Source: Lysobacter concretionis Ko07 = DSM 16239 (GTDB taxonomy: Bacteria > Pseudomonadota > Gammaproteobacteria > Xanthomonadales > Xanthomonadaceae). From it: 64,000 bases of DNA. Made by a program: the position numbers and the translations under genes. Under the pieces are notes generated by a model, which searched no databases, had not been told where the DNA came from, and was given only the letters and a program-made list of their open reading frames with translations. This document shows, piece by piece, positions 1 to 64,000 of this stretch. How positions within the stretch are numbered: position 1 is the stretch's first letter; every line of letters begins with the position of its first letter. The stretch covers positions 372,001 through 436,000 of the forward strand of contig NZ_AVPS01000001.1 in assembly GCF_000768345.1 (NCBI RefSeq), given 5' to 3'.

Positions 1-1002
1 GCGCTGATCGGTATGTCACGCCAAGAGGTCGGTCGCAAGTTCGATGAAATCCTGGACTTCGCCGACATCGGCGATTTCATCGACCAGCCGGTCAAAACCT
101 ACTCAAGCGGCATGGCAGTCAGGCTTGCCTTCGCGGTTGCGATCAATGCCGACCCGGACATCCTCATCGTGGACGAGGCGCTGGCCGTGGGCGACGAACT
201 CTTCCAGAGGAAGTGCTTCGCGCGGATCGAGCAGTTGCGGTCGACCGGCGCCACCATCTTGTTTGTCTCGCATGCCGGCGGAACGGTGGTCGACTTGTGC
301 GATCGCGCCATCCTGCTCGACGCCGGTGAAATGCTGGCCGACGGAGCGCCGAAGGAGGTCGTTGGCATGTACCAGAAGCTGCTCTACGCACCTGCCGACA
401 AGGCGGCTCGGATTCGCGATGAAATGCTGGGCAGGGTCTGCGCTGCCCTGCTGGATGGCCGGGCCAGTGGCAGCAGCGGCGATGGTACCGCACAGGACAC
501 GGCCGACGCCCTCGAGACGGAGAACTACGATCCCGCATTCGTCTCTACGAATGTGATCAAGTATGAGAGTCACGGCGCGACAATTTCCGGCCCTGAAATC
601 AGAACGATGGACGGACGCACCGTCAACGGCCTAGTCCGTGGAAGGACCTACCGGTACCGCTATCGCGTGGATTTCGATCGCACGTTCACCGGTGTCAGGT
701 TCGGGATGCTCATCAAGACCGTCACGGGAACACACCTCGGCGGCAGCCTATCCCAAGCGAACGTCCATGAAGGCTTGATCGTGTCGTCGGGCACTAGCGC
801 CGTGGCGGAATTCAGCTTCATCTGCCATCTCAATCCGGGCGTGTTCTTCATGAACGCCGGCGTGTTCGGATGCCTAGACCAGGGCGAAATCCTGATCCAC
901 CGGCTCTCGGATGCAGTCGCGTTCCGCGTCCTTCCCATCTCCCGCAATCAGGCCCAGGAGGCCGTCGATTTCGGCTGTACTTCTACGGTAACCCTTGAAT
1001 GA
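1..1002 (+). CDS. wzt: O-antigen ABC transporter ATP-binding protein Wzt (5' truncated)
   Basis: This is the nucleotide-binding subunit of a Wzm/Wzt-type exporter, which moves undecaprenyl-linked O-polysaccharide across the inner membrane. The reading frame is open from base 1, so the N-terminus and Walker A lie outside the window. Visible are the signature region YSSGMAVRLAFAVA, Walker B ILIVDEALAVGD and the switch histidine in LFVSHA. After about residue 150 comes a linker and a C-terminal beta-rich extension of the kind Wzt proteins use to recognise the glycan terminus. The stop overlaps the next start as ATGA, so the two genes are translationally coupled. The family is secure; the exact glycan is unknown. 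Confidence 0.9.
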   Translation, partial: ALIGMSRQEVGRKFDEILDFADIGDFIDQPVKTYSSGMAVRLAFAVAINADPDILIVDEALAVGDELFQRKCFARIEQLRSTGATILFVSHAGGTVVDLCDRAILLDAGEMLADGAPKEVVGMYQKLLYAPADKAARIRDEMLGRVCAALLDGRASGSSGDGTAQDTADALETENYDPAFVSTNVIKYESHGATISGPEIRTMDGRTVNGLVRGRTYRYRYRVDFDRTFTGVRFGMLIKTVTGTHLGGSLSQANVHEGLIVSSGTSAVAEFSFICHLNPGVFFMNAGVFGCLDQGEILIHRLSDAVAFRVLPISRNQAQEAVDFGCTSTVTLE

Positions 1003-4000
1003 CCAGCGTCTTCAACAACCTGCTCGTGACTTCGCCCAACGGGGGAGGCATCTTTTTCGTCCACGGAGGCGCGATCCAGAAGCTGGACGCTTTGGATTCC
1101 ACGGGTTTGTCTGTGTCCGGACGCCGGGTGTTGCGTGGAATCCAGCCGTCCCTAGTCGTGCTGTACCAAGGCACGCCCATGGACATTAACCCGACCGACA
1201 TTGCTTTCGGTGATGTCCACGACGTGTTGATCGACGGCGACTCCTTTTACCTGGTCAGCACGCAGGGCAATGAGGTCGTCCGGTTCGATGCCGGCGCGAT
1301 CGAGGAGGAGCGCTGGACGCTTCCGGGCGAGGACGATGCCTGGCATGTGAACTGTCTGGCGAAATGGAATGGCAGGCTGGTGTTCTCGGCTTTCGGTGAA
1401 TTCTCCCTGCACCGCGAATACAAAGGCGCGACTAAAGACCAGGGCTTCGTGCAGGATCTGCGGTCGGGAGAACGCCTGATCACCGGCCTGTCACAGCCCC
1501 ACAGCCTGTTTCCCCACGGACAGAACCTGATGGTCGCGAATTCTGGCGAGATGGCCCTGCAGGAGTATGCGGCAGACGGCTCGCTCCTTCGCTCAATGTC
1601 CTTCGACGGCTATGTCAGGGGAGTAAGTGTGTCCGGCGGTTGCATATTCGTCGGGCTCAGTCGGTCCCGGAATCTGCCGCAGGCCGAAGCCCAGACCGCC
1701 AGCCTGGTGGCGCTGGACGCGGTCACCTGGGACGAGATCGCCCGGCTCAGCCTTCCCACCAACGAGGTGTACGACGTGCATGCGGTGGAGGCCAGGGAGG
1801 CGTCGCACGTTGTTGCTCTGATCGCCGCCCACAGCTCTGCCATCCTGAGTTCAATCATCACGGACAAGTCGGAACGCCTTCGGGATCTAAACGTCGAATT
1901 GCGGCATCTTGAGAGGGAGCGCGACAGTCTGGGTGTCGCGCTCGAGCAGATCAATGCAGTTGAAACGCGGCTGATGAAAGCGATCGAGCAGCGAGAGGAG
2001 ATCGCCGGCGCGCGCAACTCATCGACCTTCGCAGCGTCTCTGGATGCGCTGGCAGCGTCCGTCGATACTGCCAGGACAGAGTTGCAGGGCGAACACGCGC
2101 GCCAGATTGCCGGCCTCATGTCCCTTGTATCGGACTTGGAAAGCCGCGCGGGCGACATGCACGACGAGTTGTTAGCCAAGCTTGACCACGCGACCGCACT
2201 GCAGTCCCGGATCAGCCAGCTCGAGGGGGAGCATGCGCGCCAGATTGCCGGCCTCATGTCCCTTGTATCGGACTTGGAAAGCCGCGCGGGCGACATGCAC
2301 GACGAGTTGTTAGCCAAGCTTGACCACGCGACCGCACTGCAGTCCCGGATCAGCCAGCTCGAGGGGGAGCATGCGCGCCAGATTGCCGGCCTCATGTCCC
2401 TTGTATCGGACTTGGAAAGCCGCGCGGGCGACATGCACGACGAGTTGTTAGCCAAGCTTGACCACGCGACCGCACTGCAGTCCCGGATCAGCCAGCTCGA
2501 GGGGGAGCATGCGCGCCAGATTGCCGGCCTCATGTCCCTTGTATCGGACTTGGAAAGCCGCGCGGGCGACATGCACGACGAGTTGTTAGCCAAGCTTGAC
2601 CACGCGACCGCACTGCAATCTCGGATCAGACAGCTCGAGGGTGAACTGTCTGCAGGCAAGGAAGCGCTGAGTGCTGAAGCCAACCGCGCAGAGGCCTTAA
2701 AAGACAAGGTCCGCGACCTGGAAGCGGCCCTGGCTGTGCAGTCGGAAGAGTTTGATGTTTTGCAGCAGGAATTTTCGCGAGTGGAAGGAGGGGTCGAGGC
2801 TTCCCTGCAACGGATGAGCGACCTGGAGGCCGAGTTGCAGCTGGTCTACGGCTCACGATCGATGCAGTTGACGCGGCCCTTGCGCAGCGCTGCGGCAGCG
2901 GTCCGTCGCGTAATCCAGTCGGCCGGGCCCGGCGTCCGCGCATTTGGGTACCTGCTTGCGCGGCCGGGACGCTACCTTGGCTTGGCCAAGGGCAAGTCGG
3001 TCGGCGAGGTGCTGACGCTTACCCGCGGATTCCTCAGCAGGGGTGGACCGGAGCCTGCGGCCCCACAGCCGGTGCGCTTTGACCTGCGATCGCCCGCCGG
3101 TCCGGTCGTCATCCTCACGACGCGGCACTGCGAATACATCGCTCGCGAGATGCACGGCGCGCTAGCGCGCGTCGGCATCGCTTCCGAGATCATCTTCGAG
3201 CAGCCGGCCGGCGGATATGTCGATGTGCCGCATTTCGTCATCTGTCCGCATATGTTCCCGGTACTGCCGGGGTTCTATGTGGCCTTCCAGATGGAACAGT
3301 CGGTCAGCTCGAGGTGGTTCACCGAAGACTATATGGGCAGGCTCGAGAACTCCTTCGCGATCTTCGATTACTCGACGCGCAACATTTCTTTCCTGAAGGA
3401 AAAGGGCCTCAGCCTCAAGCAGGTCTACTATCTGCCCGTCGGCCATCTCCCGGACCTATCGGCCAACCCGCGCCCCGCCGCGGACGCGGACGAATACGAC
3501 GTCGTATTCTACGGGGATGCCAGCAACGAGCGCAGGCGGGCCTACTTACAGGAACTGCGCAAATATTGCCGGATCAGGGTGGTGAGCGAAGTGTTCGGCG
3601 AGGAGCTTTACAGCATCTTGGCAGGCGCGAAGCTTGTAGTGAACATCCACTACTACGCAGGCGCGCTCATGGAAACGACGCGGGTGTGGGAGTGCCTGTC
3701 TCTCGGCAAACTGGTCGTCTCCGAACGCTCCACGGACATGGAAGACCATGGGGAACTGGAGGGGCTGGTCGACTTCGTGGAGATCGACGACATTCCGGCG
3801 ATGGTTCGTCGCGTGCGTTACTGGCTTGAGCACGGGTCCGAGCGCGAGGAGCGCGTCCGCGCCAATGAAGCGGCGCTGGCTGACTACTTCAACCGTTTCG
3901 ACTATTTTTTCTACAGGTTCCTGCTCGCCACGGACAACATCTCGTTCGATGAGTTCTGGCGCGAATCAGGCCATAAGTACCGGCTGGAATCGGATCGCCT

Positions 4001-4658
4001 GTGCCTTAATCTCCCCGAATACACCGACCGCAGTCGGGACTTCGCCCGCGACAACCACTACGGTTTTACCCTGTTCCCGGGCCTGCGGCACAGCAAGGGC
4101 TGGCTCGGTTGCGCGATGAGCTACAAGTACATGATCATGCTCGCGCGCGAACATGGGCTCGATCGCGTCACGATCTGCGAGGATGACGTCGAATTCCCCG
4201 CGGACTTCGAGGAGGCATGCGCAAGCATCGACGCCTATCTGTCCAGCCCTGACGTGCGCTGGGATATCTTCTCCGGCCTCATGGCCGATCTGCACCGAGA
4301 TGCAAAGATCCTGGCCGTTGACGAGCACGAAGGGCGGAGCTTCGTGACCACTAACAGACTGATCAGCACTGTGATGAATATCTACAGCCCCGGCGTGTTC
4401 GATACCATTGTCAACTGGGACGAGACCAATCGGGACGTCGAGACCAACACCATCGACCGGTATCTGGAAGCGAGGCGCGCCCTGAAGGTGATCGTGACCG
4501 AGCCCTTCCTTGTCGGGCACAAGGAGGAGCAGCACTCGACGATCTGGGGGTTCCAAAATACCCAGTACGCCGATCTCATTGCAGCCAGCAGTCAGTTATT
4601 GAAAGAGAAGGTCAGAAAATTCAGGGCGCGGCGGGGTCTGCACCGCGGAAAACGCTGA
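999..4658 (+). CDS. Multidomain glycosyltransferase: propeller-like domain, coiled coil, GT1/CgeB-like and GT25-like domains
   Basis: A 1219-residue protein, probably cytoplasmic, for O-antigen assembly. Residues 1-300 resemble the DUF4915/TIGR03032 propeller-like group (WHVNCLAKWNGRLVFSAFG, QPHSLFPHG, GLSRSR). Residues 290-640 are a charged coiled coil containing four near-identical 46-residue repeats (364-547). An LTRPLR motif follows near residue 625. Residues 690-975 look like a CgeB/GT1 transferase (DVVFYGDAS; METTRVWECLSLGKLVVSE). Residues 985-1200 resemble a GT25 LPS transferase with an acidic CEDDVEF motif near 1060. The start ATG overlaps the wzt stop. The coil may set chain length or tether the transferases, as known for WbdD-type regulators, but this is inference. 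Donor and acceptor sugars cannot be read from the sequence. Confidence 0.8.
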   Translation: MTSVFNNLLVTSPNGGGIFFVHGGAIQKLDALDSTGLSVSGRRVLRGIQPSLVVLYQGTPMDINPTDIAFGDVHDVLIDGDSFYLVSTQGNEVVRFDAGAIEEERWTLPGEDDAWHVNCLAKWNGRLVFSAFGEFSLHREYKGATKDQGFVQDLRSGERLITGLSQPHSLFPHGQNLMVANSGEMALQEYAADGSLLRSMSFDGYVRGVSVSGGCIFVGLSRSRNLPQAEAQTASLVALDAVTWDEIARLSLPTNEVYDVHAVEAREASHVVALIAAHSSAILSSIITDKSERLRDLNVELRHLERERDSLGVALEQINAVETRLMKAIEQREEIAGARNSSTFAASLDALAASVDTARTELQGEHARQIAGLMSLVSDLESRAGDMHDELLAKLDHATALQSRISQLEGEHARQIAGLMSLVSDLESRAGDMHDELLAKLDHATALQSRISQLEGEHARQIAGLMSLVSDLESRAGDMHDELLAKLDHATALQSRISQLEGEHARQIAGLMSLVSDLESRAGDMHDELLAKLDHATALQSRIRQLEGELSAGKEALSAEANRAEALKDKVRDLEAALAVQSEEFDVLQQEFSRVEGGVEASLQRMSDLEAELQLVYGSRSMQLTRPLRSAAAAVRRVIQSAGPGVRAFGYLLARPGRYLGLAKGKSVGEVLTLTRGFLSRGGPEPAAPQPVRFDLRSPAGPVVILTTRHCEYIAREMHGALARVGIASEIIFEQPAGGYVDVPHFVICPHMFPVLPGFYVAFQMEQSVSSRWFTEDYMGRLENSFAIFDYSTRNISFLKEKGLSLKQVYYLPVGHLPDLSANPRPAADADEYDVVFYGDASNERRRAYLQELRKYCRIRVVSEVFGEELYSILAGAKLVVNIHYYAGALMETTRVWECLSLGKLVVSERSTDMEDHGELEGLVDFVEIDDIPAMVRRVRYWLEHGSEREERVRANEAALADYFNRFDYFFYRFLLATDNISFDEFWRESGHKYRLESDRLCLNLPEYTDRSRDFARDNHYGFTLFPGLRHSKGWLGCAMSYKYMIMLAREHGLDRVTICEDDVEFPADFEEACASIDAYLSSPDVRWDIFSGLMADLHRDAKILAVDEHEGRSFVTTNRLISTVMNIYSPGVFDTIVNWDETNRDVETNTIDRYLEARRALKVIVTEPFLVGHKEEQHSTIWGFQNTQYADLIAASSQLLKEKVRKFRARRGLHRGKR
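2088..2639 (+). repeat. Four tandem 138-bp repeats inside the coiled-coil coding region
   Basis: Units begin at 2088, 2226, 2364 and 2502. They are almost identical even at synonymous sites; differences are confined to the first codons of unit 1 and the end of unit 4. Each unit encodes 46 residues beginning GEHARQIAGLMSLVSDLESR. A length of 46 equals five heptads plus one hendecad, so copies can be added while keeping a continuous coil. The near-identity points to recent expansion and likely copy-number variation between strains. Confidence 0.95.
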
Positions 4659-4724
4659 TCAGGTGCTGGAGCCCCATCTGCCCCTCACCGGGTCATCCAC
4701 GCTGAACGTCAATGGAAATCCGAC

Positions 4725-5201
4725 ATGAGCAAGTTCCTGAAATTGTGTAGCCTGTCCGTCACCGTCACCGTCACCGTCACCGTCACCGTTGCCGTGCTCC
4801 TCGCCGCCTGTGGGCCGGACCACGGGCCCGGAGCAGGCAACCCGGCGGCCCAATCGTCCGCCGCCGCGCCCGTCGAGCAGACTGTTCCGCCTCCTCCGGT
4901 CGAGCAGAAGAATCCGGATGTCGATTTCGCCGTGTCGCCCGACACCGTGCCGGGTTGCGATGAAACCTCCGCACTGCAGGCCAGGATCAGCTGGCAAGTC
5001 CGGAACACCGCGGTCGAGCAGGTGCGGGTCGAGGTTGCGGACCCGGGACAGGAAAACTGGAAGGTGCTTTCGGTCGCCGGAAGACAGGGCGAGGTTGAAA
5101 CGGGGCCGTGGGTGCTGGATGGAACCCGCTTCCGGTTGGTAAATGCTACGACGGACGAGCAGTTGGCGGCCCACATGATGATGGGACATCCTTGCAATTG
5201 A
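4725..5201 (+). CDS. Small lipoprotein with a VT-repeat signal peptide
   Basis: A 158-residue predicted lipoprotein of unknown function. The signal peptide has a basic start (MSKFLK), a hydrophobic core of five Val-Thr pairs and the lipobox LAAC with the lipidated cysteine at 29. An Ala/Pro-rich linker follows. The mature domain (about residues 65-157) has a Cys near each end and the pattern W-Q-V ... ETGPWVLDG ... F-R-L ... LAA. The same pattern appears at the C-terminus of the large membrane protein encoded at 5862-7709. It follows the multidomain glycosyltransferase by 66 bp with a weak ribosome-binding site. A role in the cell-surface polysaccharide locus is inferred from position only. 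Confidence 0.7.
   Translation: MSKFLKLCSLSVTVTVTVTVTVAVLLAACGPDHGPGAGNPAAQSSAAAPVEQTVPPPPVEQKNPDVDFAVSPDTVPGCDETSALQARISWQVRNTAVEQVRVEVADPGQENWKVLSVAGRQGEVETGPWVLDGTRFRLVNATTDEQLAAHMMMGHPCN
4758..4787 (+). repeat. Hexanucleotide microsatellite (GTCACC)x5 in a signal peptide
   Basis: Five perfect GTCACC units followed by a degenerate GTTGCC encode the Val-Thr run of the lipoprotein signal peptide. A 6-bp unit keeps frame, so slippage would lengthen or shorten the hydrophobic core by two residues per step and would not switch the gene off. Confidence 0.95.
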
Positions 5202-5861
5202 GAGGGATCGAACCGGTGACCCTTGAGCCGGTAGCACCCATCGGCGCCAATGGCAGAGTAGGTAACATTGGAATCTTCCGTTGGGGCCAGTACACCGTAA
5301 CTGGCCATGCATCACACAATGATGAAGTGTGCTGAGAAGCTTGCAGGATTCTGTCGAGAATATGCGGAGTTCTGCTTGCTCTTGTCGGCACTGGGAGAGC
5401 GGTTGGGGGCGACGGTGGCTGTGGGTGTGCGGCCTCACCCGCCGGTTCGCTCGGGTTTGCAACACCGGGATACCTAATGACACGTGCGGTGGTCGTCAGC
5501 AAGGACGAGGGAGGGCGCAAGTTGTAGTCTGGGACACGGATCCGTCTCGACGGAGGTCTGGGTGGCCGTGGGGATCGAATTCCTCGTCAATTTGCGTGGG
5601 CGAGGATCTTTCATCCGTCTCGGCAAAGGCCTGGGTCTGCGAATTTCGCTGCGGGCAGCCCGGTCTTCGATTCGAGGAGATCAATTGAGGCCTGCATCAA
5701 TGAGCTTGGTAGGTGTTGGGTTCCTTATGAAAGCTACTTATTTTACTGCTGTATTCAATGTTTGGGTCGCAGCCCTTCGCTCGCCGGTATGAAATCGCAC
5801 GATTCGGTGCTTTTGCCGTTTCTAAATGCATTTAATTTCGTGTTCGTTAAAAAAGCTACCC
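5202..5861. other. 660-bp gap with no convincing gene, partly AT-rich
   Basis: No open frame here resembles a known protein. A 51-codon frame at 5322-5477 (+, starting MKCAEKLAGF) and a 102-codon frame at 5484-5792 (+) are open, but both look like chance. Composition shifts from GC-rich to AT-rich between about 5690 and 5870, unlike the surroundings. That suggests imported DNA or the promoter region of the following membrane-protein gene. A segment near 5204-5222 reads on the minus strand like a tRNA T-loop (GGTTCGATCCC), but its stem does not pair. Confidence 0.5.
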
Positions 5862-7709
5862 ATGAAAATATCGTCTGACGGACGAATCACGTTCCTCGAT
5901 CTGACGGGGCTGCTGGTGCTGACGGCGGTCGTGTCCGTTAGTTTCTATCACCCGTTCTACTTCGGCGATGAGCTGACGGCCTTTTTCCGGCGGCCGGAGG
6001 ATCGTACGTTCCTGAGCGTGTTCTCGGACCTAAACAGTTACAAGCCCCGGCTTGTGTTCAATACGATTTGGGCTCTTTACGGGACATATGATGCGCCCCG
6101 TTTCGTGCCCATGGTCATCAATCTGTTGGGCCTGTGGGGCACTGCATCGATACTATACCTAATAGCTCGTCGGAGGTTCGATGCTCCCAGGGTAGTATCT
6201 TTTTTAATCGGTGCGATCTGTATAACTTCCCGATTCGCGATCATGCTGAGTTTCGATTATCTCTCGGGGAACATCGAAACCTTGAGTGCCTTCCTGTTTT
6301 TTGCTGCTGTCTACTATTCACTGGATTTTGTCGGTGGCAACTCGGGAAAGTCCACGCATCTGTTCGCCATTTTCCTTCTAGCGATCTGTGCCGTCCTTGT
6401 CCACGAGCGATATATTGTGGCCATGTTTGTTCTGGGCGTGATGATCGCACTGGAATCGGTGATCACGCGTCGACAGCTGCCTTTGCGGATTGTCGCTGGC
6501 GTCGCCATTGCGGTACTTCCTTTCTTGGTTTTTTTCCTAGCAGGGAAGTGGTTTTCATCCCTCGCTGTTTCCACAGGGACTGCTGGCCAACCCATTGAAG
6601 TAGGCGCGGATACGCTGCTGATTGTCGCTCGGTACTTGGGTAACGTGCTATTGGGTACGAACTTCGGGTTACCTTGGTTTGTTGGATCGCTCAGCCTCGA
6701 CCGTTCACCGGGAGCTTTCGTTATTCCGATGATGGCAGTCTCGGCAATACTAGCTTGGGCAGGCGTGCTCTGGAAGCCGCGTAATGTCAAGTGGCCGCGC
6801 GTGTTGCTGATCGTCGGGCTGATGCTCGCGTTGATTTCGGTGGCTGCGCTGCCAGGTGTCGATAAGCAGGAGTCAAGATGGATGTTTCCTGTTGCCAGCC
6901 TGTTGAGTCTCCTTGTCATTGCCTTGGGCAGGAGGAAAGCAGCAATCAGGTTGCTGCTCGTCTATTTGGCAATCAACATGGTTTATTTCTTCAGTGGATC
7001 ATACAAGGACGTCTTCAACATCGAAGCGTCCACCGAGGCAAAGCATTTCGGGCAGGCGTTTTTAGAGATCCCGTGGGGCGGGAACGCGGGATTGTTGCTG
7101 GATGCGCCCCAACCCCAGACGAGTTGGTGGCTCGGCGGGGATACCGTGCTTGGGAACGATGCAAAATCAGGCCGCATGTTCTGTCGAGCGAACTTCAACA
7201 TTGACTCAGAATGCATAGTGCCTTTTTCAGCAACGGCGGTGGATGTTCACAGATACGAGTTCGGTTTCAAGTTCAGCTCCCGCGCTCCGGATGGCGCAGA
7301 GAGTCCGACATATACGTACATGGGCAAAGAGGATCTGGTTGCCTCCAACAACCTCATTGGAGCGATTGTCGAGGCTGCCGAGAGCGCCAAGTCTTCTCCC
7401 TTCGTATCCCTGGAGGTAAGCCCGCGCTCGATCGATGTCTGCGGGTCGCGGGCCGAAAAGGGTACCGAGAACATTGTGGTTCGCTGGTCAGTAACTATCC
7501 CCGAGGTGGAGTCGGTTACCGTCTGGCTCGTGCCCGCTGACGGCGCCCCGATGCTCTTCGCAAACGCCGAGCCCGTCGGCACCGCGGAAACAGGGAACTG
7601 GGTTGCGTCGGAGATTTCCTTTGTCCTGATGGATTCCGGTTCCAGCACAATGCTAGCTGCGCAGCGTGTTGAAACGGAGGCTTGTGCCATCATTGACACG
7701 TCTCGATGA
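5862..7709 (+). CDS. Polytopic membrane protein, possible GT-C glycosyltransferase with C-terminal Ig-like domain
   Basis: About 615 residues from ATG 5862 (MKISSDGR); an upstream ATG at 5826 is possible but has no ribosome-binding site. Many hydrophobic segments, roughly ten or eleven, fill residues 12-380. The first loop carries an acidic pair in YHPFYFGDEL, the position where GT-C enzymes such as ArnT or PMT place their catalytic acid. That makes a polyprenyl-phosphate-sugar-dependent transferase plausible. The last 100 residues form an extracytoplasmic beta domain that matches the mature part of the lipoprotein at 4725-5201. Codon use is less GC-biased than in the neighbours, consistent with O-antigen locus transfer. 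The function remains a hypothesis. Confidence 0.6.
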   Translation: MKISSDGRITFLDLTGLLVLTAVVSVSFYHPFYFGDELTAFFRRPEDRTFLSVFSDLNSYKPRLVFNTIWALYGTYDAPRFVPMVINLLGLWGTASILYLIARRRFDAPRVVSFLIGAICITSRFAIMLSFDYLSGNIETLSAFLFFAAVYYSLDFVGGNSGKSTHLFAIFLLAICAVLVHERYIVAMFVLGVMIALESVITRRQLPLRIVAGVAIAVLPFLVFFLAGKWFSSLAVSTGTAGQPIEVGADTLLIVARYLGNVLLGTNFGLPWFVGSLSLDRSPGAFVIPMMAVSAILAWAGVLWKPRNVKWPRVLLIVGLMLALISVAALPGVDKQESRWMFPVASLLSLLVIALGRRKAAIRLLLVYLAINMVYFFSGSYKDVFNIEASTEAKHFGQAFLEIPWGGNAGLLLDAPQPQTSWWLGGDTVLGNDAKSGRMFCRANFNIDSECIVPFSATAVDVHRYEFGFKFSSRAPDGAESPTYTYMGKEDLVASNNLIGAIVEAAESAKSSPFVSLEVSPRSIDVCGSRAEKGTENIVVRWSVTIPEVESVTVWLVPADGAPMLFANAEPVGTAETGNWVASEISFVLMDSGSSTMLAAQRVETEACAIIDTSR

Positions 7710-7786
7710 GTAGCCGTCTGCAGGTTGACGTTCTTGTAATGACGCAGAGCTTGCGCGCCGGCACGATCATGGATGCCACGGTAATC
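7706..7786 (+). pseudogene. Truncated gene start fused to an IS5-type transposase fragment
   Basis: An ATG at 7706 overlaps the stop of the membrane-protein gene (ATGA), the coupling used elsewhere in this operon, and opens a frame beginning MSSRLQVDVLV. Within 15 codons the frame reads SLRAGTIMDATVI. That matches the GT(I/V)VDAT(I/L)I motif found around the first catalytic Asp of IS5-type transposases. The IS3-family element then begins. A further O-antigen gene was probably destroyed here, but too little is left to name it. Confidence 0.5.
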
Positions 7787-7817
7787 CCCCCGCTTTTAGC
7801 GGACAGCAAAAGTGGAG

Positions 7818-8645
7818 CTAAGCGGCGAGAGCCAGTTTCTGTATCGGGGTGATCCCGCCAAGCGCCATGTTCGGTCGCTCGTGGTTGTGCGTCCATAGCC
7901 AGCGGGTAGCTGTGTCTTGCACCTGCTCGATCGAATCGAACAGCGTGCGGGCAAGCCAGGCGTAGCGCACGGTGCGGTTGTAGCGTTCGACATAGGCGTT
8001 CTGCTGCGGCTTGCCCGGCTGGATGTGCTCGATCCGGATGCCCTGCTGCTCCGCCCAGGACAGCAGTGCTCCGCTGATGTACTCCGGACCGTTGTCGCAG
8101 CGGATCACCCGGGGCTTGCCGCGTCATTCGATGATCTGCTCCAGCGACCGGATCACGCGGGCTGCGGGCAGCGACAGGTCGGCCTCAATGCCCAACCCCT
8201 CACGGTTGAAGTCGTCCAGCACGTTGAACAGCCGGAAGCTACGGCCGTCGCTGAGCTGGTCGTGCATGAAGTCCATCGACCAGACCTGGTTGATCGCCTC
8301 CGGCACCGCCAACGGCTCCGGACGCTCACGTACGATCCGCTTCTTCGGCTTGATCCGCAGGTTCAACTCCAACTCCCGGTAGATGCGGTAGACCCGCTTG
8401 TGGTTCCAACCAAAGCCCTTGACGTTGCGCAGGTGCAAGAAGCACAGGCCGAAGCCCCAGTCCTTGTAGGCGGTGGTCAACCGCTCCAGCCAGTCGGCGA
8501 TCCTGGCGTTCTCCTCGCTCGCCTTGGCCTGGTAGCGGTAGCAGGTCTCGCTGACTTGGAAGGCTTGGCAGGCGTGCCGGATGTTCGTGCGCCCGCCCTC
8601 AACTGCCCATCGGGCCATCTCCCGGCGTTGAGATGGCCTCACCAT
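7818..8645 (-). pseudogene. IS3-family transposase OrfB, inactivated by one nonsense codon
   Basis: A DDE integrase-type catalytic subunit of about 276 codons. The catalytic residues are recognisable: D in WSMDFMHD, D in IRCDNGPEY, and E in NAYVERYN, 35 residues after the second D. The frame is broken by a single TGA at 8124-8126 in ...EQIIE-stop-RGKPR, where related proteins have Trp (TGG), so a one-base change explains the loss. Both halves are in the same frame; there is no indel. The element is therefore immobile unless complemented. Confidence 0.9.
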
Positions 8646-8905
8646 TTTTTTGACATCGCCTCCTTGAGCAGGTCGGCGCTGAGCTGGGCGTCGGCGTACA
8701 TCTTCTTGAGCCGCCGGTTCTCATCCTCCAGCTCCTTCATGCGGGCAACCATGGACACCTCCATGCCGCCGAACTTGCTGCGCCATTTGTAGAACGTCGC
8801 CGAGCTGATGCCGTGCTCGCGGCACAGTTCCGGCACGGGTGTGCCAGCCTCGGCCTGCTTGAGCACGCTGATGATCTGGCTGTCGGTGAAGCGGGACTTC
8901 TTCAT
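8639..8905 (-). CDS. IS3-family transposase OrfA
   Basis: This 88-residue helix-turn-helix protein starts [19 protein letters not shown], contains [20 protein letters not shown], and ends in a leucine-zipper-like tail ([12 protein letters not shown]). It binds the element ends and supplies the N-terminal part of the OrfAB transposase. ATG 8905 is preferred over the longer open frame because a GAGGAGG ribosome-binding site lies just upstream. It ends ...AMSKKW. The A7 run near the stop would let ribosomes slip -1 into orfB, as is usual for this family. Confidence 0.92.
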
Positions 8906-8972
8906 GGAACCTCCTCGGGTCAGACTACGAGAAAATTCCACTTCTGGCATCAGCTAATGGGCGGGGGGATTA

Positions 8973-9482
8973 CCCAGGGACGGCGAGCGCGACCCGGAAA
9001 TGCACCAGACCAGGAAGGGCAACCAGTGGTACTTCGGGATGAAGGCGCACATTGGCGTGGACGATGAGTCCGGGCTGGTGCACCACGTGGAGTGCACGGC
9101 GGCGAACGTGGGCGATGTAACGCAGATGCACAAGTTGCTGCACGGCAAGGAAGACACCATCTGCGGAAACAGCGGTTACACCGGCGCGGAAAAACGTGAG
9201 GAGTTGGAAGATACGAAGGCGGCCTTCTGGATTGCGGAAAAGCGCTCGAAGGTGAAGGCGATCAAGAATGCGCGTGAGCGCCGTGCGACCGAACGCTGGG
9301 AGCACTTCAAGGCCAGCGTGCGGGCGAAGGTGGAACACCCGTTCCGAGTGATCAAGCGTCAGTTCGGTTTTACCAAGGTGCGCTACCGTGCTTTGGCGAA
9401 GAACAGCAGCCAGGTACTGACGCTGTTCGCGCTGTCGAATCTATGGATGGCGCGCCGGCATTTGCTGGCGCAGACGGACTAA
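8973..9482 (+). pseudogene. IS5-type (DDE_Tnp_1) transposase, 3' part only
   Basis: The open frame from the IS junction reads [20 protein letters not shown] and continues to a normal C-terminus. It includes the acidic KVEHPFRVIK motif with the third catalytic residue. The middle motif, usually D-x-G-Y, reads GNSGYTGAEKREE, so the second catalytic Asp is Asn. The N-terminal part is missing apart from the short fragment before 7786, across the inserted IS3 element. DNA after the stop (to about 9610) has small hairpins typical of an IS end. Transposition is not expected. Confidence 0.85.
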
Positions 9483-9626
9483 CTGTGCCTGGAGGGCGGG
9501 AAAACCGCCCGAAAGCGCCTGAAAAGGCGCAGGAATCACGAGGGTGCATGCGCTTTTTGCGCTTCCATTGGGAAACTTGGCTTCAGGTGATGTTGTTCAG
9601 ACCTTCCCTAAGGGTTGATCAGTTGC

Positions 9627-10076
9627 TCATTTTTCTGGCGGTTGTAGCAGTGCGCGTGTCAGCAGGAAGGATATAGGCATGGTTACCGCGATCGAAGCCA
9701 GCGGGCCAATGCTGTCGGGCACGTGCAGATAGTCCACTGCGATCTTCAGCGTCAATGCGCCGAGGGCATAGACAACCACGTAGACCAGCGGGAACGCGGC
9801 GAACGTTAGCCAGTTGTGGCGGACGCGGAACACGTAACAGGTGTTGAGCAGGTAGCTGAGCAGGATGCCAGCGCAATAACTCAATAGATACGCGCCCTGA
9901 TAATGTATGAATCGCAGCAGCAACCAATACAGAATCAGAGTGGCTGCGGTATTGAATCCGCCGCCGATCAGGAATCTGAGCACCAGCTTGAGCAACGATT
10001 GGTGGCGCTGCAGGATCGGCGACGGGCGGCCGCAACACCCTCCAGGCGTCGCGGCATCGGGTTCATTCGGTCGCAT
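9627..10076 (-). CDS. wxcN: GtrA-family membrane protein (WxcN position)
   Basis: A roughly 149-residue protein with four hydrophobic segments: FLIGGGFNTAATLILYWLLL, YLLSYCAGILLSYLLNTCYV, FPLVYVVVYALGALTL and IAVTMPISFLLTRALL. This is the GtrA/DPMS-TM pattern thought to help flip or position polyprenyl-phosphate sugars. ATG 10076 is chosen because it overlaps the wxcM stop by 14 bp; the longer open frame would run deep into wxcM. It is the last gene of the leftward arm and ends next to the IS scar. The symbol rests on order relative to Xanthomonas wxcK-L-M-N and is tentative. Confidence 0.75.
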   Translation of the reverse strand: MRPNEPDAATPGGCCGRPSPILQRHQSLLKLVLRFLIGGGFNTAATLILYWLLLRFIHYQGAYLLSYCAGILLSYLLNTCYVFRVRHNWLTFAAFPLVYVVVYALGALTLKIAVDYLHVPDSIGPLASIAVTMPISFLLTRALLQPPEK

Positions 10077-10992
10077 TGGCCAGCGCCTTGAAACAGGCGT
10101 AGTCGCGAATGTACTCGTCGGAATCATAAGGTTCTGATGCAAATACCAGCAGCACCGCATCTTTGGAATACTTGTATTGGGTACCCCAGATCATCGGCGG
10201 AAGATGAATGCCTTGGTCGGGCGAATTCAGCTCCACGTCGACGCGGCGAGTGCCGTCGTCGGCCAGGACATGAACAGATCCCGATACGCAGACCAGAAAC
10301 TGATGGCAGCGCTTGTGGGCGTGCTCACCACGAGTCTCTTGGGTGGGGACGTCATATACGAGGAAGTAGCGCTTGGCATGGAATGGAAGGAAGTCCTCAA
10401 AGTCGCCCACCGACAACGAGCCACGCATATCGGCGAAGCTCGGCATGCGGTATAGGTTCACTCCCGGCACGGAGGTAGCGCTGATGCCTTGTTCCGCGGC
10501 TTCCTGCGGCTTCGTTGCGCTGCCCCTGTCCGACACATAACCCACAATCCGCGCTGGATTGCCGACCACAATGGCATTCGGAGGTACGGATCGCGTAACC
10601 ACCGCGCCGGCACCGACCATTGCACCACTGCCAATAGTGGCGCCAGCAAGGATTGTCGCATTTGCTCCAATCGAGGCGTTTGCTTCGACCACGGTGCCAA
10701 GGAACTTCTCGGGATACACCTTGCTACGCGGGAAAAGATCGTTGGTGAAGGTGGCGTTGGGCCCGATGAACACGTCATCGCCGAGGCGGACGCCGTCCCA
10801 CAGCTGCACGCCGCATTTGATCGTGACGCGGTCGCCTACAATTACATCGGATTCGATGAACACGCCATCGCAAATATTACAGTTACTTCCCAAACGTGCA
10901 CCCGACAGCACATGGGCAAATGCCCAGATTCGGGTGCCCTCGCCGATTTGGTCGCTTTCACACAAGGCATTGGGGTGGACGAAAAAACTCAT
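10063..10992 (-). CDS. wxcM: WxcM-like bifunctional acetyltransferase / dTDP-4-keto-6-deoxyhexose 3,4-ketoisomerase
   Basis: A 309-residue fusion for dTDP-Fuc3NAc-type sugar synthesis. Residues 1-165 are a left-handed beta-helix acyltransferase with hexapeptide repeats (IGANATILAGATIGSGAMVGAGAVV, written here only to show the I/V-G-x spacing), equivalent to FdtC, which N-acetylates the 3-amino group. Residues about 180-309 are a WxcM C-terminal cupin (FdtA type; MRGSLSVGDFEDFLPF, GEHAHKRCHQFLVCVSGSV). That domain converts dTDP-4-keto-6-deoxyglucose to the 3-keto isomer. ATG 10992 overlaps the upstream stop (ATGA), which decides the start. Both activities sandwich the WxcK aminotransferase step. 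Confidence 0.9.
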   Translation of the reverse strand: MSFFVHPNALCESDQIGEGTRIWAFAHVLSGARLGSNCNICDGVFIESDVIVGDRVTIKCGVQLWDGVRLGDDVFIGPNATFTNDLFPRSKVYPEKFLGTVVEANASIGANATILAGATIGSGAMVGAGAVVTRSVPPNAIVVGNPARIVGYVSDRGSATKPQEAAEQGISATSVPGVNLYRMPSFADMRGSLSVGDFEDFLPFHAKRYFLVYDVPTQETRGEHAHKRCHQFLVCVSGSVHVLADDGTRRVDVELNSPDQGIHLPPMIWGTQYKYSKDAVLLVFASEPYDSDEYIRDYACFKALANATE

Positions 10993-11957
10993 TTGATTTC
11001 CTTCTCGAAGAATTCGACGGACTGTTTGATCGACAAAGGGCGAGCCTTGGTGTTCTCGAAGGCATGCCATGCATAGGTTCCGACGATGCCCAAGCCCAGA
11101 GAATTGAATGCACCGAAAAATAGGATGGTTAAGATGGTCCCGGCATAACCAGGCACGTGAACTAGTCCAGAAAGCTTGGCAGCGAGCACCAGGAAGCCCA
11201 GCAAGACCGTAAACGCGAGTGAGACGAGCCCGAGCGCGGTCAGCATACGCACCGGGAGGTCGGTGAAGGCGAACACGCTGTCGGACAGGTAACGCAACTT
11301 CTTGCTGAGCGTCCAAGCACTTTTCCCATGCGGGCGTTCACGACGTTGGTAACTGACGAACTCGCGCTTGCCACCAAGCCAGAACAGCTGTGCAAGCAGG
11401 CTGGAATGCGCCTCGTTTAGGAGCATCAGGCGCTCTCGGAACTCTTTGCTGACTGCGAAAATATCAACGCCGCCCTTGGGAATGTCCTTGATGACCATAC
11501 GCCTGTAGATCGCCCAGAACGCAGTCGATGCGAGCTTCGAGCTCATAGGGTCTTTGCGCGCCTCGCGGAGCCCGAACGCGACGTCGTAGTGCATGGCGAT
11601 GAAACGCTCGTAAAAACCGATGACCAGTTCGGGTGGCTCCTGCAGATCAGCTGCCATTACCGCGGTGATGTCACTGCGACTCATCTCAAGGCCAGTACGA
11701 ATCGCCGGAAATGCGCCGAAATTACGGGTCAGAGCTACCAGCTGTGCGGGAAAGGCGCAATTTGGTAGCTTTTCACGCAGCAGCACGTGGCTACGGTCGG
11801 GACTGCCGTCGACAACAAAGATTGCTTCGAATGCGCCCTCCACCGATTGCCTGATGTGCTCGAGTGCCAGCAACAGGTCATCCAGCGAGTCTTCGTTGCG
11901 GTAGATCGGGATGACCACTGCGAGCGAGGGGGGCAAGGCACTCAGAACCGGTTGCAT
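10989..11957 (-). CDS. wxcL: Family 2 glycosyltransferase with C-terminal membrane anchor
   Basis: A 322-residue GT2 of the DPM1/GtrB/ArnC type. The N-terminal fold shows VVIPIYRNEDSLDDLL, FVVDGSPDRSH, LTRNFGAFPAIRTGLE and the metal/nucleotide motif MAADLQEPPEL. Two C-terminal hydrophobic segments (MLTALGLVSLAFTVLLGFLV; TILTILFFGAFNSLGLGIVG) anchor it. Such enzymes usually move a sugar from a nucleotide to undecaprenyl phosphate, and the GtrA-like partner two genes downstream fits that. ATG 11957 overlaps the wxcK stop by 16 bp; the upstream 16 codons would lie in wxcK. The sugar is probably Fuc3NAc by context, but this is not proven. Confidence 0.85.
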   Translation of the reverse strand: MQPVLSALPPSLAVVIPIYRNEDSLDDLLLALEHIRQSVEGAFEAIFVVDGSPDRSHVLLREKLPNCAFPAQLVALTRNFGAFPAIRTGLEMSRSDITAVMAADLQEPPELVIGFYERFIAMHYDVAFGLREARKDPMSSKLASTAFWAIYRRMVIKDIPKGGVDIFAVSKEFRERLMLLNEAHSSLLAQLFWLGGKREFVSYQRRERPHGKSAWTLSKKLRYLSDSVFAFTDLPVRMLTALGLVSLAFTVLLGFLVLAAKLSGLVHVPGYAGTILTILFFGAFNSLGLGIVGTYAWHAFENTKARPLSIKQSVEFFEKEIK

Positions 11958-13045
11958 GCGGCGATGACTTGATCGGCTTCGGTGTCGGTCAGCTCTGGGA
12001 AACACGGTAGGGTTAGGACGCTAAGTGCGTCTGCCTCCGTATTAGGTAAATGCACGTTGTCGAACGCGCCGAAATGACAGGGTTGGTGGTGATCGCAGAT
12101 CGGATAGTGAATCTCGGTCTGAACGCCCTCGGCCTGTAGGTGTACGCGCAATGCGTCGCGCTCGTCGCTGCGGACTACGTATAGGTGAGCCACATGATCC
12201 TCACCTACCTCTGCGGAGACCGTGATGCGTGGATTGCGGATGCCCAGCGCATAGCGATTGGCGATGGCGCGGCGGCGCGTGTTCCAGCCATCGAGTAGAG
12301 GTAGCATGTGTCGAAGCATTGCTGCTTGCAACTCGTCCAGGCGGCTGTTGCGACCGCCTCGCAAGCTGTTTGTGTACTTTGCCGACCAGCCGTACTGGCG
12401 TAGGCGGGTAGCGGTCTCGGCCAATTGTGCATTGTTGCTCACGATTGCGCCGCCATCGCCGAGCGCGCCCAAATTCTTGGTTGGATAGAAACTGAAGGAT
12501 GCGATGTCGCCAAAGAGGCCAGCACGCTTGCCATTGCGTGTGGCGCCATGTGCCTGCGCGCAATCTTCGAGCACCATAATGCCGCGAGAGTGGCAAAGCG
12601 AGGTGATCTCCTCAATGTCAGCTAGCAAGCCATACAGATGAGTGACGATGATGGCTTTGGGGGCTGCGCCGGCCTGCAAGGCTGCCTGCAGGGCGGTGAC
12701 CGACATCAGGCCATCGTTGGTATTGGTATCGATAAAAATCGGGGTTGCCCCGCAAGCAAGAACTGCGGCCGTGCCGTACATGGCAGCATTGGCAACCACG
12801 GCGACGTTGTCGCCGGTAGTGATGCCGAGTGCACGCAACGACAGTTCTAGGGCATCGGTGCCATTGGCTACGCTTACACAGTGAGCTGCGCCGCAATAGC
12901 TGGCGAATTCCTGCTCGAATGCTTTTACGTTCGGGCCAAGCACGTAATAGCCGCTGCGGATGATCGACTCGGCAATTGCTGACAGTTCGGCGTGTAGAGG
13001 TTCGACATGTCGGGAAAGGGAGTTGACCGGAATCTGGTTGCTCAT
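11942..13045 (-). CDS. wxcK: DegT/DnrJ/EryC1-family sugar aminotransferase (FdtB/WxcK-like)
   Basis: A 367-residue PLP-dependent transaminase. It shows GANGTDALEL-type substrate binding (VANGTDALELSLRALG), the PLP contact in LEDCAQAHGA, and the Schiff-base lysine in SFYPTKNLGALGDGG. In the Fuc3NAc pathway it aminates the 3-keto sugar made by the cupin half of WxcM; the acetyltransferase half then acts on its product. ATG 13045 is used, though a TTG three bases upstream is possible. It is the first gene of the leftward arm. The upstream 180 bp to etfA hold no gene and must contain its promoter. Confidence 0.88.
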   Translation of the reverse strand: MSNQIPVNSLSRHVEPLHAELSAIAESIIRSGYYVLGPNVKAFEQEFASYCGAAHCVSVANGTDALELSLRALGITTGDNVAVVANAAMYGTAAVLACGATPIFIDTNTNDGLMSVTALQAALQAGAAPKAIIVTHLYGLLADIEEITSLCHSRGIMVLEDCAQAHGATRNGKRAGLFGDIASFSFYPTKNLGALGDGGAIVSNNAQLAETATRLRQYGWSAKYTNSLRGGRNSRLDELQAAMLRHMLPLLDGWNTRRRAIANRYALGIRNPRITVSAEVGEDHVAHLYVVRSDERDALRVHLQAEGVQTEIHYPICDHHQPCHFGAFDNVHLPNTEADALSVLTLPCFPELTDTEADQVIAACNRF

Positions 13046-13226
13046 CAAAGTCTGCCTAGCTTCTTGTGATATGTGCCGAGATATGTTCGAGATACCTCGG
13101 TTCTGGAACTCGGTACGGCTTGCCTTTGCCCCGCTACTAACTATCGACTACAGAGAAGCTTTGAGTTGTCGTCGACTAGGCTCTTCTCGACCCGAATTAA
13201 TCCCTAACAATGCCTTCGCTTTCACA

Positions 13227-14168
13227 TCAGCCTAGGGCCGCTTCCAGCTCCGGCAAAATCTTGAACAAATCCCCCACCAGTCCGATATCCGCAATCTCGA
13301 AAATCGGCGCATCGCCGTCCTTGTTGATCGCCACGATCGTTCCGGCGTCCTTGATGCCGGTCAGGTGCTGGATCGCGCCGGAAATGCCGATGGCGACATA
13401 CAGCTCCGGGGCGATGATCTTGCCGGTCTGTCCGACCTGCATCTCATTCGGGCAGTAGCCGGCGTCGACCGCTGCGCGTGAGGCGCCAACCGCGGCGCCG
13501 AGCTTGTCGGCGAAGTCGTAGATGATCTTGAAGTTTTCCTCCGAGCCGACGCCGCGGCCGCCGGAGACGACACGCTTGGCGCTCTGCAGGTCAGGGCGGT
13601 CGGAGGCGCCGGCGGCGAGGCCGATGAAGCGGGTGTGGGTCGGCAGTTCCGCGACGACCGCTGCTGCTTCAACGGTGGCGTTGCCGCCCTTTGCGGCTTC
13701 CGCCCATGAGGCGATGCGCACGGTCGCGACGACGGTGTGGTCGGCTGGGACTTCGACGGTGACGATCGCGTTGCCGGCGTAGATCGGGCGCTTGAACACG
13801 TGGCTGGACTCCACGGTCATCACGTCGGACACCTGGGCCACGCCGAGCAGGGCGGCGACGCAGGGCATCAGGTCCTTGCCGAACGTGGTGCTCGGGCCGA
13901 GCACGTGGGTGTAACCGTCCGCCAGTTGGGCGATCTGCGGGGCGAGCACCTGGGCGATCGCGTGCGTGTTTGCGTCGTTGGCGACCGTCAGCACTCGGGC
14001 GACGCCGGCAATCTGCGCGGCCTCGGCGGCAATCGCGGCGGGGTCGGCGGCCAGGACGAGGATGTCGATGGCCTGCGGCGACAGTGCCTGCGCGGCGGTG
14101 ACGCACTTGGCGGTGGAGGCGTTGAGCTTGCCGTCGAGGTGTTCGGCGACGATGAGGACTTTGGGCAT
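13227..14168 (-). CDS. etfA: Electron transfer flavoprotein alpha subunit
   Basis: The FAD-binding subunit (313 residues) of ETF, which passes electrons from acyl-CoA and other dehydrogenases to ETF-ubiquinone oxidoreductase. It starts [15 protein letters not shown]. The C-terminal FAD domain is typical: [60 protein letters not shown]. It lies downstream of etfB in the same direction with about 100 bp between them, occupied by a palindromic repeat pair. In Xanthomonas the LPS locus is bounded by etfA, which matches this layout. Confidence 0.97.
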
Positions 14169-14184
14169 GGTCGTTTCCTTGTTC

Positions 14185-14265
14185 CGTCATTCCCGCGGAA
14201 GCGGGAATCCAGTGGCTTGGTGAATGGAGGTAAGGCGCTGGGTCCCCGCTTTCGCGGGGATGACG
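14185..14265. repeat. Inverted pair of CGTCAT(T/C)CCCGCG palindromic repeats, no gene inside
   Basis: Two roughly 28-bp copies face each other in the etfB-etfA gap: 14185-14212 (CGTCATTCCCGCGGAAGCGG...) and the reverse complement at 14238-14265 (CGTCATCCCCGCGAAAGCGG...). Each copy is itself a small palindrome around CCCGCG/CGCGGG, and about 25 bp separates them. The related pair at 50591-50994 encloses a GIY-YIG gene. Confidence 0.9.
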
Positions 14266-14270
14266 ACCAA

Positions 14271-15023
14271 CTACAGCAGGCCCTTGGCTTTCAGCGCGGC
14301 GACCAGCTCGGCGGCATCCTTGACCATCACGCCCTTGCTGCGCTTGGGCGGCGGGGCAAAGTGGCTGGTCTTGAGGGTGTCGCCGGCGTCGACGCCCAGA
14401 TCGGCGAAGGCGATGGTTTCCATCGGCTTGCTCTTGGCTTTCATGATGTCGGGCAGCTTGATGAAGCGCGGCTCGTTGAGGCGCAGGTCGGTGGTGACCA
14501 CGGCCGGCAGGTCGACTTCCAGCGTTTCCAGACCGGCGTCGACCTCGCGCGTGACCGTGGCCTTGCCGTCCGCAATATCCAGCTTCGAGGCAAACGTCGC
14601 CTGCGGGCGGCCCCACAGGGTGGCGAGCATCTGCCCGGTCTGGCTGGCGTCGTCGTCGATCGCCTGCTTGCCGAGGATCACCAGGTCGGGCTGTTCCTTC
14701 TCGATCAGCCTCAGGAAGGTACGCGCGGCGGTCAGCGACTGGATCGACTGGCCGGCGTCGGTGACCACGTGGATCGCGCGGTTCGCGCCCATCGCCAGGC
14801 CGTTGCGCAGGTGCGCCTGCGCGTCGGCGGGGGCGATCGTGGCGACGATGACCTCGGTCGCGATGCCCTTGTCGCGCAGGCGCAATGCTTCTTCCAGCGC
14901 GATTTCATCGAACGGGTTGGCCGACAGCTTGACGCCGTCGGTGACCACGCCCGAGCCATCGGGTTTGACCTGGATGCGGACGTTGAAGTCCACCACGCGC
15001 TTGTAGCCGACTAGGATTTTCAT
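14271..15023 (-). CDS. etfB: Electron transfer flavoprotein beta subunit
   Basis: A 250-residue subunit that binds AMP and partners EtfA. It starts MKILVGYKRVVDFNVRIQVK and has the family core NPFDEIALEEALRLRD, the AMP-loop region LGKQAIDDDASQTGQMLA and the recognition-loop stretch LPAVVTTDLRLNEPRFIKLPDIMKAK. It is the first gene of etfBA, transcribed leftward and diverging from manC across about 155 bp. Those 155 bp should carry both promoters. Confidence 0.97.
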   Translation of the reverse strand: MKILVGYKRVVDFNVRIQVKPDGSGVVTDGVKLSANPFDEIALEEALRLRDKGIATEVIVATIAPADAQAHLRNGLAMGANRAIHVVTDAGQSIQSLTAARTFLRLIEKEQPDLVILGKQAIDDDASQTGQMLATLWGRPQATFASKLDIADGKATVTREVDAGLETLEVDLPAVVTTDLRLNEPRFIKLPDIMKAKSKPMETIAFADLGVDAGDTLKTSHFAPPPKRSKGVMVKDAAELVAALKAKGLL

Positions 15024-15177
15024 CGTTGTGGGGGTTCCTTGATGAAGGCGCGGCCGACCGTCACAAGACGATACCCGGGCCGAAAGACCGCCATTCTAGC
15101 CGAGCAGGGCCGGCATCGCAGAGACACTCGCGCGGAGTGGGTTATTCTCCGTCGCACCTGTTTCATGTGGAATCGCC

Positions 15178-16590
15178 ATGCTCCATCCCGTCGTACTCAG
15201 TGGTGGCAGCGGAACCCGGTTGTGGCCGTTGTCGCGGCAGAACCAGCCCAAGCAGTTCCTGTCGCTGATCGGCGACCGGTCGCTGTACCAGGAGACGATC
15301 CTGCGGGCGAACGGCCTGCCGGACGTGCAGCCGCCGGTCACGGTGTGCAGCCAGTTGCACCGGTTCATGGTCGGCGAGCAGTTGCAGGCGATCGGGGTGA
15401 CCAGCGGTGGCATCGTGCTGGAGCCGGTGGCGCGCAATACCGCGCCGGCGATCGCGCTGGCGGCCTTGCATGTGCTGGCTTCCGACCCTGACGCGACCCT
15501 GCTGGTGATGCCGGCCGATCACCTGATCGAGGACGAGGCCGCGTTCCGCATCGCGGTCGCGCACGCGCTTGAGCTGGCGCGGCAGGACTGGCTGGTGGCG
15601 TTCGGCATCACGCCGGACTATGCGGAGACCGGATACGGCTACATCCTGCGCGGCGAACCGCTGGGTGAGGGCGGTTTCCGGATCGAGCGGTTCGTCGAGA
15701 AGCCCGACCTGGCGACCGCCGAGCGTTATCTCGCCGAAGGCAGCTACGCGTGGAACTCCGGCATGTTCCTGTTCCGTGCACAGCGCTATCTGGACGAGCT
15801 CGGCCGCCACGCGCCGGCGATCCTGGAAGCGGCGCGCCAGGCCTGGGCGACGGCGGCATCCGACCTCGACTTCATCCGTATCGACGAGGCGGCTTTCGCC
15901 GCCAGTCCTGACGATTCGATCGACTACGCGGTGATGGAAAAGACCGACCGTGCCGCGGTGGTGCCGGTGAGTTGCGGCTGGAGCGATATCGGCTCGTGGT
16001 CGTCGTTGTGGTCGGTCGCCCAGCACGATGCGGACGGCAACCGCCACGAAGGCGATGTGATCTCGGTGGACACCACCGGCAGTCTGGTGCGAGCCTCCGA
16101 GCGCCGGCTGGTGGCGACGATCGGCGTCGACGACCTGGTCATCATCGACACCCCCGACGCGGTGCTGGTCGCGCGCAAGGACCGCGTGCAGGACGTCAAG
16201 CAAGTGGTCGACCGGCTCAAGGCCGCCGGCCGCAGCGAGCACCTGTTCCACCGCAAGGTGTATCGCCCGTGGGGCAGCTACGATGCGATCGGGGTCGGCG
16301 AGCGCTTCCAGGTCAAGCGCATCGTGGTCAAGCCCGGCGCGGCGCTGAGTCTGCAGAAGCACCAGCACCGTGCCGAGCACTGGGTGGTCGTGTCGGGCGT
16401 GGCCGAGGTGACCTGCGATGAGCGCGTGTTCGATCTGCACGAGAACGAGAGCACGTTCATCCCGCTGGGCAGCGTGCACCGCCTGCGCAATCGCGGCACC
16501 GAGCCGGTCGAGTTGATCGAGGTGCAGTCGGGCGGTTACCTGGGCGAGGACGACATCGTCCGGCTGGAGGATGTGTACGGCCGCTCGTGA
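15178..16590 (+). CDS. manC: Mannose-1-phosphate guanylyltransferase / mannose-6-phosphate isomerase
   Basis: A type II bifunctional PMI-GMP enzyme of 470 residues (XanB in Xanthomonas). It supplies GDP-mannose for LPS and exopolysaccharide. The nucleotidyltransferase part has the VVLSGGSGTRLWPLSR signature, NTAPAIALAALH and FVEKPDL. The cupin isomerase domain follows after about residue 340 (YRPWGSYDAIGVGERFQVKR, QKHQHRAEHWVVVSG, IPLGSVHRLRN). It diverges from etfB. No xanA/algC neighbour lies in the window. Confidence 0.95.
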   Translation: MLHPVVLSGGSGTRLWPLSRQNQPKQFLSLIGDRSLYQETILRANGLPDVQPPVTVCSQLHRFMVGEQLQAIGVTSGGIVLEPVARNTAPAIALAALHVLASDPDATLLVMPADHLIEDEAAFRIAVAHALELARQDWLVAFGITPDYAETGYGYILRGEPLGEGGFRIERFVEKPDLATAERYLAEGSYAWNSGMFLFRAQRYLDELGRHAPAILEAARQAWATAASDLDFIRIDEAAFAASPDDSIDYAVMEKTDRAAVVPVSCGWSDIGSWSSLWSVAQHDADGNRHEGDVISVDTTGSLVRASERRLVATIGVDDLVIIDTPDAVLVARKDRVQDVKQVVDRLKAAGRSEHLFHRKVYRPWGSYDAIGVGERFQVKRIVVKPGAALSLQKHQHRAEHWVVVSGVAEVTCDERVFDLHENESTFIPLGSVHRLRNRGTEPVELIEVQSGGYLGEDDIVRLEDVYGRS

Positions 16591-16624
16591 CCGGGGATTC
16601 GTGAGGGAAGGTCTGAGCAATCGC

Positions 16625-16654
16625 CGTCATCCCCGCGAAGGCGGGGATCCATGG
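16625..16654 (+). repeat. Single CGTCATCCCCGCG palindromic repeat
   Basis: This 30-bp copy is identical, base for base, to the reverse complement of the repeat at 50965-50994 that closes the GIY-YIG cassette. It lies in the 246-bp manC-proS gap, where no gene was seen. Confidence 0.9.
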
Positions 16655-16836
16655 ACTTCAAGTCGCTCATTGGCAACGTCCTTGAGCTCCCGCCTACGAC
16701 TGCAAGGAGTCCAGTCGGACGCGGGAGCGACGATCAAAAGCGAATTGATCAGAGCTTCCTGAGCCGGAAGACCCGGGCGCTGGGGCATCCGCATCAGGCA
16801 GAATAGGCGCCCGCTCCATTCATGCCCGGTCCGCCC

Positions 16837-18537
16837 ATGCGTCTGTCGCAGTTTCACCTCCACACCAGCAAGGAAGTCCCCGCCGAAGCCGAAATCATCA
16901 GCCACAAACTGATGCTCAAGGCCGGGATGATCCGCAAACTCGCCTCCGGTCTGTACACCTGGACGCCACTGGGCCTGCGCGTATTGCGCAAGGTCGAGCG
17001 CGTGGTGCGCGAGGAAATGGACGCGGCCGGCGCGATCGAGATGCTGATGCCGTCGGTGCAGCCGCGCGAATTGTGGGAAGAGACCGGGCGCTGGGAGAAG
17101 TTCGGCGGCCAGCTGTTGAAGGTCCAGGACCGCAAGGACGCCTGGTATTGCTACGGTCCGACCCACGAAGAAGTCATCACCGACTTCGCCCGCAACGAAC
17201 TGGCCAGTTACAAGCAGCTGCCGGTGACCTTCTACCAGATCCAGACCAAGTTCCGCGATGAGATCCGGCCGCGTTTCGGGGTGATGCGCGCGCGCGAATT
17301 CCTGATGAAGGATGCGTATTCGTTCCATCTGGATGACGCCGATCTCGACCGCCAGTACCGCGTCATGTACGACGCCTACGGCCGCATATTCACCCGGCTG
17401 GGACTGCGGTTCCGCGCGGTATTCGCCGACACCGGCGCGATCGGTGGCAGCGCCTCGCACGAGTTCCACGTGCTGGCCGATTCGGGAGAAGACGCCATAG
17501 CGTTCTCTGACAGCTCCGATTACGCCGCCAATACCGAATTGGCCGAAGCGCTGGCCCCGGCGGGCCGTGCAGCGGCGACGCAGGCCATGCACAAGGTCGA
17601 AACACCGTACCAGCGCACCTGCGAAGCGGTCGCCGAGTTGCTGCAGATTCCGCTGGATCGCACCGTCAAATCGATCGCCGTGATCGGCGAGCAGGGTTTC
17701 GTGCTGGCGCTGGTGCGCGGCGATCACACGATCAACGAGATCAAACTGGCGAAACTGCCCGGTCTGGGCAATTACCGCATGGCCACCGAAGCGGAGATCC
17801 TGGAAACCCTCGGCAGCGAGCCGGGTTTCCTCGGCCCGGTCGGTCCGCGCAACGACATCCAGGTGATTGCCGACCGCAGCGTCGCCGCGATGGCCGACTT
17901 CGTGGTCGGCGCGAATGAAAAGGGATTCCACCTGGTGGGCGTCAATTGGGGGCGCGATTTGCCGGAACCCGCCCTGGTGGCCGATATCCGCAACGTGGTG
18001 GCGGGGGACCCATCGCCCGACGGAGCGGGCACATTGGACATTACCCGAGGTATCGAGGTCGGGCATATCTTCCAGTTGGGTCGCAATTACGCCGAGGCGA
18101 TGGGGTGCACCGTGCAGGACGCCAACGGCAAGGCTGCCACGCCGACCATGGGGTGCTACGGCATCGGGGTGTCGCGCATCGTCGCCGCGGCGATCGAGCA
18201 GAACCACGACGACAACGGCATTACCTGGCCGGAGGCGATGGCGCCATGGCAGGCGGTGGTGTGCGTCATCAACCCGAAGAAGGATCCCGCCGTTGCGGAA
18301 GCGGCCGACGCGTTGTACCGGCAGCTCAATGCCGCGGGCATCGAAACCGCGCTCGACGACCGCGGTCTGCGCCCGGGTTCGATGTTTGCCGATATCGAAC
18401 TGATCGGCATTCCGCACCGCATCGTGGTTTCCGAGCGCGGCCTCGCTGCCGGCACATTTGAATACCGTCAGCGTCGTGCCGGGGAATCCGAAAACCTCGA
18501 TCAGGTCACATTGTCTGCCAGGCTCGGCGTCAAATGA
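16837..18537 (+). CDS. proS: Prolyl-tRNA synthetase (bacterial type with editing domain)
   Basis: A class II aminoacyl-tRNA synthetase of 566 residues that charges tRNA-Pro. Family-typical segments are [38 protein letters not shown] (motif 2 region) and [22 protein letters not shown] YbaK-like editing insertion spans roughly residues 225-385 ([21 protein letters not shown]). Motif 3 is in [20 protein letters not shown], followed by the anticodon-binding domain. MRLSQFHLH at 16837 is taken as the start because family members begin there; an ATG five codons upstream exists. It stands alone between the manC-proS gap and the H-NS-like gene. Confidence 0.97.
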
Positions 18538-18702
18538 TCCGCGGATTGAATGACCTGCTTGAATGGGTCCGCTCATAAACCGCCATTGACCTGAACCGGT
18601 CAATTGAATCGTTATCGGTTGTATTTACTAATCCCAGTGGCGGGATTACCATTGCGCCGCAGGCAACCGCCTGGAACGAGCAACCCTACTCCTGGAGGTC
18701 CC

Positions 18703-19098
18703 ATGTCGATCGATATCGATTCACTGTCCGCGAAAGAACTCGCCACGCTGATCAGCAAGGCGAAGAAGCGCAAGACCACCCTCGCCAAGCGCAAGCCGAT
18801 AACCCAGGTCCGCAAGCGGCTGAACCAGCTGGCCAAAACCGAGGGTTATACCATTGCCGAATTGTTCGGTTCCGCTGCGGGCGCCGGTGCGGATACGGCG
18901 GTTCGCGCACCGCGTACCGCGGCCAGGAAGGCGCGCAAGTCGCTGGGCAAGGTGGCGCCGAAGTATCGCAACCCCGACAACCCGAACGAGACCTGGACCG
19001 GCCGTGGCCGCCAGCCGCTGTGGCTGACGGCATTCACCGATGCCGGGCGCAACCGGGACGAGTTCCTGATCAACCCGGAATCCACCCCGGCCGGGTAA
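18703..19098 (+). CDS. H-NS family histone-like DNA-binding protein
   Basis: A 131-residue nucleoid protein likely to bind curved AT-rich DNA and silence imported genes. Residues 1-60 form a charged oligomerisation helix (LSAKELATLISKAKKRK). The middle is Ala/Lys-rich, and the C-terminus holds the H-NS DNA-binding motif KYRNPDNPNETWTGRGRQP. ATG 18703 is preferred because it is preceded by TGGAGGTCCC; the longer frame has no ribosome-binding site. The preceding 100 bp are unusually AT-rich for this window and probably hold the promoter. A strong terminator follows the gene. Confidence 0.9.
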   Translation: MSIDIDSLSAKELATLISKAKKRKTTLAKRKPITQVRKRLNQLAKTEGYTIAELFGSAAGAGADTAVRAPRTAARKARKSLGKVAPKYRNPDNPNETWTGRGRQPLWLTAFTDAGRNRDEFLINPESTPAG

Positions 19099-19137
19099 TG
19101 CGCCAGTAACCCGACAGACCGGTCAATGCCGGTCGCA

Positions 19138-19171
19138 TGAAAATGCCGGCCTCGTGCCGGCGTTTTCATTT
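19138..19171 (+). terminator. Intrinsic terminator after the H-NS-like gene
   Basis: The arms TGAAAATGCCGGC and GCCGGCGTTTTCA pair perfectly around a CTCGT loop, giving a GC core with flanking A and T tracts. The symmetry would let it end transcription from both sides, including the leftward exporter gene that finishes at 19221. Confidence 0.88.
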
Positions 19172-19220
19172 GTGGCATTACGGCATGTGGTTTTGGTGCG
19201 GTCGTTTGCGGTTCAACCAA

Positions 19221-20504
19221 TCACAGATTTTGCCGGGTCGGCAGCAGCAGGTTGCCGAACAGCAGACCGGCAACGACGGCCAGCAGGATATTCATCACGG
19301 TCAGCAGCCCTTGCTGCCCCACGCCCATGTCCTGCTGCTGGATCACGTCCATCAGGCCGCGCAGGCTCGCGCTGCCGGGCAACAGCAGGATGATGCCCGG
19401 CACCCGCACGATCGCCCCGGGACGGTGGAGCCAGCGCGCGTAGGCGTTGCCTGCCGCCGTCATCACCAACGCGGCGAGGAATATCCCGGCCGGGCTGCCC
19501 CAGGCGAGTCCGCCAAAACGTGAAATCAGATAACCGCTGGCGGCCGCCAGCATCACCAGCGGGTAATCGCGCATCCGCGAGCGGAACAGCACCGCGAACG
19601 CCAGCGATGCGGCGACCAGCGCGACCCACTCCACCCAGTCGGGCTGCGGGCGCCAGGCCCGTACTGCCGGCTCCAGTCCGACCATTTGGGCGATATACAG
19701 CGCGATCACCGTGCCCAGTGCGAGCTTCAGGACCGTAGTGAGCGCGCCGGCCAGTCGCGCGGTGCCCGACACCAGGTGCTGGCTGGTCAGTTCATTCATT
19801 GCATTGGTCAATGACAGACCCGGCAGCAGCACGATCAGCGAAGCGATGATCACGGTGTTCTGGTTCAGCGGTGCGATGAAACTGGAAACCAGCACCGCGA
19901 TGATCGTCGCGACCATCGCCAGCAGCGCATCGGATGCCTCGCGCAAACGCGGCCGCGAGGCGGCCAGCTGGGCGAGCAGGCCGATCAGCACGCCGTTGAA
20001 TCCCGCCACCGCGATGTCCAGCCACGGCAGCCGCAACAACCCGCCGACGGCGGCGGCCACCAGCCCGAAGGCGAACACCTCCATCGTGCGGTCCTGCCAG
20101 CGCGACGGGTGGTCGAGGGCGTTCATGGCCTCGAACGCGGCGGCCAGGTCCATGTCGCCGGCGATCAGGGCCTCGGCGATGCGGTCGGTTTCCGCCAGGC
20201 GGTGCAGGTCGGTATCGCCGGGCGGCAGCCGGATCACCCGGGTGACATCGCTGGCGCCGGCCAGCCGCTGCGGATCGCTGAACGACAGGATCAGCGCGGT
20301 CGGGCTGACCCACGGCTCGCATTCCAGCCGCAGTCGTTCGGCGACCGACAGCAGCGCGCCTTCCAGCCGCTGCGCCGTGGTGCCGTAGATATGCAGGCGT
20401 TCCGCCAGCTCGACCATGAAGGCGATGCGGTCCGGATAACTGGCGTTGCTGAGCGGGATGGCAGGGGTGGCGGAGAGGGGAGTCATCGGCAGCGGGCTCG
20501 TCAT
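19221..20504 (-). CDS. ThrE-type threonine/serine exporter family protein
   Basis: A 427-residue membrane protein with the two ThrE halves. The soluble N-terminal domain ([48 protein letters not shown]) is followed by about ten membrane segments. The duplicated export domain shows [21 protein letters not shown] and, in the second half, [16 protein letters not shown]. It probably exports threonine or serine, or related small molecules. ATG 20504 is used, with 20486 as an alternative. It diverges from the lipid-transport operon across about 100 bp. Confidence 0.88.
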
Positions 20505-20602
20505 CGGACTAGCATCGCATGGCGAAGTGACCGGCCAGCATTGCGCGGACACCTTTGTCGCCTGCCCACCAACGTGGCGCGCATGTATCCTCGCGGGACG
20601 CC

Positions 20603-21721
20603 ATGACTGCGCTTGCCACTCCGCCGCCGAGTATCGATACCGACGACCGCGAGCCCGGTCGCCTGCGGTTGGCGGGCCAGTGGACGCTGGAGAAAGCCGG
20701 CGAAATCACCGCCTGTCTGGGCGGCGCGCCGGCGGAGGCGACCACCGTCGATGCCAGTGGCGTGCAGCGGCTCGACTCGCTCGGCGTATTGCAGTTGCTG
20801 CGCTTCGCCGACCGGCGCCAGCTCGACTTCTCCGGTTTCACTTTTCATCCCGACCATCAGGCGCTGGTGGCGGCGATCGACGATGTTGCCGACGACCGGC
20901 CGCAGACGCGCCGCCAGTACGGCATCCACGAGGCGCTGGCGCGCCTGGGTCGCGCGGTCACCAACAACTGGCGGGAGCTGCGCAGCCTGCTCGGCTTCTT
21001 CGGCGAGGTGCTGGTCAAGCTGTTGCGGATGTTGCGGCAGCCGGCCAGGTTCCGCCCCACCGCGACCGTCTTCCACATGGAGCAGGTCGGGCTGGACGCG
21101 GTGCCGCTGGTGGCCTTGCTGTGTTTCCTGGTCGGCGCGGTGGTGGCCTTCCTGGGCGCGAACGTGCTGCGCGATTTCGGCGCCACGATCTTCGTCGTCG
21201 AGCTGGTCAGCATTGCGTTCCTGCGCGAGTTCGGCGTGCTGCTGACCGCGATCATCCTCGCCGGCCGCACCGCCAGCGCGTTCACCGCCCAGATCGGCGC
21301 GATGGTCAGCCGCGAGGAGGTCGATGCGATGCGCGCCCTCGGCCTGGACCCGGTCGACCTGCTGGTGATCCCGCGCGTGCTGGCCCTGCTGGTGACGCTG
21401 CCGCTGCTGACCTTCGTGGCGATGATGGCCGGCCTGCTGGGCGGCTTGACGGTGGGCGCCTACAGCCTGGAGATACCGCCGCAGCAGTACCTGGCGCGGA
21501 TGCAGGACACGATGGAGCTGCGTCATCTGTGGGTCGGCCTGGGCAAGGCGCCGGTGTTCGCGCTGGTGATCAGCCTGATCGGTTGCCTGGAAGGTCTGCA
21601 GGTGAAGGGCACGGCGCAATCGCTGGGCGAGCGCACGACGTCCAGCGTGGTGCAGGCGATCTCGCTGGTGATCATCCTGGATGCGTTCTTCGCGATCTGG
21701 TTGATGGAGATGGGCTGGTGA
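20603..21721 (+). CDS. mlaE: MlaE-family ABC permease with N-terminal STAS domain
   Basis: The permease (372 residues) of an MCE-type phospholipid transporter. Residues 1-120 form a STAS-like domain (VDASGVQRLDSLGVLQLLRFAD). In E. coli this role is played by the separate MlaB, so this is a fusion. Residues 130-372 carry the MlaE fold: LREFGVLLTAIILAGRTASAF, IGAMVSREEVDAMRALGLDP and the terminal segments. ATG 20603 is preferred to an upstream in-frame ATG that overlaps the divergent promoter region. The stop overlaps the next gene's GTG start by three bases. Confidence 0.93.
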   Translation: MTALATPPPSIDTDDREPGRLRLAGQWTLEKAGEITACLGGAPAEATTVDASGVQRLDSLGVLQLLRFADRRQLDFSGFTFHPDHQALVAAIDDVADDRPQTRRQYGIHEALARLGRAVTNNWRELRSLLGFFGEVLVKLLRMLRQPARFRPTATVFHMEQVGLDAVPLVALLCFLVGAVVAFLGANVLRDFGATIFVVELVSIAFLREFGVLLTAIILAGRTASAFTAQIGAMVSREEVDAMRALGLDPVDLLVIPRVLALLVTLPLLTFVAMMAGLLGGLTVGAYSLEIPPQQYLARMQDTMELRHLWVGLGKAPVFALVISLIGCLEGLQVKGTAQSLGERTTSSVVQAISLVIILDAFFAIWLMEMGW

Positions 21722-22536
21722 GCGACGTTGGCGGCGACATCAAGCCGATCATCCGCGTGCGCGGGCTGGTCAACCGCTTCGGCACGCAGGTCGTGCACGA
21801 CCGGCTCGATCTGGACGTGATGCCCGGCGAGATCCTCGGCGTGGTCGGCGGCTCGGGCACCGGCAAGTCGGTGCTGATGCGCTCGATCCTCGGCCTGCGC
21901 CGGCCCAACGAAGGCAGCATCGAGGTGCTGGGCGTCGATGCGCTCAGCGGGGACGACCGGGTCCGTAGCCACATCGAGCAGAACACCGGCGTGCTGTTCC
22001 AGGATGGCGCGCTGTTCTCGTCGCTGACGGTCGGCGAGAACGTACAGGTGCCGTTGAAGGAATACCACCGCGACCTGCCGGACTCGCTGCTGTACGAACT
22101 GGCGCTGCTGAAGGTCAAGCTGTCGGGCCTGCCGGCGGAGGCGATCGACAAGCTGCCGGCGGAGTTGTCAGGCGGCATGCGCAAGCGCGCCGGAGTGGCG
22201 CGTGCGCTGGCGCTGGACCCGCCGCTGCTGTTCCTCGACGAGCCCACCGCCGGCCTGGACCCGATCGGCGCGGCCGCGTTTGACCGCCTGATCCGCACCT
22301 TGCAGCAGGCGCTGGGGCTGACCGTGTTCCTGATCACGCACGACCTCGACACGCTCTACGCCATCTGCGACCGGATCGCCGTGCTGGCCGACCGCAAGGT
22401 CGTCGCCTGTGCCCCGGTCGCGGAGATCGAACGACTCGAACACCCCTGGGTGCGCGACTATTTCCACGGCCCCCGCGCCCGCGCTGCGCAGACCGCGCAT
22501 GCCGCGACCGGCCGGCTCAAGGAGGCAAGCGACTGA
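21718..22536 (+). CDS. mlaF: MlaF-like ABC transporter ATP-binding protein
   Basis: A 272-residue ATPase that powers the MCE transporter. It has Walker A GGSGTGKSVL, the signature LSGGMRKRAGVARAL, Walker B LLFLDEPTAGLDPIG and the switch histidine in LITHDLD. The start is GTG 21718, inferred from its overlap with the permease stop (GTGA) and from the family start VSDVGGDIKPIIRVRGL; no ATG is available. It overlaps the following MCE gene by one base (TGATG). Confidence 0.94.
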   Translation: MSDVGGDIKPIIRVRGLVNRFGTQVVHDRLDLDVMPGEILGVVGGSGTGKSVLMRSILGLRRPNEGSIEVLGVDALSGDDRVRSHIEQNTGVLFQDGALFSSLTVGENVQVPLKEYHRDLPDSLLYELALLKVKLSGLPAEAIDKLPAELSGGMRKRAGVARALALDPPLLFLDEPTAGLDPIGAAAFDRLIRTLQQALGLTVFLITHDLDTLYAICDRIAVLADRKVVACAPVAEIERLEHPWVRDYFHGPRARAAQTAHAATGRLKEASD

Positions 22537-23462
22537 TGGAAACCAAGGCCAACTACGTCCTGATCGGTGCGTTCACGATCCTGGTGACGCTGTTCCTGCT
22601 GATGTTCGCGTTGTGGGCGGCGAAGTACTCCTCCGACAAGAGCTGGCAGCACTACCGGGTGGTGTTCAACGAGCCGGTGACCGGCATGAGCGAAGGCAGC
22701 AGCGTGCAGTACAACGGGATTTCGGTCGGCTCGGTGGAGCGGTTGAGCCTGGCCCCGAACGACCCGCGGCGGGTGATCGCGCTGCTGAAGGTGCAGGCCA
22801 GCGCACCGGTCAAGACCGATACCCGTGCCAAGATGTCGATGACCAGCATCACCGGCAGCCCGATCATCCAGCTCACCGGCGGCGAGCCGGCCAGCCCGCG
22901 GCTGGTGGACGTGGACAAGCGCGAGGTGCCGATCATCCAGACCGAACCCTCGGCATTGCAGAACATCGCCGACACCGCCAACCGGCTGGTCGCGCGCATG
23001 GACGAACTGCTCAGCGAGCAGAACGTACGGCGCGTGTCGGAGACGCTGGAGAACATCGAGACGCTGACCGGCGCGGTCGCCGGCCAGCACGACGACCTGC
23101 GCGCACTGATCGTCAACGCGCGCAAATCCAGCGAGCAGCTCGAAGCGACCCTGACCACCGCCAACCACGCAATGGAAGGTTTCGACCGCGAACTGGTGGA
23201 CAAGCTGCCGGGCCTGATCGCGCGGCTCGACAGCACCCTGGTGCGGCTGGATTCGGCCGCCGCCGGCGCGGACGGCATCCTCAACGAGAACCGCGCCGCG
23301 ATCAACAGCTTCGCCAACGATGGCCTGTCGCAGCTTGGTCCGACCCTGGGCGAGCTGCGTGCGCTGGTGCGCGACCTGCGCCGGATGAGCGACCGGCTGG
23401 ACAACAATCCGACCCGCTACCTGCTCGGCCGCGATGCCCCGAAGGAGTTTGAACCCGAATGA
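22536..23462 (+). CDS. mlaD: MlaD-family MCE-domain lipid-binding protein
   Basis: A periplasmic substrate-binding subunit of 308 residues anchored by one N-terminal helix (YVLIGAFTILVTLFLLMFAL). The MCE domain spans residues 40-120 (VTGMSEGSSVQYNGISVGSV; ITGSPIIQLTGG). A long helical tail (residues 140-290, many Leu/Ala/Glu) follows, as in PqiB/YebT- and Mce-type proteins rather than the short E. coli MlaD. It is coupled to its neighbours by overlapping start and stop codons. MCE hexamers form a hydrophobic tunnel for lipids. Confidence 0.93.
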   Translation: METKANYVLIGAFTILVTLFLLMFALWAAKYSSDKSWQHYRVVFNEPVTGMSEGSSVQYNGISVGSVERLSLAPNDPRRVIALLKVQASAPVKTDTRAKMSMTSITGSPIIQLTGGEPASPRLVDVDKREVPIIQTEPSALQNIADTANRLVARMDELLSEQNVRRVSETLENIETLTGAVAGQHDDLRALIVNARKSSEQLEATLTTANHAMEGFDRELVDKLPGLIARLDSTLVRLDSAAAGADGILNENRAAINSFANDGLSQLGPTLGELRALVRDLRRMSDRLDNNPTRYLLGRDAPKEFEPE

Positions 23463-24247
23463 ATACGACCGGATCCCGTTGGTCCCAGTGGCTTCGATCC
23501 GCCTGGTCGCGCAGCGGAATCCTGCGCGCTCCCGCGGCCCGTCCGGTAGCGGCGCAGGCCGGGAAGTCGGTGGCTGCATCCAGGCGTAACCGTCCCCGCT
23601 CCTCCATCGGTGGCAAACGCGGACTGGCGATGCTGGCTGGCCTTGCCGGGGTGCTGCTTCTGGCCGGCTGCTCGATCCTCGGCGCTGGCAACGCACGCGA
23701 GCGCTCCACCATCTACGACCTGGATCCGCGCGTGGCCACCGACCCGTCCTGGCCCCGTGTCGACTGGCAGATGTCGCTGCCCAGTGCGACCGCATCGCGG
23801 ATCACCGACAGCCTGCGCATCGCGGTGCGGCCGACGCCGAACGAGTTGCAGGTCTACAAGGGCGCCGTCTGGTCCCGGTCTCCGACCGACATGGTCGAGG
23901 CCGCGATCCTGCGCACGCTGGAAGACTCCGGCAGGATCGCCGCCGTCGCCCGCCAGGGCAGCGGCATCAGCGCCGAGTACAAGCTGGTGCTCGACCTGCG
24001 CCGGTTCGAGTCCGCCTATACCGCGGCGGACATGCCCCCAACCGTGCGGATCGAACTCAACGCCAAACTGCTGCGCAGCGCCGACCAGCAGGTTGTCGCA
24101 TCACGCACCTTCCTGCAGGAAAATCCTGCAGCCAGCGCCGGGATCGACGACGTGGTCGCCGCCTTCGAGCGTGGCCTGCAGGCAGTCACCGGCGAGCTCG
24201 TCGGCTGGGTGCTGGGCAGTGGCAGCCGGAAAGATCGCGCGGATTGA
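23459..24247 (+). CDS. ABC-type transport auxiliary lipoprotein (ABC_trans_aux family)
   Basis: A 262-residue lipoprotein, the PqiC-like component of MCE systems. It starts at ATGA overlapping mlaD and has an unusually long basic N-terminal region of about 50 residues before the hydrophobic core and lipobox LLAGC (Cys near 71). The mature domain shows TIYDLDPRVA, SLRIAVRPTPNELQVYKGAVW and ASRTFLQENPA, typical of the family. A shorter internal ATG just before GLAGVLLLAGC could give a standard signal peptide. It takes the place of MlaC in this operon, suggesting direct bridging to the outer membrane. Confidence 0.88.
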   Translation: MNTTGSRWSQWLRSAWSRSGILRAPAARPVAAQAGKSVAASRRNRPRSSIGGKRGLAMLAGLAGVLLLAGCSILGAGNARERSTIYDLDPRVATDPSWPRVDWQMSLPSATASRITDSLRIAVRPTPNELQVYKGAVWSRSPTDMVEAAILRTLEDSGRIAAVARQGSGISAEYKLVLDLRRFESAYTAADMPPTVRIELNAKLLRSADQQVVASRTFLQENPAASAGIDDVVAAFERGLQAVTGELVGWVLGSGSRKDRAD

Positions 24248-24434
24248 AGGCCGCCCGTACCAGATTGGCCGCGGTTTCGAACCGCGCTTCTTGGCGATGC
24301 GGGATTGATGCGATCCAACGTCACCCAGGCCGTGACGATGCAGCGCCTCGAACCTCCGGTCGGCTTGTCGTCCTGCGAGTCGGGGGGGCGTGATATCGGC
24401 TGGGCTCAAGCCGGGAAGCGGTAAGCTGCGCGCT

Positions 24435-26522
24435 ATGCTTTGCTTCCGAAATTTCCCCAGAAAAATCAGGAACGCGCTGTTCCATGCCTTGCGATTCGCC
24501 TTCCGGCTCGTGCCGATGCGCGAAGGTTCGCGCGATCGCTTGCGACAATGGTTCCTGCAACGCTTCTCGGCCATTCGTCCCAGCGCGGCACAAGGCCGAC
24601 TGCCGACAGCCGGGCCTGTGCGTCGTGCCCGTATCGCTGCCGGCGCCCGTGCGATCGGCTACCGTCGCCACCGCCCGCCAGTCCTGCCGTCGCCATTGCC
24701 CGCGACGCTGGTGGCGTTCTATCTGCCCCAGTTCCATGCCATTCCCGAGAACAATGAGTGGTGGGGGGAAGGTTTCACCGAATGGCGCAACGTGGGGCGC
24801 GCGTTGCCGCAGTTCGAGGGGCATTGCCAACCCCGGTTGCCGGGAGCGCTGGGCTATTACGATCTTTCCCATCCTGGAACGATGCGCGCGCAAGCCGCGC
24901 TGGCACAGGCATATGGCATCGGTGCTTTCTGTTTCTATTTCTACTGGTTCCACGGCAAGACGCTGCTCGAAAAGCCCTTGCAGCAATGGCTGTCCGACCC
25001 TTCGATCACGCTGTCTTTCTGTCTGTGCTGGGCGAACGAGAACTGGTCCAGACGATGGGATGGTCGCGCCGATGACATCCTGATCGGGCAACAGCACGGC
25101 GCCGATGATGACCTGGCCTTCATCTCGCACATCGCCCCCTATCTGCGCGACGCCCGCTACCTGCGCGTGGATGGCAAGCCGATGCTGCTGGTGTATCGGC
25201 CCGGCCTGTTGCCCGATGCGAAAGCGACGGCGGCGCGTTGGCGGAGCTGGTGCATGGAGAATGGCGTGGGCGAAATCTTCATCGCCTATGTACAGAGTTT
25301 CGAACGACCGGATCCGCAACGTCTGGGCTTTGATGCGGCGGTGGAGTTTCCGCCCAACCTTGCGGTTCCGATCGACATCACCGCATCGCAATGGCTGCTC
25401 AATCACGAGTATTCGGGCCAGGTGCTGGACTGGCGGCAATTGGCGGCCGAATATCGCGACCGCGTCGCGCCGGCATACCGGCTGTTCCCGGCGGTGAATT
25501 GTGGCTGGGACAACGAGCCCCGCCAGCCGGGCAAGGGGCGTACCTACCTGCATGCGTCGCCGCGGCGGTACCGCGACTGGCTCCAGCACACCATCACTTC
25601 CCGGTTGCGTTCCGTCCCCGCGTCGGAACGGCTGGTCTTCATCAACGCATGGAACGAATGGGCCGAGGGGGCCGTGCTTGAACCCGACAGCCGCCTGGGC
25701 CATGCCTGGCTGCAGGCCACCGGCTCGGCGCTTCAGCGTTCAGCCATAGCGCCGACGGTCAAAGCGGCAACGCGTCTGTGCGTGGTCATCCACGCGTGGT
25801 ACCCGGAGGCGTTCGGGGACATTCTCGACACCTTGGGAAATTGCGGGTTGCCGCTACGTCTGGTGGTCACGACGGCACCGGAAAAGGCGGCGTCGATCCG
25901 CGCCGTACTCGAAAGCCGAGGTCTGTCCGCCGAGATCGATATCAGGAAAAACCGGGGCCGCGACATCCTGCCGTTCCTGCATCTCGCCGATCGGCTGCTG
26001 GATGAAGGCGAGGCGTTCGTCCTCAAACTGCACACCAAGCACTCGCCCCACCGCCAGGACGGTGCGCGCTGGCGTACCGAATTGCTTGACCGTCTGGTGG
26101 CGCCGCAACGTGCGCCGTGGATTTTCCAGGCCTTCAACGATGACCCGACACTCGGGCTGGTGGCGCCGGAAGGCCATATCCAGCCGCTGCACTACTACTG
26201 GGGAGCCAACGAAGACAACGTGAACCATCTGGCGACCCGGATCGGGATTCCCCCGCCGCAAGCCGACACGGATGACTTCGTATCCGGCAGCATGTTCTGG
26301 GTGCGTCTGGAAGCGCTGCGTCCTTTGCTGGACGCGCATCTGGACGATGAGGCTTTCGAGACGGAAGCCGCCCAACTGGACGGGACCTTGGCGCACGCGA
26401 TCGAGCGGGTTTTTGCCCTGTGCGTGCGAGACCAGGGTCTGCAAGTGATGGATGCCGCGAGCATCTGTGGTGAGTCAGCCTCCACCGATCAGGAGGATTA
26501 CCGGTACGCGGATCGCGACTGA
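24435..26522 (+). CDS. WbsX-like / rhamnan synthesis F (RgpF-like) polysaccharide protein
   Basis: A 695-residue two-domain protein. Residues about 80-430 match the WbsX family, which shares a fold with GH99: LVAFYLPQFHAIPENNEWWG, GFCFYFYWFHGKTLLEKPL-type core, WANENWSRRWDG and FINAWNEWAEGAVLEPD. Residues about 450-680 match RgpF: VVIHAWYPEAFGDILDTLGN, ENRGRDILPFL-like NRGRDILPFLHLAD, LKLHTKHSPHR and SGSMFWVRLEALRPLL. Both families occur in O-antigen and rhamnan assembly. ATG 24435 is used, with an in-frame ATG 15 codons upstream. It stands apart from the O-antigen locus, between lipid transport and sulfur genes. Confidence 0.85.
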   Translation: MLCFRNFPRKIRNALFHALRFAFRLVPMREGSRDRLRQWFLQRFSAIRPSAAQGRLPTAGPVRRARIAAGARAIGYRRHRPPVLPSPLPATLVAFYLPQFHAIPENNEWWGEGFTEWRNVGRALPQFEGHCQPRLPGALGYYDLSHPGTMRAQAALAQAYGIGAFCFYFYWFHGKTLLEKPLQQWLSDPSITLSFCLCWANENWSRRWDGRADDILIGQQHGADDDLAFISHIAPYLRDARYLRVDGKPMLLVYRPGLLPDAKATAARWRSWCMENGVGEIFIAYVQSFERPDPQRLGFDAAVEFPPNLAVPIDITASQWLLNHEYSGQVLDWRQLAAEYRDRVAPAYRLFPAVNCGWDNEPRQPGKGRTYLHASPRRYRDWLQHTITSRLRSVPASERLVFINAWNEWAEGAVLEPDSRLGHAWLQATGSALQRSAIAPTVKAATRLCVVIHAWYPEAFGDILDTLGNCGLPLRLVVTTAPEKAASIRAVLESRGLSAEIDIRKNRGRDILPFLHLADRLLDEGEAFVLKLHTKHSPHRQDGARWRTELLDRLVAPQRAPWIFQAFNDDPTLGLVAPEGHIQPLHYYWGANEDNVNHLATRIGIPPPQADTDDFVSGSMFWVRLEALRPLLDAHLDDEAFETEAAQLDGTLAHAIERVFALCVRDQGLQVMDAASICGESASTDQEDYRYADRD

Positions 26523-26580
26523 GCGGGCTCAAGCGTACGGAAAAGATGAGCCGGAATGGCGCCCTTGCCCGGCTGCCGGG

Positions 26581-28485
26581 TCAGTCCGGATCGATGGCCT
26601 GCACCAGCCGCTCGGCCAGGCTTTCGGCACTGTGCTTGCCGGTGTCGAGCACGATGTCCGCGTTCTCCGGAGCTTCATAGGGCGAGTCGATGCCGGTGAA
26701 GTTCTGCAGCAGGCCGGCCCGCGCTTTCGCATACAGGCCTTTCGCGTCGCGTTGTTCGGCCACTTCCAGTGGCGTGTCGACGAACACCTCCAGGAACTCG
26801 CCTTGCTCGAACATCCGGCGCGCCATCGCGCGCTCGGCGTGGAACGGCGAGATGAAACTGACCAGTACGATCAGCCCGGCGTCCACCATCAGACGGGCGA
26901 CCTCGGCCACGCGGCGGATGTTCTCGACACGGTCCTCGTCGGTGAAGCCCAGGTCGTTGTTCAGGCCGTGGCGGACGTTGTCGCCGTCCAGCAGATAGGT
27001 GTGCCGGCCCATGGCCAGCAGCCGCTTCTCGACCAGGTTGGCGATCGTCGACTTGCCCGCGCCGGACAGGCCGGTGAACCACAGGCAGCGGGGCTGCTGG
27101 TGCTTGATCTGCGCCCGCGCGGCCTTGTCGACATCGACATGCTGCCAGCGGATGTTGCTCGCCCGGCGCAGTGCGAAATCCAGGGTTCCAGCGGCGACGG
27201 TGGCGTTGCTCTGGCGGTCGATCAGGATGAATGCGCCGAGCTTGTGGCTGTCGGCGTAAGGCTCGAATGCGATGGGCTCGTTGAGGTAGAGATTGCAGAA
27301 CGCGACCTCATTCAGCCCGATCGATTTGGCCGCCAGGTGTTTCTGGGTGTTGACGTCGACCTGGTACTTGATTTCGGTGACCGTCGCGCCGACCGTGCGC
27401 ACGCCGATCTTCAGCCAGTACGGGCGACCCGGCAGCAGGGCCTGTCCGTCCAGCCACAGCAGGTGGGCGGCGAACTGGTCGGCGACCTCCGGCGGCGCGG
27501 ATGCCGCGGCGATGATGTCGCCGCGACTCACATCGATCTCGTCGGTCAGCGTCAGCACCACTGCGCGGTTGGCGTCGGCCTGCGGGAGATCGCCGTCGGC
27601 GGTAACGATGCGCGCGATCCGCGAGCGGGTGCCGGCGGGCAGCACGGTGATTTCCTCACCAACCCTGACGGGGGCGGAAACGACGGTGCCCGCGAACCCG
27701 CGGAAATCCTGGTCCGGCCGGCATACCCATTGCACCGGCAGGCGGAAACCCGGACTGGTATTGGGCGCTGGAATGTCGACGGTTTCCAGATGTTCCAGCA
27801 ATGGCTTGCCGCGATACCAGGGCATGGCGCTGGCTGGCTGGAGGATGTTGTCGCCTTTGAGTGCCGACACCGGAATGCAGGTGACCTCGGCGATACCGAG
27901 TGGCTTGGCGAGCGCCCGGTAATCGGTGGCGATGGCGTCGAACACGCTCCGGTCGTACCCCACCAGATCCATCTTGTTGACCGCCAGCACCACCTGGCGG
28001 ATGCCCAGCAGCGAGACGATGTAGCTGTGCCGGCGGGTCTGGGTCAGCAGGCCCTTGCGGGCGTCCACCAGCACGATGGCGAGGTCGGCGGTGGAGGCGC
28101 CGGTGGCCATGTTGCGGGTGTACTGCTCGTGGCCGGGGCAGTCGGCAACGATGAACTTGCGCCGGTCGGTGTCGAAGAAGCGGTAGGCGACATCGATGGT
28201 GATGCCCTGTTCGCGCTCGGCGGCCAGGCCGTCGACCAGCAGGGCGAAGTCGAGGCCGTCACTGTGTGTGTCGTCGCCCTGGGTGCCGTGGCGGCGGCTG
28301 TCGGCCGCGAGCGCGGCGACCTGGTCGTCGAGCAGCAGCCGCGCATCGTGCAGCAGTCGGCCGATCAAGGTGCTCTTGCCGTCGTCGACACTGCCGCAGG
28401 TGATGAAGCGAAGCAGGCTCTTGGTCTCGTGCTGGCGCAGGTAGGCGGCGACCGTGGCGGATGCGTCGGGATTGAGGGGCTGCAT
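26581..28485 (-). CDS. cysN: Sulfate adenylyltransferase large subunit / APS kinase fusion (CysNC)
   Basis: A bifunctional sulfate-activation enzyme of 634 residues. The N-terminal GTPase domain has [17 protein letters not shown] (G1), [12 protein letters not shown] (G3) and NKMDLV (G4), and drives ATP sulfurylase with CysD. From about residue 445 the APS kinase domain follows with Walker [26 protein letters not shown] and [17 protein letters not shown] 28483-28485 overlaps the cysD stop by one base, so cysD-cysNC form an operon. The product PAPS feeds cysteine synthesis and sulfation. Confidence 0.96.
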
Positions 28486-29396
28486 CAGAAGTAGCCCTCC
28501 AGCTTCTTCTTCTCCATCGACGCGGCGGGGTCGTGATCGATCACCCGGCCGCTGCGCTCGGAGGTGGTGGAGACCAGCATCTCGGCGATGATCGCTTCCA
28601 GCGTGGTGGCCTCCGACTCGATTGCGCCGGTCAGCGGGTAGCAGCCAAGGGTGCGGAAGCGGACCATTTTTCGCATCGGCACTTCACCCTCCTGCAACGG
28701 CAGGCGATCATCGTCGACTAGGATCAGCGTGCCGTCGCGTTTGACGACCGGGCGCTCCTGGGCGAAATACAGCGAAGGCACCGGGATGTTCTCGCGGTAG
28801 ATGTACAGCCAGATGTCGAGCTCGGTCCAGTTGGAAATCGGAAACACCCGGACCGATTCGCCCTTGTGGATGCGGGTGTTGTAGAGGTCCCACAGTTCCG
28901 CGCGCTGGTTCTTCGGGTCCCAGCGGTGCTGTGCGCTGCGGAACGAGAAGATGCGTTCCTTCGCGCGGGATTTCTCCTCGTCGCGGCGGGCGCCGCCGAT
29001 CGCGGCATCGAAACCCCACCGGTCCAGCGCCTGTTTCAGCGCCTGGGTCTTCATCACGTCGGTGTGTACGGTGGCGCCGTGGCTCACGGGGCCGATGCCC
29101 TGTTCGACGCCTTCCGGGTTCATCCAGGTGTGCAGCGTGACGCCGGTCTCGTGGGCGCGGCGGTCGCGGAAGGCGATCATCTCGCTGAACTTCCAGCCGG
29201 TGTCGACGTGCAGCAGCGGGATCGGCGGCCGGGCCGGGTAGAACGCCTTGAGCAATAGGTGAAGCAGGACCGAGCTGTCCTTGCCGACCGAATACATCAT
29301 CACCGGGTTGCGGAACTCGCCGGCAACCTCGCGCAGGATGTGGATGCTCTCCGCTTCGAGGCGATCGAGGTGGGAGAGGGAGTGCTGCTCGGGCAT
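28485..29396 (-). CDS. cysD: Sulfate adenylyltransferase small subunit
   Basis: The catalytic subunit of ATP sulfurylase, 303 residues, in the PAPS-reductase-like fold. Motifs are [19 protein letters not shown] (PP-loop), [34 protein letters not shown] and [15 protein letters not shown] 29396 ([20 protein letters not shown]) is preferred over one nine codons upstream because family members begin close to that point. It is followed immediately by the cysN-cysC fusion. Confidence 0.95.
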
Positions 29397-29506
29397 GCCG
29401 GTCCGGTTCGAGGGACGATCCATGGCGGATCGATCCGTGGCTGATCAAAGGGCCCACGATGCTACTGCGTGCGCCGATGCGCGCCTAGCTTGCATGCTTT
29501 CCGGAT

Positions 29507-29540
29507 ATCGTGAAGCCGCCCGTTCGAGCGGCTTCACGAT
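29507..29540 (-). terminator. Perfect 13-bp inverted repeat downstream of the CoA-transferase operon
   Basis: The arms ATCGTGAAGCCGC and GCGGCTTCACGAT enclose an 8-base loop. It lies after the leftward scoB-like gene and before cysD. No T-run follows on either strand, so it may act with another factor or as an mRNA-stabilising hairpin. Confidence 0.5.
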
Positions 29541-29576
29541 GGTCTTCCGGCGGCCGTCGCACGCCGGTCAATGCCA

Positions 29577-30209
29577 TCAGGCGCGGGTGAACGCCACCCC
29601 GGTCTTGCCGCGCAGTTCGTCCTCGGTCACGTCCGGTGCCAGTTCCACCAGCTTCAGGCCGGTTGGCGTCACGTCCATGACCGCCAGGTCGGTGATGATC
29701 CGGCTGACCACGCCGACGCCGGTCAGCGGCAGGGTGCATTCGGGCAGGATCTTCGACGTGCCCTGGCGGGTGGTGTGCTCCATCAGCACCACCACGCGCT
29801 GCACGCCGGCGACCAGGTCCATCGCCCCGCCCATGCCCTTGACCATCTTGCCGGGCACCATCCAGTTGGCGAGGTCGCCCTTGTCGGTGACTTCCATCGC
29901 GCCCAGGATCGCCAGGTCGATATGACCGCCGCGGATCATCGCGAAGCTGTCGTGGCTGCCGAAATAGCTGGCGCCGGCACGCGCGGTGACGGTCTGCTTG
30001 CCGGCGTTGATCAGGTCGGCGTCGAGCTCGTCCTCGGTCGGGAACGGGCCGATGCCGAGCAGGCCGTTCTCCGACTGCAGCCACACGTCCATGCCGTCGG
30101 GGATGTAGTTGGCGACCAGCGTCGGCAGGCCGATGCCGAGGTTGACGTAGGCGCCGTCGGTGAGTTCCTGCGCGGCGCGCTGCGCCATCTGTTCGCGGTT
30201 CCAGGCCAT
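29577..30209 (-). CDS. scoB: 3-oxoacid CoA-transferase subunit B
   Basis: A 210-residue subunit of the two-chain succinyl-CoA:3-ketoacid CoA-transferase (annotated LpsJ/LpsI in some xanthomonads). The catalytic glutamate is in [12 protein letters not shown]. Other family segments are [42 protein letters not shown] and [21 protein letters not shown] 30209 overlaps the stop of the A subunit by one base, so the subunits are co-translated. It activates acetoacetate with succinyl-CoA for ketone-body or branched-chain degradation. Confidence 0.93.
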
Positions 30210-30958
30210 TACTGTGCTCCTGTCGCACGCACGGTGCGCTGCTCGATCCGCTTCTCGGGGTGCGGGTTGTGGACGATGCGGTCCACGTAGATGCCCGGCA
30301 GGTGGACCTGGTCGGGCTCGATCTGGCCCAGTTCGACCACTTCCTCGACCTCGACGATGCAGACCTTGCCGGCCATCGCGCAGGCCGGGTTGAAGTTGCG
30401 CGCGGTCTTGCGGAACACGAGGTTGCCGGAGGTGTCGGCCTTCCATGCCTTGACCAGGGCGACGTCGGCGACCAGCGCGGTCTCCATCACGTAGTGCTTG
30501 CCGTTGAACTCGCGGGTTTCCTTGCCTTCGGCGACCACGGTGCCGTAGCCGGTCGCGGTGAAGAAGGCCGGGATGCCGGCGCCGCCGGCGCGCAGGCGCT
30601 CGGCCAGGGTGCCCTGCGGATTGAATTCCAGTTCCAGCTCGCCGGCCAGGAACTGGCGCTCGAATTCCTTGTTCTCGCCGACGTAGGACGAGATCATTTT
30701 CCGGATCTGGCGCGTGCCCAGCAGCAGGCCGAGGCCGAAGCCGTCGACGCCGGCATTGTTGGAGATCGCGGTCAGGCCGGTGACGCCGGAATCGCGCAGC
30801 GCCTCGATCAGCGCCTCGGGAATGCCGCACAGGCCGAAACCGCCGACCGCGAGGGTCTGGCCATCGGCGACCACGCCTTCCAGCGCGGTCTTCGCATCGG
30901 GATAGAGCTTGCTCTTTGCACCGCCGACACGCGGCGACGCGGCACTGGCCTGGGCCAT
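30209..30958 (-). CDS. scoA: 3-oxoacid CoA-transferase subunit A
   Basis: The 249-residue partner of the B subunit. The family glycine-rich segment [20 protein letters not shown] is clear, as are [35 protein letters not shown] and [18 protein letters not shown] 30958 is selected because AAGGAG lies at the right distance upstream; the frame remains open further but without a ribosome-binding site. It is the promoter-proximal gene of the pair. A 12-bp direct repeat sits about 100 bp upstream. Confidence 0.93.
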
Positions 30959-31267
30959 GGGACAACTCCTTGCACGAGATGCCGCCAGTCTACCGCGCGC
31001 CTCCCGTCCGACCGAAGCGTACGTTTGGCCACTGGCCGCATGCGACCGGAACACACATGACCGCACACATGACCGCGCGGCCGACTTTTCTGGAAAGCGG
31101 GATTCCGGTGGTTGCGAGCTCATCGCGATGGCCAATGCCCCGCGATGCCGGTTGCAGGCGGAGCCAAAGCGGCCTGTGGAAGGGGCGCCGGCGAAATGCC
31201 GTGCGCTCATCGCCTGCAGGCGGCGCGATTCACAAACCTCCTCACCCCGCTTTCGCTACAGCGTGGC
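30959..31267. other. 309-bp gap upstream of scoA
   Basis: No gene was seen. It must contain the leftward promoter of the CoA-transferase operon. The only distinct element is the tandem ACACATGACCGC repeat at 31053-31076. The right part runs into the 3' end of the DsbC-like gene. Confidence 0.6.
31053..31076. promoter_or_regulatory. 12-bp direct tandem repeat, possible operator upstream of scoA
   Basis: Two perfect adjacent copies of ACACATGACCGC lie 95-118 bp upstream of the scoA start. Direct repeats at about one helical turn can bind a regulator on one DNA face. No regulator gene is adjacent, so the role is a guess. Confidence 0.35.
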
Positions 31268-32086
31268 TCAGCTGCCGCTGACGGCCGTACGGTCGGCATC
31301 CAGCTTGTCCAGCGCGATGCGCAGGGCCTTGGGCGGCACGTAGCCGCCCAGTTGGGTGCCGTCCGCGGCGAGGATCATCGGGGTACCGGTCAGGCCGGCC
31401 CGCTGGCCGACGTTGTACTGCATGGTCACGGTGTTCTTGCAGCTCTTGCTGGCGACCTGGCCGTTGCTCTTGGCCAGGGTCAGCGCCGCCTTGCGGTCCG
31501 GCGCGCACCAGACCGAGACCATCTTGTTGAAGTCTTCGCTGCCGATGCCCATCCGCGGGAACGCGAGGTATTCCACCGCGATGCCCTGCGCGTTGTATTC
31601 CTTGATCTCGCTGTGCATCTTGCGGCAGTAGCCGCACTCCACGTCGGTGAAGACGGTGACGGTATGGGTGGGGTTGGGCGGCGCGAACACGATCCGCTCG
31701 CTGGCCGGAATGGTGGCCAGCAGCTTGATGCGCATCTTGCCCAATGCGCCTTCGCTGAGGTTCTTCTGGGTCCGGGTGTCCAGCAGCGCGCCGCCGGCGC
31801 CGGCCAGGAACAGGTAGCGGCCATCGTCACTGACATAGATCACCTGCCCGCCGACGATCGCCTCGCGGAAGCCCGGCATCGGCGCGGCACCGACATGCTC
31901 CACTTTCACATCCGGATTGAGGCCTGCGATCGCGGCGATCGCACGTGCATCCGCGGTGCCGGCGGTGGAGGCGGTCGGGGCGGGGGCAGCGGGAGAGACG
32001 GTCGCCTGGCTGGCCGGCTGGGGTGTCTGCGCGCAGGCGGACAGGCTGATCGCGCCGAGCGCGGCGACAAGGAGAAAACGCTTCAT
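31268..32086 (-). CDS. dsbC: DsbC/DsbG-like thiol:disulfide interchange lipoprotein
   Basis: A periplasmic disulfide isomerase of 272 residues. The signal peptide (MKRFLLVAALGAISLSAC) ends in a lipobox-like LSAC, so it may be lipidated, unlike soluble E. coli DsbC. An Ala/Pro linker follows. The N-terminal dimerisation domain is at about 50-125 (PGFREAIVGGQVIYVSDDGRYL). The thioredoxin fold has CGYC in VFTDVECGYCRKMHSEI and the cis-Pro loop in LTGTPMILAADG. Two further cysteines (WCAPD, KSCKN) resemble the structural pair of DsbC. It lies beside xerD, as in E. coli. Confidence 0.9.
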   Translation of the reverse strand: MKRFLLVAALGAISLSACAQTPQPASQATVSPAAPAPTASTAGTADARAIAAIAGLNPDVKVEHVGAAPMPGFREAIVGGQVIYVSDDGRYLFLAGAGGALLDTRTQKNLSEGALGKMRIKLLATIPASERIVFAPPNPTHTVTVFTDVECGYCRKMHSEIKEYNAQGIAVEYLAFPRMGIGSEDFNKMVSVWCAPDRKAALTLAKSNGQVASKSCKNTVTMQYNVGQRAGLTGTPMILAADGTQLGGYVPPKALRIALDKLDADRTAVSGS

Positions 32087-32272
32087 GGACGGTCCTGACG
32101 GTTGGGACGGCGGGCACGCCGCCCCGGGAAGGAAGCGCGGATTGTTGCATGTGCGGCCGGTCGCCCGGGTTTCGGGTCCGCCCGCGCTTCAGCCGCGATG
32201 CACCCGTTCGGACCGGGGAACGCACCTGGGGCCGGTGCGGACCGGGCAGACCGTCCGGGCCATCCGGGCTGG

Positions 32273-33226
32273 CTATCCCCGGGGGTGGTGTTTCGCATGC
32301 AGCTTCTTGAGCTGTTCGCGCGCGACCAGGGTGTAGATCTGGGTGGTCGACAGCGAGCTGTGGCCGAGCAGCATCTGCAGCGCGCGCAGGTCGGCGCCGT
32401 GGTTGAGCAGGTGGGTGGCGAAACTGTGGCGCAGGCCGTGCGGGCTGATCCGGGCCGGGTCGATGCCGGCCGCGGCGGCGTAGCGTTTGACCCGTTGCCA
32501 CAGTTGCTGGCGACTGGGTGCGTCGCCGTCGGGTTCGAGAAACAGCGGGGCCAGGCTGCGACCCGCGGCCAGCCGCGGCCGGGCGCGGGCGAGATAGCGT
32601 TCGAGCCAGTGCTGAGCCTCCTCGCCCAGCGGCACCAGCCGCTCCCTGCTGCCCTTGCCGGTCACCCGCAACACGCCCTGGCGCAGGTTGATCGCGGTCG
32701 ATGGCAGGTTCGCCAGCTCGCTCACGCGCAGGCCGCAGGCGTACATCAACTCCAGCATCGCGCGGTCACGCAGGCCGGTGTCGGTCTCCACGTCCGGCGT
32801 GGCCAACAGGGCCTCGATCTGGCTTTCGGCCAGCGCTTTGGGCAGCGAGCGCGGCAGCCGGGGCGGGTCGAGCAGGGCGGTGGGGTCGTCCCGACGCTCG
32901 CCGCGGCGTACCTGCCAGGCGAAGAATGCGCGCAGCGCCGACAGCAGGCGGGCGTTGCTGCGCGGCGAATACCGTTGTGCGGTACGCCAGGCCAGGTAGT
33001 CGAACAGGCCGGCCCGATCGGCTCCGGCCAGTCCGCCAGCTCGGTCATTGCGCCAGCGCGCGTAGCCTTCCAGGTCGCGCCGATAGCCTGCCAGGGTGGC
33101 CTGCGCGAGCCCGTTTTCGGCCCAGATCGCATCCAGGAAGCGGTTGATGGCGGCGGCGTCCGCGTCGGGAACCGGCGGCAGGGCCATGGCCTGGCGACGG
33201 CGGTCGGCGGGAGTGGGCGAGATCAT
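32273..33226 (-). CDS. xerD: Site-specific tyrosine recombinase XerD
   Basis: A chromosome-dimer resolvase acting with XerC and FtsK at dif, about 304-317 residues. The N-terminal SAM-like domain ([26 protein letters not shown]) precedes the catalytic domain. The active-site set is visible: Arg in [13 protein letters not shown], Lys in [14 protein letters not shown], His-x-x-Arg in [14 protein letters not shown], His in [14 protein letters not shown] and the Tyr nucleophile in the same segment. The ORF start at 33226 gives an extended N-terminus; an internal ATG ([13 protein letters not shown], 33187) is the likelier start. The neighbouring dsbC supports XerD rather than XerC. Confidence 0.93.
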
Positions 33227-33469
33227 CGTCGCAGCTTAGCCGAGCGGGGCCTCTGGCCGATCCCTGCTGTCAGCCATACGCGGCAGGGAAATCGGCAGTT
33301 CCGATGCAGCGCTGTGACTTGTCATCCTGCGAATGCGGGAGGCGATGGTCAGGTGCGACTGATGTCGTTTCACAAACGGCGGCGCTGCGGAGAAGCGGGG
33401 CGGCCGCAGACCCGGGAACCTGGACGTACGCGTGCCATAAACTGGCCCGCCGTCCTGCCACCTGCCTGC

Positions 33470-33946
33470 ATGAGCCGAAACCCGACTGCTGTCCCGCCCC
33501 GGCGATCAAGCGCTACGGTGCCGATGGCTGCGCCCCTGGTCGGCTGGCGGCTGCTGTCGCTGATGTACGACTTCTTCGCCGCGCTCGGGCTGTGGTTGCT
33601 GGTGGCGGCGATCTTCGTGGCCCTGCACCACGACGCGGTCATCGGCGGCGTGCTCGGCCTGCTCGAATTCATCGTGCTGTGGAGCGTCACCGGCGCGTAC
33701 GCGATGGCCAGTTGGCGTCGCGGCGGCCAGACCCTGGGCATGCGGCCGTGGCGGTTGCGGGTGGTCGCGGTCGATGGCGGGGTGCCGACATGGCGCGCGT
33801 TGCTGATCCGTTATGCCGTCGGCAATGCGTCGCTGTTGCTGGGCGGGCTGGGTTTCTGGTGGGCCTGGGTCGACCGCGACCGCCTCACCTGGCACGACCG
33901 CACCAGCGGCACCCGGCTGCGGCGGGAGCCAAAGCCGGCGCGCTGA
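33470..33946 (+). CDS. RDD family membrane protein
   Basis: A 158-residue inner-membrane protein of the RDD family, with no assigned biochemical role. After a short basic N-terminus it shows GWRLLSLMYDFFAALGLWLL, in which the Arg and Asp match the RDD motif. It has further hydrophobic segments (LEFIVLWSVTGAYAMASW; YAVGNASLLLGGLGFWWAWV), the internal GQTLGMRPWRLRVV and the C-terminal DRLTWHDRTSGTRL typical of the family. ATG 33470 is the first start giving the complete first helix. It converges on lptG with only three bases between them. Confidence 0.88.
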   Translation: MSRNPTAVPPRRSSATVPMAAPLVGWRLLSLMYDFFAALGLWLLVAAIFVALHHDAVIGGVLGLLEFIVLWSVTGAYAMASWRRGGQTLGMRPWRLRVVAVDGGVPTWRALLIRYAVGNASLLLGGLGFWWAWVDRDRLTWHDRTSGTRLRREPKPAR

Positions 33947-33949
33947 AGC

Positions 33950-35050
33950 TCACCCGGAACGCTTTTTGAACAGCAGCATCGACACGCCCACCATGATCGC
34001 GGTCGGCAGGGCGTAGGCGAGGCGGAAGTCGAATTTGAATGCGCTGGCCATTTTCACGAACTGGGTCTGCAGCAACCAGAAGCCCAGTGCGAACACGATG
34101 CCGATGAACAACCGCTTGCCCAGGCCGCCGCTGCGCAGGCTGCCGAAGGCGAACGGGATCGCCGCCAGGCACAGCGCCAGCACGTTGATCGGGTAGAACC
34201 AGCGGCCCCAGTAATGCTCCTGGAAATCGCTCGCATCCAGTCCGTTGCGCTGCCGGTACTCCACCGCATTGTCCAGTTCACGGGCACTCAGATAACGCGG
34301 CCGGTCGATGTCGGCGCTCAACGCGGTTGCGTCCAGTTGCGACTCCCAGCGCTCCTCGGCGACCCGGGCCTGGGTCACCGCATTGGGCTGGAAGGTGGTG
34401 CGTGTCACGTCGCGCAGCAACCAGCCGCCCGGGCGGTGCTCGGCGATCTTCGCCAGTGCCAGCGACTTCAGGCGGCCGTCGTCCTCGAACTCGTACAGGC
34501 GGACGTCGTTGAGCTCCAGCCAGCGATCGCCGCCTTCACCGCGCTCCTCGCCGCCCTCGGCATTGAGGATGATCGCGCCCTCGCGGGCCCAGACGCCGGA
34601 GTAGCGGGCGACGATCAGGTCGTTGGACCGGGACGAGGCCTTCAACGCATCCGCGCGCCGTTGGCCCCAGGGCGCGAGCGTCTCGCCATTGACCACCATC
34701 AGCGCCGTCAGCAGCGACAGCGCCACGCCGACGGTGATGGTCATGCGCCGGCGCGACAGGCCGATGGCGCGCAGCGCGGTCAGCTCGGAGGTCGCGGCCA
34801 GCTGGCCCAGCGCCATCAGCGCACCGATCACCGCCGCGGTCGGAAACAAGGTGTAGGCGTGGCGCGGCACTGTATAGAGCACGTGGACCAGCGCTTCCAC
34901 GATGCCGTAGTTGCCTTCGCCGACGTTGCCGAACTCCGACACCATCGCCAGCATCATGTCCAGGCCCAGCAGCACGGCCCAGGTCAGCAGCACGGTGCCG
35001 AGCACGGTCCGGCCCAGGTAGAGGTCGTGGATCTTCGGGAACGGCATCAT
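33950..35050 (-). CDS. lptG: LPS export ABC transporter permease LptG
   Basis: An inner-membrane permease of 366 residues that, with LptF and LptB2, extracts LPS and passes it to LptC. It has three N-terminal helices (TVLLTWAVLLGLDMMLAMV; YTLFPTAAVIGALMALGQLA), the coupling-helix region TSELTALRAIGLSRRRM and a periplasmic jellyroll of about 170 residues. Three C-terminal helices include FYPINVLALCLAAIPFAFGS. It overlaps lptF by 4 bp and is co-transcribed with it. Confidence 0.95.
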   Translation of the reverse strand: MMPFPKIHDLYLGRTVLGTVLLTWAVLLGLDMMLAMVSEFGNVGEGNYGIVEALVHVLYTVPRHAYTLFPTAAVIGALMALGQLAATSELTALRAIGLSRRRMTITVGVALSLLTALMVVNGETLAPWGQRRADALKASSRSNDLIVARYSGVWAREGAIILNAEGGEERGEGGDRWLELNDVRLYEFEDDGRLKSLALAKIAEHRPGGWLLRDVTRTTFQPNAVTQARVAEERWESQLDATALSADIDRPRYLSARELDNAVEYRQRNGLDASDFQEHYWGRWFYPINVLALCLAAIPFAFGSLRSGGLGKRLFIGIVFALGFWLLQTQFVKMASAFKFDFRLAYALPTAIMVGVSMLLFKKRSG

Positions 35051-36147
35051 CGGCCTGCCTCCTGCAGCGTCGGCGTGCGGCTGCGGCGCATGCGGCCATC
35101 ACGGAAATACAGCCAGACCGCGCCAGCCAGCAGCGGCAGCACCAGCCACCACAGGCCCAGTCCGGGGGCGATGCGGCCGCTGGCCAGCCAGCCCTGGCCG
35201 ACCTGCACCAGGTTCATGCCGATCAGGTAGGCGAAGAAGCCCATCATCGCGCCGCCGTAACGCGCCTGGCGCGGGGTGCTGCGTGCCAGCGGTATTGCCA
35301 TCAGCGCGAACGCCAGGGTCAGCAGCGGCGGCGCGAGACGCGCGTGCAGCTCCGCACCGGCGGCCCGGCGCGGGTCGCCCACCAGCTGCGTGGTCGGCAA
35401 TACCTTCGGGTCGTTCGGGTCATAACGCTCCTTGCCGGCAGGCAGGCGCACCTCGTTGCTGGCGTAGCGCATCAACCGGTAATCCAGTCCCGCGTCCATC
35501 GGCCCCTCGACCTGGAAGCCGTTGTCGAGGGTCAGATAGCGCTCGCCGCCGTCATCGACACTGAGTGAACCGGTGTTGGCGGTGGTGATGTCGAGCCGGT
35601 CGCCGGAATGGCGGTAGATGAAGATGCGCTCGAATCGGCTGCCGTCGCCCGGCATCGCGCCGACGTACACCACGCCGCCGCCGCCCGGAATCTCGGTGAA
35701 GCTGCCCGGCGACAGACCGGAAATGACCAGGTTGCGGTTGGCCTCGTTGATCATCAGCCGCGACGTGCGCTCGGCCATCGGCCCCAGCCACAGCGAGCAC
35801 AGCCCGACCACCACCACCACCGGCAGCACCAGCGCCATCAGCGGCCGCAGCAGGTGTGGCGGGCCGATACCCATGGCGGCGATGACCGGCATTTCCGAAT
35901 CGCGGTACAGCCGGCCGACGCCGAGCATCAGTCCCAGCATCAGGGCCAGCGGCAGGATCAGCGGCAGCCAGCTGAGCAGCACCAGGCCGAGCTGGGCCAG
36001 CATCAGGCCGGCCGGCAGGCGACCGGAGGCGATGTCCTTGAGCACGTCGGTGATGACGCCGCCGACGCTGACAATCAGCAGCACCACCAGGGTGGCGAAG
36101 GTCGTCTGGGCGAGTTCGCTCAGCAGGTAACGGTCGAGCTTGGGCAT
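35047..36147 (-). CDS. lptF: LPS export ABC transporter permease LptF
   Basis: The partner permease of LptG, 366 residues. It starts MPKLDRYLLSELAQTTFATL at 36147; an upstream in-frame start adds 12 unlikely residues. Conserved pieces are LPLILPLALMLGLMLGVGRL, the coupling region YRDSEMPVIAAMGIGPPHLL and the periplasmic domain (NRNLVISGLSPGSFTEIPGG; YLTLDNGFQVEGP). The last helices include LLTLAFALMAIPLAR. It is transcribed leftward with lptG and diverges from pepA across 196 bp that should hold both promoters. Confidence 0.95.
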   Translation of the reverse strand: MPKLDRYLLSELAQTTFATLVVLLIVSVGGVITDVLKDIASGRLPAGLMLAQLGLVLLSWLPLILPLALMLGLMLGVGRLYRDSEMPVIAAMGIGPPHLLRPLMALVLPVVVVVGLCSLWLGPMAERTSRLMINEANRNLVISGLSPGSFTEIPGGGGVVYVGAMPGDGSRFERIFIYRHSGDRLDITTANTGSLSVDDGGERYLTLDNGFQVEGPMDAGLDYRLMRYASNEVRLPAGKERYDPNDPKVLPTTQLVGDPRRAAGAELHARLAPPLLTLAFALMAIPLARSTPRQARYGGAMMGFFAYLIGMNLVQVGQGWLASGRIAPGLGLWWLVLPLLAGAVWLYFRDGRMRRSRTPTLQEAGR

Positions 36148-36343
36148 CGGCGGCCTTGGTGATGGCGCGATATGAACGCGCATTTTTCAATAAAACAGGG
36201 GCTTGCTTTAGACTTGCAGGTTCGTTCGCACGACATCGTGCCCGCCGCGCCAGGCGCGATCCGGCCGGTATTGTCGCCCGGATCGGTCATTTTCGCCGCC
36301 GGAAACCATCACGAACGCTCCTTCACTTCCCGGAATCTGTTGC

Positions 36344-37846
<1,503 letters not shown>

Positions 37847-37858
37847 CCGCCTGCCGCC

Positions 37859-38281
37859 ATGCGCGCCGATTTCTACCTGATCCAGAAGCCGCGGTTCCGC
37901 AACGAGCCGCTGCTGCTGGTGTGCGAACTGGCCCGCAAGGCCAGCGACGCGGGCCTGCCGTGCGTGATCCTGGCGCGCGACATGGCCCAGGCCGAGCAAC
38001 TGGACGACCTGCTGTGGTCGTTCGACCCGGAAGCCTTCGTGCCGCACCAGATCGTCGATGAGGACATGGACGAGGAAGAGGCCGCGGTGCTGATCGCCGC
38101 GCCGGAGCACGACATCGCGCTGCGGCCGCTGGTGATCAACCTGCGCGACGGCGCGGTCGAGGGGGCTTTCGACCGCGTGCTGGAAGTGGTGCCCGCCGAC
38201 GACTCGGCCCGTGGCCCGTTGCGCGAGCGCTGGAAGCAGTACAAGGCGCGCGGGCTCGAGTTGAACAAGCACGACATGTAA
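37859..38281 (+). CDS. holC: DNA polymerase III chi subunit
   Basis: A 140-residue chi protein that links the clamp loader to SSB through psi. It shows [39 protein letters not shown], the family segment [15 protein letters not shown] and the C-terminal [19 protein letters not shown]. It sits between pepA and valS as usual. A proposed psi gene lies at 42132-42710. Confidence 0.93.
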
Positions 38282-38585
38282 CGGACTCCCTTCCCCCGCC
38301 CGCGGGGGAAGAGCCTGCCCCCGAGTGCTTCAGTCGTGGGTGCCCGAAGGGCGGACGCCCCGAACGAAGCACCCTTGGGGTGTGGGGGCGCGCGACATCA
38401 TGACAACCGACGCAAGCCCGTTCCGCAGACCCTCACCCCAGCCCGCTGCTAAGCTCGGCTCCGCCTCGCCAAGCAGCCCCCGGCCCTCGCTCCGCTCGGG
38501 CGCTGCCCGCCTCGCGAACCTGCGGTTCGCAAACGAGTCGGACAGCCCCGCAAGCGGGAGAGGGAGCAATCAGCCAGCCAAGACC
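38282..38585. other. 304-bp repeat-containing gap between holC and valS
   Basis: No gene was seen, although the valS frame is open throughout. It contains a perfect hairpin at 38290-38311 (CTTCCCCCG/CGGGGGAAG around CCCG), a small palindrome GCGAACC-TGC-GGTTCGC near 38516-38532, and the sequence GCGGGAGAGGGAGC just before valS. These look like repetitive palindromes of the kind spread through this genome rather than a classical terminator, since no T-run follows. Confidence 0.6.
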
Positions 38586-41450
38586 ATGACCGACACCCTC
38601 GCCTCCAGCTACGACCCGACCCAGTTCGAAACCCGGCTGTACCAGCAGTGGGAGGCCAGCGGCGTGTTCCAGCCCCGTGGTGAGGGCGAGCCCTACACCA
38701 TCCTGCTGCCGCCGCCGAACGTCACCGGCACCCTGCACATGGGGCATGCGTTCCAGCACACGCTGCAGGACGCGCTGGTGCGCTACCACCGCATGCGTGG
38801 CTACGACACGTTGTGGCAGATGGGCAGCGACCACGCCGGCATCGCCACCGAGATGGTGGTTGCCCGCAACCTGGCACTGGAAGGCAACGGCGAGACCCGC
38901 GACTCGCTCGGCCGCGAGGGCTTCATCAACAAGGTCTGGGACTGGAAGCAGCATTCCGGCGACACCATCGAGCGCCAGATGCGCCGCATTGGCACCTCCG
39001 GCGACTGGTCGCGCAGCGTGTTCACGATGGACCCGATGGCCGCCGAGGCGGTGATCGAGGCGTTCGTGAAGCTGCACGAGGAAGGCCTGATCTACCGCGG
39101 CCAACGGCTGGTCAACTGGGACCCGGTGCTGAAGACCGCGATCTCCGATCTGGAAGTCGTCAACGAGGAGGAAGACGGCTTCCTGTGGTCGATCCGCTAC
39201 CCGCTCAGTGACGGCAGCGGCTCGCTGGTGGTTGCGACCACGCGCCCGGAAACCATGCTCGGCGACACCGCGGTGATGGTGCATCCGGACGACGAGCGTT
39301 ACATCGGTCTGATCGGGAAAAAGGTCACCCTGCCGTTGACCGGCCGCGAGATCCCGGTGATCGCCGACGCCTACGTCGACCGCGAGTTCGGCACCGGCGT
39401 GGTCAAGGTCACCCCGGCGCACGACTTCAACGATTACGCGGTTGGCCAGCGGCACTCGCTGCCGTTGATCAACATCTTCACCGACGAGGCGACGACCAAC
39501 GATGTCGTGCCCGCGTCATACCGCGGCCTCGACCGTTACGACGCGCGCAAGGCCGTGTTGGCCGATCTGGAAGCCGCCGGCCTGCTGGTGGAAACCGTCC
39601 CGCACGAGCTGCAGGTGCCGCGCGGCGACCGCAGCGGGGTGGCGATCGAGCCGTACCTGACCGACCAGTGGTTCGTGAAGATGGACACCCTCGGCGCGCG
39701 TGGCCTCGAACTCGCGGAGAAGGGCGACGTCAGGTTCGTCCCGGGCAACTGGATCAACACCTACCGCCACTGGATGGAGAACATCCAGGACTGGTGCATC
39801 AGCCGCCAGCTGTGGTGGGGCCACCGGATTCCGGCGTGGTACGACGAGGCCGGCAACATCTACGTCGCGCGCAGCGAAGAGGAAGCGTTCACCCAGGCCG
39901 CGACGAAAAGCGGTGGGTCGCGACCCACCCTACGGCAGGACGACGACGTGCTCGAGACCTGGTTCTCCTCGGCGCTGTGGCCGTTCAGCACCATGGGCTG
40001 GCCCGACCCGGCCCGGATGGCCGAGCGCGGCTTCGACCGGTTCGTGCCGTCCTCCGTGCTGGTCACCGGCTTCGACATCATTTTCTTCTGGGTCGCCCGG
40101 ATGATCATGATGACCGACCACTTCACCGGCGAGGTGCCGTTCAAGGACGTCTACATCACCGGCCTGATCCGCGATGCCCACGGCCAGAAGATGTCCAAGT
40201 CGAAGGGCAACATCATCGACCCGATCGACCTGATCGACGGCATCTCGCTGGAGGACCTGGTCGTCAAGCGCACCACCGGCCTGATGAAGCCCACGGACGC
40301 GCCGAAGATCGAGAAGGCGACCCGGCGCGAATTCCCCGACGGCATCCCGGCGTTCGGCGCCGACGCGCTGCGCTTCACCATCGCCGCGCTGGCCACCCAC
40401 GGCCGCGACATCCGCTTCGACATGGGCCGCGCCGAGGGCTACAAGAACTTCTGCAACAAGCTGTGGAACGCCAGCCGCTTCGTGCTGATGAACACCGAGG
40501 GTGAGGCGGGGCGCTCGCGAGCCACTGGCTCGCGCCCCGACGAACGCCCGACGGCTGCGCCGGCGGGCCGGAACACGGGTTTCTCGGGCGCGCCCGAGCC
40601 GAAGACCGATGCCGAGCGCTGGATCCTCGCCCAGCTCGACAAGACCGCCGCGCAGGCCGCGCAGCACTTCGCCGGCTACCGCTTCGACCTGCTCGCCCAG
40701 TCGCTGTACGAGTTCGCCTGGAACGACTTCTGCGACTGGTTCGTCGAGCTGGCCAAACCGGCCCTGCACGGCGACGACGAGGCAGCCGCGGGCAGCACCC
40801 GCCACACCCTGCTGTACGTGCTGGAGCGCCTGCTCAGCCTGCTGCATCCGCTGATTCCGTTCGTCACCGAGGAGTTGTGGCAGCAAGTCGCCCCGCGTCT
40901 GGGCATCGACGGCGACACCATCATGTTGCAGCCCTACCCGCAGGCTGGCGACATCGCGACCGCGGGTTATGCCGCTGCCGAGGCCGATGTGGAATGGCTG
41001 AAGGCGATGGTGTCCGCATTGCGCCGGGTGCGCAGCGAGCTCAACGTGGCGCCGTCCCGGCAGGTCACGCTGCTGCTCGCCGGTGCCACCGACCGTGACC
41101 GCGAGCGCACCGCACGCTTTGACGGCTCGCTGCGTTTCCTGACCAAGCTGGAGCGGATCGAATTCATCGACGACGCGTCCACCGCGCCGGCTGCCGCCAC
41201 CGCCGTGGTCGGCGAGCTCAAACTGCTGGTGCCGCTGGAAGGCCTGGTCGACCTGGGCGCCGAGCGCGCCCGGCTGGACAAGGAACTCAAGCGGGTGGAG
41301 GTCGAGATCGGCAAGTGCAACGGCAAGCTGGCCAGCGACACCTTCGTCAACAACGCGCCGCCGGCCGTGGTCGAGCAGGAGCGCAAACGCCTGCTCGACT
41401 GGAACCTGCAGCGCGACGCGCTGGCGGTACAACGCGCCAAGCTGGGCTGA
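38586..41450 (+). CDS. valS: Valyl-tRNA synthetase
   Basis: A class I synthetase of 954 residues that charges and edits tRNA-Val. It has the HIGH-equivalent HMGH in [15 protein letters not shown], the editing region [19 protein letters not shown] and the KMSKS motif in [16 protein letters not shown]. The anticodon domain and a C-terminal coiled-coil arm ([19 protein letters not shown]) follow. ATG 38586 ([16 protein letters not shown]) is preferred because family homology begins there. Two peptides not expected in the family are inserted, each encoded by palindrome-bearing DNA: around 39909-39935 (SGGSRPT) and 40498-40600 (about 33 residues rich in Arg, Gly, Pro and Ala). Confidence 0.95.
39912..39933 (-). 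repeat. GTAG-headed palindromic repeat inside valS
   Basis: The 18-bp perfect palindrome GGTGGGTCGCGACCCACC is followed by CTAC, so read on the minus strand it begins GTAGGGTGGGTCGCG. It is translated in frame as part of SGGSRPTLR at a place where synthetases usually have a variable acidic loop. Confidence 0.85.
40498..40600. repeat. Palindrome-rich in-frame insertion in valS
   Basis: About 100 bp encode a low-complexity peptide ([20 protein letters not shown] and on) between NTEG and KTDAERW, where family members have a short loop. The DNA contains the arms CGCGAGCC-ACT-GGCTCGCG (40517-40535) and the perfect 16-bp palindrome CTCGGGCGCGCCCGAG (40583-40598). Confidence 0.75.
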
Positions 41451-41631
41451 CGTCCCTGCCTGAAGTTGGACTGCCCCCGACCCGATAACTGCCCCAATAC
41501 AGGAGCAACGCAGGTCGCGAAATCCGCAACCGGGTCCGGGACGCTGGCAGCCCCTGGCGACGCAAGCATCAGATCGCAACCCATGGCATCCGGTACGGTG
41601 TCAGGTCATGTCGGTGCGGTGCGTCGTGCAT

Positions 41632-41653
41632 TCGCGACTGACGTCGCTCCTAC
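41632..41653 (-). repeat. GTAG-headed REP-like repeat overlapping the rimI stop codon
   Basis: On the minus strand it reads GTAGGAGCGACGTCAGTCGCGA. The TAG of its head is the rimI stop codon. The rest of the 199-bp valS-rimI gap shows nothing recognisable. Confidence 0.85.
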
Positions 41654-42135
41654 ATTTCCGGCAGCAGCTCCAGCGCCATCACCAGCCCGTCCTCACGGCC
41701 CTGGTGGGCGGGGTAGTAGCGCGGGCGACGGCCGATCTCGTTGAAACCTTCGTCGTGGTACAGCGCGATCGCGTGGGTGTTGCTCGGCCGCACTTCCAGG
41801 AACACCCGCTGCACACGGCGCGCGCGGGCGAGTTGCAGCAGCACGCGCAACAGCGCGCGACCGTGGCCGCGGCCCTGCAGTTCCGGGGCGATGCAGATGT
41901 TCAGGATGTGCGCTTCGCCGACCGCCAGGCTCATCAGGAAGTAGCCGACGATCCGCCCCTCGTCCTCCAGCACCCAGGCCGGGTAGCCCGCGTTCAGGCA
42001 GTCGCGGAAAATGCCGAGTGTCCACGGGAATTCATACGCGCGTATTTCCAGCGCGTGCACGGCGACGAGGTCGTCGGCGCGCATCGGCCGGCGATGGAGT
42101 TCCGGCAGAGCAGCATCGGCCGCCTGCGCGCTCAC
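41650..42135 (-). CDS. rimI: Ribosomal-protein-alanine N-acetyltransferase RimI
   Basis: A GNAT acetyltransferase of 161 residues that acetylates the N-terminus of ribosomal protein S18. The fold is clear: RPMRADDLVAVHALEIRAYE, FPWTLGIFRDCLNAGY, the acetyl-CoA loop ELQGRGHGRALLRVLL and the C-terminal SNTHAIALYHDEGFNEIGRR with the catalytic Tyr region. GTG 42135 is chosen because it overlaps the upstream gene's stop as GTGA. An ATG 13 codons further upstream would overlap that gene by 43 bp. The stop codon lies in a GTAG repeat. Confidence 0.93.
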   Translation of the reverse strand: MSAQAADAALPELHRRPMRADDLVAVHALEIRAYEFPWTLGIFRDCLNAGYPAWVLEDEGRIVGYFLMSLAVGEAHILNICIAPELQGRGHGRALLRVLLQLARARRVQRVFLEVRPSNTHAIALYHDEGFNEIGRRPRYYPAHQGREDGLVMALELLPEM

Positions 42136-42710
42136 CCGTCGCGGCCCCGTCGCAGCGCCCGCAGGCGAACCCACAAGGCGCGCTTGGCGAGCGGATCGCT
42201 CCGCAGACGGTCCAGATCGATGTCGAGCATCGCCAATGCCTCCTCGGCCTGATCGGCATCGCGTCCGGACACGCGCAGAACCGCAGCGAGCAGGGGGTCA
42301 ACCGGGACGGGTTCCGGCGGACGGGCGCGTTGGCCGGCGCGACGGGCCTCCTCCAGTGCCGCCTTCTTGGCCGCCACATCGGTTGGCGGGCGCGGAACTG
42401 CCGCGCCGGTCGATGGCGCGACTTCGACCGGATTGGCCACCGGTGCCTGACGCGGCGGCCGTGCCGGGGAAACCGATGCGGTCTGCTCGTCGGCACGCCG
42501 GGGCGCTGCGGGGTCGGGCGACGCGGGGGGCGACCCGGCACGCGGTGCTGCGTCGCGCGCGGAGTGCGCCGCGGACGGCGTCTGCGCCGGGTCGGGCTCG
42601 GCAGTTGGGGCCGCCGCCGGTTCGACCAGGGCCGGATCGCCGGCCAGCAACAGCACCGGATGGCCCAGCGCCTGCAGCCATTCGTGCTGCTGCGTGGTCC
42701 ACAGGCTCAT
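42132..42710 (-). CDS. Hypothetical protein, candidate DNA polymerase III psi subunit (HolD-like)
   Basis: A 192-residue protein in three parts. The N-terminal segment MSLWTTQQHEWLQALGHPVL is followed by a Pro/Ala-rich linker (about 35-125). The charged helical C-terminus ends LDRLRSDPLAKRALWVRLRA. The W-x-x-L-x-x-L-G start and the terminal L-R-x-(N/D)-P-x-A-x-x-A-L-W pattern resemble, from memory, E. coli psi. The gene adjoins rimI exactly as holD does in E. coli and Pseudomonas. It overlaps pssA upstream (ATGA) and rimI downstream (GTGA). Psi evolves fast, so this is a proposal, not an identification. Confidence 0.5.
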   Translation of the reverse strand: MSLWTTQQHEWLQALGHPVLLLAGDPALVEPAAAPTAEPDPAQTPSAAHSARDAAPRAGSPPASPDPAAPRRADEQTASVSPARPPRQAPVANPVEVAPSTGAAVPRPPTDVAAKKAALEEARRAGQRARPPEPVPVDPLLAAVLRVSGRDADQAEEALAMLDIDLDRLRSDPLAKRALWVRLRALRRGRDG

Positions 42711-43489
42711 GGCGTGGAGTCCGCCGGCGTCCTCCGCAGACGCCGGAACGCCGCATGCACTGGGCCGGACACGGCATACAGCGCGGTGATCGCCAGCAGC
42801 ACGCGCGGCGGATCGATCGCGATGGCGGCCACGACCGCGACCACCACCAGCACCGTCAGGAACGGCATCCGGTCGTGTTGCGGACCGCCGCCCTTGAAGC
42901 TGAAATAGCGCACCGGCAGGACCATCAGCAGGGCCGCCGCGACGGTCGCCGCCAGCGCCAGGTAACGCAGCTGGTCGCCCTGGTAGCCCAGCACGTAGCA
43001 GGTCCAGACCAGGCTGGCGACCAGTCCCGCCGCCGCCGGGCTGGCCAGGCCGATGAACCAGCGCTTGTCGACCTGGCCGACCTGCGAGTTGAACCGCGCC
43101 AACCGCAGCGCCGCGCACGCGGCATACAGGAAGGCCGCGACCCAGCCGATCTTGCGCGCGGTGACGCCATCGAGCGCCATGAACGCCAGCGACCAGTGGT
43201 ACATCACCAGCGCCGGGGCCAGGCCGAAGCTGATCAGGTCGGCCAGCGAGTCGTACTGCACGCCGAACTCGCTCTGGGTATTGGTCAGCCGCGCCACCCG
43301 GCCGTCCAGCCCGTCGAGGATGGCAGCCACGAAAATCGCGATGCAGGCATCGTCGAAATGACCCTGGGTGGCGGCGATGATCGCGTAGAAACCGGCGAAC
43401 AGGCCGCCGGTGGTGAACAGGTTGGGCAACAGATAAATACCGCGCGGGCGCGGGCGTGGCGGGGTCGAAAGCGGGTGCGTGGGTTCCAT
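42707..43489 (-). CDS. pssA: CDP-diacylglycerol-serine O-phosphatidyltransferase
   Basis: A membrane enzyme of 260 residues that makes phosphatidylserine, the precursor of phosphatidylethanolamine. The CDP-alcohol phosphatidyltransferase signature D-G-x2-A-R-x8-G-x3-D-x3-D is present in LDGLDGRVARLTNTQSEFG and VQYDSLADL. Several hydrophobic segments follow (GWVAAFLYAACAALRLARF; LAALAATVAAAL-like region; LTVLVVVAVVAAIAI). It is the bacterial type II integral form. It is first in the leftward pssA-(holD-like)-rimI operon. Confidence 0.93.
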   Translation of the reverse strand: MEPTHPLSTPPRPRPRGIYLLPNLFTTGGLFAGFYAIIAATQGHFDDACIAIFVAAILDGLDGRVARLTNTQSEFGVQYDSLADLISFGLAPALVMYHWSLAFMALDGVTARKIGWVAAFLYAACAALRLARFNSQVGQVDKRWFIGLASPAAAGLVASLVWTCYVLGYQGDQLRYLALAATVAAALLMVLPVRYFSFKGGGPQHDRMPFLTVLVVVAVVAAIAIDPPRVLLAITALYAVSGPVHAAFRRLRRTPADSTP

Positions 43490-43573
43490 TTCCGCAGTCT
43501 AACGCTTGCTTGCACGGCGACGCGGTGCTGCAATCGGGCCATTGACGTCGTCATCACTGCATCGGAAGCCCTC

Positions 43574-43996
43574 ATGTCCTCTTCGCGTGCGTTCCTCCTT
43601 GCCCGTTTTCTTCCCTGCCTCGCCGCTGCCGCATTGCTGGTGGCGCTGCCGCTCGCAGCCGGAGAGCTGTACCAGTGGAAGGATGCCAACGGCGTCACCC
43701 ATTACTCCGACGCGCCGCCACCCAGCGGCGACTACAAGAACCGCCGCATCCATGATGGCGGCAGTGCCGGGAGCGCCAACGAGGCGAGCGGAAAGGCGCC
43801 GGTCGAAAGCAGCCAGTGCACCACCGCGCGCGCCAACCTCGCCCTGCTGGAAGGCGACGGCCCGGTCGGTATCGACAACGATGGCGACGGCAAGCCCGAC
43901 AACGAGATGAGTGCCGACCAGCGCGGCGCGCAAAAGCAGCTGGCCGAAGCCGCGATCAAGGTCCACTGTACCGCCGCGGCTGGCCAGACGCAGTAA
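43574..43996 (+). CDS. DUF4124-containing secreted protein
   Basis: A 140-residue exported protein. The signal peptide is [20 protein letters not shown] followed by [10 protein letters not shown]. It is followed directly by the DUF4124 motif [20 protein letters not shown]. The remainder is hydrophilic, with two cysteines ([25 protein letters not shown]) and an aspartate-rich [11 protein letters not shown] stretch that could bind a metal ion. Function is unknown across the family. It stands alone between divergent pssA and purL. Confidence 0.85.
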
Positions 43997-44156
43997 CGAA
44001 AAGCGTTCCGCCGGTCGCCCCCCAGCGGCACGTCGACGGGATATCGGGCGGAAAATCCGGTCGGATAAACGGGCTGCCCACCAAGCTTCCCACGCCTGCA
44101 TGCGGGTACCTCGGCTGGCTTACAATAGCCGGCCCGTCGACCTGTGGTACCCGGAC

Positions 44157-48221
<4,065 letters not shown>

Positions 48222-48254
48222 TTGGCGTAGACGCGCGCTGGTGATTGGCGCGCC

Positions 48255-48372
48255 GCGGGAGGCGGCCGACGGGGGTATGGCTGCTCCCGCGGTCAGGGCT
48301 TCCCGCCCTGACTCGGGGCCGCCGGTCGTCCATGGCCGACTTTCCGCCATACCCCCGCCGGCCGCCTCCCGC
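48255..48372. repeat. Long inverted repeat with an internal stem-loop
   Basis: The arms 48255-48280 and 48347-48372 match at 25 of 26 positions (GCGGGAGGCGGCC...GGTATGG). Inside is an 8-bp stem GTCAGGGC-TTCCC-GCCCTGAC (48292-48312), so the whole can fold as a branched hairpin. Confidence 0.9.
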
Positions 48373-48406
48373 CCCATCTTTCGTTGGCTTGCGTGACCGG
48401 CTATGT

Positions 48407-48477
48407 GTAGGAGCGGCGTCAGCCGCGATCCGGAGTCGGTGCGCGCGGTTTCCGATCGCGGCTGACGCCGCTCCTAC
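48407..48477. repeat. Inverted pair of GTAG-headed REP-like repeats
   Basis: Perfect 24-bp arms (GTAGGAGCGGCGTCAG...) at 48407-48430 and 48454-48477 are separated by 23 bp. GTAG heads and paired inverted copies are features of RAYT-associated REPs in Stenotrophomonas and Pseudomonas relatives. Confidence 0.92.
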
Positions 48478-48504
48478 AAGCAGCCTTTGGAGCCAACCAC
48501 CGGC

Positions 48505-48616
48505 GCGGCGTCCTGCCGGGGTCGGGCGAGCAGTGCGCCATGGATGGCGCACGGCGGCGAGTCAGGCCATGGATGGCCTGACCGAGCCGGGCAGCCCGAC
48601 CCCGACAGGGCGCCGC
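48505..48616. repeat. Branched palindromic element with two ATGGAT-loop hairpins
   Basis: The outer arms 48505-48526 and 48595-48616 match at 20 of 22 positions, and both mismatches would be G-U in RNA. They enclose two hairpins with the same loop: GTGCGCC-ATGGAT-GGCGCAC (48533-48552) and GTCAGGCC-ATGGAT-GGCCTGAC (48561-48582). The predicted form is a multi-way junction. Confidence 0.9.
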
Positions 48617-48774
48617 TCCCACCCGACGCCGGCCTTTGCTCCCCGCTCTTGCTGCAGTGCCTTCCACCCCTATCGGCACCACGTTTCGAGCCCGCGAAAA
48701 CCGGCTGAACCGCGAGCGAATAGACACCTCCGCCGACCTGTTAAAGTCGGCCGTTGAAGGACTCGGAGAGCGAT

Positions 48775-50532
48775 GTGAACGCAACAGCAGGCACACTCGC
48801 GGGCGGCACGGATGACCGCGGCATCGACAGCAATCGGGTCGAGGGCAATCCCGTGGAAGAGCGGATCGTCGACGCCCTGCTCGCGAAAGGCCGGCTCAAG
48901 GAAGCCGACCTCGGCCGCGCGCGCCGCTTGCAGGCCGAGACCGGCGGCAGCCTGCTCGCGCTGCTGACCCGGCTCGGGCTGGTGTCCGAGCGCGACCACG
49001 CCGAGACCGTCGCCGAGGTGCTCGATCTGCCGCTGGTCAGCGCCAAGGCCATGCCGGAGCTGCCGCCCGAAGGCGTGGCGCTCACGATCAAGTTCATGAA
49101 GCAGTTCGCGGTCGTGGCGGTGGCCGAAACCGACCCGGCGGTCGAGGTGCTGGTGGCTGATCCGCAGGACGCCTACACCCTGGATGCGGTGCGGTTGGCG
49201 ACGGGACGCGAGGTCCACGCCAGCGTCGGCCTGCGCTCGGAAATCGACGAGTTGATCGAGCGCTGGCACGGCCAGGGCCGCAGCGCGATGGGCACCATCG
49301 TCGAGACCGCCGAAGGCGAGGCCACCGGCGATCTGGACGACGTCGAGCACCTGCGCGACCTCGCCTCCGAGGCGCCGGTGATCCGGCTGGTCAACCTGGT
49401 GATCCAGCGCGCGGTCGAGCTGCGCGCTTCCGACATCCACATCGAGCCGTTCGAGAACCGGCTGAAGGTGCGCTACCGCGTCGACGGCGTGCTGATCGAC
49501 GGCGAGAGCCCGCCGGTCAACCTGACCGCGGCGGTGATCAGCCGCATCAAGATCATGGCCAAGCTCAACATCGCCGAGCGCCGGTTGCCGCAGGACGGCC
49601 GGATCATGCTGCGGGTGCAGGGCAAGGAGCTGGACCTGCGCGTGAGCACGGTGCCGACCGCCCACGGCGAATCGGTGGTGATGCGCCTGCTGGACCGCGA
49701 ATCGGTCGTGCTGGACTTCCACCAGTTGGGCTTCACCGACGAGTTCCTGCCGCAGTTCGAGCACGTGCTGCAGCAGCCGCACGGCATCCTGCTGGTGACC
49801 GGCCCGACCGGTTCGGGCAAGACCACCACGCTGTACACCGCGCTGAGCAGGCTCAATACGCCCGACGTCAAGATCATCACCGTCGAGGACCCGGTCGAGT
49901 ACCAGATCGAGGGCATCAACCAGATCCAGGCCAAGCCGCAGATCGGGCTGGATTTCGCCAACGCCCTGCGCAGCATCGTGCGCCAGGACCCGGACATCAT
50001 CATGATCGGCGAGATGCGCGACCTGGAAACCGCGCGCATCGCGATCCAGTCCGCGCTGACCGGCCACCTGGTGCTGTCCACGCTGCACACCAACAACGCC
50101 GCCGGCGGCATCACCCGCCTGCTCGACATGGGGGTGGAGGACTACCTGCTGACCTCGACCGTCAACGGCATCCTCGCCCAGCGCCTGGTGCGCCGGCTGG
50201 AGCCGACCCATGCGGAGAAATACCCGGCGTCGCCGGAGGAGATCGAGCGCTTCTCGCTGCGCCGCTACCAGCCCGACGGCGAGATCTTCCTGTATCGCCC
50301 GCGTGCCTCGGCACTGGCCCCGACCGGCTACCAGGGCCGCACCACGATCATGGAATTCATGGTCATCAACGACGACCTGCGCCGCGCCGTGATGCGCCAC
50401 GCCGGCATGGGCGAGATCGAGCAGATCGCCCGCGACGCCGGCATGCGCACGATGTACGAGGACGGCATCCTCAAGGCGATGGCCGGACTGACCACGATCG
50501 AGGAAGTGCTGCGGGTGACCGAGGATGCGTGA
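48775..50532 (+). CDS. gspE: Type II secretion ATPase GspE (XpsE)
   Basis: A cytoplasmic motor of 585 residues that drives pseudopilus assembly. An N-terminal MshEN-like domain (EERIVDALLAKGRLKEADLG; YTLDAVRLATGREVHASVG) precedes the ATPase core. The core has LRASDIHIEPFENRLKVRYR, Walker A GPTGSGKTTTLYTAL, the Asp box VEDPVEYQIEGINQIQ, Walker B DPDIIMIGEMRDLETA and the His box GHLVLSTLHTNNA. The zinc-binding CxxC pairs found in many GspE proteins are absent (the region reads LEPTHAEKYPASPEEIERF). GTG 48775 is chosen because GGAGAG lies just upstream; a TTG further up is less likely. It is the first gene of the operon. Confidence 0.95.
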   Translation: MNATAGTLAGGTDDRGIDSNRVEGNPVEERIVDALLAKGRLKEADLGRARRLQAETGGSLLALLTRLGLVSERDHAETVAEVLDLPLVSAKAMPELPPEGVALTIKFMKQFAVVAVAETDPAVEVLVADPQDAYTLDAVRLATGREVHASVGLRSEIDELIERWHGQGRSAMGTIVETAEGEATGDLDDVEHLRDLASEAPVIRLVNLVIQRAVELRASDIHIEPFENRLKVRYRVDGVLIDGESPPVNLTAAVISRIKIMAKLNIAERRLPQDGRIMLRVQGKELDLRVSTVPTAHGESVVMRLLDRESVVLDFHQLGFTDEFLPQFEHVLQQPHGILLVTGPTGSGKTTTLYTALSRLNTPDVKIITVEDPVEYQIEGINQIQAKPQIGLDFANALRSIVRQDPDIIMIGEMRDLETARIAIQSALTGHLVLSTLHTNNAAGGITRLLDMGVEDYLLTSTVNGILAQRLVRRLEPTHAEKYPASPEEIERFSLRRYQPDGEIFLYRPRASALAPTGYQGRTTIMEFMVINDDLRRAVMRHAGMGEIEQIARDAGMRTMYEDGILKAMAGLTTIEEVLRVTEDA

Positions 50533-50544
50533 GGTCCCCCTTAC

Positions 50545-50572
50545 CGTCATCCCCCGCGAAGGCGGGAATCCC
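50545..50572 (+). repeat. CGTCAT-type palindromic repeat after gspE
   Basis: The copy begins CGTCATCCCCCGCGAAGG and has one extra C compared with the others. It lies 12 bp after the gspE stop and immediately precedes the GIY-YIG cassette. Confidence 0.88.
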
Positions 50573-50590
50573 TGCGACATCAGCCAACAT

Positions 50591-50620
50591 CGTCATTCCC
50601 GCGAAGGCGGGAATCCATGG
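50591..50620 (+). repeat. Left 30-bp inverted repeat of the GIY-YIG cassette
   Basis: The copy CGTCATTCCCGCGAAGGCGG...CCATGG matches the reverse complement of 50965-50994 at 28 of 30 positions. The two differences are at paired positions of the internal palindrome, so each copy keeps its own hairpin. Confidence 0.92.
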
Positions 50621-50653
50621 ACGCTGCTTTTTTTATTCCAGGGAAGGAATGCA

Positions 50654-50992
50654 ATGGAGAGACAACCCTGCGTTTATCTGCTCGCCAGTGCTCGCAACGG
50701 AACGATCTACGTCGGTGTCACCAGCGACCTGGTTACGCGTATCTGGCAGCACCGCGAGCATGTCGCCGGAGGCTTCAGCGCACGCCACGACGTTACGCGG
50801 CTGGTTTGGTACGAGCAGCATGACGCCATGGAATCGGCCATCCAGCGGGAGAAGCGCATCAAGAAGTGGAACCGTGAATGGAAGCTCCGTTTGATCGATT
50901 CCTCCAATCCCTCGTGGCGGGACCTGTGGCCTGAGATCATCGGCGCGGTACCCACGGCGAACGTCCATGGATCCCCGCCTTCGCGGGGATGA
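50654..50992 (+). CDS. GIY-YIG nuclease family protein inside a palindromic-repeat cassette
   Basis: A small single-domain protein (112 residues) of the GIY-YIG superfamily (YhbQ/UPF0213-like). The motif halves appear as CVYLLASARNGTIYVGVTS, then VTRIWQHREHVAG with the conserved Arg, and the downstream Glu region AIQREKRIKKWNREWK. ATG 50654 has AAGGA upstream. The frame runs into the right-hand repeat, which supplies the last eight codons (HGSPPSRG) and the stop. It interrupts the gspE-gspF junction, which is normally tight, and is unrelated to secretion. It may nick DNA at or near such repeats, but this is a hypothesis. Confidence 0.9.
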   Translation: MERQPCVYLLASARNGTIYVGVTSDLVTRIWQHREHVAGGFSARHDVTRLVWYEQHDAMESAIQREKRIKKWNREWKLRLIDSSNPSWRDLWPEIIGAVPTANVHGSPPSRG

Positions 50993-50994
50993 CG
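50965..50994 (-). repeat. Right 30-bp inverted repeat of the GIY-YIG cassette
   Basis: Its reverse complement, CGTCATCCCCGCGAAGGCGG...CCATGG, is identical to the solo copy at 16625-16654. It encodes the C-terminus and stop of the GIY-YIG protein. Confidence 0.92.
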
Positions 50995-51032
50995 AACCAA
51001 ACCAGACAAACCGAGGCAGAACGCGTTTACCC

Positions 51033-52250
51033 ATGCCCCTCTACACCTACAAAGCGATCAACGCGCGTGGCGAGATGCTGGACGGTCAGATGGAAGCCGC
51101 CAGCAATGCCGAGGTCGCGGTGCGCCTGCAGGAGCAGGGGCACCTGCCGGTCGAAGCACGCTTGGCCAGCGAGGGTGGCGGGATGCCGGTGTGGCGGCGG
51201 CTGTTCAAGCCGCGGCCGTTTGCGGGCGAGCGGCTGGTCCAGTTCACCCAGCAACTGGCGACCCTGCTCGGTGCAGGGCAGCCGCTGGACCGCGCGCTGA
51301 CGATCCTGCTGGAACTGCCCGAGGACGAGACCGCGCGGCGGGTGGTCAGCGATGTGCGCGATGCGGTGCGCGGTGGCACCTCGCTGTCGACCGCGCTGGA
51401 GCGCCAGCACGGCACGTTCTCGCGGCTGTACGTGAACATGGTCCGCGCCGGCGAGGTGGGCGGCAGCCTGCACGAGACGCTGTCGCGGCTGGCCGATTAC
51501 CTGGAGCGCTCGCGCGCGATGCAGGGGCGGGTGATCAATGCGCTGATCTATCCGGCGATCCTGCTGGTGATGGTCGGCCTGAGCCTGTTGTTCCTGCTCG
51601 GCTACGTGGTGCCGCAGTTTGCGCAGATGTACGAAAGCCTGGATGCGCCGCTGCCGGCGTTCACCCGGGTCGTGCTCGGGGTCGGCCTGTTCGTGCGCGA
51701 CTGGTGGATCGTGTTGCTGGTGGTGCCCGCGTTGCTGTTGCTGTGGTTTGACCGCAAGCGTCGCGACCCGGTGTTCCGCGAGGCGCTGGATGGCTGGCTG
51801 CTGCGGCGCCGGTTCTTCGGCGGGCTGGTGGCGAAGATCGAGACGGCGCGGTTGGCGCGCACCCTGGGCACGCTGGTGAAAAACGGCGTGCCGTTGATGG
51901 CGGCGCTGGGCATCGCGCAGAAGGTGATGGACAACCGGGTGCTGGCCGCCGATGTCGCCGCGGCGGCCGAGGAGGTCAAGAACGGCGTGGCGCTGTCGAC
52001 CGCATTGGCGCGTGGCAAGCGTTTCCCGCGGCTGGCGCTGCAGATGATCCAGGTCGGCGAGGAGTCCGGCGCGTTGGACACGATGCTGGTCAAGACCGCG
52101 GAAACCTTCGAGCACCAGACCGCGCTGGCGCTGGACCGGATGCTGGCGGCACTGGTACCGATCGTCACCGTGGTGCTGGCCGGTCTGGTCGGGATGGTGG
52201 TGATGGCGGTGCTGACGCCGCTGTACGACCTGACCAGTTCGATTGGATGA
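51033..52250 (+). CDS. gspF: Type II secretion inner-membrane platform protein GspF (XpsF)
   Basis: A polytopic protein of 405 residues that anchors the GspE motor. Starting MPLYTYKAINARGEMLDGQM, it carries the duplicated T2SSF domain: ERLVQFTQQLATLLGAGQPLDRA and RGGTSLSTALERQ in the first half, LARTLGTLVKNGVPLMAALG and KNGVALSTAL in the second. Three membrane segments include LIYPAILLVMVGLSLLFLLGYVVP and VTVVLAGLVGMVVMAVLTPLY. ATG 51033 is used because family homology starts there; the open frame extends into the repeat upstream. The gap to gspE is 500 bp because of the repeat/GIY-YIG cassette. Confidence 0.95.
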   Translation: MPLYTYKAINARGEMLDGQMEAASNAEVAVRLQEQGHLPVEARLASEGGGMPVWRRLFKPRPFAGERLVQFTQQLATLLGAGQPLDRALTILLELPEDETARRVVSDVRDAVRGGTSLSTALERQHGTFSRLYVNMVRAGEVGGSLHETLSRLADYLERSRAMQGRVINALIYPAILLVMVGLSLLFLLGYVVPQFAQMYESLDAPLPAFTRVVLGVGLFVRDWWIVLLVVPALLLLWFDRKRRDPVFREALDGWLLRRRFFGGLVAKIETARLARTLGTLVKNGVPLMAALGIAQKVMDNRVLAADVAAAAEEVKNGVALSTALARGKRFPRLALQMIQVGEESGALDTMLVKTAETFEHQTALALDRMLAALVPIVTVVLAGLVGMVVMAVLTPLYDLTSSIG

Positions 52251-52336
52251 GAGGTGCACGACAACCCCGGTACCTGCAGGAGCAACTGTCTTTTCAAACG
52301 GCGCGCTTTTTTTGTCCGACTGGCCTTCCTCTGGTC

Positions 52337-52409
52337 GTAGGAGCGACGTGAGTCGCGACAGCACGTCGAAACCGGATGTCAGTGCATTCGCGACTAACGT
52401 CGATCCTAC
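52337..52409. repeat. Inverted pair of GTAG REP-like repeats between gspF and gspG
   Basis: The left copy (52337-52359) reads GTAGGAGCGACGTGAGTCGCG and the right copy (52389-52409, minus) reads GTAGGATCGACGTTAGTCGCG. They lie in the 217-bp gap inside the secretion operon and could form an mRNA hairpin that alters expression of gspG and later genes. Confidence 0.88.
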
Positions 52410-52467
52410 GACCACTCCTACAACCACCCTTTGCCCCTGCAGACACACCAGAAAAGAGGATTTCCCC

Positions 52468-52902
52468 ATGCGAAACAACCGCTCCATCACCCGCTCGCCG
52501 TCCGCCGCGCAACAGGCCGGCATGAGCCTGATCGAGATCATCATCGTGATCGTGCTGATCGGCGCGGTGCTGACCTTCGTCGGCTCGCGCGTGCTCGGCG
52601 GTGCCGACCGCGCCAAGGCCAACCTGGCCAAGTCGCAGGTGATGACGCTGGCGCAGAAGGTCGACGCGTTCCAGATGGACACCGGCCGCCTGCCGACCAC
52701 GTTGAACGAGCTGGTCGTCGAACCCGGCAATGCCGCCGGCTGGCTCGGCCCGTACGCCAAGGCCGCCGAACTCAGCGATCCCTGGGGCCATCCGGTGGAA
52801 TACCGCGCGCCCGGCGAGAACGGGCCGTTCGATCTGGTCATCCTGGGCAAGGACGGCAAAGTCGGCGGCACCAGTGTCGACAGCGATATCCGCTACGAGT
52901 GA
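52468..52902 (+). CDS. gspG: Type II secretion major pseudopilin GspG (XpsG)
   Basis: A 144-residue main pseudopilin. An 18-residue leader ends QQAG, with prepilin peptidase cleavage before MSLIEIIIVIVLIGAVLTF; Glu is at +5. The globular part has LAQKVDAFQMDTGRLPTTLN, the calcium-loop region LSDPWGHPVEYRAPGENGPF and DIRYE. ATG 52468 follows AAAGAGGA. It is followed by four minor pseudopilin genes. Confidence 0.96.
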   Translation: MRNNRSITRSPSAAQQAGMSLIEIIIVIVLIGAVLTFVGSRVLGGADRAKANLAKSQVMTLAQKVDAFQMDTGRLPTTLNELVVEPGNAAGWLGPYAKAAELSDPWGHPVEYRAPGENGPFDLVILGKDGKVGGTSVDSDIRYE

Positions 52903-52935
52903 CGAAGTCGGAACCATGAATGCCCGGAGGCCGGC

Positions 52936-53415
52936 GTGGTGATGCCTTCCGCAGTCCCGGATCTGCGGCGGCAGGCAGGCGTTTCGCTGCTGGAGATGCT
53001 GCTGGTGGTCGCCCTGATCGCCGCCGCGAGTCTGCTGGCGGTGGCCGCGTTCAGTGGTGGCATGAAGGGAACGCAATTGCGCGCGGCGGCCAAGCAGGTC
53101 GCCGCCGAGCTGCGCTACACCCGCACCCACGCGATCGCGACCGGGCAGCCGCAGCGTTTCACGATCGACCCGCAGGGCCGCACCTGGCAGGCGCCGAACG
53201 GCCACCACGGAACGATCCCGCCTGAGCTGCAGGTCCGCTTCACCGGTGCGCGTGAGCTGCAGCCCAACGCCAACGAGGGCGCGGTGATGTTCTTCGCCGA
53301 CGGCGCGGCGACCGGCGGGCGGGTGCAGCTCAGCCGCGGCGACGCCGGCTGGGAGGTCGACGTGGCCTGGCTGACCGGGCAGGTCACCCTGCAGCGGACC
53401 GGAGCTGGACGCTGA
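52936..53415 (+). CDS. gspH: Type II secretion minor pseudopilin GspH (XpsH)
   Basis: A pseudopilin of about 159 residues. The leader RRQAG is followed by VSLLEMLLVVALIAAASLLAV with Glu at +5; the rest matches GspH (QLRAAAKQVAAELRYTRTHA; QRFTIDPQGRTWQAPNG). The start is uncertain: GTG 52936, GTG 52939 and ATG 52942 all lie near GGAGG (52926-52930), and spacing favours one of the GTGs. It overlaps gspI by one base. Confidence 0.92.
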   Translation: MVMPSAVPDLRRQAGVSLLEMLLVVALIAAASLLAVAAFSGGMKGTQLRAAAKQVAAELRYTRTHAIATGQPQRFTIDPQGRTWQAPNGHHGTIPPELQVRFTGARELQPNANEGAVMFFADGAATGGRVQLSRGDAGWEVDVAWLTGQVTLQRTGAGR

Positions 53416-53909
53416 TGCGCGCGCGCGCCGACCGCATGGATTCGCCGCGCGACTCGCGACATGACGGCCCGCCGCCCGTCGGTCTTCGGCCTGCGCGCTC
53501 ACAACGGGGCTACACCCTGATCGAGGTGATCGTCGCGTTCGCCCTGCTCGCGGCGGCGCTGACCTTGTTGCTGGGAACCCTGTCGGGCGCGACCCGGCAG
53601 GTGCGCTGGTCCGGCGATGCGGGCCGCGCGGCGCTGCACGCGCAGTCGCTGCTGGACACGGTGGGCATCACCGAACCGCTGAAGGCCGGCGAGCGCCAAG
53701 GCGACTTCGATGACGGGCGCTATCGTTGGTCGCTGCGGGTCAGCCCCTGGGAGGACGCGGCGCTGGCCAACCGGTTGCGCGAACCGGTGGGTCCGATCCT
53801 GTACGAGCTGGACCTCGACGTGCGCTGGGGCGACGGCGGTCCGCGCGAGCACCTGCAACTGCAAAGCCTGCGGTTGGGATCGGCGGATTCGGCGGGAGCT
53901 GCACCGTGA
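53415..53909 (+). CDS. gspI: Type II secretion minor pseudopilin GspI (XpsI)
   Basis: A 164-residue minor pseudopilin of the tip complex. Cleavage is expected at RSQRG before YTLIEVIVAFALLAAALTLL, leaving a fairly long 32-residue basic leader. The rest fits GspI (AALHAQSLLDTVGITEPLKA; YRWSLRVSPW; LYELDLDVRWGDGG). It starts at TGATG with gspH and ends at GTGA with gspJ. Confidence 0.92.
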   Translation: MRARADRMDSPRDSRHDGPPPVGLRPARSQRGYTLIEVIVAFALLAAALTLLLGTLSGATRQVRWSGDAGRAALHAQSLLDTVGITEPLKAGERQGDFDDGRYRWSLRVSPWEDAALANRLREPVGPILYELDLDVRWGDGGPREHLQLQSLRLGSADSAGAAP

Positions 53910-54964
53910 CGCGCCGTGCGGACGCCGCGGGCCGATGCGGGCCGGTTTCCCGCCCCGTGGGCGAGGGGAACGGCGGGCACCGGCGATGGGCGACTGCGAA
54001 CCGTTGCGGCGGCATCCTTTGGGTGGGGACGGAGAAGGTTGGCATTCCGGCCACGCAGCACAGCTGCGTGGCGTTCAGCCGCTCTGGCGGCAGTGCCGCC
54101 AAAGCGAAGAGTTTCGATCCGGCCACGCCGCACAGCTGCACGGCGTTCAGCCGCTCTGGCGGCAGTGCCGCCCAAGCGAAGAGTTTGGATCCGGCCACGC
54201 AGCACAGCTGCGCGGCGTTCAGCCGCTCTGGCGGCAGTGCTGCCCAAGCGAACAGTTTCGATCCGGCCACGCAGCACAGCTGCGTGGCGTTCAGCCGCTC
54301 TGGCGGCAGTGCCGCCAAAGCGAGCGGCTTCACCCTGGTCGAGGTGCTGCTGGCGACGGTGTTGCTGGCGGCGGGCCTGGCGCTGGCGTTCGCGACCCTG
54401 TCGGCCGCCAGCCAGACCGCGACCCGCGGCGAATCGCTGGCCGCGCGCAGCGAACGGGTGCGCGCGGTCGAGGGATTCCTGCGCAAACGGCTGGCGGCCG
54501 CGCGGCCGATCGCGTTCAGTACCGGCCAGGGCAATGCACTGCCGCAACGGTTCCTCGGCGAGCCCGAGCGGATGCGGTTCGTCGCCGATCTGCCGGACTA
54601 TCTCGGCCGCGGCGGTCCGTATTCGCACGATGTCCGGATCCAGCGCAGCAACGGGACGACCCGGATCGAACTTGTGCTCGACATCGTGTCCGCCGGGGAA
54701 ACCATCGAAGACCCCCGGCAGCGCGCCCCCGAGCTGCTGGTGGAAGGACTGGCGTCGGCGCGGTTCCGCTACCGCGGGCTGGACGCCGTGTCCGGTGGGC
54801 TGGGGGCATGGCAGGACCGCTGGGAGACCTCCGACCGGTTGCCGCTGCTGGTGGAGGTGACATTCACCGACGTGGGCGGCGGTACCTGGCCGACGCTGGT
54901 GGTTGCGCTGCCGCAGGCGCTGGGCATCGAGAACGGCCGCGGCATTGTGGGTGGCCGGCGATGA
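53906..54964 (+). CDS. gspJ: Type II secretion minor pseudopilin GspJ (XpsJ) with a repeat-expanded leader
   Basis: The pseudopilin body is normal: G141 then FTLVEVLLATVLLAAGLALA with Glu at +5, and the GspJ globular domain (RSERVRAVEGFLRKRL; YSHDVRIQRSNGTTRIELVL). GTG 53906 overlaps the gspI stop and is the positional start, giving 352 residues. This places about 141 residues before the cleavage site instead of the usual 6-15. They include four 24-residue repeats of the type DPATQHSCVAFSRSGGSAAK. An in-frame GTG in the fourth repeat (54284) would give a normal 15-residue leader but has no ribosome-binding site. Confidence 0.9.
   Translation: MTRRADAAGRCGPVSRPVGEGNGGHRRWATANRCGGILWVGTEKVGIPATQHSCVAFSRSGGSAAKAKSFDPATPHSCTAFSRSGGSAAQAKSLDPATQHSCAAFSRSGGSAAQANSFDPATQHSCVAFSRSGGSAAKASGFTLVEVLLATVLLAAGLALAFATLSAASQTATRGESLAARSERVRAVEGFLRKRLAAARPIAFSTGQGNALPQRFLGEPERMRFVADLPDYLGRGGPYSHDVRIQRSNGTTRIELVLDIVSAGETIEDPRQRAPELLVEGLASARFRYRGLDAVSGGLGAWQDRWETSDRLPLLVEVTFTDVGGGTWPTLVVALPQALGIENGRGIVGGRR
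54041..54322 (+). repeat. Four tandem 72-bp palindrome-containing repeats in the gspJ leader
   Basis: Units recur at 54047, 54119, 54191 and 54263. Each contains two small palindromes: GGCGGCAGTGCCGCC (or GCTGCC) and one around CACAG, for example CACGCAG-CACAG-CTGCGTG. In unit 2 the stem changes on both sides (CGCCG/CGGCG), keeping pairing. All units are in frame. Confidence 0.95.
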
Positions 54965-55875
54965 CGGCACGGACGCGGAGACCGGGTTCCGGCCGCGGAC
55001 GCGGCGCGGCCTTGCTGCTGGTGCTGTGGCTGATCGTGCTGTTGACGGCGCTGGTCGGCAGCTTCGCGCTGGTCGCCCGCGTCGAGCACATGCAGGGGCA
55101 GGTGCTGGTGCGCGGGCTCGCGGCCGACAGCGCCGCGCGTGCGGGGCTGGAGTACGCGATCCACCGGGTCGGAATGACCGATCCGCAGCTGCAGTGGCAA
55201 CCCGACGGCCGGCCGTACGCATGGCAGTACCAGGGCGCGCAGCTGGAGATCCGGATCGTCGACGAGAACGGCAAGGTCGATCTGAACCAGGCCGACGCGA
55301 CCCTGCTGTCAGAGTTGGTGCGTGTGCTCGGCAGTGACCGGGCCGAGGCCGCGCAACTGGCGGCGGCGATCATCGACTGGCGCGACCTCGACTCCCTCAC
55401 CCAGCCCGTCGGTGGCGCGGAGGACGCCGACTACGCCGCGGCCGGTCGCGCCTACGGGGCCAAGGATGCGGATTTCGAAAGCATCGCCGAGCTGGAGCAG
55501 GTATTGGGTTTCACCCCGGCGCTGTATGCCCGGCTGGCCCCGCACGTGACCGTCCACAGCGGCCTGCCGCGCCCGGACCCGGCGTCTGCCTCGGCGGCGG
55601 TGCTGGATGCGCTGGGCATGGACGGGGCGGCGATCGTTGCCCAGCGCGGCGTCGATCCGCTGACCGGTCGTCCGGCCAGTGGCAGCGGGCTTGTCGCGCC
55701 AGGCCTCGGCGGATCCGGGGCCAGCCGCAGCGGTACGTATAGTATCGACAGCCTGGCCCGGCTGGCCGACGGGCGGCAGTCGCTGCTGCGCGCCGTCGTA
55801 CGCGCGGACGGCTACGCTGGCCCGGCCACGGCGTACATCGCGTTGCAATGGGAAGAAGGAGCTTCGCCACGATGA
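54961..55875 (+). CDS. gspK: Type II secretion minor pseudopilin GspK (XpsK)
   Basis: A 304-residue tip pseudopilin that completes the GspIJK complex. The leader GSGRGRG precedes AALLLVLWLIVLLTALVGSF, lacking Glu at +5 as usual for GspK. Conserved parts are AGLEYAIHRVG, IVDENGKVDLNQADATLLSE, IIDWRDLDSLTQPVGGAEDA and the helix-hairpin-like QVLGFTPALYARLAPHVTVH. ATG 54961 overlaps gspJ and the stop overlaps gspL, both as ATGA. Confidence 0.94.
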   Translation: MTARTRRPGSGRGRGAALLLVLWLIVLLTALVGSFALVARVEHMQGQVLVRGLAADSAARAGLEYAIHRVGMTDPQLQWQPDGRPYAWQYQGAQLEIRIVDENGKVDLNQADATLLSELVRVLGSDRAEAAQLAAAIIDWRDLDSLTQPVGGAEDADYAAAGRAYGAKDADFESIAELEQVLGFTPALYARLAPHVTVHSGLPRPDPASASAAVLDALGMDGAAIVAQRGVDPLTGRPASGSGLVAPGLGGSGASRSGTYSIDSLARLADGRQSLLRAVVRADGYAGPATAYIALQWEEGASPR

Positions 55876-57098
55876 GTCAAAGGGGTCCCAGCCTGGGCGA
55901 ACGCGTCGGCGGTCGCCTGAGTCACCTCGGCGCCCGCCTGCAGCCGGGTGCGGGCGGCTTTGTCTCGTGGTGGGGCCATGCGTTGGCGACCTGGCTGCCG
56001 CCCGGCATGCGGCGGACCCTGGGTTTCGGCCGCGGCCGCCTGCTGCTGCAGGTGGACGGCGATGACCTGCAGTTGCGCCGCGAGCGCGCGGATGAAGTGC
56101 AGGATCTTGCCCGGCTGCCACTGGCGGGTCTGCTCGGGGGGGCGCTTGCCGGCGAGTCCGCGCGGTCCGACGATCCGCTGGCGCCGGTACTGGCGAACGG
56201 GCTGGAGGATCTGCCGCGCTGGCTGCTGCTGCCGGCCGCCAGCGGCTTGCGTCGCCGCATGGGTCTGCCCGCCGCCGCCGCCGAGCGCCTGCGCGATGTG
56301 GTCGGCTTCGAGATCGACCGGCAGACGCCGTTTGCGGCCGACGCGGTCGCGTTCGATGCGCGGGTGCTGGGACGTCGCGAGAGCGACGGCCAGCTCGATG
56401 TCGAACTGGTCGCGGTGCCGCGCCAGGTGCTGGATCCGCAACTGGCCGCGCTGGGGCCGCTGGCCTCCGGGTTGGCGGGGATCGACGTCGCCGCGGCCGA
56501 TGGCACGGCGCTCGGCGTCAACCTGCTGCCGCCCTCGCAACGACGCCGCCAGCGCGATCCAGCGACGGTCTGGAATGTCGCCCTGGTGCTGCTCGCCGTG
56601 GTCGCCGTCACGGCGCTGCTGTGGCAGTTGCTCGACAACCGGCGCGCCGCCGCGGCCACGCTGGAGCAGGCCATCGCCGCCCAGGCCGATGCGGGCCGGC
56701 GTGCGGCCGCGCAACGCCAGCAACTGACCCGGCTCGTCGAAGGCCAGGCGTTCCTCGATCGCAAGCGTGCCCAGCGGCCGCCCACGGTCGAGGTCATCGA
56801 TGAGCTGACCCGCCGCCTGCCCGACCATACGTATCTGGAAAAGCTCTCGATCACCGACGACCAGCTCATGCTGATCGGCCTGAGCAGCAAGGCGGCGGGC
56901 CTGATCAGCCAGTTGCAGGGTGCCCGGCAGTGGCGGTCGCCCGCGCTGGCAGGCGCCCTGCAACCGGATCCCGACAGCGGGCGCGACCGTTTCACCCTGA
57001 CGGCCAACCTCGCGGTCACCGCCGCGGCCAATCAACCGGCGGCGAATCCGCCGGCTGCCACGGAGACGACCGATGCGCCTGCCCCGCCGGCCCGCTGA
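55872..57098 (+). CDS. gspL: Type II secretion protein GspL (XpsL)
   Basis: A bitopic inner-membrane protein of 408 residues that ties the GspE ATPase to the periplasmic platform. The cytoplasmic actin-like half (residues 1-235) includes DVVGFEIDRQTPFAADAVAF. A single helix VALVLLAVVAVTALLWQLL follows. The periplasmic half has a coiled stretch and a ferredoxin-like domain (VIDELTRRLPDHTYLEKLSI; SSKAAGLISQL). The ending is Ala/Pro-rich. It overlaps gspM by 26 bp. Confidence 0.9.
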   Translation: MSQRGPSLGERVGGRLSHLGARLQPGAGGFVSWWGHALATWLPPGMRRTLGFGRGRLLLQVDGDDLQLRRERADEVQDLARLPLAGLLGGALAGESARSDDPLAPVLANGLEDLPRWLLLPAASGLRRRMGLPAAAAERLRDVVGFEIDRQTPFAADAVAFDARVLGRRESDGQLDVELVAVPRQVLDPQLAALGPLASGLAGIDVAAADGTALGVNLLPPSQRRRQRDPATVWNVALVLLAVVAVTALLWQLLDNRRAAAATLEQAIAAQADAGRRAAAQRQQLTRLVEGQAFLDRKRAQRPPTVEVIDELTRRLPDHTYLEKLSITDDQLMLIGLSSKAAGLISQLQGARQWRSPALAGALQPDPDSGRDRFTLTANLAVTAAANQPAANPPAATETTDAPAPPAR

Positions 57099-57717
57099 CG
57101 CCGCGCAGTACCGGGACCGCTGGCTCGCACTGGGGCTGTTGCTGGTCGTGCTGGGCCTCGCCTACGCCGTGCTGATCCATCCGTGGTGGACGGTGCCGAT
57201 GCGGGAGGCGGGCGACCGCATCGTATCGCTGCAGGAGCGCGAACTGCGCCTGCGCACGCAGCTGCGGCAGGCGCCGCAGGTGGCCGAGCGCTTGCAGCAG
57301 GTGCGTGCGCTGCAGGACCAGCGCCCGGGCTTCCTGCCCGAGGACAATCCCGAACTGGCGATCGCCAGCCTGATCCAGCGCCTGGAAACCGTGGTCGCCG
57401 AAGCCAGCCCGGGCAACCGCAGCTGTGCGATCGTCAACCGCTCGCCGCTGGAGCCGGACAACCGCGAGGCCTATGCCCGCGTGGTGGTCCAGGTGCGCCT
57501 GCGTTGCGGTACCCCGGAAACGGCTCGGGTGCTGTACCTGCTGGAAAGCGGTGCGCCCCGATTGTTCGTGGACAACCTCAACCTGCTGACCCAGCGCAGC
57601 TACCTCGGTCGCGGCGAGTCGGCCGACAGCGGCGGGCTGGATGTGTCCTTCGATCTGTACGGGTACCTGACCCCCTCCGGCCAGCCGTCGCCGACGGAGG
57701 TGCCGCGTGCGCGTTGA
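57073..57717 (+). CDS. gspM: Type II secretion protein GspM (XpsM)
   Basis: A 214-residue partner of GspL. It has a short cytoplasmic start, one helix (WLALGLLLVVLGLAYAVLIH), a coiled-coil (IVSLQERELRLRTQLRQAPQ) and a C-terminal ferredoxin-like domain (VVVQVRLRCGTPETARVLYL; LFVDNLNLLTQ). Sequence identity in this family is low, so the assignment leans on topology and on position between gspL and the XpsN gene. Confidence 0.88.
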   Translation: MRLPRRPADAAQYRDRWLALGLLLVVLGLAYAVLIHPWWTVPMREAGDRIVSLQERELRLRTQLRQAPQVAERLQQVRALQDQRPGFLPEDNPELAIASLIQRLETVVAEASPGNRSCAIVNRSPLEPDNREAYARVVVQVRLRCGTPETARVLYLLESGAPRLFVDNLNLLTQRSYLGRGESADSGGLDVSFDLYGYLTPSGQPSPTEVPRAR

Positions 57718-58492
57718 GGATGTCGGCCCGCGCACCTGGTTGCTCGCCGGCCTGGCCGCGTGGGCCGTGCTGGGCTGGTTGCTGGCGCTGGCAGGCATGG
57801 GCAGCCGGCTCGGTTCGCCGGCCGCCGATCCCGCCTTGCTGACCCCATTGCCCTCACAGGTCGCGACCCCGGCGCTGGTGCTCGGTCCCGCGGAGCAGTA
57901 TGCGGAGATCGCCGCGCGTCCGTTGTTTGCGGCCGACCGGCGCCCGCACCCGTTCTTTCTGGAGGGTGGCGATGGCGAAGCGCGGACCGAGGGCTTCGAC
58001 TACGTCCTGACCAGCGTGCTGATCACTCCGGGCCTGAAACTGGCGATCGTCCAGCCGCCGGACGGAAGCGAGTCCCTGCGGGTCAAGCTGGACCAGCCGG
58101 TCAATCCGCAATCCGCCTGGCGCCTGGTCGAGCTGGACGTGCGCAGCGCGGTCTTCGAAGGGCCGGAGGGCCGGCGGACACTGCCGTTGCGGGTGTTTGA
58201 CGGGATGGGCGGCGAGCCGCCGGGCGATGCCCCGGCGGCAACCCCGACAGCCAATGGCAAGGTGCAATCCGCCACTCCGCTCGCGCCCCGTGGGCCTGCC
58301 GCAGGGGAGACAGCAAAACCGGCGCCATCGCCCGCGACGCCGCCCGTAACCGATGCCGCGCCAGCGACGCCGGCGACAGAACGCGAGCAGATGGACGCGA
58401 TCCGCCAGCGCATCGAAGCGCGTCGTGCCCAATTACGCGAGCAATCCTCGCCGCCCCCACCGCCACCGCAACCACCGGCCAACGGCCGATAG
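57707..58492 (+). CDS. xpsN: XpsN-type secretion protein with GspC-like HR region
   Basis: A bitopic inner-membrane protein of 261 residues. After the N-terminal helix (TWLLAGLAAWAVLGWLLALA) it shows AARPLFAADRRPHP. That resembles the homology-region motif by which GspC binds the secretin. A beta-rich segment (DYVLTSVLITPGLKLAIVQP) and a long Pro/Ala/Gln-rich tail follow. Xanthomonas XpsN bridges XpsL/M to the secretin XpsD, and this operon has no separate gspC. Start is GTG 57707, overlapping gspM. The stop is 8 bp before gspD. Confidence 0.87.
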   Translation: MRVEDVGPRTWLLAGLAAWAVLGWLLALAGMGSRLGSPAADPALLTPLPSQVATPALVLGPAEQYAEIAARPLFAADRRPHPFFLEGGDGEARTEGFDYVLTSVLITPGLKLAIVQPPDGSESLRVKLDQPVNPQSAWRLVELDVRSAVFEGPEGRRTLPLRVFDGMGGEPPGDAPAATPTANGKVQSATPLAPRGPAAGETAKPAPSPATPPVTDAAPATPATEREQMDAIRQRIEARRAQLREQSSPPPPPPQPPANGR

Positions 58493-58500
58493 AGTCCGGA

Positions 58501-60765
58501 ATGAAGCCATCCTCCCTCGATCGCCCCCATTCATCGCCTCACCCTGTGCCCGTGAGAAGCCGGATGCTGCGTGTCGCGCGCCAGCTCGTTGCGGGCCTGG
58601 CTGTGGCGACTCTGGTCGCGTGCGCCAGCACGCCGGTCGCCAGCGTGCAGCGCAAGGGATCGCTGCATCCGCCGGGCTCGGCCGGGGTGCAGATCCGCAC
58701 CGACGGCACCGCGGCGCTCAATACGCCGGACCGCGTGGAAACGCAGGTTTTGCCGGCTGATGAGACCGGCCCGCAGCCGCAGGTCCGTCGCGGCACCGGG
58801 CAGTTCATCAACCGCGCCGCTGCCGCCGCGCCGCCGCCGGGGTTTGGCGCGACCACCGGCGAGGCGACCTTCAATTTCGAGGGCGAATCGCTGCAGGCGG
58901 TGGTCAAGGCGATCCTGGGCGACATGCTCGGGCAGAACTATGTGATCGCGCCGGGCGTGCAGGGCACGGTGACCCTGGCCACGCCCAAGCCGGTCAGTCC
59001 GGCCGAGGCGATCAGCCTGCTGGACCAGGTGCTGGGCTGGAACAACGCGCGCATGACCTACAGCGGCGGGCGCTACACCATCGTGCCGGCCGACCAGGCG
59101 CTGGCGGGCACCGTCGCGCCGCGCACCGGCAGCGCCGCCAATGCGCGCGGCTTCGAGGTGCGCACGGTGCCGCTGCGCTACATCTCGGCCGAGGAGATGA
59201 AGAAGATCCTCGAACCCTACGCGCGCCCCAACGCGATCGTCGGCACCGACAGCGCACGCAACGTGATCAGTGTCGGCGGCACCCGCGCGGAGCTGCAGAA
59301 CTACCTGCGCACGATCGAGATCTTCGACGTCGACTGGCTGTCGGGCATGTCGGTCGGGGTGTACCCGCTGCAGTCGGGCAAGGCCCCGCAGGTGGTGGCC
59401 GATCTGGAGAAGGTGTTCGGCGAGGGCAGCAAGTCGCCGGTGGCGGGCATGTTCCGTTTCATGCCGCTGGAAGGCGCCAACGCGGTGATGGTGATCACCT
59501 CCCAACCCGATTACCTCGGCGACATCCAGCAGTGGCTGGAGCGCATCGACAACGCCGGCGGCTCGGTGCAGCTGTTTTCCTACCCGCTCAAGTACATCAA
59601 GGCGCGCGACCTGGCCGACCGGCTGGCGGAAGTGTTTGGCGGCTCGGGCAGCAATGGCGGCAACGCGGATCGCGGCGCACCCAGCCTGATGCCGGGCCTG
59701 GAGTCGGCCGAGATCACCTCCGGCGATTCCGGCTCCAGCATGGGCTTCGGCAGCCAGGGCGGAAGCGGTCAGGGTGGCGGCGAAGGCGAGCTGTCACTGG
59801 GCGCCAAGCAGAGCGGCAACGCCAGCGTCGCGCTGGAGGTCGAGGGCGACAAGGTCGGCGTGTCGGCGGTGGAGGAGACCAATGCGCTGCTCGTCCGCTC
59901 CAGCCCGCAGGCCTGGAAATCGATCAAGGACGTGATCGTCCAGCTTGACGTGATGCCGATGCAGGTCCACATCGAGGCCCAGGTGGTCGAGGTGCAGCTC
60001 AGCGGCGCGCTCGAATACGGCGTCAACTGGTTCTTCGAGAACGCGGTGACCGACAACGGCCTGCCCGACGCCGTGGGGCGCGACACCTGGAGCACGCTGT
60101 CGGGCAGCGTCGGCCAGGCGGTCGGCAATCCCGGCGGCGTGGCCTGGACCTTCCTGGGCCGCAACGCTGCCGCGGTGATCAAGGCACTGGATTCGGTGAC
60201 CGACGTGAACATGCTGCAGACGCCGTCGGTGGTGGTGCGCAACAACGCCGAGGCGACCTTCAACGTCGGCAGCCGGATTCCGGTGTCCTCGGTGACGGTC
60301 AACCCCGGCCTGGGCAACGACACCAGCTACAGCCAGGTGCAGTACCTCGATACCGGCGTGATCCTCAAGGTGCGCCCGCGGGTGAGCAAGGACGGCATGG
60401 TGTTCCTGGAGATCGTGCAGGAGGTCAGCGCGCCCGGCGGCGATGAAGACCGCTTCGGCAACGTGCGCATCGACACCCGCAAGCTCAAGACCGAGGCGGC
60501 GATCCAGAGCGGCGACACGGTAATGCTGGCCGGCCTGATCCGCGACAGCGTGGTCCGCGGCTCCAAGGGTTTCCCGGGGCTGAACCGGATCCCGGTGATC
60601 GGCGGCCTGTTCGGCACCCAGACGTCCGCAACCCGGCGTGAGGAAACCATCGTGCTGCTGACGCCCACCATCGTGCGCAACCCGCAGGACGCGCGCGACC
60701 TGACCGACGAATACGGCCGGCGTTTCCGTGCGCTGGAGCCGCTGCACCGCCCGTCGAAACCGTGA
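58501..60765 (+). CDS. gspD: Type II secretion outer-membrane secretin GspD (XpsD)
   Basis: The outer-membrane pore of the system, 754 residues. The signal peptide ends in the lipobox LVAC, so the protein may be lipidated and self-piloting, as reported for XpsD. The N0/N1 domains start at about 120 (ATFNFEGESLQAVVKAILGD), and N2-N3 repeats follow (VYPLQSGKAPQVVADLEKVF). A Gly/Ser-rich linker (about 395-435) interrupts N3. The secretin core has VHIEAQVVEVQLSGALEYGV, FNVGSRIPVSS, DTGVILKVRPRV and the signature IQSGDTVMLAGLIRD, then GLNRIPVIGGLFGT. It is last in the operon. Confidence 0.95.
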   Translation: MKPSSLDRPHSSPHPVPVRSRMLRVARQLVAGLAVATLVACASTPVASVQRKGSLHPPGSAGVQIRTDGTAALNTPDRVETQVLPADETGPQPQVRRGTGQFINRAAAAAPPPGFGATTGEATFNFEGESLQAVVKAILGDMLGQNYVIAPGVQGTVTLATPKPVSPAEAISLLDQVLGWNNARMTYSGGRYTIVPADQALAGTVAPRTGSAANARGFEVRTVPLRYISAEEMKKILEPYARPNAIVGTDSARNVISVGGTRAELQNYLRTIEIFDVDWLSGMSVGVYPLQSGKAPQVVADLEKVFGEGSKSPVAGMFRFMPLEGANAVMVITSQPDYLGDIQQWLERIDNAGGSVQLFSYPLKYIKARDLADRLAEVFGGSGSNGGNADRGAPSLMPGLESAEITSGDSGSSMGFGSQGGSGQGGGEGELSLGAKQSGNASVALEVEGDKVGVSAVEETNALLVRSSPQAWKSIKDVIVQLDVMPMQVHIEAQVVEVQLSGALEYGVNWFFENAVTDNGLPDAVGRDTWSTLSGSVGQAVGNPGGVAWTFLGRNAAAVIKALDSVTDVNMLQTPSVVVRNNAEATFNVGSRIPVSSVTVNPGLGNDTSYSQVQYLDTGVILKVRPRVSKDGMVFLEIVQEVSAPGGDEDRFGNVRIDTRKLKTEAAIQSGDTVMLAGLIRDSVVRGSKGFPGLNRIPVIGGLFGTQTSATRREETIVLLTPTIVRNPQDARDLTDEYGRRFRALEPLHRPSKP

Positions 60766-60819
60766 ATCCGGCATTGCCCGTGCGAGGCGGGGCTTTTCCA
60801 CCGGCATGGGATCGGCGGC

Positions 60820-61872
60820 ATGACTGAGTTGCCGATCGTGGTGGTGCCGGTCGGCAGCGATGACGATGCGCTGGATGCCTGCCTGGCCGCGCTGGGTGCC
60901 GGCACCCCGGCCGGTACTCGGGTCTGGCTCGCCGATGACGCCCAGACTGGCCCGCGCGGTTACGCGATCATCGAACGCTGGATGGGGCGTACCTCACTGA
61001 AGGCCGATTACACGCGTCGCCAGCGCAGCATCGGCGAGCTCGCCCACCTCGACGAGGTGCTTACCGCCTGCGGTGATGCGGACGTCGCGGTGCTCGCGGC
61101 CGACGCCGTACCGCTGCCGGGCTGGCTGGAGCGCATGGCCGCCTGCCTGGCCGGAGACGGTGCGATTGCCACCGTGACTCCGTGGTGCAACGCCGGTGAA
61201 GCCGCCGGCTGGCCACGCATGGGAGAAGTCGACCCGGTGCCCGCCGACCCGGAACGCCTCGCGCGTGCCGCCGCCCGGATGCCGGCGACCCATCCCGAAT
61301 TGCCTGCCGCGGTCGGCCACGCAGTGCTGCTGCGCGGCACCGCGCGCCAGCGTGCACGGGGTCTGGACAGCGCCAGTTACGGGTCGTGGTATGCGGCCCT
61401 GATCGACCTGTCGCTGCGGTTGTCGGGACTGGGCTGGCGCAACGTGCTGTGCGAGTCGGCGTTCGTGGCCCGGGCGGCGGAGGGCGCGCCGTTCGACGGC
61501 GACATGGACCGCCTGGCCGTCCGTTGGCCCGACTGGCATCCGCGCCTGGCCGGCTTCCTGATGCGCGACCCGTTGCAGGCCGCGCGCCGCCAGCTGGAGC
61601 ACCGGCTGGCTACGGTCGGCCCGCCCGTGCCGCAGGCGGACCTGTTCCCCGACCCGCTGGAGCCGGCCGAGCCGGTGGCTGGCGATCGGGTGTCCGGCGA
61701 TGGCGGGAAAAGGCCGCTGACCTCGCCGAATCCGGATCCGGAGCACTCCCCGCTGGAGCAATCGCCCGTGAAGCAATCCCCCGTGGAGCAATCCCCCGTG
61801 GAGCAATCCGCGGTGGACGAATCGCGCCTTGGCGCCGACCATCGAGCGACGCCCGCCCTTCCGCTTCCATGA
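60820..61872 (+). CDS. GT2-like glycosyltransferase-related protein with tandem-repeat tail
   Basis: A 350-residue protein. The first 240 residues have a degenerate GT-A look (ELPIVVVPVGSDDDALDACL; VWLADDAQTGPRGYAIIERW; ADVAVLAADAVPLPGWLERM) with the DxD position reading AADA, so catalysis is doubtful. The tail from about 270 is Pro/Glu-rich and includes four 5-residue repeats of the type EQSPV. ATGA overlap with the next glycosyltransferase implies that they act together. The substrate is unknown. Confidence 0.65.
   Translation: MTELPIVVVPVGSDDDALDACLAALGAGTPAGTRVWLADDAQTGPRGYAIIERWMGRTSLKADYTRRQRSIGELAHLDEVLTACGDADVAVLAADAVPLPGWLERMAACLAGDGAIATVTPWCNAGEAAGWPRMGEVDPVPADPERLARAAARMPATHPELPAAVGHAVLLRGTARQRARGLDSASYGSWYAALIDLSLRLSGLGWRNVLCESAFVARAAEGAPFDGDMDRLAVRWPDWHPRLAGFLMRDPLQAARRQLEHRLATVGPPVPQADLFPDPLEPAEPVAGDRVSGDGGKRPLTSPNPDPEHSPLEQSPVKQSPVEQSPVEQSAVDESRLGADHRATPALPLP
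61756..61815 (+). repeat. Four tandem 15-bp repeats at the end of the GT2-like gene
   Basis: Units begin at 61756, 61771, 61786 and 61801 (consensus GAGCAATCCCCCGTG) and encode EQSPV-KQSPV-EQSPV-EQSAV. The copy number can change without a frameshift. Confidence 0.93.
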
Positions 61873-62867
61873 CCGACCCTTTCTTCGCACTGCCCGGCGA
61901 AGCCGACATCGCCGTCGTCGTCGTCACCTACCAGAGTGCCTCCACCATCGACGACTGCCTGCAGCGCCTGCGTGCCGCGCATGGCGTGGCCGCGATCCGG
62001 GTGGTGGACAACCTGTCCAGCGACGGCAGCCTGGCGATCGTCCAGCGCCACGCCACCGCCGACCCGCGCGTGCGCTTCATCGCCAATCCCGACAACCCCG
62101 GTTTCGCGCTCGCCTGCAACCAGGGCGCAGCGGATGTGGCTGGTTTGGGGGCATGTTCGGGGGCAGGCGCATGCCGCTGGCTGGCTTTCGTCAATCCCGA
62201 TGCGCTGGTGGAAACCGACACCCTCATCCGGCTGCGGGCACTGGCGATAGCGCGCGCCGATGTGGCGAATGGGATCCTGCTCGGCGCCGATCTGGTCGAT
62301 GAAGACGGCCTGCGCGATCCGGCCGCGCGTCGGCGCAATCCCGATTTCGTGGCGATGTTCGCCGGAATGCCCGGTGCGCTGCTGCGGCGGTTCCCCGACG
62401 CGTTGCGTGGTGGCCGCGCTATCTCTCCTGACAGATCGGCAAATGGCGCACCTCGTCGCGGCGACCGCCCGCTGGCGATCGCACCCGACGACACGCAGTT
62501 GCTGCAGCGGGTCGATGCGGTATCCGGCGCGCTGATGTTCCTGTCGCGCGACCTGTTCGAGCGGATCGGCGGCTTCGACGAGGGCTACCGCCTGCACGCC
62601 GAGGATCTCGACCTGTGCCGACGCGCATCCGCCGCCGGCGCCGTGGTTGCGGTGGCCAACCAGGTGCGGGTGGTCCACGTCCGCGGCGTGTCCAGCCGCT
62701 CGAACCCGTGGTTCGTGGAGTGGCACAAGCACCGCGGCCTGTGGCGCTACTTCAGCAAATTCGAGGCCGACCGGCGCGGTCCACTCCTGCGCGCCGCCGT
62801 GTTCACCGCGATCTGGTCGCGCTTCCCGTTTGCGGTGACGCGGGCGTTGCTGCGGAACCGGTCGTAG
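61869..62867 (+). CDS. Family 2 glycosyltransferase (rhamnosyltransferase-like)
   Basis: A 332-residue GT2 of the RfbN/WbbL-like type. It has ADIAVVVVTYQSASTIDDCL, VVDNLSSDGSLAIV, NPDNPGFALACNQGA, the metal motif LAFVNPDALVETDTL and the acceptor-side motif DAVSGALMFLSRDLFERIGG followed by FDEGYRLHAEDLDLCRRASA. The C-terminus has the common YFSKFE/HKHRGLWRYF region. Rhamnose or a related deoxysugar on a lipid-linked glycan is the likely substrate class. It overlaps the preceding gene (ATGA). Confidence 0.85.
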   Translation: MTDPFFALPGEADIAVVVVTYQSASTIDDCLQRLRAAHGVAAIRVVDNLSSDGSLAIVQRHATADPRVRFIANPDNPGFALACNQGAADVAGLGACSGAGACRWLAFVNPDALVETDTLIRLRALAIARADVANGILLGADLVDEDGLRDPAARRRNPDFVAMFAGMPGALLRRFPDALRGGRAISPDRSANGAPRRGDRPLAIAPDDTQLLQRVDAVSGALMFLSRDLFERIGGFDEGYRLHAEDLDLCRRASAAGAVVAVANQVRVVHVRGVSSRSNPWFVEWHKHRGLWRYFSKFEADRRGPLLRAAVFTAIWSRFPFAVTRALLRNRS

Positions 62868-63009
62868 CGACAGGCAGCGGACAAGTAAAACGACCAAGCC
62901 AGATCAGGCGGGACAAACGAATGTGCGTCCCGCGCAACGTGCGGACAGCATGATGGGACCGGCCAGGGTCTGAACCAGATCGACCGGTGTAAAGGCGGTC
63001 GACGCAGGA

Positions 63010-63846
63010 TCAGCGGTAGCGGTTGATCTGCCCGCGCAGTTTGCGGGCCACGTCCGCGGCCGCTTCGGCGAAGTCCCCGCCAGCCGAGGCATACAGCACG
63101 GCGCGCGAGGAGCTGACCATCAGGCCGGTGCCATCATTGGTCTTCGCGTTCTTCACGACCGCCTCGACATCGCCGCCCTGGGCGCCGACGCCGGGCACCA
63201 GGAAGGGCAGGTCGCCGACGATCGCGCGCACTTCGCGCAGTTGCTCCGGCCAGGTCGCGCCGACCACCAGCGCGCAGTTGCCGTGGCCGTTCCAGTCGCG
63301 CGCGACGGTTTCGGCGACGTGCTGGTACAGCGGGCGCTCCAACGGTCGTTCGATACCGCCGCCGGTCACGAGCAGGTCCTGCAGGTCGCTCGCGCCGGGG
63401 TTGGACGTGCGGCACAGGATCACCACGCCGCGGTCGGCGCGGTCCAGGAACGGCTGCATCGAGTCGCGGCCCAGATACGGGTTCGCGGTCACCGCATCGG
63501 CGCGGTAGCGGTCGAACGCCTCGCTGGCGTAATGCTGCGCGGTGCTGCCGATGTCGCCGCGCTTGGCGTCCAGGATCACCGGGATGCCGGGGTGGGTGGC
63601 GTGGATGTGCGCGATCAGCCGCGCCAGCGCGTCCTCCGCGCCCAGCGCGGCGAAATGGGCGATCTGCGGCTTGAACGCGCAGGCGTGCTCGGCGGTCGCG
63701 TCGACAATGTCGCGGCAGAAGTGGAACACCGCCTCGGGATCGTCGGCGAACTGCGCCGGAAACTTCGCCGGCTCCGGATCGAGGCCGACGCAGACCAGCG
63801 AGTCGGCATCGGACCAGCGTTGTTTCAGGGCCTGCATGAAGGTCAT
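63010..63846 (-). CDS. pyrF: Orotidine 5'-phosphate decarboxylase (type 2)
   Basis: An enzyme of 278 residues for the last step of UMP synthesis. The catalytic Lys-Asp set is in VILDAKRGDIGSTAQHYASE. Other type 2 features are SLVCVGLDPEPAKFP, FKPQIAHFAALGAEDALARL, TANPYLGRDSMQPFLD and LVPGVGAQGGDVEAVVKNA. ATG 63846 is used, with a second ATG three codons in. It converges on the glycosyltransferase genes across 142 bp containing only a weak GCGGGAC/GTCCCGC hairpin. Confidence 0.95.
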   Translation of the reverse strand: MTFMQALKQRWSDADSLVCVGLDPEPAKFPAQFADDPEAVFHFCRDIVDATAEHACAFKPQIAHFAALGAEDALARLIAHIHATHPGIPVILDAKRGDIGSTAQHYASEAFDRYRADAVTANPYLGRDSMQPFLDRADRGVVILCRTSNPGASDLQDLLVTGGGIERPLERPLYQHVAETVARDWNGHGNCALVVGATWPEQLREVRAIVGDLPFLVPGVGAQGGDVEAVVKNAKTNDGTGLMVSSSRAVLYASAGGDFAEAAADVARKLRGQINRYR

Positions 63847-63896
63847 GTTCGTTTCTCCGGGATCAAACGATCACCAACGTGTCACTGGCTTGGAGC

Positions 63897-63919
63897 GTAG
63901 GAGCGACGTCAGTCGCGAC
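63897..63919 (+). repeat. GTAG-headed REP-like repeat upstream of pyrF
   Basis: A copy beginning GTAGGAGCGACGTCAGTCGC starts 51 bp from the pyrF start. It has the same sequence, over the shared part, as the copy at the rimI stop. Confidence 0.88.
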
Positions 63920-64000
63920 CGGTGCATTCCTCGAGCGCGCGGGGATCGCGCCTTCGGCTTCATTCATTTGCAGAATCCGTACGGCAGCAACAGCAACGCA

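Follow-up and report, generated by a model that had tools for sequence, protein, structure and literature searches.

CGTC-tagged REPs are present in many Proteobacteria, the dRS3 repeats of Neisseria included, and are apparently without a dedicated transposase (Di Nocera et al. 2013, PMC3733652). Dimers are common among the REPs of the so-called CGTC-1 type (PMC3733652). In parts of two accounts of the RAYT/REPtron system (PMC8266576, PMC8049555), RAYT or TnpAREP proteins are described as serving GTAG REPs, with the enzyme gene between inverted tagged palindromes, gene-less pairs and singlets dispersed, a gene presence that tracks REP number, and an enzyme that co-evolves with its REP. The system described here is alike in its gene position (between inverted tagged palindromes in 50 of 70 relatives in one sample and 20 of 29 in another), in its dispersed gene-less pairs and singlets, and in the co-variation of enzyme and REP. 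It differs in that its REPs are CGTC-tagged while those of RAYT are GTAG-tagged, and in that RAYT is an HUH tyrosine transposase, whereas the enzyme found here is a GIY-YIG nuclease. For CGTC-1 REPs, published as apparently transposase-less, a cognate nuclease is proposed here.

The window, i.e., the whole stretch of 64,000 nucleotides of Lysobacter concretionis Ko07 that was analysed, carries a gene for a GIY-YIG nuclease of 112 aa (P0001; 50654–50992, forward strand), identified by Pfam, conserved catalytic residues and the fold of a predicted model; GIY-YIG is the sole Pfam match of the product (E 1e-15). As had been stated in the preliminary description of this DNA, the gene lies between inverted repeats at the gspE-gspF junction, its left neighbour being a gspE-type ATPase gene (T2SSE by Pfam; 48754–50532, forward strand) and its right neighbour a gspF-type gene (T2SSF by Pfam; 51033–52250, forward strand). 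The inverted arms (50590–50623 and 50962–50995) are 34 nt each and 94% complementary, and comprise a left CGTC REP at 50591–50617 on the forward strand and a right one at 50968–50994 on the reverse strand, both with a C-class stem and with the tag outward. A degenerate extra REP copy, a direct repeat with one additional C in its stem, is located upstream (50545–50572, forward strand). The right REP makes the end of the gene, encoding its last seven or eight codons (eight according to the earlier description) and the stop, and residues 109–112 of the protein have a pLDDT below 50 in the predicted model.

That model (mean pLDDT 85) exhibits the GIY-YIG fold, while the catalytic residues Y8, R29 and E66 are invariant in 114 aligned rows and Y19 and N85 are present in 113 of the 114; the window protein therefore possesses both the fold and the catalytic Y, Y, R and E that characterize the GIY-YIG superfamily. 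The nearest solved structures are the UPF0213 protein BH0048, Slx1 and the N-domain of UvrC. The scores are modest in every case, the best Foldseek E being 3.7e-3 and no hit reaching 0.001. The catalytic fold is shared with GIY-YIG homing endonucleases and with single-domain UPF0213 proteins, BH0048 being the nearest; unlike these, the window enzyme is tied to dispersed palindromes. No intron, intein or extra DNA-binding module was seen with the GIY-YIG gene.

The REPs consist of a CGTC tag (4 nt), an 8-bp stem, a 4-nt loop and a CCA tail, in all of which they agree with the published CGTC-1 REPs (PMC3733652), and they can be classed as such. Exact 13-mer matches occur at five sites within the window, every one among the REP features described here, and the 3.03-Mb genome (26 contigs) contains 47 REPs with up to three mismatches against none for the reversed pattern, so that the REPs are not a product of chance. 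Across the 30 REPs, out of 47 in the genome, that were compared, conservation sets in with the initial C of CGTC and dies away approximately 34 bases in. A gene-less, REPIN-like outward pair between two ORFs previously called etfB and etfA (14185–14265), which folds into a single hairpin (z -8), and a solo REP (16625–16651, forward strand) had both been reported before and were both recovered. In the genome as a whole, eight of ten gene-less close REP pairs point outward like the flanks of the gene, the other two having the opposite orientation; this may be set beside the dimers common among CGTC-1 REPs.

A nuclease gene might come to lie between REPs simply through being placed among common intergenic repeats, or the REPs might be only terminators or mRNA stabilisers, and it is true that 29 of 88 neighbouring ORFs at the loci compared have a REP on at least one side. 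Among the best 70 matches to a 28-sequence profile within the window's family, however, 50 have correctly oriented REPs on both sides, as compared to one of the 88 neighbouring ORFs at the same loci (p 1.5e-23). At least one side is occupied in 65 of the 70, and by the same criterion 20 of them lack the left REP, the right REP or both. In a comparison set of 20 distant, weaker GIY-YIG matches, from which fragments were excluded, none is flanked on both sides and one on at least one side. Displaced inverted-arm controls reached a maximum score of 15 in the set with the distant GIY-YIG loci, and positions 50400–51200 of the window contain zero matches to a T-tract terminator and zero to a sigma-70-like promoter. 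Chance flanking as an account of the association is refuted by the two-sided comparison, and we regard this whole explanation as scarcely credible. Flanking at the level of repeat density, and the same gene with unrelated flanks, were both looked for as signs against the association, and neither was found.

The arrangement extends beyond the family. The GIY-YIG subfamily is present in 100 of 398 sampled genomes of the phylum (E 1e-20), or about a quarter, and in a phylum-wide sample of 29 newly fetched loci, examined with a somewhat looser finder, REPs flank the gene on both sides in 20 and on at least one side in 26; the inverted-arm score is at least 16 in 19 of the 29, with displaced controls reaching at most 12. 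In an earlier set of 65 loci, of which 63 were testable, 46 have an arm score of at least 16, including Alphaproteobacteria with very different stems; among these high-scoring arms, a few (L044, L051 and L056) are other than CGTC REPs, and the displaced controls of this set, which scored up to 33 and for which an overlap with the true pair was possible, were not used as a control. Of six plasmid-collection records, four have clear matching inverted palindromes adjoining the gene, and the N. gonorrhoeae plasmid-collection copy sits within an array of C-class (dRS3-like) repeats. A further point of difference from RAYT is that relatives are found on plasmid records, certain of these records being in fact chromosomes. 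In the record of Photobacterium GJ3 (L314) no inverted pair spans the gene, and regularly spaced alternating C-class repeats (L314:2968–5279) begin about 180 bases downstream. Thirty-nine of 48 viral-contig loci were tested, 32 of them with an arm score of at least 16, and there was no match among phage records. E. coli K-12 is not known to carry the subfamily.

Genome-wide REP number follows the presence of the gene. Across 198 genomes of the family, the median is 50 REPs in the 61 with a strong match to the nuclease versus zero in the 137 without one (within-genus permutation p 5e-5); six of the 137 nevertheless hold at least 20 REPs and nine of the 61 fewer than ten. The kind of REP follows the kind of gene as well, where gene classes were called for genomes only from genes scoring at least 100. 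The 27 genomes with only C-class genes have a median of 55 C-REPs and one G/A-REP, the 19 with only G/A-class genes have four and 16, respectively, the 13 with both gene classes have 42 and 34, and the 139 with neither have zero and zero. The ratio of C to G/A REPs accordingly differs by gene class (p 8.5e-8), with the own-class excess missing in three of the 27 C-only and three of the 19 G/A-only genomes. Genomes commonly carry two or more copies of the gene.

A similar correspondence is found between the flanks and the protein itself. REP stems fall into classes according to their centre, i.e., CCCGC, CCGGC, CCAGC, CCTGC and others, and the left and right stems agree in class at 71 of 73 loci (at most 38 of 73 after shuffling) and, within the window's family, at 48 of 48 (shuffle maximum 30). 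The protein tree was built after dropping five duplicate loci, which left 120, and then rows of fewer than 85 residues, which left 114. On this tree, the eight stem classes of 99 rows require nine changes, the lowest of 300 shuffles being 40. The 63 family rows require six changes for five classes (shuffle minimum 20), as against 41 changes of host genus (23 genera) on the same rows. The protein is short, and many forks are weakly supported, 64 of 111 inner branches being open; furthermore, the recurrence of gene copies at a small number of sites means that part of the agreement is shared orthology. Family genes with G/A stems cluster with G-stem genes from other Gammaproteobacteria and not with the C-stem genes present in the same genomes. 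The C and G/A clades differ at residues 71, 68, 73, 48–49, 35–36 and 92. Protein models built from other lineages distinguish the 43 C-flanked from the 24 G/A-flanked family genes with an AUC of 0.92 (six sequences underlying the C model), and the nearest protein in another genus names the C or G/A class correctly at 64 of 67 loci. None of six loci in the rare classes T and TC is named correctly by this test. Both the nearest-protein result and the trans abundance numbers were unchanged after removal of six possibly same-genus reference rows. Host background alone was considered as the cause of stem class and rejected, because different two-sided classes occur within one genome (e.g., L109 and L152 of G063; L102 and L137 of G174) and because class changes six times on the tree as against 41 for genus. 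The analogy with RAYT and its REPs, drawn at the outset from the window, thereby holds in quantitative terms: REP number tracks gene presence, and REP stem and protein co-vary.

These data also bear on the possibility that another enzyme mobilises the REPs, the nuclease gene being a passenger, or else encoding a host factor that acts on REP structures (removing extruded hairpins, for example), and being kept where REPs abound. Structure-specific Slx1 is among its nearest folds, and a hydrolytic nuclease has no strand transfer activity, both of which would suit such a role. A general hairpin processor, however, needs no match of stem among protein clade, own flanks and genome-wide REPs, and we consider this explanation quite improbable. 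Based on the sequence comparisons as a whole, a partnership between nuclease and REPs appears close to certain; whether the gene hops autonomously is less clear.

With respect to movement, empty sites of the kind sought at the gspE-gspF junction do exist. Among ten genomes of the genus, eight have the two genes no more than 42 bp apart and REP-free, and the cassette is present in the window genome and in one other, G003. At the G003 junction (L007/L105), the GIY-YIG frame continues through decayed REP units into a long low-complexity tail. In a second genus (12 genomes), the same junction holds a long GIY-YIG ORF in three genomes, cut-down genes in two, a single hairpin in two and nothing in five; one of the three with the long ORF (G165; L122) lacks the right REP and has a tandem run of CCCGAAT heptamers beside gspF. 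In all nine genus relatives, the junction that corresponds to 14185 is without the gene-less pair, and the solo REP at 16625 is absent in all four relatives with a readable junction (four more being unreadable and one outside the test). As the empty sites are without any REP, insertions enter REP-free junctions or are lost completely, and judging from the junctions either direction may apply.

Three chromosomal sites recur, with 24, 21 and 19 loci (six named-record loci counted in), and include 58 of 90 family loci; according to protein matches, gspE and gspF adjoin the GIY-YIG gene in 22 of 140 loci examined. RAYTs, as single-copy and vertically inherited genes, are reported to stay put; the GIY-YIG genes have recurrent sites, yet several genomes carry more than one copy. 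Protein distances show no correspondence to flanking-gene distances at sites 1 and 2 (r -0.10 to 0.01), while left and right flank distances agree mutually (r 0.33 to 0.60); at site 3, protein distances agree with both flanks (r 0.35 and 0.45). Not all of the long flank ORFs used for these distances may be true frames, and site 2 with true frames agrees. The mismatch at two of the three sites offers, for a protein of 96 residues, a weak hint of turnover or repeated arrival, and the site distances overall may be compatible with vertical descent with losses as well as with repeated arrival.

One alternative explanation is a homing-like process, in which the enzyme cuts empty junctions or REP-bearing alleles and repair copies the gene together with its REPs, these being ends or by-products that spread mainly by homologous events. 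The occupation of the same junction across genera (22 loci at gspE-gspF; the sites of 24, 21 and 19) and the lack of linkage at sites 1 and 2 of protein distances to flanks that agree mutually are consistent with homing, as is the fold, which the relevant part of a superfamily survey gives as that of homing endonucleases (PMC1564403). Site 3, however, does match its flanks, and homing leaves the tens to hundreds of REPs elsewhere unexplained and offers no account of a REP stem class that follows the enzyme clade. We consider a homing-like origin unlikely.

Direct traces of transposition were sought in several comparisons. No target-site duplication was resolved, the flanks at the empty-site junctions and in the pair G165/G105 being too diverged. 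The genomes G201 and G202, 99.1% identical over 198 kb, have zero indels of 20 or more bases inside their alignments, and four differing intergenic stretches found between G165 and G105 are mosaics, with no clean recent insertion. A search for pairs of plasmids differing in the presence of the element found none. In a Thiodiazotropha MAG (L064–L068, L020, L061 and L062), a multi-copy unit wider than the REPs carries a REP pair, and five copies contain a gutted GIY-YIG gene with one common deletion; as it is this larger repeated unit that carries the REP pair and the gutted gene, the copies do not date REP movement. The original suggestion of a self-mobilising cassette is thus upheld as regards specific flanking and empty sites, but not as regards mobility of the gene, given that 58 of 90 family loci occupy three sites and that no duplication, excision product or cut was seen.

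In our reading of the sequences, the nuclease would be the cognate partner of the CGTC REPs, RAYT-like in its working yet unrelated to RAYT. It appears to be the best candidate for the spreading of these REPs because its relatives sit between, and co-occur genome-wide with, their own matching REP version. We believe it probable that it is a dedicated trans-acting nuclease of CGTC REPs, where each GIY-YIG clade would recognise its own REP stem. The gene kept between two outward REPs would represent a REPIN whose spacer carries the enzyme, and gene-less REP pairs and single REPs would be its non-autonomous dependants. The enzyme, among whose nearest solved folds is the structure-specific nuclease Slx1, would cut an extruded or single-stranded REP, or a pair of them, at the CGTC tag or immediately beside it, after which host repair or replication would place REP copies at new sites. 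GIY-YIG enzymes hydrolyse DNA, and joining must therefore come from the host or another partner. Of the earlier proposal that a GIY-YIG protein is the mobilising enzyme of REPs, the partnership is supported by comparison, i.e., by flanking, left-right agreement of stems, co-variation, abundance in trans and REP-free empty sites, whereas mobilisation by cutting, and the resulting spread, are inferred.

Comparable associations were encountered with other nucleases. Among DUF559 nuclease genes of the window's family (L315–L344, 28 of 30 tested), a long inverted palindrome of a different kind spans the gene at 22 of 28 loci with an arm score of at least 20, where the displaced controls of the distant GIY-YIG test, taken for comparison, reach 15. 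These palindromes are C/G-rich and mostly of the CCCTCTCCC..GGGAGAGGG kind and its kin. That the DUF559 genes share the CGTC REPs was considered and rejected, such REPs being found on both sides at only one of the 28 loci, and there as a weak, chance-like palindrome. In the distant GIY-YIG subfamily, the inverted arms at five of 20 loci (L169, L170, L172, L174 and L178) belong to another palindrome type and score higher than any control, several of them being CCGTTCG..CGAACGG-like; L177 equals the control maximum. In addition, GIY-YIG relatives at L269, L270 and L272 lie near TGTCAT-tagged palindromes with differing stems (TGTCATCCCGA.., TGTCATTTCGA..), at L270 on one side only. The DUF559 and distant GIY-YIG palindromes suggest a general class of nuclease-palindrome pairs. 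We regard as evenly balanced the broader proposition that entire families of dispersed bacterial palindromes are driven by stand-alone nucleases and not by transposases, the GIY-YIG clade being the missing enzyme of the CGTC REPs and the distant GIY-YIG and DUF559 pairs following the same rule.

Among the matches listed from open-licence PMC full texts, in the parts that these cover, no published account of a GIY-YIG/REP pairing was found. The word ‘palindrom’ is absent from the relevant part of the 2006 GIY-YIG superfamily survey (PMC1564403), and a 2025 REP survey (PMC12306157) makes no mention of GIY or nuclease. A cognate enzyme would make the origin of CGTC REPs testable in vitro, and would constitute a second, unrelated solution to the problem that RAYT solves for its REPs. 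The findings furthermore suggest that many small orphan nuclease genes may be repeat-spreading enzymes.
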